DNA of 34,041 nt, from NCBI GenBank assembly GCA_002900995.3, contig PJEW03000032.1:1-34041 (forward strand), in the 5' to 3' direction. Every line of letters starts with the position of its first letter. Position 1 is the first letter of the stretch. This stretch comes from Ganoderma boninense (taxonomy: Eukaryota > Basidiomycota > Agaricomycetes > Polyporales > Polyporaceae). Both the position numbers and the translations under genes were made by a program. The notes under the pieces were generated by a model that was not told the origin of the DNA, made no database searches, and saw only the letters and a list, made by a program, of their open reading frames with translations. Shown piece by piece: positions 1-34,041 of the stretch.

Positions 1-1800
1 CCCTTTTCCCCTTTCCTTCCCCTTTCCCCCGCTGTTGGCCCTTTCTTCGCCAGCCCGGGCGCGTCGGGGGGGTGCTCCCCGGCCTGGGGATTGGCCCCCG
101 CGACCCGAAGGGGGGCGTTGCGGGAAAAACAGGGGGCCCCGCCCCATTGAAGGGCCCCGACGCCGTTCCGGGGGGCCCCGAAGTAGCCGGGCCCCCTGGG
201 AGGGCGGCGGGTGCCCCCCCACTTACAAACCCAAAAGCGGGGCGGATCATCCCCGGTCGTGGGGGTAGAAGCTGAGGGGGCCGGGTCCCCGCGAGCAAGG
301 AGGGGGGGGGCAGGACCTTCTGGGGCCCCCATTTCTGCGGGCGGGGGAGGGTGAGACGAATTTTGAGGAGGCGACGAAGACGGGGGGAGTGTGTTATGGG
401 GCCCGCGGCGATGGAGTAATCGGAGGGAGGGGGGTGGAGGACGGGAAAGGGAGAGGAGAGTATGGGATTTGATTATTCATGGCGTAATCCCCATGGCGAG
501 TAGAAAACGTCGTAATGTCGGAGTTTGTAAAAACCCACCGTGCTTCAGACCGGAGAGACCGCGACGCGATGGGTGTCCAGCCCCGGGCACGTGGGGGAAG
601 GGGCCCCCCGGTCCGCTGGGGCCGTACATCCGACATCCTTTTTTCTCTTCGGCTTCTGTTCATTTGCAAACATATTTGATGGACTTTTGTTATCTGATAA
701 CCATATACCTGTTGTCCCACCCGCATGCCCCCGATAGGGACAATTTCTCAGCCTCTGAAAACGCCCCGAAGGGCGGGCACATCTTCCTCGTCAATGCCCA
801 AATCGGTTGACGCTTCCAAAAGAGAGTTTTTTTAAAATATTCCTTTTCTATCCAGTCCGAGCATTCTATCGTAAGTTGCAAAGGCTAAAATGTCAACTAA
901 CTTCGTCGAAGAAAAGGGAAACCGACTAGCAACAAGTAAATACATACATTCCAACCAGAGGAGGCAGCAAATGCTAATATACTTATGTAAAAAAAGAAAG
1001 GGTTGGGCCCCCCCCCAAAAAAAGTCCGCCCGGGGGATGCACCCTACGGGCGAAGCCAAAAACCCCATTCCCCAACAAAGGATGGGGTTTTGATGGCCCC
1101 TGGTGCGGAAAACCTACCGTCATCCTTGCGGCCCCAAAAACCCCCCAGGCCCCCCTGAGTGATGATTTGGGGGAAGTGGGGGGAGCGTTAACACGCGAAC
1201 CCCGGAACCGGTCTGCGTTACCCCCAAGGGGAATTTTGGCGCTCGATTTTGGGATCCGGGGAGACACCAAAACCCAGATGAAGGGGGAGCGGGGTTTTTG
1301 GATTTGGGCCCTTTATTCGCATCCCTTTTACGCAGGACGCGCCTCAGGAGCCGCCTTTGGGGCCCGGTGGGGGCGGAGAGGGGAATTTAAACCCTGATGG
1401 TTTTGATCATCTGGGGCAGGCTTGGGAACGCAGCTGTTTGCTGCGGGCCCTGGGGAACCCCGGGAAGATTTTTTGACCTTTACGGGGTCCGGGGGAGGTA
1501 AATGACACACGTCTGTGTCAGGAAAACGCGCGTAGAAACAGGGGGGGGTTGTCTGGGGGGAGGAAACCCGATGGGGGCCCTTCTGCGTGGGGGGGCGGGG
1601 AAGATTTTTGCCGGGTTTCCCTTTTCTGGGGGGCGTTGCTGGGGGGGCCAGCCAGGCCGGACCCCTGCAAGGGTCCCTGCGACCCCGACACAAGCTAGCT
1701 CGCGGGGTAAGGCGGCGCAAGCCACGAAGACCACCAGAGGTTTCCCCAAAGGGAACTCAAAGGTCAGCCGATGGAAGGTCAGGAAACTGGTTTAAATAAC
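1..1800. other. Homopolymer-rich contig end, no credible gene
   Basis: This stretch is crowded with C and G runs of 5-10 bases and A runs, for example around 301-310 and 1009-1022. Open frames here are glycine/proline-rich and show no recognisable domain, splice pattern or codon bias. The texture is unlike the rest of the window. It is most simply explained as an unpolished or low-coverage contig end. A genuinely G/C-rich subtelomeric or satellite-like sequence is the alternative. No telomere repeat is visible. Confidence 0.55.
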
Positions 1801-3295
1801 AGGTCTCCATCCGGAGATGGAGGCTTCGAACAGAACTCTCCGATCGCCGATAATGATGTGTTTTACGGTTCGAGGTCACGGTGCATGCGCAGAGCATCCT
1901 TCGCTGGCGCATGACACCCTTGGCGGCATATGAACCCTTTCGGGATGAATTGTAGCTACCACGCCAGGCGGCGAAGTCGTGGGTTCTGGCGGGCGCAGGC
2001 ACCAAAGTGGAAGTGCTGCTGAAATCAGCTGTCGCATCTCTAAACCTGGCCCAGATTCGCAGGCCAAGCGAATAACAGGGTGCACAGGGGGAAGTCGAAG
2101 AAAGAAACCCGTCTGGCCACTCCACTCTCGAGCGACGAATGTTATAGGCACCGCCAGTACGACCTTAGAATAGACACTCGATTCTGAGCCTCGATGCGAC
2201 GAAGCACATGAGTACAACCACCTACCGCATGCATTGCACACGTACGAGATGTGTAAGATAGAATGTGTCTCCAATGGCTGTCTTCGGTGGGAGTGCTCCA
2301 AACTCAAGCCCGTACAAACCACAGAGCGCTACCAGCAAGTCTTAGCAGGTATTCACCGTACACCAAGGGATTGAATTGCGACCGGCCGTTATTCAAGGTA
2401 TCATTGTCGCAGGAAGTACCTGCTGTCGCGAGGCGAGCACTCAAGTCCTCAACGCGATGGACTTTGATTGGCAGGTATGACTTACATTAAAACATCCGTC
2501 GAGTGCCCTCTGACGCAGACGCCTTGGTCAACTTGAGGCCAGTGATGCACCCCCATGCGTCGAATGTCTTTCGTGGCGCATTGGTGGCGTTCGAAATGGG
2601 CTTCGAATGGCACGAGCCCCGCAGCGAAGGTCATTAAATTGTTTCATCTTCGTGGATCGTCAGGTTGCTTCCAGTCGCAGGCAAGCCGGTTCGGCATACC
2701 GCTAGCAGCCTAACGTCTGAATGACCAATGCAGCAAATTCGTCGATGCTGTAAGAACTAGGTTTTCGCCACGGATCGTTCCGCGAAGCACTTCGTTGTCG
2801 ATCAGACCCACGAAGACTCCGCTTTCGGCAATGGAAGTAGTTGGCCCATGCGATAGCTCTCCCTCCCCATATACAGCTGCCTAGTATCTTGGCTATGTAG
2901 GAGGAACATGAATAAAATTATAAAATGGTGAAACTTACCGCATACAACTGCCTTTGGCTGTGATTTCCTGAGCGTGCTGGCGTCCGAATACAACTGGGGT
3001 TCGAGTTGACGATCTTGAAGGACATGATAGGTGTTGTGGTATCGTCCGCTTGCGCCGGCGGATGAGAAGACGGGTCCGAGTCACCCATGCACGATGACGA
3101 GAGCATCATGCATGCACAGGCGCGGGTGCTAGTGGGCGCTTCAGTCCATACCACGACAAGCCACGACGTCCGCCGGCCCCAACGCCCCACCCCTCCGTCT
3201 AGTGCCACTACCCCAGCCTCGTCCGACAAGGTCCCCTGCCTCATTCTTCCATCCACCCACCGCGAACCACCTAGATCCACCTCGCATATCTCAAC
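1801..3295. other. Intergenic stretch with no recognised gene
   Basis: The sequence returns to ordinary composition here, but no open frame gives a recognisable protein and I find no convincing exon chain on either strand. The last few hundred bases may include the promoter and 5' untranslated region of the pyruvate carrier gene that follows. No TATA box or other motif stands out. Confidence 0.4.
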
Positions 3296-4081
3296 GATTT
3301 CGGAGCAGCGGCCTCTTGCAGGAGCTTCCAGGTTCCAAGCTTTATGAACCACCCAGCAGGTGCGTAACGGATCCTTAATGGATGCAGAATCTGCGCCTGA
3401 ACGGAAAACGAAGTTTGCTCTTCATGGCCTGCCTTGCCCTTCTGCTTCACTCGCTATCTGCACCTCCCTCTCCAACGCGTTTCACCTGGATGTATGCGCA
3501 TGCAGGCCCGAAAACGGTCTTCTTCTGGGCGCCAATGATGAGAAGTGGTGCCTGGTCGCGGCGGGCTTGAAGGACTTGTCGCGCCCGGGGACAAGCTCTT
3601 GCGGTGTCAAAATCTGGGTGCGTCCAACTACTCGCTTTTTTTCGTAGAGTTGACTAACGAAGGTGCGTGCGTCGACGACGTCGTCCTGTCTCCCCCATTA
3701 TATGCCCCCTCTGCCCCCTTCGGTGTGTGCTATTTTGTTCGGCAGCCCTGGCCGCCACGGGTTTCATCTGGGTGCGGTACTCCTTCGTCATCACACCGAT
3801 CAATGTCAGCTTGGCTGCTGTGCGTATCCATTTTTACTAGCCTGGCGGATGTTTCTTGACCGTTTTCACAGGTCAACTTCTTCGTCGGGTCAACGGGGTT
3901 GGGCCAGCTGGCTCGTATCTGGCAGTGCGCTTCATTTACTTCCTTTGTTTCACAACTGTCTGAATGCGTCCTTCTCAACAGTTACCAGCGGACGCAGGAT
4001 GACCCTGTTGCCAGGTACTTCGGAACTGCGGGGCTTGCGACAAAGGACAAATCCGAGGCGTCCCCCAAGACTACCGCCTGA
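3296..4081 (+). CDS. MPC2: Mitochondrial pyruvate carrier subunit, MPC2 type, with frame breaks
   Basis: MPC2-type proteins pair with MPC1 in the inner mitochondrial membrane to import pyruvate. Spliced translation gives the family hallmarks: MNHPAGPKTVFFWAP, a K-W-x-LVAAGLKDLSRP stretch, ATGFIWVRYSFVITP and VNFFVG followed by GQLARIW. Exons are about 3296-3359, 3506-3617, 3746-3819, 3872-3924 and 3982-4081. All introns have GT-AG ends, and two (146 and 128 bp) are longer than usual here. The stop is TGA at 4079-4081. Three small length errors break the frame: one base missing from a T run near 3342, a 1-2 base change near 3540 after the two Met codons, and one G missing near 3592. The expected start codon near 3296 reads ATT. 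The protein is otherwise well conserved, so sequencing error is as likely as a pseudogene. The family call is firm; intactness is not. Confidence 0.85.
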
Positions 4082-6525
4082 GTACATTAGATCCTAGACT
4101 ACTTATTCGCTGCTATTCTTTTCTTGTTCGAGCAGACGTTATTTTTTCTGTGCCGACTGCATGGAAGCTGGCCATTTCGGCTTTACAAAACTGGCGCGCG
4201 CCAGAAGCGGGCCATGCGGTTGACGCTCGTGCACCTTGAGGCGAACGGATGTCACCACGCAATTTCCTGAGGTGGATGAGGCCTGGCCGTCGGCGCGATG
4301 CTTTGCGCTTACAGCTGGAATATTAACACGTTCTCAGCAACTTTGCCGGTCATTGCGATGCCTCTTTGCGGCCCATGCTGCTGAGCTTCCTCCGGGGCGA
4401 CACGGATCCTCGGCATGAACCATAACACGAGAGTCTCTTGTGATTTCAACGCCATGTTCCTTGGTTCCGCAGCAGTTGGGCTCTGAAGAATACTGGGTGG
4501 ATACCTCGCGTGCACATGCCTGTTCTTGGATATCCAAGTATGTCGTCGAAGGTTCAATTAAAAGACGCGTATTCCTCGACTTCGTCACAACGCACGCTCA
4601 GCGCACCGATACTCCTCAGCGCCCTATACAGCGAATACTGATACTTCAACCCCCCTCCCGCTGAGTTCGTTTAGTCCAGCAGCAACCTCAAAATACCATG
4701 CACTAGACTTGTGCAGGTTCGTAGCGGCACTTGATCTTCTGAGAGTACTGAATTTTCTTTCGAAGACCGACCGGGGTTAGCATTAAGTTATAGCCTTGGA
4801 GGATTTGCCTGCATTAGCTAGCCACTTCTCAGGCCCCCTCCAGAGATAGACGATTACGGCGTCCATTCCTGACTCAACTGACTTCCCTTGCACAATTCAG
4901 CATGGTGTTCAGGCCTAGTACGCCCACAGCTCCAGCCTCCTCTTGCTACGCCGAGCGTCTGACCCACTACCACCAGCTCTACGGTAACGAGGTTGTGAGT
5001 GCTACCCGCGGCATTATTTTCGATCCTTACGGCTTACGCATCGATATCTTCAACACGCGTTCATGGGGTGGCGATTTGACCTCATTATGCGCGCGAAGTC
5101 AACGTATCACCTCGCCGTCGGCCTCTTCCCATCGATGTCGACCTCACGGAGTCGTAACGTACCTGCGGGATCGGTCAAGAGTCTGCTCGTCATGGGTGCC
5201 ACGATGGCCTTCGGCTGGATCGTTGTGGCAGGTGAGGACGCTCGCGTTTATCCTTACGTAGGGTTGAACGTGCTCAGTGCGCAAAGTTCTCAGTTCTCCT
5301 TCGCCGCCAGCCGTTTATAGGCGCCCTCTTTCCTCCACCACTCAACTTCTCTTGCGCTGGCCATAGGGGCTTTCTGTCTTCCGCGGACACACCGTTATAT
5401 CACTGCGATTGTGACGGCCTCCTCGCGAGCGTACGTTCTCCCGCAGTATGTAGGCCGCCGAGCCCGCCGAACTTGGTACGCACGTCAATCCGATCGTCTG
5501 ACGCACCCGAACAGGATTCACAATCGACTGGGACTGGGACGGACTTACTGCAGCCTGAGTGCGACGCGCGATCAGATTAGATATTACTCATTGTCGACGT
5601 CATAGGCCTGCTGCACCTCGCTCGCGCGCACAGCCTTCATCGCCGCGAGCGAAGCCCGCCACACTCCGTTCGATCGCCCGCAGCTCCGCTTCACTGCACG
5701 ACCAGGGGAGCGCGTCGCGTCGCAGGCTGTCGCAGGGGGCCACCAAGCACCGTCCTGCGCGAGTGCCCCGCTGTCGATCATTCGAGTCGCGAGCGCGGAG
5801 GGTTCAAGTTCTGAGCTTCTGGCGAAGGCTCAGCACTCAGCGCCTCGTACGGTCGCACGGAACTAAAACTTTAACCATCTTGCCTCAGCAGATCGTGCGC
5901 AGCCTTCCCGCAGGCGTGGATGCACTCGAGCGACCCCGGTTGCCATCAGCCACGTTGGCGGGGGACTGACAAGGAGCGCGATGGGTAGGGACAAGGCATC
6001 CAGGACTGAGGGCAACTCCTCGGGCTCAGGCTGTTGGATGACACAGAATGCTGCGGGGTGCAGTGTGGATGGGGGAGGGGCGTGGTCTGGAGTCTGAGAT
6101 GTGAAACTCTAGACATATGTACTGGCACTGTTGTGGTCTCGCGCTCGTGTTGGGGGTTGGACTGCGTCGGACTGGGTATTTCGTTTTCGTATGTAGATGC
6201 TGTCTCTTGCAGGACCAAAGCAATAGGGATTTCATTTTTGCTGCTTCTTCTGCAGACGCACGCAGTATTCCAAACAGCTTCGTGGTCCTTGATCGCCTCG
6301 CAGGCATGCCGACTCCTCAAGCCTCAGGCTCAAGGGCGGCGCGGCGGCATGAGTTTGAAACCCATGCGGGCGCTTTCTCGGTGGAGCCTAAATTGGACTT
6401 AATTGGAGCAACTTCGCGCCTTCAAGTTGTGCAACTTGCTAGGGAACCAAACGCTCTCCTCAGCTTGCCTCAAGCCCAGGTTGTATCGCCTGTGCACGGC
6501 AGCCCTGCTCGCGTCTGTCAAGAGC
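4082..6525. other. Region without an assignable gene
   Basis: No known family is visible on either strand. The best coding hint is on the plus strand around 4902-5320. An ATG at 4902 opens a frame rich in Pro/Ser/Thr, and a second frame at 5063-5320 holds a hydrophobic stretch (about 5183-5235) that could be one membrane helix. A GTGAGG donor-like site follows at about 5232. These could be exons of a small membrane protein with indels between them, but I cannot name it. The 5584-5970 segment is GC-rich and Arg/Ser-rich in every frame and looks non-coding. Confidence 0.3.
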
Positions 6526-6531
6526 TATAAA
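6526..6531 (+). promoter_or_regulatory. Candidate TATA box of the P-type ATPase gene
   Basis: TATAAA lies about 110 bases before the chosen ATG at 6636 of the downstream ATPase gene. Position and orientation suit a fungal core promoter. There is no direct evidence for a transcription start. Confidence 0.35.
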
Positions 6532-6635
6532 GAGGACCCAGTATACTTAGGACGTCGACTGTTACCCTAGCGCGGCAGCATAAAAAGGTGCCACTCTCGC
6601 CTGATCAGAGCCTCGTAACAGCCGATCCCTCCGGA

Positions 6636-9600
6636 ATGTCCTTTCCTCCAACCTCTCTCGACCTCGAAGCCCAGTCTGAGAAGGATACATACGTCGCTCA
6701 TGTGACCTTAGAACTTGACGATCATGGTCGCCCCCGCTCTGCCCTCAGCCCTCCTCGTCTGACGCGACCACCGAACTCGCTCCTCGCCTGACAACTGAGT
6801 TTCGTACTCTCAGCATCCACGTCGAGACGCGAGCTCGCCCGAAGGAGTGGATCCGGCGTATCTGAAGCTATACGCAGCAAGGCTGTCAAAGGCAAGTTCC
6901 TTACTTTCTGGCTGTGACGCCACCGATACACGTGTACGATGTGCTCACCACAAACTCGTAGATCTCATCTCTCTAGACTGGCACACCATCTCCGCCGACG
7001 AGGCCCTCCAGCGGCTGCGTGTCTCGCCTCAACTGGACTCGACAACGCGCAGGTCCAGCGTCGTCAGCAGGAATCAGGCAGAAATGTCATCACCCAGCCC
7101 AGGCGCAACGTCCTGCGCAAGCTTCTTGAGTGGGTGCTTGGCGGATTCGGGAGTCTACTCCTCGTAGCGAGCATACTGTGCTTCGTTTCCTGGTATGTCT
7201 GTGCCAATTCGCATTTATTATGACCGGCGCTGTACGACTATACTCGTTCCAACAGGAAGCCTCTCGGCGAACCGCACCCCCAGATTTCAACTTAGCACTG
7301 GCGTCGTGCTTCCTCGTCGTGCTCTTCCTCCAGGGGGCTTTCAATGCCTGGCAGGATTTCTCGAGTCGAAGTCATGTCCTCCATCAAGGACATGCTTCCT
7401 TCCGACTCGTCATCCTCAAGAACGGGAACAAAGTCAAGCTGCCGGCTGCAGAGCTCGTCAACGGCGATCTCGTCTACATCGGCTTGGGAGAGAAGGTCCC
7501 GGCAGACTTGCGGCTCATTCAAGTCAGCTTGGATTTCAGGTTCGATCGCAGCATCATCACGGGAGAGGTGGGTAGACATCGATTTTCGATCGCTGCGTAG
7601 CTCGCGGCTTACTTCGGTTTTCAGAGCGAGCCCATCGCAGGGCGTGTTGACCCGACATCTCAAAACTTCCTCGAGGTAAAACCCCGCCTACAATATCTGC
7701 ATACCATGAACACTGACCGCGCCCCCCAGACAAAGAACATCGCATTGCAGGGGACGCACTGCGTTGGCGGTTCCGGTGTAGGTTTGGTTATCCAGACAGG
7801 CGACAACACTGTCTTGTACGTCCGGAATATCTCCGACTTTGCGAGACAATGCTAACTTAAGCTGATGTCTTCATCTTCCAGTGGCCGAATCGCGAAGCTT
7901 TCCTCTATGGAGTCATCAGGGATGACGACGCTGCAACGGGAGGTTTTGTTTTTGGTCATGCTCATCGCCTCCCTGGCGACCGCCATTGCTGTTCTGCTCG
8001 TCGTCCTTTGGGCCACATGGTAAGTATCTGCTAATGCTAACATATCTTATTTGCCTTGCTTACGGGAATCCGTCAGGCTGAGACACTCCTATCCATCGTA
8101 CATCAACGTCTCTGGCCTGCTGATTGACATCGTTTCTGTAATGGGTAAGCTCAATTCACGTCGAATCGTAGAGCATGTCTCATTTGTTGTCCTCAGTTGC
8201 ATTCCTGCCAGACGGATTGTAAGTTCGACCTTATCTCAATTTATGTCCTATCATAAACCGTATGGCAGGCCGCTCGCCGTAACCCTTTCGATCGCCAAGA
8301 TCGCGCATACACTCAGTCAACACAAGGTTCTCTGCAAGTAAGGCTATATGCTGAGGTTTCTTGGCGCTCCTTGACCATGCAACACACCAGATCGCTTGTC
8401 ATCGTCGAGACACTGGGTGCTGTGAATGTCCTGTGTTCCGTGAGCTCCCTCAATCCTCAATACCTATGCAAAGCTGATCATCCATGTCACAGGATAAGAC
8501 TGGGACCTTGACACAGAACAAAATGCACGTTGTCAACGTAGCTGTAAACGACGTTGACTACGAGTCTGAGACGTTCGGCAAGATCCTCGCAGACGCTACG
8601 CCCGAGGCAGCAGCGAACCTGTCTCAAGTAGTCGCCGTTGGCGGTTTGTGCAACTCTGCCATCATCGGTGGAGGAAAGGAAGGCGGATCCGGGCGGTCAA
8701 TCATGGGCAACGAGACAGGTAACCTTTTGACTCGATTGCACACTTCCCTCAGCTTACTCATAATCGGCTAGACGTCGCTGTCCTGCGATTCTCGGAGGCC
8801 GTAATGTCTGTGGACTCTTTGCGCGACGACTGGATAGAGATATTCAGGGTCAACTTCAATTCGAAGGTGAACGCGACGTGCCTCTAGTCCGGGCGCTGCT
8901 GACACCGCCGCACAGAACAAGTATATGCTCAAGCTTTTCAAGTGCGCCGACACCAATGCACCAGCACCAGTCGCGGCTTGGGACAACTTCGCTCCTTCAG
9001 ATTCGTTGCTTGTCGTCAAGGGCGCACCCGACGTCCTGCTGCCGCGCTGCAAGTTCGCCTTGGACCCCCAAGGCGGCAAGCCCACCCCCCTCTCCGACAG
9101 CGCGATCGAGCGTATCACGCGCGTGCAAGAGAAGTGGGCGCGCGACGGACAGCGCGTCCTCCTCCTCGCGCGCAGGGTCGTTCGCGAAGACGAGATACCC
9201 AAGAGCGCCGACCCTCTGTCGGAGGAGTTCGGCGAGCTGGTCGAGACGCTCCGCAACGATCTCATCATCGTCGGCATGGTCGGGCTCATCGACCCCCTGA
9301 AGCCGAGCATCCCGCACGTCGTCAAGACCTGCCGGCGGGCCGGCATCCGCTTCTTCATCGTCACAGGTATGCTTTCGCATTTCGTTCCTCGCATCGTGTT
9401 TTCTAAGTGTCCGTGTGGCAGGCGACCATCCCACGACCTCAGTGGCGATCGCCGCGCGCGCCGGCATCGTCACGAACGCAGAGCGCATCCACCGGTGCGC
9501 CGACCTCTCCACAGCCGTCGCCGACTCGGACTCGGACCGGGACAAGCTCGACGCCGAGACGCCGCAGGGCATCGTGATCACCGGGCCCGAGCTCGACGAG

Positions 9601-11126
9601 CTCGACGCCGCCCAGGTCGAGCGGCTGTGCGGGTACGAGGAGATCGTGTTCGCGCGCACGACGCCCGAGCAGAAGCTCCGGATCGTGAACGAGTTCAAGC
9701 GGCGCGCGTGCGTCGTCGCGATGACGGGCGACGGGGTCAACGACGCCCCGTCGCTCAAGGCTGCCGACTGTGAGTGTCGCTCCCGCGCGTGTACCGCGCG
9801 CGCTACCTGAGTGCTGATTTATCATCTCGATGGTTTCGTGCGTGCGTGGTAGGCGGGATCGCAATGGGCGACGGGTCGGACGTCGCGCGGGAGGCCGCGG
9901 ACATGGTCCTGCTGGACGACTTCTCGGCGATCATCGTCGGCCTCAAGTACGGGCGGCTTGTGTTCGACAACCTCAAGAAGACGGTGCTTTATCTCATACC
10001 CGCTGGAAGGTACGCCTCTCACATAATTCGAGTTTGACGAGGCTGTGCCGTTGATACAGTTGTACGTAGTTTCTCTGAGCTCGTGCCCATCCTGTCGAAC
10101 GTCCTCATCGGGGTGCCGCAGTTGCTCAGCAACATTCAGTACGGCTTTCTAGTTTTGTGCCCAAGTCGTGAGCTAACGACAATCTGATAGGATGATTCTT
10201 ATCTGCGTCGCGGTATGCCCCTGTCTACTGTCTGTGTTGGCGCGATTCTGACTAGGTTGTAGACAGATGTCTTGCCAGCCTTGAGCCTCTGTCTGGAGCC
10301 TCCGGAGATGGACCTCCTCGAACGGCCACCTCGTAATGTCAAGACGGAGCACTTGGTGAACTGGCGATTGATATTGCACGCCTACGGCTTCCTCGGGATT
10401 CTCGAGTCGCTATGCGCGATGTCCATGTGCGTGCTCGGGTGCTCGCTTCGCGCCATCGCTTACCAAGCTGTTGTTTTGTACGCGCAGGTCGTTCTGGTAC
10501 TTGCAGCGCAACGGCGTCCCCTTTTCGAACCTCATACTCGGGTTCGGAAACTGGCCAGGCTTGACCGACGAGCTCCTCTTCAGGGCGCAGAGCGTGAACT
10601 TCTTCACCCTCATCCTCATGCAATGGGGGTGCGTCTTCCTTTCGTCCCTGCGTCCGTTCGGCACGACCACGCTTATCCACGATTTATCCCGCCCTTTATT
10701 TCCCTCTAGAAACCTCTTCGCGACCAGGGGACGGAAGCTCAGCATCGTGCAGCACCGGCCGACGTCCAACCCGTGGGTCTTCGCAGGCGCAGGTGCCGCG
10801 TTGTCCATCGGCATTTTCTTCCACTACGTCCCGTGGTTGTGGGTCCCCCTCTTTCCTTCAGCTTATTGCAAGCTCCTGCCAGTGTGCGGTACTGACCGGC
10901 ATCGTACCCACAGCCATGGCATATTCCAGACGCGGCCGGTCCCCGTCGAGTTCTTCTTTATACCCCTCACGTTTGCGCTCGGCCTGCTGTTGTGCGTGTT
11001 TTTCGCTTCGTTTGCTGCGGGGAGTTTGTGCTCACAGTTCTGTTTGCGCTGGCAAGGCTGGACGAGGTGCGCAAGCTTGTTGTCAGGCGATACCCGAAGA
11101 GCTTGTTGGCGAGGATCGCGTGGTAA
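6636..11126 (+). CDS. P-type (type II) cation-transporting ATPase, Na+/K+-ATPase-like
   Basis: This ATP-driven membrane cation pump is made of many short exons. The N-terminal part gives a first membrane helix (exon ending 7192), then the actuator domain with the TGE-SEP loop split by an intron at 7568-7624. M4 reads FLPDGLPLAVT across the intron at 8219-8268. The phosphorylation motif DKTGTLTQN starts at 8493. The nucleotide-binding domain has KGAP near 9017, and the hinge [15 protein letters not shown] starts near 9724. The C-terminal membrane region follows and ends IAW-stop at 11124-11126. Clear introns include 7193-7255, 7676-7729, 7816-7881, 8020-8076, 8145-8196, 8338-8390, 8440-8492, 8719-8771, 8867-8915, 9367-9421, 9770-9852, 10010-10069, 10139-10190, 10213-10262, 10427-10487, 10629-10709, 10839-10913 and 10992-11056. 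The M5-M10 region resembles type IIC or ACU-like fungal alkali-cation ATPases more than PMC1/PMR1 calcium pumps, so Na+ or K+ is the likelier substrate. The frame slips by single bases several times before about 7450, often in homopolymers. ATG 6636 is the best start but is uncertain. Confidence 0.88.
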
Positions 11127-12667
11127 TGGTGCTGGTGCTATGATCTCCCCGTATGACCTTTCACGACATATAGATGCAAGAATGTACAACAGGGTGTTGG
11201 AATTAGAATGCATTGGCCCACTGGCAGTCCGTGCGGCGAAAAATAACTTCGAGTGCCTTGCAGACTCCGAGTCGCGCTGCCACAAGATTCACACATTTGC
11301 ATTTGCCTGTGCGGTAAATCCAATCCGCATTGAAAGGACAATACCCCGGTGTCCGAGAATGCGAGCTAATAATCGTGGGACCTCGACGAACGCAAATAGG
11401 TATCACGAAACAGTCTAGTACCCGAAGAAGTCCCCAGTCTGCGAAACCAACATTGAAAAAAGGACGTGTACTAACTACGGACCCCGTTCGTCTATTGGAA
11501 GAACATCGCACATCCCCGTACAGCCTCAAAGAAGACGTGGAAGGTTCAAAGCTAAAGCTTGAAGCTCCTGCCGCCGGGGCGGCCACAGTGACAACGGAGC
11601 CATGATGATGCATTTAGAATCGCATTCCAATAGCCATTGCGACTAAATTCAGTTGCGCCGCAGCCACCACTCCTGCCATCAATACCGTCACATGTTCGAC
11701 CCCGACTCTAACCAGCATGCGCCTGCTTAAGGCTAGTAAGTGACATCGTGCGCGCTGCGTCGCGCGCCGGCCCACTGTCCTGCCTCCAATTCCATATTTG
11801 CATAGGGACTGCCTGCGGGAAGCAAACCACACCCACCCCCCAGCGCGAAGCCGGCACGTCGGCCTCAAGCTGAGGGTGCGCGCATGCACACTCCATCGTG
11901 TTCCCGTATCACTGCACGCTCTGGACAGCAACGACAGCGTCTTGGCGCTCGACAGATTCCGCGGGTTACGCGGCCGCAGTGTGAAAGGAGGATATAGTCC
12001 GAGTTCGGGCGAGGTCGTCCAGGGCCGTCGGGTGCAGCATTTGGGAAGATTTGGGAGAAGGGGGAAACCAGCCGCCCGAGGGCGAGTATGCACAAGTGCA
12101 GGGAGACGAAGACTAGAACAGGGGGACGGGAGACGCCATAACGAGAGCTCTAGGATGTAATTCGGATGTCAGACGTCTCAGGCTACAGAAGTGCATTCTG
12201 CAACGCCGGGAAGTTTTGGCTCCTCGAGTACACGATGGCGAGATAGATAGTGGGCCTGCTGAGTTGCGTCGAACAATTCAAAAGAGATGTCGTCTGTGCA
12301 GTTGATGTGAGCTATGGAGTTTCCCAGGAATGGAAGGATCCATTTCATTGCTATCAGGAGTTGGAGAGAGCAGCGAGTCGGTCCGGGAATGTATGGAGGC
12401 GTACGGTGCTTAACCAGTGGTGCCAGGGGGTTCCTTAAGGACATCCATAGAGCAGTAGACGAGAGATCGAGAAGTTCATGCCCAACGCACAAACGAAGGG
12501 AGGTTTCCTGAGAGTGCTGGGCAGGATGTCGATGGATGCAGACCTGATGCAGACACTGCCACGGCACAAACGTTGCGACTGAGAAGCGCCGCGTGACGCG
12601 AGAGCACGTGTGCCTGTGACTGTTCCCAGTGTGACAGCATGGTCGTCTCCGAGTCGGCAAGTTGGTC
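11127..12667. other. Intergenic region, no gene recognised
   Basis: This follows the ATPase stop. Open frames up to about 160 codons exist on the minus strand (11614-12093), but the translation is Arg/Ser/Pro-rich, with no domain and no splice pattern I can support. The first part should hold the ATPase 3' untranslated region and terminator. I see no repeat or RNA gene. Confidence 0.35.
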
Positions 12668-12865
12668 ATGCCAAGGGTGCCCCGCGCGCCTACGGCGCGC
12701 GGAACCTCGGCAACGGGCGCTGCCGACCACTCGGCAAATTTGCCAAGGGTGCCCCCCTGGTCCGCCTTGCCCGAGACGTTCATTGTCAGTTCTCTGGTCG
12801 TCGTAACTTTGGGCTTTCTCGCGGTCTGGTTTGTCTTGACTTTTATCAATATTGTCTGTCTCTAA
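12668..12865 (+). CDS. Possible small single-pass membrane protein, 65 aa
   Basis: A single open frame runs from ATG 12668 to a TAA. The first ~37 residues are polar and Pro/Ala-rich. They are followed by a continuous hydrophobic segment (ETFIVSSLVVVTLGFLAVWF and the next few residues), typical of one transmembrane helix close to the C terminus, like a tail-anchored protein. An opposite-strand frame overlaps it, so coding direction rests mainly on the hydrophobic segment. The phrase GCCAAGGGTGCCCC occurs twice inside the frame, about 70 bases apart. I do not recognise a family. Confidence 0.35.
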   Translation: MPRVPRAPTARGTSATGAADHSANLPRVPPWSALPETFIVSSLVVVTLGFLAVWFVLTFINIVCL

Positions 12866-12951
12866 TCACACGGTGTGCCACAGGTACGAGCACCCCAACA
12901 CGGTACCTTCCGCTGTTCGTCGGCAGCGTTCTAACCATTTCCTTTCCCGAC

Positions 12952-13300
12952 ATGTCGTCGGCTACTTTGTTTGCCTTTGACGGTCGCGTACGTACACATC
13001 GGTTGGATCCCATCTCGCTAACATCGCTCCCTACCCGATGCCCCCTTCTGAACTGGTTGCACTTCTAGGGTGTAGCTTGCCAGACCACCGAGTGCATCGA
13101 ACACCGAACAATGCAACCTGATCTACGCGAACAGGGAGAAGGCGATGAACGAGTTCAAGGACCAGCTCAATGTGATCAGTTCCGCTACCTCGCCGTCAAA
13201 CGCGAGACTGGCAATGCACACAAGATATGCGAGATGCGAGAAGAGAGGCATCGCTTGGACTGTCTCAGCACATCAGTAAAAATCTCTGTGCAACTGTAGC
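12952..13300 (+). CDS. Possible small two-exon gene, function unknown
   Basis: ATG 12952 opens a 12-codon exon ending at a strong GTACGT donor (12988). A CTAG acceptor at 13068 leads into a second exon rich in charged residues and Cys (ACQTTECIEHRT). After an apparent 1-base shift near 13110, the frame continues as NLIYANREKAMNEFKDQLNV, which looks like an amphipathic helix. It ends near the AT-rich island, and its stop is uncertain. Splice sites and composition support coding, but the shift and the missing family match keep this tentative. Confidence 0.3.
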
Positions 13301-14060
13301 ACACTGTAGTCTATATAGTAGTTATAGCCAGGTTGCAACCCCCCCCTTGATGTAGAGCACTGTAGCACCGGGCCATTATTTCATAGCATTCTGTAGCACA
13401 CCATTGCACACTGTAATGGCCATAGCAGGGCCAATAATCTATAGTAAAGAGATATTGAATAAAACCTTGCTGTGGGGCCTCTCACCCCAACCAGTCACAC
13501 TATGTTCCAACTCCATCTACTACAATGATTTTAATTTTTGCACACCACGAAGTTCGAACCAGCAATCTCACAACACAGTGCAGCGCTTGTTCCAACTGCA
13601 CCACATTGGCTTGTTATGATAGGCCAAATTTAAAAATATAATACTATTTAAGATCTCAGGACTTAGTAGAATATTGATGACGGTCCGAGTCCACAAGTTG
13701 TTCATTCACTTGTGAGCATATATGTTTGCTTGTATAGATATTGTATTCCGATATTAGTAGTCTTTTCGTAATGCTTGTCTGTGGCTTAAAGTTGAATATA
13801 GTCACTGTGGACCGGCATACAAGCACTCGACAAAAGATAAAACATCAGTAACACTTAGACATCCGGGAGGTGGATAAATATAGTACTATGTAAACAACAT
13901 TGTTATCAATGGCTACTATAGAGAGCAACAAGGCTTTGATATATACAATGGCTAACAACAGGGTGCTACAGCGTAGATGGGGATGCTACACAGCGCTACT
14001 ATGGCTACAGAAGTAGATATATATGCTACAGTGCACACTGCAGACTACAGTGGTCTATAG
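13289..14060. mobile_element. AT-rich island, probable non-autonomous DNA transposon with subterminal CTGTAG repeats
   Basis: Composition drops sharply to AT-rich and no gene is present. CTGTAG occurs several times in the left 120 bases (for example 13294 and 13304, with more near 13360-13395). Its reverse complement CTACAG/GCTACA occurs several times in the right 100 bases (about 13964-14050). The 11-mer CACTGTAGTCT at 13302-13312 is matched by its reverse complement at 14042-14052. Oppositely oriented repeat clusters at both ends are typical of transposase-binding sites in DNA transposons. No target-site duplication was established, so the ends are approximate. It contains a tRNA-like module. 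Confidence 0.45.
13545..13612 (-). other. tRNA-like sequence with A and B boxes (SINE head or tRNA pseudogene)
   Basis: On the minus strand, TGGTGCAGTTGG (13592-13603) fits a polymerase III A box and GGTTCGAAC (13552-13560) fits a B box, with tRNA-like spacing. The acceptor and T stems do not pair properly, so this is not a functional tRNA. It is probably the head of a tRNA-derived SINE or an old tRNA pseudogene inside the AT-rich island. Confidence 0.45.
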
Positions 14061-14337
14061 CTACCCTATTAATAACTACGGGCCAGTGAACCATTTTACT
14101 GATGCAGGTAAGTATGTTGACCATTTTTCGTTATCATCCAACTGAGGAACGTCGGCCCACAATCCCATAAGTAGGGGAGAAGAATGGGAACAATAGGACG
14201 TCTGACGACCGGGTCGTCGCTGCCAGGCGATGTCATCAGTAACACGGACTAATAGCTAATCATCTGTCTCAGGTACAATTTAGCCGCTGCGCGGGCAAAC
14301 AACACGGCCCACAAATCAAAACACAAGTCAGTGAAAG

Positions 14338-14421
14338 TGTCGCGCGTAAGGCCGGGTGTCGCGCGCAGGGGTGGAATAGTGCGCGCAAGGGTGGGATGGT
14401 GCGCGCGAGGCCAGGGGGCCT
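14338..14421 (+). repeat. Imperfect ~20-bp tandem repeat with GCGCGC cores
   Basis: Four degenerate copies of a unit of the form GTGNGCGCGCAAGGGTGG follow one another. They differ by small substitutions and one or two length changes. The repeat lies about 70 bases before the ATG of the next gene, so it could sit in its promoter. No function is implied by the sequence. Confidence 0.5.
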
Positions 14422-14491
14422 GTTGTTTAAGTTGTAGTTCCACGCAGGTAGATAGGAGCCTGATTCGCTACCTCTGTCGCTCACCACCACC

Positions 14492-15219
14492 ATGGCGCAT
14501 CCTCATCTCAGCTGCACTGTCCTCGCAGATGCTGAAAATATAATTATAATTCCACTTTACGCCATCACCATGGTCTACACTAATTTCACGATCTGCTTTT
14601 CGACTTGGGACTTCGACCCGGACACCCGCGAGGAGCACGAAATCTGCTGCTTCAAGTTCACCGACCTGCCTTCATACATCGACCCACGACCTAAAGTTCC
14701 AATTCTATTCGAAGTAATCGCGCAGATTGCTCCATACGACTGTTCCCTTACAGCGGACGGATACCGATCACCCGAATCAAGCGGAGCAGACGATGAACTT
14801 CTCGCGACATGCTGGCTCGAGAGCTGACCAGACTTCATCTCCCAGACGTATTGGCTAGGTGTTGCCCCCGCGGTGCAAGAGCTTGTCAATCATATTCCAA
14901 CGGGCGCTGACACATCCAGGTTTCTTGGTGAGGATGAAGGACAGGTGAGGCTTCAGGTTTGCTATCAACCACCAGCTGGTCAGGTGTGATTCTTCTACAC
15001 TATGGTACAAGGCTCTCTCTCATATATTTTTAGTCGATTGCATCTACCCTCCCATTATACAATGTTTGCGGGGAACACCTTGTTCCGTCCTGCCTTGACG
15101 AGGTCCCTTTCGGGCTGCCGATGCGGGTCGCTTTCGCGCTCGAAGCGCGCTTTTGCCGAGATGAACCGGACGGCGAACGGGTTCTTGTCACCATGCTTGA
15201 GCAAATGAGCATCATATAG
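14492..15219 (+). pseudogene. Two-exon hypothetical gene interrupted by an in-frame TGA
   Basis: ATG 14492 lies in a good start context (CACCACCATGG). The frame reads through to an intron at 14984-15033 (GTGTGA to TTTTAG). It resumes in phase at 15034 and runs to TAG 15217-15219, giving about 226 codons. One TGA at 14825-14827 interrupts it. The reading frame is the same on both sides, so this is a nonsense codon, not a frameshift, and may come from a Trp codon. The protein is acidic, with stretches such as DFDPDTREEHEICCFKFTDL and TYWLGVAPAVQELVNHIPTG. No signal peptide or family is recognised. Alternatives are a shorter 111-residue protein, sequencing error, or stop readthrough. Confidence 0.5.
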
Positions 15220-15603
15220 CATGTGGGACTGTGACGAAGATGGCTGCAGTACAGAGGAAGGCCCGCACAACAAGACATTATCTCTGGTAATGGGATCCAT
15301 GGGGGCTATATGAGGAGGAAAGGGCCTGGACGGGGTTGGGGACGCAGGTACATGTTTCCGACTCGAATGGCCAGTGCAATTAGCAATTATGTGATCCCTG
15401 AGGTAGTGAAATAGTGAAACGTCGCAGCATTGTAGCCGAGAACATACACTTGTCATCTGAATATTCTATGCGCACTGTCAAAACATAATTCAGCCTTGCG
15501 TACAGACGGAGTATCTTGTAGACGAGGACGGAACACGGCAAGGACGGAAACCCCTGAGGGACTACGCTTATGCTTGAAGGTGTGTCAGTCCCCCTTTCTC
15601 CCA

Positions 15604-15621
15604 ACGACGACGACGACGACG
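15604..15621 (+). repeat. Short ACG-type trinucleotide microsatellite
   Basis: Five to six ACG/CGA repeats lie about 60 bases before the ATG at 15681, probably in the 5' untranslated region of the orphan exon. Confidence 0.7.
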
Positions 15622-15680
15622 CTCCCATCCTACCATAGCCCTCCAGTTCTACCACGGCAGCTGTCCCATTTCACCACACC

Positions 15681-15779
15681 ATGTTTTCGCCTTTCGAGAA
15701 TGCAGTCGTCCGGGACCAATGTGGCGCCTTGTTCGACAGAAAGCAACGAAAGAAGTTCCTAAGTGACTGGAATGACACG
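15681..15779 (+). CDS. Orphan first exon cut off by the retrotransposon
   Basis: ATG 15681 starts 33 codons (MFSPFENAVVRDQCGALFDR and on, ending DWNDT) that run into a perfect GTGAGT donor at 15780. The upstream sequence is pyrimidine-rich, like a 5' untranslated region. Thirty-four bases after the exon the chromovirus LTR begins, so no acceptor follows for 9.6 kb. Same-strand coding resumes on the far side of the retrotransposon at about 25533 in the transposase-like gene. This may be that gene's first exon, but the splice phase does not join cleanly to the acceptor near 25540. The link is an inference. Confidence 0.45.
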
Positions 15780-15813
15780 GTGAGTACATGTTCCGGCTGC
15801 ATGGCGTGGTTGA

Positions 15814-16272
15814 TGTTACGACTGGCTGTCGAGTAAGATCAGGGAGGAGGCTTACGAGACGAGCAAGGGCGTCGACGAGCACTTGTGCAGCGAGAGCGGA
15901 GCAGGGCTCGACAGTCAGGCTGGAGACAAGATGTATTGAGCGAGTAACTAACGAGCGAGAATACAGTGAGGCTTACCTGGAGACAAGAGGTCGAAACTGA
16001 GGTCTCCAGGTAGCGAAGTACAGGTCTTATATACATGTAGCGGACAATGGGAACCGGGGACAATAGGTAACTATGGACACGGGAACCAGTGGAAGAACAA
16101 TGGTATGTAGTACAATGACGATGGGAACAATGGGTGACAGGAGTTATTGTACTGCGAGAACAAGGGACGGGTTTGCTAAACAGCGGAGGACAATAAGGAC
16201 GACGCGGGAGGCAAACAGTCCGAAAAGGGAAAGAGAGACGCCGGGTAGGCGCCGAGCGTGCCGTTCATGACA
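15814..16272 (-). repeat. 3' LTR of the chromovirus
   Basis: This 459-bp direct repeat matches 24964-25422 at all but two positions. In the sense direction it begins TGTCATG and ends CGTAACA, the standard TG...CA ends. The predicted RNA start and self-primer sequence is also present here at 15988-15998. Confidence 0.97.
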
Positions 16273-16274
16273 AT

Positions 16275-16287
16275 ACCCCCCTCCTAA
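16275..16287 (-). other. Polypurine tract
   Basis: On the sense (minus) strand a purine run, TTAGGAGGGGGGT, ends two bases before the 3' LTR. This is where the RNase H-resistant primer for plus-strand DNA synthesis is expected. Confidence 0.8.
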
Positions 16288-16298
16288 GGATCGTGTCC

Positions 16299-18846
16299 TC
16301 ACGATTGAGTCTTCTTGTTGAGAGGGCCAGGAGCGTCGGGATGTGTCGAATGAAACTTTTGCAGCACTTTTGGCGCATTTGCTAGATCCGACACGTCTTC
16401 CCAGCTATTGTGTTCAGGGCCCCAGCCCTTCCAGTGAACAAGATACTGCAGTTTCTTCCACCGCCCATACCGACGCGACTCTAACACTTCCTCTACTTTG
16501 TACTCTTCCTCTCCTTCCACTTCAAGAGCTGCAGGTTCAGGGGGATGCCGACCGGGAAGTTGGCTTTCTTTGTGCGGGTGTAGGAGTGTCACATGGAACA
16601 CTGGGTGGAGCCCCATGTCTTTGGGGAGCTTGAGCTCGTAAGCCAAGTTGCCCACCTTGCGCTTGACAGGGTATGGGCCAGCGTACCGGTCCACCAGCTT
16701 CCGAGAGACTCCTGGGACACGGAAGTTCCTCGTGTCGAGCCACACCTTCTGACCCTCCTTGAACTCTGGAGCAGTGGAGACATAGCGATCGTAGTACTCC
16801 TTCATCCGCTCTGCTGCCAGGGTTAAGGCTGAGGTCGCATCCTCCCTTGCCTGCCGCAACTCCTCTCTTCGTTCATCTGCCGTAGGCACCGTGGTGGATA
16901 GCATCGGAACGTGGAACTGAGGTTCATAGCCGTACATGAGGTAAAACGGTGAGTACCCTGTGGATGAATGTACGCGCGAGTTAAAGCAGTACTCTGCTGT
17001 TGGTAGCCACTTGACCCAATCGTCACGGCGCCTTGAGCAGTACATCCGTAGGTACACCTCTATCTCCTGGTTCCATCGCTCCGACTGTCCATCCGTCTGT
17101 GGGTGGTAGGCTGTGGATAACGCGCTTTCTATGTCGAGGCCTTTAAGGATTGCACGGAAGAGCTTGCTAGAGAACTGGGGCCCCCGATCAGAGATGATCT
17201 TTCGCGGGAGTCCATGTAGGCGGAACCATTCTCTAATGAAGTTGTCTGCAGTCCCTTCCGTGTCGATCTCCTCGGTGCATGGAATAAGGTGAATCATCTT
17301 TCCATGCCGATCAGCAATAAGCTGGAGCGCGTTGTATCCGTCCACCTCCGGTAGTCCAGTGATGAAGTCACAGGTAACTACTTGGCCTGGGCCATCCAGG
17401 ATCTCGTTGGGTTGAAGGGGACCGTGTGGCTTAGCATGTGAAGTCTTGCCACGGCGACAAGTGTTGCAGGTCTCAACGTAATCCTTAATGAACTTTGCCA
17501 TGCCCGGCCACCAGTAGTTCCGTGTAACCAACTCCACCGTCTTTGCCTGGCCAGGGTGTCCAGCAGGCGGGAGGTCGTGGTGAATGCGCACTATCTCTGC
17601 TCGGAGCGCGTCGTCTTTGGGGACATAAACTCGGCCGCGGTAGAGCAGCAGGCCTTGTTCTGTGTTCCAGTCCACCAAATCATTCTGTAGGCGTGCTGGC
17701 CCTAGCTTATCGAGCTTGCTGAGTGCCTCCGTGACCTCCTGCTCACGCTCTCCACATTCTCGAATGCGGCGGAGCAGTGCCTTCTCTGGTACCACTGACA
17801 TGTGCCCTCTCTTGGCTGCCAGTACTCGGAAGCGATCGGGTTGCAACATGACTCGGTTCAGGTTGTCATCGGCGTCGTCCTTCTGGTAATCAGGCCTGCG
17901 CGACAGCGCATCTGCCCTACCATTGGAGGTGCCTGGCTTGTGTGCAATGACAAAGTCGAACCGCGACAGATAGAGAGCCCAACGTGCCTGCCTGCGTGTG
18001 AGGTTTTGTGCGGCCTTCCAGTACTCGAGGTTCTTGTGGTCCGACTGGATCTCGAACACACTGGGAAGACCCTCGAGGTAGTGGCGCCAGGCCTGCAGGG
18101 CACGGATGATAGCGAGCATCTCCTTGTCATAGATCTCGTAGTTGCGTTCCGCATCGCTCATTGACTCAGAGTGGAAAGCCACAGGATGCCATTTGCCGTC
18201 CTCCCCCTCCTGAGACAGAACCGCACCGGTAGCATACCCGGATGCATCGACTTCAATGCGGGTTTTGCGGTCTGGGTCATACATGCTCAGGACAGGGCTT
18301 TCAGTGAAACGACATTTGAGCTCATCGAATGCTGACTGCTCTTCGGCACCCCATTGCCAGGGAGCATTACCCGTGAGACGGTCAAGGGGTTTGCATACTG
18401 CGCTGAAGTCCTTAATGAACCGCCTGTAGAAATTCGCGAAACCGCGGAACTTCCGTACATCTGAGGCGTTCTGAGGGACAGGCCATTCTGCGATACCCCT
18501 GACCTTCACTGGGTCCATCTCCACACGGTTCTCCGAGACGAGCACACCTAGGTACTCAACCTTCGGCTGTTCGAATTCGCACTTCTCTGGCTTGCAGAAC
18601 AGGTCGTGCTCTGCCAGACGCTTCAGGACCTCACGCACCAATGTGCGGTGTTCCTCGATGTCGTTGGTGAATATGAGGATGTCGTCGAGGTAGATAGTGA
18701 TTTTGCCGAGTATGATGAGGTCCTTGAAGATGTCGTTCATGAGCGCAGAGAATGTACTGGGCGAGTTAGCCAGTCCGAAGTACATCACGTTCGGTTCGAA
18801 CAGTCCGCGATTGGTAACAAAGGCAGCCTTCCATTCATCACCGGTC
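16299..18846 (-). CDS. pol: Chromovirus pol, downstream part: RT, RNase H, integrase, chromodomain
   Basis: The open frame covers 858 codons. The first ten come from the inserted foldback end and genuine pol resumes at TGDEWKAAF. RT continues with the catalytic YLDD (residues 62-65 of this frame). RNase H has the EVDASGYATGAVLSQ motif. Integrase has the HHCC zinc module (HHDLPPAGHPG, CNTCRRGK), then a DDE core: CDFITGLPEVDG, ISDRGPQFSS and YHPQTDGQSERWNQE. The chromodomain occupies about residues 791-843 (YKVEEVLE, YLVHWKGW, NSWED), with aromatic residues suited to bind methylated histone tails and direct integration to heterochromatin. No internal stop or frameshift is seen, so the only visible lesion is the insertion that separates it from the upstream half. 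Confidence 0.95.
18840..18846. repeat. Left target-site duplication of the foldback element
   Basis: ACCGGTC is repeated at 21916-21922. Removing one copy with the element rejoins the pol codons for R-I-K-T-G-D-E-W without a gap, which confirms the insertion site to the base. Confidence 0.93.
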
Positions 18847-20334
18847 CACCTGTGGTTTCCACTATTGTAATACAATGGCCCACTTAGGTGCTACAGGCGT
18901 TGTGCAATTTGTGGTCACCTTGTAAAATTGTACAAACGAGCTATCTAGAATAACAATGGCTGGAGGAGGTTGTTGTATATGTGGTAGGTTGTATATCAGC
19001 ATATGGGGTGTTGTTGAATGGTCGGGGATTGTCAATCTGCATATTGTGGATCAGGAATGGGCTTGTTGTATATCTGGCAGGTTGTATATCAGGCTTGGGT
19101 GTATTGTTGAATGGCCAGGGGTTGTAAATCTGCATATTGTGGATCAGGAATGGGCTTGTTGTATATCTGGCAGGTTGTATATCAGGCTTGGGTGTATTGT
19201 TGAATGGCCAGGGGTTGTAAATCTGCATATTGTGGATCAGGAATGGGCTTGTTGTATATCTGGCAGGTTGTATATCAGGCTTGGGTATATTGTTGAATGC
19301 TCAGGGATTGTAAATGCAATTGATATTGTCAATAGATGCTGATCTGATGGGCGCTTTTGGGCGCTTTTTTGGTAATCTGGCTTCCTGAAATGGCAGGTAG
19401 GGGCAGGGGGCAGGTAGGGGACCGGGATGGGGTACCTTCTAGGTCCATTGTGGGCTCAATACTGCAGCTATTGACTTGATTCTTTTTGCAGCATGTACAT
19501 ATAGATAGGGAGCATCCAGTAGACCAAACAGCGAAGCAATACACCCACTACAGCTATTTATATAGCCTATACAGTGGTGGGGAGGAGAGGGTGCTGTATC
19601 TTGGGCATTTCTTGGGCAATCCCCTTCGTTGTTTTTGCATATAGTAGGCATTAGTAGTGGTATATTGGGTATGTGGTTCGATTTGGGCAGCAGTGCCTAG
19701 TACTATTTATGGGGAGCCTACACTATTCAGCCCCTAGGCACTTTGCAGGCCAATAGCTTGGGGGCCAGTGGTGCTATGACTAAGCCCTTAGTACCGTTGG
19801 AAAGGCATAATTTAGGGCTTTCTAACGGTATACCATACACCCCAATCCATGCACTTCCACTTACCCCCTCCTCCTCCCTCCCCCCACACTGATCCCCTTA
19901 TACTGCAGCCCTCCGTGGTCAGATTGCCTTGAAACTTTATACACATGTTATGCTATATGTCTGGCATATATGTACCAACTTTCATCCTGTGAATCACCCT
20001 ACTCCTTCCGATATTCTATTTCTGCCATAGCACAATACTTGCATACTGTTTCCTCCATATCTTCCTACCACCTTCACCAAATCACAGGATCTCTTTTGTT
20101 CTATATTTGTGTACTGTACCACTATCCAGATCGCCCATTGCATTTCTTATCAGAGCATAGGATCCCTTATGCTATTCTTATCAGTGTTTGCACACTAATA
20201 CCCCCACTGTAATAGATCAGGAAATACCATACAGATCAGATACCACCATTGGATAGAGGTCAATTACCGCTTTCCAACACATTTTAGATCATGCAATTTG
20301 GCCAAAAACTGAGGGAGATATGGGGGGAAGAGTG
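18847..20334 (+). repeat. Left inverted arm of the foldback element
   Basis: About 1488 bp, reverse-complementary to 20427-21915. Every segment compared base by base is identical except for one G inserted in the right arm (opposite about 20221) and a few mismatches at the inner end. A 12-bp internal hairpin lies around 19792-19832 (ACCGTTGGAAAG paired with CTTTCTAACGGT, one mismatch). Confidence 0.93.
18967..19314 (+). repeat. 93-bp tandem repeat, about 3.7 copies (left arm)
   Basis: The period is exactly 93 bp: the AATCTGCATATTGTGG phrase starts at 19034, 19127 and 19220. Ninety-three is a multiple of three, which is why a 31-residue repeat appears in an open frame. The outer copies are more diverged than the inner ones. 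It is mirrored in the right arm. Confidence 0.92.
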
Positions 20335-20426
20335 CTGGATGCACCATTTGGGATGCACTGGACAGGAGGTTTCCTTCGGAAATTGGTGCACAGCTCTGTT
20401 CCAACCAGTCTAAAGTACCCTTCAAC
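20335..20426. other. Unique spacer at the centre of the foldback element
   Basis: This ~92-bp non-palindromic loop separates the two arms. It contains no open frame or motif I recognise. It is the only sequence in the element that fixes left-right orientation. Confidence 0.8.
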
Positions 20427-21915
20427 CACTCCTCCCCCCATATCTCCCTCAGTTTTTGGCCAAATTGCATGATCTAAAATGTGTTGGAAAGCGGTAATTG
20501 ACCTCTATCCAATGGTGGTATCTGATCTGTATGGTATTTCCCTGATCTATTACAGTGGGGGTATTAGTGTGCAAACACTGATAAGAATAGCATAAGGGAT
20601 CCTATGCTCTGATAAGAAATGCAATGGGCGATCTGGATAGTGGTACAGTACACAAATATAGAACAAAAGAGATCCTGTGATTTGGTGAAGGTGGTAGGAA
20701 GATATGGAGGAAACAGTATGCAAGTATTGTGCTATGGCAGAAATAGAATATCGGAAGGAGTAGGGTGATTCACAGGATGAAAGTTGGTACATATATGCCA
20801 GACATATAGCATAACATGTGTATAAAGTTTCAAGGCAATCTGACCACGGAGGGCTGCAGTATAAGGGGATCAGTGTGGGGGGAGGGAGGAGGAGGGGGTA
20901 AGTGGAAGTGCATGGATTGGGGTGTATGGTATACCGTTAGAAAGCCCTAAATTATGCCTTTCCAACGGTACTAAGGGCTTAGTCATAGCACCACTGGCCC
21001 CCAAGCTATTGGCCTGCAAAGTGCCTAGGGGCTGAATAGTGTAGGCTCCCCATAAATAGTACTAGGCACTGCTGCCCAAATCGAACCACATACCCAATAT
21101 ACCACTACTAATGCCTACTATATGCAAAAACAACGAAGGGGATTGCCCAAGAAATGCCCAAGATACAGCACCCTCTCCTCCCCACCACTGTATAGGCTAT
21201 ATAAATAGCTGTAGTGGGTGTATTGCTTCGCTGTTTGGTCTACTGGATGCTCCCTATCTATATGTACATGCTGCAAAAAGAATCAAGTCAATAGCTGCAG
21301 TATTGAGCCCACAATGGACCTAGAAGGTACCCCATCCCGGTCCCCTACCTGCCCCCTGCCCCTACCTGCCATTTCAGGAAGCCAGATTACCAAAAAAGCG
21401 CCCAAAAGCGCCCATCAGATCAGCATCTATTGACAATATCAATTGCATTTACAATCCCTGAGCATTCAACAATATACCCAAGCCTGATATACAACCTGCC
21501 AGATATACAACAAGCCCATTCCTGATCCACAATATGCAGATTTACAACCCCTGGCCATTCAACAATACACCCAAGCCTGATATACAACCTGCCAGATATA
21601 CAACAAGCCCATTCCTGATCCACAATATGCAGATTTACAACCCCTGGCCATTCAACAATACACCCAAGCCTGATATACAACCTGCCAGATATACAACAAG
21701 CCCATTCCTGATCCACAATATGCAGATTGACAATCCCCGACCATTCAACAACACCCCATATGCTGATATACAACCTACCACATATACAACAACCTCCTCC
21801 AGCCATTGTTATTCTAGATAGCTCGTTTGTACAATTTTACAAGGTGACCACAAATTGCACAACGCCTGTAGCACCTAAGTGGGCCATTGTATTACAATAG
21901 TGGAAACCACAGGTG
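20427..21915 (-). repeat. Right inverted arm of the foldback element
   Basis: About 1489 bp, the reverse complement of 18847-20334, one base longer owing to the single-base insertion. It carries the same hairpin and tandem repeat in mirror order. Confidence 0.93.
21448..21795 (-). repeat. 93-bp tandem repeat, about 3.7 copies (right arm)
   Basis: Mirror copy of the repeat at 18967-19314, with the same unit length and order of variant units in the opposite orientation. Confidence 0.92.
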
Positions 21916-21922
21916 ACCGGTC
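21916..21922. repeat. Right target-site duplication of the foldback element
   Basis: Second copy of ACCGGTC. It directly abuts the CAGGTG end of the element and continues into the RT codons of the upstream pol half. Confidence 0.93.
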
Positions 21923-23154
21923 TTAATCCGCACATTGTTGTACCCCCAACGGATGTCAAGCTTGGTAAAGTACTTGGCCCTCTTGAGTCGATCCATCAAG
22001 TCTGACACCAACGGTAGTGGGTATCGGTTCTTAATGGTGATGTCGTTCAATCGCCGGTAGTCCTGTACAGGACGTAGGCTGCCATCCTTCTTTTTAACGA
22101 AGAAGAACGGTGATGACATCGGTGACTTCGACTCTTGAATATAACCTTTGGCCAAGTTCTCACTAAGGAACTTGTCAAGCTCGACCTGCTTGCTGGGAGA
22201 CAGGGGGTACACCTTGGAATGGAACATCCTAGCATCTGGTACGAGTTCTATAGTGTGGTCATAGGGTCCGTGCTCAGGTAGTCGTTCGGACGCCTCTTTC
22301 GAGAACACACGCAGATACTCGTGGTACTGGGGAGGTACAATCTCTTCGACAGGACGGACTTCCTTCTTCTGGTACTCTTGTTCAGCAAGCTGTTGAGAGT
22401 ACGTGTAGCTCGCCGACACAAAGATCTTAGGGGTACCTCGAAGTTGTCGTCCATCTTCCAGTGCATTGAGAAGAGACTCCTCAGTGCCATCCCATTCCGG
22501 CAGAAAACCTGGTGGTGGAGGCCTATCTTCCTCCTCCTCAACCATTACGGCCGTGCATATCCTACCCATCATCTTTGCCTTCCGCACCCGCCGAGAACCA
22601 TTGCGCGCCGTAAGCCGTACCTCCGTATCACGCGCTTTGGTCTCAACAGGTTTGGATGCCTTCCGATGAGCCGGACATGCCTCTGGACATCTCGATAGGC
22701 GCAGCGAGCCACGTTCCCAATCTACTTCAGGGTTGTGCTCGCGCAGCCAGTCCAGGCCAATAATCACATCCTCTTCTCCTATGTCTGTCACCACAAACAC
22801 CACCTTCTCCTGGTGGTCTCCAATCGCCATATCCAACACAGCGACTTCCGTGATCGTCCCATCACAGTTCTCAGTACCATCTATGTTGTACAGAGGAATT
22901 GGCCTTGCCAACTTCCTCGTCGTAACCTGGTTCTTCTCCACGAACCGTCTATGTAAAAACTTAGTAGTAGCTCCACTATCTACCATTGCTACTATGTCCT
23001 TATGTCGCTGCTTGCCGATTAACCGTACCGGTATATGAAAGTGTTGACCACTGTGATTTACCTCATATACAAACGCGGAGCTCAGTACAGAAAATCGACT
23101 ATTACTACAAGAGCCGGCACGCGCAGCGTCCAGTGCGGCTCTAATCAGAAACCC
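21923..23154 (-). CDS. pol: Chromovirus pol, upstream part: protease and start of RT
   Basis: The frame is open from the gag-pol frameshift (about 23154) onward and does not begin at its own ATG. The ATG at 22986 is the Met of VAMVDSGATTK, inside the aspartic protease active site (D-S-G), so initiation there would delete part of the protease. RT follows: the thumb-proximal HTIELVPDA and PLSPSKQVELDKFL stretches, then FFVKKKDGSLRPVQDYRRLN and KLDIRWGYNNVRIKTG. There the foldback element cuts the frame. A read-through product ends after seven foreign residues at a stop near 21892. Together with 16299-18846 it makes one pol polyprotein. Confidence 0.93.
23110..23154 (-). promoter_or_regulatory. 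Programmed -1 ribosomal frameshift signal between gag and pol
   Basis: On the sense strand the heptamer GGGTTTC (23148-23154) sits in the gag frame as G-GGT-TTC. It fits X-XXY-YYZ and is followed at once by the gag stop TGA (23145-23147). Five bases further a stem-loop begins (23110-23142): AGAGCCG-CAC pairs with GTG-C-CGGCTCT, ten base pairs with one bulged C. Pol continues in the -1 frame, as slippage here predicts. This is the classical arrangement for making Gag-Pol at a low ratio to Gag. Confidence 0.85.
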
Positions 23155-24575
23155 TCCTTCTTCTCAGTGGTTGTAAGGGCCGCGATCTTCTCCTCCACCG
23201 CCTTGAGCTGGGCCTGAAGGGCTGCTACTTCCGTGGTCGTAGTGGACGAGGAAGCGGCTTGCTGACTCTTCAACCGCGGACAGTCATACTTACGATGTCC
23301 GGGCTGGCCACAGATGTAGCAGTTTCCTGAGAACGGCTTCTTCCCAGTAGCAGCCGCTTTCTCCCCCTTCTTCTTCCATCCAAACGACTTCGGCCGTTCT
23401 TCCTCTCTGGTGACGAGGGCCTGGTCGAGCGACAGCGCCACCTTCTGGATTTTGGTGAGGTCCGAGATGTCGTGAGCACTGGTGGCGAGGACATCCCGAA
23501 GCCTGGGAGGCAGGCCAGAGCGGTAGCGTTCGCGTTTGTCCTCGTCGCCGAAGCCGGTCCGCGCTGCAGCTGCATTGAACTGTGCCGTATACTCCTGGAC
23601 TGTGCCGACCTTGCGGTATGCCTTGCAGAGCTTGACCAGTTCAGCGATGGCAGCCTCCTTGTCGTCGGCTGCGCAGAAGTGGTCCTTGAAGGCTGTGCTG
23701 AACGCGCCGTAGTTCGCCCAAGGACTAGTTCCACCTGCGAGCGTCACAATGTGGGGGCCGGCCCAGGCTGCTGCTCCTTCCGTGAGCCTACTGAGGATGG
23801 TCATCCATACCACATCAGTTGGTGTGCCGACAGCCACCGCTGTGAGGGTGTTGAAGTAGATCTGGGCTGCAGACACGAAGTGGAGGCCATCCTGGGGGGA
23901 CTTTCCGTCATAGTCGCGTGGGGCAATTTGGGAAAGGAGCTTGGAGGTGTCGAACGGTGGAGCGGGGGCAGGGGTAGTCATGGCGGGTGTGGACGCTCGA
24001 CTGGGTGCAGCTGATGAAGAGGATGAGGGTTGTGGAGTGTTGAGGCTGATGGTCTCTTGCTTGGGTTCCTCCTTTACTTCCGGCTTTTTCTCTGCCTTTG
24101 GGAGTTTAGAAGTTGAAGCAATGGGGGTTGCGGGAGTCGAGGTTCGTCGCTGTCCAAGACGCTCTGTGACGAGTTCGAGAGTCTTGTCGAGGATGGGAGA
24201 CCCTGTCGATCGTGCAGGACTGGGGATTCGACTTTGGACACGACTCTGGGGTTGTGAGGTAGGGCGTGAGGCAGGGCGGGATGAGGGGTTCCTGGATGCG
24301 ATGAGGGCGGCTTGGCGAGCTGGGGGTCGGCTTGGATCTCGAGGTGCAGGTGCTGGTGGGTTTGCGATCTTCGCACGGATTAGGACTTCCTGTTCTTTGG
24401 TGGTGAGGAGTCTAGGGGCGATGCCTTCGCGAGTTTCAAGAGTATCGTCGAATGTGTGTGATCGGTGGGGGCACGGTTGCTCCTCGCAGTAGTACCAGGC
24501 TTGCTTATCTTCGTCCCAGTACTCGTCCTGTACTGCAGTGGGGTGAAATATGTGTCCCCAGGCTTGGCAAGCCAC
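23145..24575 (-). CDS. gag: Chromovirus gag, 476 aa
   Basis: Structural protein of the virus-like particle. ATG 24575 is the first in the frame after the leader. Residues ~1-60 are Cys/His-rich (YYCEEQPCPH), followed by a long Pro/Ser/Ala-rich, low-complexity linker (~70-215). A helical capsid-like domain comes next (~216-395, with DGLHFVSAAQIYF and TVQEYTAQFNAAAARTGF). A single CCHC zinc knuckle, CYICGQPGHRKYDC, lies at ~419-432, and a short C-terminal coiled coil (VAALQAQLKAVEEKIAAL) precedes the stop. The zinc knuckle binds genomic RNA. The frame is intact and ends at the frameshift site. N-terminal Cys/His richness ahead of the linker is somewhat unusual but I cannot assign it. Confidence 0.93.
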   Translation of the reverse strand: MACQAWGHIFHPTAVQDEYWDEDKQAWYYCEEQPCPHRSHTFDDTLETREGIAPRLLTTKEQEVLIRAKIANPPAPAPRDPSRPPARQAALIASRNPSSRPASRPTSQPQSRVQSRIPSPARSTGSPILDKTLELVTERLGQRRTSTPATPIASTSKLPKAEKKPEVKEEPKQETISLNTPQPSSSSSAAPSRASTPAMTTPAPAPPFDTSKLLSQIAPRDYDGKSPQDGLHFVSAAQIYFNTLTAVAVGTPTDVVWMTILSRLTEGAAAWAGPHIVTLAGGTSPWANYGAFSTAFKDHFCAADDKEAAIAELVKLCKAYRKVGTVQEYTAQFNAAAARTGFGDEDKRERYRSGLPPRLRDVLATSAHDISDLTKIQKVALSLDQALVTREEERPKSFGWKKKGEKAAATGKKPFSGNCYICGQPGHRKYDCPRLKSQQAASSSTTTTEVAALQAQLKAVEEKIAALTTTEKKEGF

Positions 24576-24950
24576 GTTGAATCTCGCTTCCTTATCCTAG
24601 GAATGAAACGGCAGGTGCACGATCCAACACTGTCTGCTCAGCCTCCTCGGCCTATTGCTGTGTCTTAGCCCAAGGGACACGGGCCCAAGGGTGTTCTGCC
24701 TTGGCTTTGTTTCGCCGCCTTTCTCTAGCCTCCCACGCCGTGAGGCGGACCACTTCTGTCAGTACCGGGGTCTCGTGTTAGGAGCTTTCCGCGTACTGTA
24801 CCACTAAGAGTGGCAAGCCTCAGGTTGCGCCGAGACCACGTCCGATGGTGTGACTAGAGTGCGCACTACGCTAGGCCAACACAGAGGATCTAAGTGCGTA
24901 CCGTACGAGAGGGAAAGAGTGTGGATGGAGTACGCCGGTGCTCGTGTAGA
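24576..24950 (-). other. Untranslated leader of the chromovirus RNA
   Basis: About 375 bases lie between the primer binding site and the gag ATG, with no frame of interest. It is expected to hold packaging signals. No specific structure was identified. Confidence 0.6.
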
Positions 24951-24963
24951 AGTTTCGACCTAA
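24951..24963 (-). other. Primer binding site, self-primed type
   Basis: The sense strand reads TT then AGGTCGAAACT directly after the 5' LTR end. It does not begin TGG, as expected for a site matching the CCA end of a tRNA. The 11-mer AGGTCGAAACT is the exact reverse complement of AGTTTCGACCT in the LTR (sense strand, 25148 down to 25138), at the predicted RNA 5' end. This is the Tf1-type self-priming arrangement. Confidence 0.8.
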
Positions 24964-25422
24964 TGTTACGACTGGCTGTCGAGTAAGATCAGGGAGGAGG
25001 CTTACGAGACGAGCAAGGGCGTCGACGAGCACTTGTGCAGCGAGAGCGGAGCAGGGCTCGACAGTCAGGCTGGAGACAAGATGTATTGAGCGAGTAACTA
25101 ACGAGCGAGAATACAGTGAGGCTTACCTGGAGACAAGAGGTCGAAACTGAGGTCTCCAGGTAGCGAAGTACAGGTCTTATATACATGTAGCGGACAATGG
25201 GAACCGGGGACAATAGGTAACTATGGACACGGGAACCAGTGGAAGAACAATGGTATGTAGTACAATGACGATGGGAACAATGGGTGACAGGAGTTATTGT
25301 ACTGCGAGAACAAGGGACGGGTTTGCTAAACAACGGAGGACAATAAGGACGACGCGGGAGGCAAACAGTCCGAAAAGGGAAAGAGAGACGCCGGGTAGGC
25401 GCCGAGCATGCCGTTCATGACA
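24964..25422 (-). repeat. 5' LTR of the chromovirus
   Basis: 459 bp, TG...CA ends in the sense direction, 457 of 459 positions identical to the 3' LTR. It contains a TATA box and the predicted RNA start. Of the two differences from the 3' LTR, the one at 25408 (A, versus G at 16258) lies in a CpG context, as methylated-cytosine deamination would produce. Confidence 0.97.
25176..25183 (-). promoter_or_regulatory. TATA box of the chromovirus promoter
   Basis: TATATAAG on the sense strand begins 35 bases upstream of the AGTTTCGACCT sequence (25148). That spacing is suitable for transcription starting at or next to that A. The same box lies at 16026-16033 in the 3' LTR. Confidence 0.7.
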
Positions 25423-25532
25423 ATTATGTTAGGAACAGACCAGCCGCTGAACCAGCTACGCCAAAAGGACGCAATGTCAAGCCAAGCTTGACACTTGGCT
25501 GGTACTGTATATGTAGCTCGTAATGCCTGTTC

Positions 25533-28500
25533 ATGACAGTTGAGACTTACTCACCCTTCTCGCTGTCCGACGACAAGACTGAGAAACGAGCCAGCAATTG
25601 GCAAACCATCCGGGAGAAGGAGCGGCAGTCAACGTACCGGCCTCAACTCGACTTCGTCGCCGGGACATGCGAGTTCGTCACCTTTCTTGGGCTGCAAATT
25701 CAGAATAAAAAGGGTGAGAAAGGAGCTAGGAAGAAGCTCGACCGGAGGATACCTTACTTCGGTTGCAAGTTTTATCCCTGACGTACATGAGCGAGAAGGT
25801 TCGCAAGGTGTCCCCCAACGTCACGCCTGAACTCGCTTGCTTGAAGCCCGTAACAGTTCTCCATCCGGCCTTGGTTGAGGAGCTCAACTTCTGCCCCCGG
25901 TGTAACGCGACCGGTTCCGACATCACTTGGAATGGATGGACAACGAGCGGCCCACGCAACGTGCATGGCGTCTCTTCGGAGGAGCAGGTAATCGGGGTGC
26001 AGATGCGCTGCAAAAAATGCAAGGAGGCGAGGGGGAAAGCAGACGCACCGGACGAGGAGGAGGACGAGTCCTACTGTTGGGGGACGGCGAGCAGGCAGTT
26101 CTGGGAGCGGAAAGAACACTGGGAAATTCCAAGTCAGTATTCGCATTGCTAGACAACATTATACGTTGACCCTCACCTAATCTCCAGTTGGCCTGCCACA
26201 CATGAAGTGGCGGAGTGCGGTTACGAGCGAGCTGTACGACTTGATCACGGAGTTCCGGCCAGACACAACCTCTGCAGGCTTAGCCGAGCACATCAAGCGT
26301 AAGCAGAAGCATCTGTTACATCGAGGCTCTGACTCACCGAGCCCCCAGAGCTCCATCTCCTTCAATACCACAAGCGACGCCGGGAGTATCTCATCAATTT
26401 TGAAGCGAGGGCGAACCAGCAGGTTTGGCCAGGAGCTGGTCAGGATGTCGGGCTGAGGAAATTCCCAGAGCCGAGCACAGGAAGACATGAGCAGGGGTAC
26501 AACAACACGTCGATAAGCGACGAACTAGTGACGGACATCTACCTGACCTGGGTGAGGGCGACGAGGCAAGGAGAATCCGAGGAAAGCCTGCGAACCAAGA
26601 CTGGTACGTCGAAGTTCGGCTAAACTCTCACGGTTCACCTGAGTCTCACGGCACCCTCTGCGCTTGTCCCAGGCGTGGCTCTCTCCATTGATGCCACCTT
26701 CCGTACGGCCAGCAAGGCCACTGTTGTCGACAAGGATAAAGTGCACACTCGGGTCTACAAAGGAGGTATCACCAGTGTTATCAACGAAGAGACCGTCATT
26801 CTCGCCTGGGTATGCCTTCTCATCGGTGTCCCTGGCCGTCCGTGTTCGTCCTTGATTACTGATTCTTCCTGGCAGCGGTTCTGCTTCACTCAAGGCAACT
26901 GGGAGTTAGTGGAGCTTCTCAAAGGAGTGAAGTGTCGTCTCGAGCTGCTTGGTGTATCCGAACCGGAGATGGTCATTAGCGACTGTTGCTGCCATGTCGC
27001 GAGTGCCATCCACGACGTTTTTCCAGATGCCAAGGTTTGCCTCGATGTTTGGCACCTTTTCATGCGGTGCGTCACTATTTCCTCACCGGAGAGCATTGCA
27101 TCTTACTTTCTGTAGGTATCTTGTCTGTCTTGTGGGCGGGAGCAAGTGTCCCGTCCGTCCCGCTGTCGCCTGCGACATCGTGGATGCGATCCTCAAGTCC
27201 CACGCACTGGTGAAATCGCCTGCAATATATTGGAGCAAAGAGGAGCAGGAGACACGCTTGGAGGCTGCCTTCAGGAAGTGGGAGGCGAAGGGTATGTGGA
27301 CAGCCGCCGGTGCCAAGGTACGCCTCATCTATCCCGCCTTTGTGCACGGTCTTTAACTTTTTTGAAGGCGCACGAAGAACAGCTTACACACGTCAGAAAG
27401 GATGCCTCGCGCGCCCGCATGACGATTTGCGTGCTGATGGCAGTCGGATCGAGGGGACGCACAAGGGTTGGAATTCCCTGCAGCGTTCCTTCTCGAGTGG
27501 CGTCGAGATGATGACCGCGCTCGGCCATGACTATGTTCTCCGTCACAACACACGCGTGGAGAGCGCGCTCAAGGACCCCCCCAAGTTTATCCGTTCGACA
27601 TTCGGTTCGCACCATATCCGCCTCGTCAACGATTGCGCGCGCCGTTGGAACAAGCAACTAGCTCGGAAGCCCAGGATCGACTCTGGTATGGCGCCTATGC
27701 CCGTGCTTGACATCCCACCTAGCAGCGAGACATTCGGCATGGTCAAGATGAGCCTCGAGACGGCTGCTCACCAGTCGCTCACCTCCATCAAGAGCGAGCC
27801 CGCTGATGACACACAAGAACTCCTTGACCTGTCTTCGCAAGACCTCCTTGACCCATCGCAGATCCTCTCTGGGGTTGGCATTGACCCCTCCCTTCTTTAT
27901 CAACTGCCCCGATCACCCCTTCAAACTTCTCCGAGTCAATCTACGCCGTCTATGCTTCCTTCTGCAACTCCGCACCCATGCACATCGACCCATGACCCTG
28001 TCGGCTTCGGCTTGAACCCTCCGGGCTTGTCGCCCGGTTTACCACAAGTTTTGCCCCCTCGTGTCGAGCTAAGCATGTCCTCTCCGTTCTCTTCTGCTAC
28101 TCCCGTCTCCTCCTCCGCTGCACCCACCGACTCAGCCACAGTCTGGCCTCTCGCCCTGTACAATCCTGACAGCAGGGACCAGAAGGCCGCGATAATCACC
28201 ACGGTCAAGAACCACACTGGTGGCTTCCCCCCCCCGGGCTCCGCAGACATCATCGACATTGACGCGCTGTTCGATGCAGAAGCTCGAGACCCGGAGAGCG
28301 CGGTCAGTCAGGCAGCCAAGAAATCTAAGTGCGTCGACAGGAAAGGAAAGGGTGTGGATCGCAGCAACGTTGACTCTCAGGCAAGTCCCTTGAACCTTAG
28401 TCCTATCTTCCTAGCTAACGTTGATCCCATCTTAGCCCCGAAAACGCGCGTGCGAATCCGGCGACACTGCAAGCCAGCCTATCGAGGTTGTGTCCATCGC

Positions 28501-30047
28501 GGATTCCGCCGCTCCATCACAGTCCAAGCCACCACCGCGCAAGAGGCTGCGCTTGACGGTGCCAGGGACAGTGGCAGCCTCAAAGACCAAGAAGCCGGCC
28601 GTTCACACAAGCACGACGTCTGCGGTTGCACCCACCCTCGACCAGTTCCTCGGGCTCCAGGCCGCGTTCGCAGCGACAGGGCAGACCATCAATACTACAA
28701 ACTTTCCCCGGCGCGCTATATCTGGGCTCACCCGGTCGCAGCGGGTGTTCTCCGTTGCATCTGGAGAGATCGATCCGCGCTTGCTCTCCCTCGCTTCGAT
28801 TGACTATGACGAATTCAAATTGTTCTTGCAGTTGCGGGTGGAGGGGAAGTGGACAACTCACAGCATGTCGCCATTCGACTGGGTTTGCGCAGCGTCAGCA
28901 TACAACACGGAACTCTCCAGGCTAAACCAAGGCACGAAGATGGTGAGGGCTTTGAAGACGCCCCACGCCCTCATGGACAAGCTTTTCGAACTCGAGCAGA
29001 AGCTAATTGGCTGCATCATCTCCAACGACTATCAATGTAAGGAGATCTTTGTTTTCACGCTCAACTCCGAACCTTATTTATATTGCTTTTGCAGCGCGCT
29101 CTGGACAGCCATTCTGGTATTCCCATTGCCACGCACTTCCTCTTCGGGTTGGCGGAAAGTCCGAAACAGAGCTGGCTGCAAAGCTTGTGAACAGCAAGAA
29201 GACCACAGTTCGTATTTTTATCAACGTCGTCTCGCTCGCTCACTAACACTGTGGTTCTTAGACGAAAGTGCACACCTGCCATCGCTGCCAACGAATCATG
29301 TACCCTGGCCCAGCAAATTTCCCTCTGAACCACCCTCGTGGTGTCTGCACAGACGGAGTGTGGCAGTCAGCGCAGCAGGAGAAGAAGGAGAAAGGCGAGG
29401 GGAAGAAGGGGAAGAAGGGGAAGAAGGATATCCCCGCTCTCGAAGACCCACCGCCTTACCCGCAGCCTGAGAACCTGTTCACGTCCAACAAGGACGGTTA
29501 TTTCTTCCACGCCGAGCGCCTCGTCAAGAAACTCCACACCTTCTATCCACGTATCATCGCCGGCACTGCCGGCACGGGTCCACTTGCGCTCCATGATGTT
29601 GCGTTTGCACAGCTCCTTAGAGCTCGTGTCAAGGTCTTCGATGCGACGGCGACGACTCCAAGTATCGCCATTTTCAAGCCGTACCGCAATGTGAAGTCGC
29701 TTGGCGTCAGCGAAGGGCAGACGTACACTTACGGCGGTGAGGAATGGATTCGCGTCGACTTCCTCACTGCCAACATCGACGACTTGCCACCTCAAACTGC
29801 TTCCGATTTGGCTGGGCCTGCGCAGCCTCCACACGCGGGCCCTTCGCAACCTTCGCAATGGCTGACACAATTCGATAACTCCTCCCCGGTGGCAGGCACG
29901 TCGCGGGGTGAGGCAGACATCTCGGACGCGGACCAGGAAACGTCGCGCGAGAACTTGTTGGCTGCGGACAAGTTGCAGGAGGGTTTTTCCCCGCCGGGAA
30001 TGTCGCGCGCGGGATCGTCGCAGTCGGACATGAGTATCGCGCAGTAG
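25533..30047 (+). CDS. Transposase-like protein of a fungal DUF6729-type family, ten exons, two frame breaks
   Basis: Exons are about 25533-26132, 26188-26298, 26349-26603, 26673-26809, 26876-27066, 27116-27317, 27368-28380, 28436-29036, 29095-29207 and 29262-30047, giving roughly 1330 residues. The N-terminal part has a Cys cluster (FCPRCNATG, then RCKKCK). The central part, LSIDATFRTASKATVVDK, VISDCCCHVASAIHDVFPDA and VCLDVWHLFMR, resembles an RNase H-fold DDE transposase of MULE style, with Asp in the first two motifs and a W-H. Then comes GSRIEGTHKGWNSLQR. A Pro/Ser-rich linker (~27700-28400) leads to a C-terminal CHRCQRIMYPGP zinc-finger-like cluster. The order matches what I recall of proteins labelled DUF6729 in Agaricomycetes. 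A 1-base deletion in a C run (~25776-25781) and another at 27398-27402 break the frame. An alternative 56-bp intron ending at 25770 would avoid the first. The start is uncertain: ATG 25533 is 110 bases from the LTR, so upstream sequence may have been displaced. Confidence 0.7.
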
Positions 30048-30156
30048 TGGTATAGCTTGGGCGCAAGGCTTCCGCGCGGGATACCGTTCGTGTGGATGCC
30101 ATTCCTGGGTTGTTCCCCCCTCGTATATAGCTGCATGCGTACCTTGTATTTGTATC

Positions 30157-30198
30157 TCCTACTATGAATTGAATCCTTCCTACTATGAATTGAATCCT
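30157..30198 (+). repeat. 21-bp tandem duplication
   Basis: TCCTACTATGAATTGAATCC plus one T occurs twice, back to back, about 110 bases after the stop of the transposase-like gene, probably in its 3' untranslated region. The rest of 30048-30344 holds no gene. Confidence 0.85.
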
Positions 30199-30344
30199 CG
30201 GAATCCCCGCCATTCATCACCTGGGTTATGTCGGCCTCTCGGCCTGAATGGACATCTCGCGCGCGCGGGGTAACTGGGGGATAGACGCCCGTCAAGGTTT
30301 GCGCGAGTTTGGTCATTCGGGTTAAGGGCACGTGCTAGGGTTTA

Positions 30345-31199
30345 GACCAATGTTGGTCCAGGGCGCTTCACGTTGGTCCTTTGGGGCTGGTCGGCCGTCC
30401 CACAAAATGGCGTCATTGTTTGACGCCCTAGAGGGCCGGGAACGTTCTGCGAAGGCGGCGCTGGACAGGTGCCAGTGTCACGGTGAGGATTCTCGACGTC
30501 GCGAAGCGTCAAGAAGTTGATGCATATCGTGAGAACGCGCGCCCCCCCCGCCCTTCCCGATTCGTATCAGCCGCTCCGCAGCCCCCAGTTTTGTTCACCA
30601 AAGTGAAAACGGTGTGCATACAAACATATACTGTGCAGTGAAATTAAAACATAAAACATGTGTAGATTCTTGTATGATTTTGCTGAGTTACGAATGGCTG
30701 TATCTTCACGAAATCATGCAAAACGATTCAACAAAAAACATGTCCCGGCCAGCCTCGAACCTATGCACCACTTCCACACTGCCAGACAGGCGGCAATGTT
30801 GACCACTGCACCATGTTTCCCTAGATTGCCACCAAACTAATTTGCATGTATCGACATCCGGCTCCGTGTCCATGCTCATTTAACACAACGTAGAATTATC
30901 CATGTGGCATAAAGCAGTAATACATGGCGGCCGAGCACATTTTTCAGGTCAATACCTATGAGTAGAAACATGCATGACTGTGTCTTTCTCAATGCAGCAC
31001 CGACGCGACGGCTGCATTTGGGCGGCGGCGGGACAGCGATGATCGATCGCGCGCTGCCAAGCGCCGCCTTCGCTGTCCGCCACAGAAGCCACGGCCTGCC
31101 ACGGCCCGCAAGCCCGCCCAAGCGCCGGCTACGTCATTTTGCGGGACGGCCGACCAGCCGTCCTTTGGTCCACGAGCGCCTAAGGACCAATGTTGGTCC
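30345..31199. mobile_element. MITE-like element with ~70-bp imperfect inverted repeats
   Basis: The left end (30345-~30415) and right end (~31131-31199) are inverted copies. GGCTGGTCGGCCGTCCC is shared exactly and is followed by CAAAATG-x-CGT, with GACCAA-x-x-TTGGTCC at the tip. The tip sequence GACCAATGTTGGTCC is itself nearly palindromic. The ~855-bp element has no transposase. A clear target-site duplication was not found next to the tips, so the ends may be off by a few bases. It contains a tRNA-like module. Confidence 0.65.
30741..30830 (-). other. tRNA-like sequence with A and B boxes (SINE head or tRNA pseudogene)
   Basis: On the minus strand, TGGTGCAGTGGTC (30801-30813) resembles an A box and AGGTTCGAGGC (30752-30762) a B box. 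The stems do not close as in a working tRNA. It is followed downstream (minus strand) by T-rich sequence. It resembles the module at 13545-13612 in box sequence and orientation, and both lie inside candidate non-autonomous elements. Confidence 0.45.
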
Positions 31200-31640
31200 C
31201 ACCCTTGGCTCCACGAACTACCCTCCGAGTCCTCGGACCGCCCTCGAATAAGCTCCTTTGTCTGTTCCGACTCGCGTCCTCTGCTCGCTCGAACTACTAC
31301 TCTGGTCAAATGTCGCTTCAGATAGAACATGATCGAATGTCTGGTCCTGGCTAGCCACTGTGAACTCGCCAAATCTTCAAGCTAACCACGGAGCAGACCG
31401 CCAGTACGACAATGCAGAGCACATATGGACGCGTGTGTAAGTGCAACCTCACTCTTGTTATTGTGCCACATGCGGGAAACCCCGAGCCTGACGTCCCTAG
31501 TCACGAACAGGCTTCCAATGTGGGCTACCATTCAAGTGTTTTCCAACCACAAAGTTACGAGTCGTTGCTGAGCCACCCCCTCTGGCGCAAGCGGAGCCTT
31601 CTTGCGCCTGCACATCCCCCGAGCGAAGCTGAGTGCATCC

Positions 31641-32311
31641 ATGTCGCCATCCCGAACTCAACGCGTCTCCAAACTCGTGGTGCTCAGCGCCATCCCGCCA
31701 CACGTTACGGGCAAATCACCTCGGCGCCGTCGCAGAGCAGCCGGCTGTTACACTAAACCCGGCCCCTCGCCACTTCGCCGCAGCTTCACCGCTCACGACC
31801 TTCTGCGCCAGGCTGCCAAAGCTGCCAGAGAGCCCCAGTACTCCAACCCATACAACAGCCAGGACTGTTGTTACCACTATCTGTTCCCGCCGGGTGCGTT
31901 CTTTCATGTCATCACATCATCTATCTAGCTCAATTCGCCATTTGGCCACTGCAGGGAGTCCATATGAGAGCTGGAATCCCAGGCTCAGCGTCGACTTTTG
32001 GCCTCGGCTCCGCCACGATTGCGATGAACGCCGATTGTGGAAGTACCACTACCTTTTCCCACCTGGTGCGTCTCATTCGTGTGTGTGTGTGTATGCGCAT
32101 CATGCTGACCCACTTCATCATCCTCAGGGAGCCCGTACGAGAGTTGGAACCCAAGGATAGGCATCCACTCTTGGAACGTTGCCCCGACCACAGTGCGGAG
32201 GAGGGTGAAAAGAGGGTGGTAAGGACAGGTACGGGTGTTTGTTCTTCGGCGTCCTCAGCCACTAATCGATTGACACACACGTCCAGGTACTCTCTGCCCG
32301 TAGCAGCATAG
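31641..32311 (+). CDS. Small hypothetical gene with a tandemly duplicated exon
   Basis: Four exons join in phase: 31641-31893, 31955-32065, 32128-32218 and 32287-32311 (TAG). Introns are 61, 62 and 68 bp, all GT-AG, and the first two have the same GTGCGT donor. The exon junction phrase YHYLFPPG-SPYESWNPR appears twice, across intron 1 and across intron 2, so an exon plus intron was duplicated. The N-terminal 45 residues are basic. No family, signal peptide or membrane helix is recognised, and the exact start codon is uncertain. The repeated splice structure is good evidence that the region is, or was, a gene. Confidence 0.5.
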
Positions 32312-32878
32312 GCCGGTCCCTACACTGCCCCTGTTCGAAGTGCCGCTCAGTTGTCAACAGGATGCGGACTTGATTGAGGACCAATTGCGGTCAAGGATGA
32401 TATACTGTATTGGACCTGGCGTTGGCATGTCCTACTCCCCCGACGATCCTGCTCTCATCTCCTCTTTCGCTATACCGATAGCCTCAGTCTGGTCCTGGCT
32501 GGGCCATCTATCATGGCGCACCGTAAGCCTGTCGTTCTAACTCTCGACCCAAAGCTTAGTCTAGCTAATTACGCCCGCTCGATGATCCAACCTCGTTATA
32601 TTCACTGCGCTTCGGGGTCCATCTGGACCTTGAACAATTAATTTACTGGGAGACCAAAGTGGTTTAATGTCATCAGTGCTGCCATGTTGCCATGCGAGTC
32701 GCGAGACGTCCTTTCATCGTCCATACTCGAGGCTCCAGCGTGATGGATGGGGAGGATGGCCATGGTCGTTTGTTACGTCATAGACGCTTTGAGGCTGCGG
32801 GCGATTGGCTCGGAGCACGGCTCTTCGTTAGACGCACACTCCAGCGATATTAACTGACTTTGCACTGTAAAGGCATGA
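32312..32878. other. Intergenic stretch, nothing recognised
   Basis: No convincing open frame or repeat. One plus-strand frame at 32340-32540 has a weak hydrophobic end but no other support. Confidence 0.4.
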
Positions 32879-33880
32879 CCGGGCGAAAGTCACCCGGTAA
32901 GTCACCCGATCTCCAGGTTGTTTTCATCCGCGCACCGAGTGAAAGTAACCCGGGAGGTATAATATTCACTCGGGGACCGGGTTGCTGAAACCGGTTGAAA
33001 AGAACTCGATATTTGGCACCTTTCGTCCGGTCTAAACCGGGTTGTGAGCTGTTGAAAGTCACCCGGTCGGTACAAGGGGCTAAACCGGATGATTATAACC
33101 AGTTTTTCTGGTCACTTTTGTCCGCTCTTCAGGTAGTTTTCAATTGATCTCAGCCTCCCAGAATCTCCGGCACTCGCCATTCACTTATTGAACGCATTCC
33201 AGTTAAAATGTATTGTATCCCTATTACATCGCAATAGACTACACTCCCACACTTCACGGAAAAGCACGACGCCCACCCCAACCGGTGCCGCGACCCGGGA
33301 CCCGTCGCAAGGGTCTCTCGTACAAAGCCAGCAGCAAGACACTTACCCTGCATCCCCCACAGTAGCTCGATACCGCTCTCGCTCACACTCGCCTCGCGTG
33401 CCTCCATGTTGCTCGAATAAAATGCCTGAAAAAGTAGTCAGTATCCATGTAACCGTCGCGCTCACCTGGTCTTCTGATATGGAATGCTGTATCACTGACC
33501 TTGCACCTTCCTACACACTTGAACAGCTTACCTGGCCATCAGGACTCAGAAAAAGGGACTTACATGGTGTTCCGTGTGCGGTGTAGAGGAGGAGGAGGGA
33601 GAAAGAGGGAGAGGCCAAAGGCAGAGAGACGGCCCCGTCGTTATCAGCTGTTCCGAGTGGATGAGTCATCCCGGTTCCGGCCGGCTTGAAGGGCGCTAAT
33701 TCGGGAGATGATTAAAATGAGGCTTAAGTCTTGGCCGGGTTATAAGCATCCGTATTCCGGGTTGTAATGAGACCGGGCCCAAACCGGGTGAAACTCACCC
33801 GGAAGGAAAGTAACTCGGTCACCACCCGGTTTTCGGGTGAACCGGAGTTTTCACCCGTTTCCCGTGTTAAAATCGCCCGG
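32879..33880. mobile_element. Probable non-autonomous element with clustered CACCCGG/CCGGGTG motifs at both ends
   Basis: The ends are CCGGGCGA (32879) and its inverse TCGCCCGG (ending 33880). Within about 220 bases of the left end and 165 bases of the right end, variants of CACCCGG, its complement CCGGGTG, and AAACCGG recur many times in both orientations. Between them they are absent or rare. Dense subterminal motif arrays are typical of transposase-binding ends of DNA transposons. The immediate 8-base flanks do not match, so a target-site duplication is not shown. No transposase is encoded. Confidence 0.5.
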
Positions 33881-34041
33881 AGCCGCCTTCACAGTGTTGC
33901 CGGCCGCCTCCCTCCTTTCCTCGTGCCCGTCTCCCCACCACTTCGTCTTATCGTCGCGCCGTCTGCGCTCCCTGCGCTCCTCAGGTTTCTTCTGTTCTTA
34001 TTTCTGCAGCTCTAATCGAAGAAGACTTTCGGCCTGTTAGC
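33881..34041. other. Pyrimidine-rich window end, nothing recognised
   Basis: CT-rich sequence runs to the window edge. It could be the 5' untranslated region or promoter of a gene outside the window. Confidence 0.3.

Follow-up and report, generated by a model that had tools for sequence, protein, structure and literature searches.

The window, by which we mean the whole 34,041-nucleotide stretch of Ganoderma boninense DNA analysed here, contains a chromovirus (a Ty3-type LTR retrotransposon) whose reverse transcriptase (RT) gene is interrupted by a 3,069-bp near-perfect palindrome, evident by direct sequence comparison at positions 18847-21915. The features of the locus are as follows.

15813..25424, minus strand: host chromovirus, interrupted in RT (LTR comparison and domain matches)
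15813..16274 and 24963..25424: LTR-like stretches of the host chromovirus, differing at 2 of 462 positions
16299..18845: C-terminal part of RT, RNase H, integrase and chromodomain (domain matches)
18840..18846: left target-site duplication, ACCGGTC (flank comparison and empty sites in paralogues)
18847..20334, plus strand: left arm, 1,488 bp (self-comparison)
18847..18918, plus strand: terminal 72 bp, 78% identical to the ends of the long elements C11:186068-197663 and C15:51500-59971
18847..19340, plus strand: left outer end, 494 bp, 95% shared, with L009 only; 11 TTGTAWAT motifs (both strands)
18970..19315, plus strand: 93-bp tandem repeats of the left arm (repeat analysis)
19341..20334, plus strand: left core, common to other palindromes of the genome regardless of their outer ends
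20335..20426, plus strand: asymmetric loop, 92 bp, with a small TTTCCTTCGGAAA hairpin in its middle
20427..21915, minus strand: right arm, 1,489 bp (self-comparison)
21447..21792, minus strand: 93-bp tandem repeats of the right arm (repeat analysis)
21916..21922: right target-site duplication, ACCGGTC (flank comparison)
21892..22986: protease and N-terminal part of RT (domain matches)

The two arms of the palindrome differ from each other by only one A/G substitution and one 1-bp indel, each contains three of the 93-bp repeat units, and the central 161 nt fold much more stably than 200 shuffles (z score -7.85). A previous reading of this DNA made from the sequence alone (the sequence-only reading) described arms of about 1.49 kb around a loop of about 92 bp, with ACCGGTC on both flanks and no transposase, and we find the same sizes and flanks and likewise no transposase gene in the palindrome. 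The element has the properties of the foldback-type class, in that internally repetitive long inverted repeats make up most of its length and a target-site duplication surrounds it. The 1.49-kb inverted repeat is not a product of chance, because copies of it, flanked by duplications, are scattered through the genome as a family, and the interpretation of the window element as a foldback (palindromic) DNA transposon, also offered by the sequence-only reading, is supported by this family, by the 7-bp duplications, and by empty sites. A minus-strand transcript, as that reading suggested, would form a very long hairpin and might be a source of small RNAs.

The identity of the interrupted gene is clear, as the two RT parts lie on either side of the palindrome and the retrotransposon as a whole has domain matches to gag, zinc-knuckle, protease, RT, RNase H, integrase and chromodomain; the sequence-only reading was thus right in placing the insertion within a chromovirus RT gene. 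The host gag protein has 17 matching proteins, the seven named ones all being from Ganoderma (56-64% identity), and its best match is 97% over 58% of the query. The retrotransposon stretch next to the palindrome has at least 40 matches in the genome, including the window's own, among the best 40 of 204 candidates. When the flanks (60 plus 60 bp) are joined with a single ACCGGTC, the resulting sequence matches at 119, 120 and 120 of 120 positions in the three fetched paralogues, and we conclude from these empty sites, which the sequence-only reading had proposed looking for, that the insertion was exact. Its statement that excision restores the RT reading frame stands at the DNA level, as an exact empty site in all three paralogues, rather than as a translated frame.

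The small difference between the LTR-like stretches may mean that the window copy is young; no matching 5-bp duplication is seen by eye at the LTR ends of the host chromovirus (15813-25424), which may reflect recombination between copies and which weakens LTR dating. We note that the copies in the window, L014, L018 and L025 each occupy a different position within members of one chromovirus family; L044, a stretch fetched for dating L014 by its host LTRs, gave no LTR match.

Within the same genome assembly (55.6 Mb, 74 contigs), the window arm has at least 47 matches at E values up to 0.001 among the best candidates scored. We fetched 20 further arm-bearing regions, most of them on contigs of 0.6-6.7 Mb, and the family comprises about twenty copies. 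The exact 29-base terminus of the window element is present at both ends of an element on contig C8 and also on C2, and with up to three mismatches it occurs in 16 places in the genome; together with the genome-wide arm matches, this answers the concern raised in the sequence-only reading that there might be no other copies with these ends. Target-site duplications were checked in 14 complete palindromes, 13 of which are independent once L028 is merged with L015, and 11 of these 13 have perfect 7-bp duplications; L011 and L028 each have one mismatch, and L024, with five, has no duplication. L028 (3489-6304 of that region, contig C64) at first sight resembles an old palindrome with 28% divergence between its arms, an interpretation that we reject: its flanks match the L015 flanks at about 90% on either side and the two duplications are almost the same, indicating that it is a poor or allelic duplicate of the same insertion, and we therefore removed it from the arm statistics. 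The loop was recovered in 13 of the 14 two-armed elements, at one and the same junction, which suggests that the palindrome probably had a single origin and that its arms were homogenised later.

Comparison of the core arms shows that the two arms of an element have evolved together. These statistics use 28 core arms from 14 elements out of 37 that were aligned, having omitted the two L028 arms and seven one-armed pieces; L020 was additionally left out of the between-element means (13 elements) because it lacks a loop and hence an orientation. Within elements the arms differ by a median of 0.45% (mean 0.97%), and between elements the differences are 8.3% for A-A, 9.4% for B-B and 8.9% for A-B comparisons. 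Of the 28 arms, 25 are closest to their own partner, and the remaining three (both L015 arms and one L024 arm) are nearer to another element; with all 37 arms considered, L019 is equally close to the one-armed L022 (0.3%) and to its own partner (0.4%), and a tree of the same 37 arms places those of L015 and L028 apart. Because partners are nearest to each other and A-A distances are much the same as A-B distances, the arms hold no memory of which side they occupy and have been homogenised, probably through gene conversion, either in place or during transposition. In L011 both letters occur in other elements at 13 of the 14 arm differences, a pattern that exchange between elements before copying across may have left, with misalignment at the loop or sequencing error possible in part; some arm differences at other loci too may be due to one or the other of these. 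The sequence-only reading attributed the near-identity of the arms either to a very recent insertion or to arm-to-arm conversion; the family data demand homogenisation before or at insertion, and the window copy may be young as well.

The outer ends behave differently from the cores. Outer ends of 320-490 bp that cannot be aligned with one another sit on one shared core; for example, the core of the window element is about 95% alike to that of L010, yet the window outer 494 bp have no match in L010 at E 1e-6. The reverse arrangement is also seen, as the ends of L010 and L023 are 99.7% alike over 358 bp and their inner parts differ at 75 of 571 positions, with a similar relationship between L019 and L020 (ends 99.7% alike, 71 of 558 inner positions different). 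Each of the 13 independent palindromes has the same type of end on its two sides, with 0-3 mismatches in 320 bp; several copies have ends that are 99-100% alike, and different end types are about 15% apart over 324 bp. In nine of 11 pairs sharing an end, the shift in divergence along the arm is sharper than in all but at most one of 1,000 shuffles, and there is no sharp shift in L012-L019 (65 of 1,000 shuffles) or L023-L024 (582); we note that what this test detects is unevenness in the divergence, a signal that alone cannot tell exchange apart from selection acting at the tips. Because unalignable outer ends are found on the same core, and always alike on its two sides, we conclude that ends have been replaced, and we propose that this happened on one arm and was then copied to the other. 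Searches with three further outer ends located them on palindromes and on one-armed copies, and the L010 type also on two KDZ-containing elements.

A relationship to KDZ transposons is likely from four elements of 8.5-11.6 kb that have related terminal inverted repeats (TIRs), 7-bp duplications, and a KDZ transposase match in each.

C11:186068-197663: duplication ACGATGC; ends matching the window terminal 72 bp at 78%
C15:51500-59971: duplication CGGGAGG; ends matching the window terminal 72 bp at 78%
C22:43819-54067: duplication GGCTGAC; CACCAGTAG-type ends, 81% over 251 bp
C11:107198-117557: duplication ACCTCAG; CACCAGTAG-type ends, 76% over 115 bp

Over the main pieces that align, the first two are 96-99% identical. 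Among the frames of C11:186068-197663, Pfam identifies CxC2 (3.1e-33) and KDZ (7.3e-32), and no transposase domain other than CxC and KDZ was found in the 20 frames scanned; the one-armed L018, which has the same core as the palindromes, terminates in sequence 76% identical to the end of this element over 254 bp. The genome is rich in KDZ, with at least 152 matches (150 of 154 candidates scored) and none in 14 control genomes; even so, a KDZ match in four of four long elements would not be expected by accident. There are 29 TET/JBP matches genome-wide, and the presence of both KDZ and TET/JBP agrees with descriptions of transposons in mushroom-forming fungi. None of the 29 is inside the four long elements; some are near palindromes, such as the one at C14:382322-382726, about 600 bp from the element of L024. 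With a KDZ domain in all four long elements and end identities of 76-81% over 72-251 bp, we name the superfamily with fair confidence and suggest that the palindrome family is likely to be moved in trans by KDZ transposases. The sequence-only reading could not assign the ends to a superfamily and proposed a search for a full-length, transposase-bearing relative; KDZ is now the likely assignment and four such relatives are at hand, although their ends are related to those of the palindromes and not the same, and the exact helper of the window element was not found, the nearest KDZ-containing ends sharing only 72 bp at 78%. The motif TTGTAWAT, which was chosen after looking at the sequences, is present 11 times (both strands) in the window outer 494 bp and 24 times in the C11 terminal repeat, and this same post hoc motif is absent from the window core, the C11 interior, and the L019 and L010 ends.

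Within the KDZ elements, the family is probably closest to the Kyakuja lineage. Kyakuja elements are described, in the text available to us, as having 7-bp duplications, CA..TG ends and Agaricomycotina hosts, and Zisupton and one Dileera family as having 8-bp duplications (Kojima 2025, PMC12730594). The termini here are CACCTG..CAGGTG and variants, and thus of the CA..TG type, and 7-bp duplications accompany 11 of 13 independent palindromes and all four long elements; this combination makes Kyakuja the likely lineage, which the long relatives further resemble in matching KDZ and CxC2. In contrast, the elements here have long TIRs and two Laccaria Kyakuja families are reported to have none, a trait that the same text does not state to be lineage-defining (Kojima 2025, PMC12730594); the window element differs also in being a palindrome without a transposase, and the four long elements in having no TET/JBP match. 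KDZ1, KDZ2 and KDZ3 of Cryptococcus neoformans are similar in their length (9-11 kb), KDZ and CxC domains, and TIRs of 139-241 bp, but have 8-bp (KDZ1) or 4-8-bp duplications, and we find no mention of palindromic derivatives in the portion of that account available (PMC12810828).

The closest parallel in behaviour is Galileo of Drosophila, which, in the parts of the reports available, has foldback-like long TIRs with tandem repeats and 7-bp duplications; in GalileoN-1 and GalileoN-2 the TIRs of a single copy are more than 99% identical, those of separate copies diverge by about 7%, and among its chimeric copies some have the ends of one subfamily and the middle of another (PMC2775673, PMC3573991). 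Unlike Galileo, an insect element with a P-superfamily transposase, the family described here is from a fungus, is associated with a KDZ domain, and consists of near-full palindromes with a 92-bp loop; the one long relative that was scanned contains only CxC and KDZ. The family thus appears to behave like Galileo without being a member of it. Tetris of Drosophila virilis, also an insect element, similarly has long TIRs with tandem repeats, for which its authors suspected homogenisation (PMC4079207); this likeness, drawn from its partial description, is one of repeat structure and suspected homogenisation. We noticed no foldback or palindromic KDZ element in the openly licensed papers covered, in so far as their text was available, and therefore take the foldback KDZ lineage as new and its behaviour as known from Galileo.

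We consider it probable that these are foldback elements mobilised in trans by KDZ transposases, with arms kept identical by repeated arm-to-arm copying. A KDZ transposase would recognise matching ends and cut and paste the palindrome; breaks or gaps in one arm would be repaired from the opposite arm, which is gene conversion, and occasionally from another element or from the terminal repeat of an autonomous element. An end newly gained in this way would be copied to the opposite arm, with the result that the two ends would be altered as a pair and the core could move to another helper family. The broader proposal, that one core-and-loop palindrome formed once and has ridden successive KDZ families, with self-conversion of its arms permitting the switch of transposase, is more tentative, and we put it at slightly less than an even chance.

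The arms could instead be alike merely because the element inserted very recently from a young palindrome, without any arm-to-arm copying. The few LTR differences in the host and the 99-100% similarity of ends among several copies, which suggests recent spread, are as this predicts; nonetheless we regard it as unlikely, since elements sharing the loop (13 of 14) are 8-9% apart in the core against a median of 0.45% between their own arms, and without copying the left arms should group together and the right arms likewise, yet A-A, B-B and A-B distances are alike. Somewhat less improbable, although still well behind end exchange, is that strong selection on the tips to which transposase binds has kept ends nearly identical although their cores are unlike. 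Constraint on tips is expected, and in several pairs differences rise gradually toward the core, but selection cannot make the 494-bp window ends and the 358-bp L010 ends unalignable beside cores that are about 95% alike, and the 15% distance between end types over 324 bp demonstrates that these ends can change.

That a different superfamily making 7-bp duplications moves the palindromes, such as hAT7 or the P superfamily, seems quite improbable; hAT7 of rusts does make 7-bp duplications (PMC12730594) and 7-bp sequences bound P-superfamily Galileo (PMC3573991), according to the available portions of those texts, but it is KDZ that is matched in each of the four long elements with related ends, and the 20 frames of one of them revealed no other transposase. 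We give hardly any credence to the palindrome being an assembly product. The window is on a contig of only 34 kb, and the small contig C64 plainly duplicates the L015 locus in poor or allelic form; however, most family sites are on far larger contigs (0.6-6.7 Mb), and assembly would be expected to yield neither the exact duplications seen at 11 of the 13 unrelated sites nor exact empty sites in paralogues, which strengthens the argument that the sequence-only reading had made from the clean duplication in the window.

If KDZ-mobilised palindromes do correct themselves as proposed, self-conversion between the arms may be what lets a non-coding palindrome switch transposase, and there would then be a route, open to testing, for such an element to change the enzyme that moves it. 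The family also extends to KDZ transposons the foldback behaviour that is well described for the P-superfamily element Galileo, and for KDZ families it supplies ends, duplications and a motif that is a candidate for binding. Instability is expected of long near-perfect palindromes, yet the dozen or so independent ones persisting in this assembly provide a natural set for measuring palindrome survival and self-correction.

Departures from the complete structure are found at the centre of several copies. L020 (4957-4969) is a palindrome without a loop, as deletion of the centre would leave. Centre breakage was also considered as the origin of the one-armed L018, the second piece of L025, and L027, and was dropped because the break in the loop fits insertion of an LTR element: the 5-bp sequence GTTTC is present on either side, and C4 and C16 carry the sequence adjoining the split loops in paired copies separated by 9.7-9.9 kb. 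The loops of these three (L018 3877-5307, L025 7024-8138 and L027 4352-5475) thus appear to have been split by an LTR element, and the three junctions lie within 130 kb on C2. Other one-armed copies end in or just past the loop (L017 5404-5494, L021 5474-5580, L022 4416-4465 and L026 4367-4418) and continue beyond it into other sequence, which for L021 is chromovirus pol.
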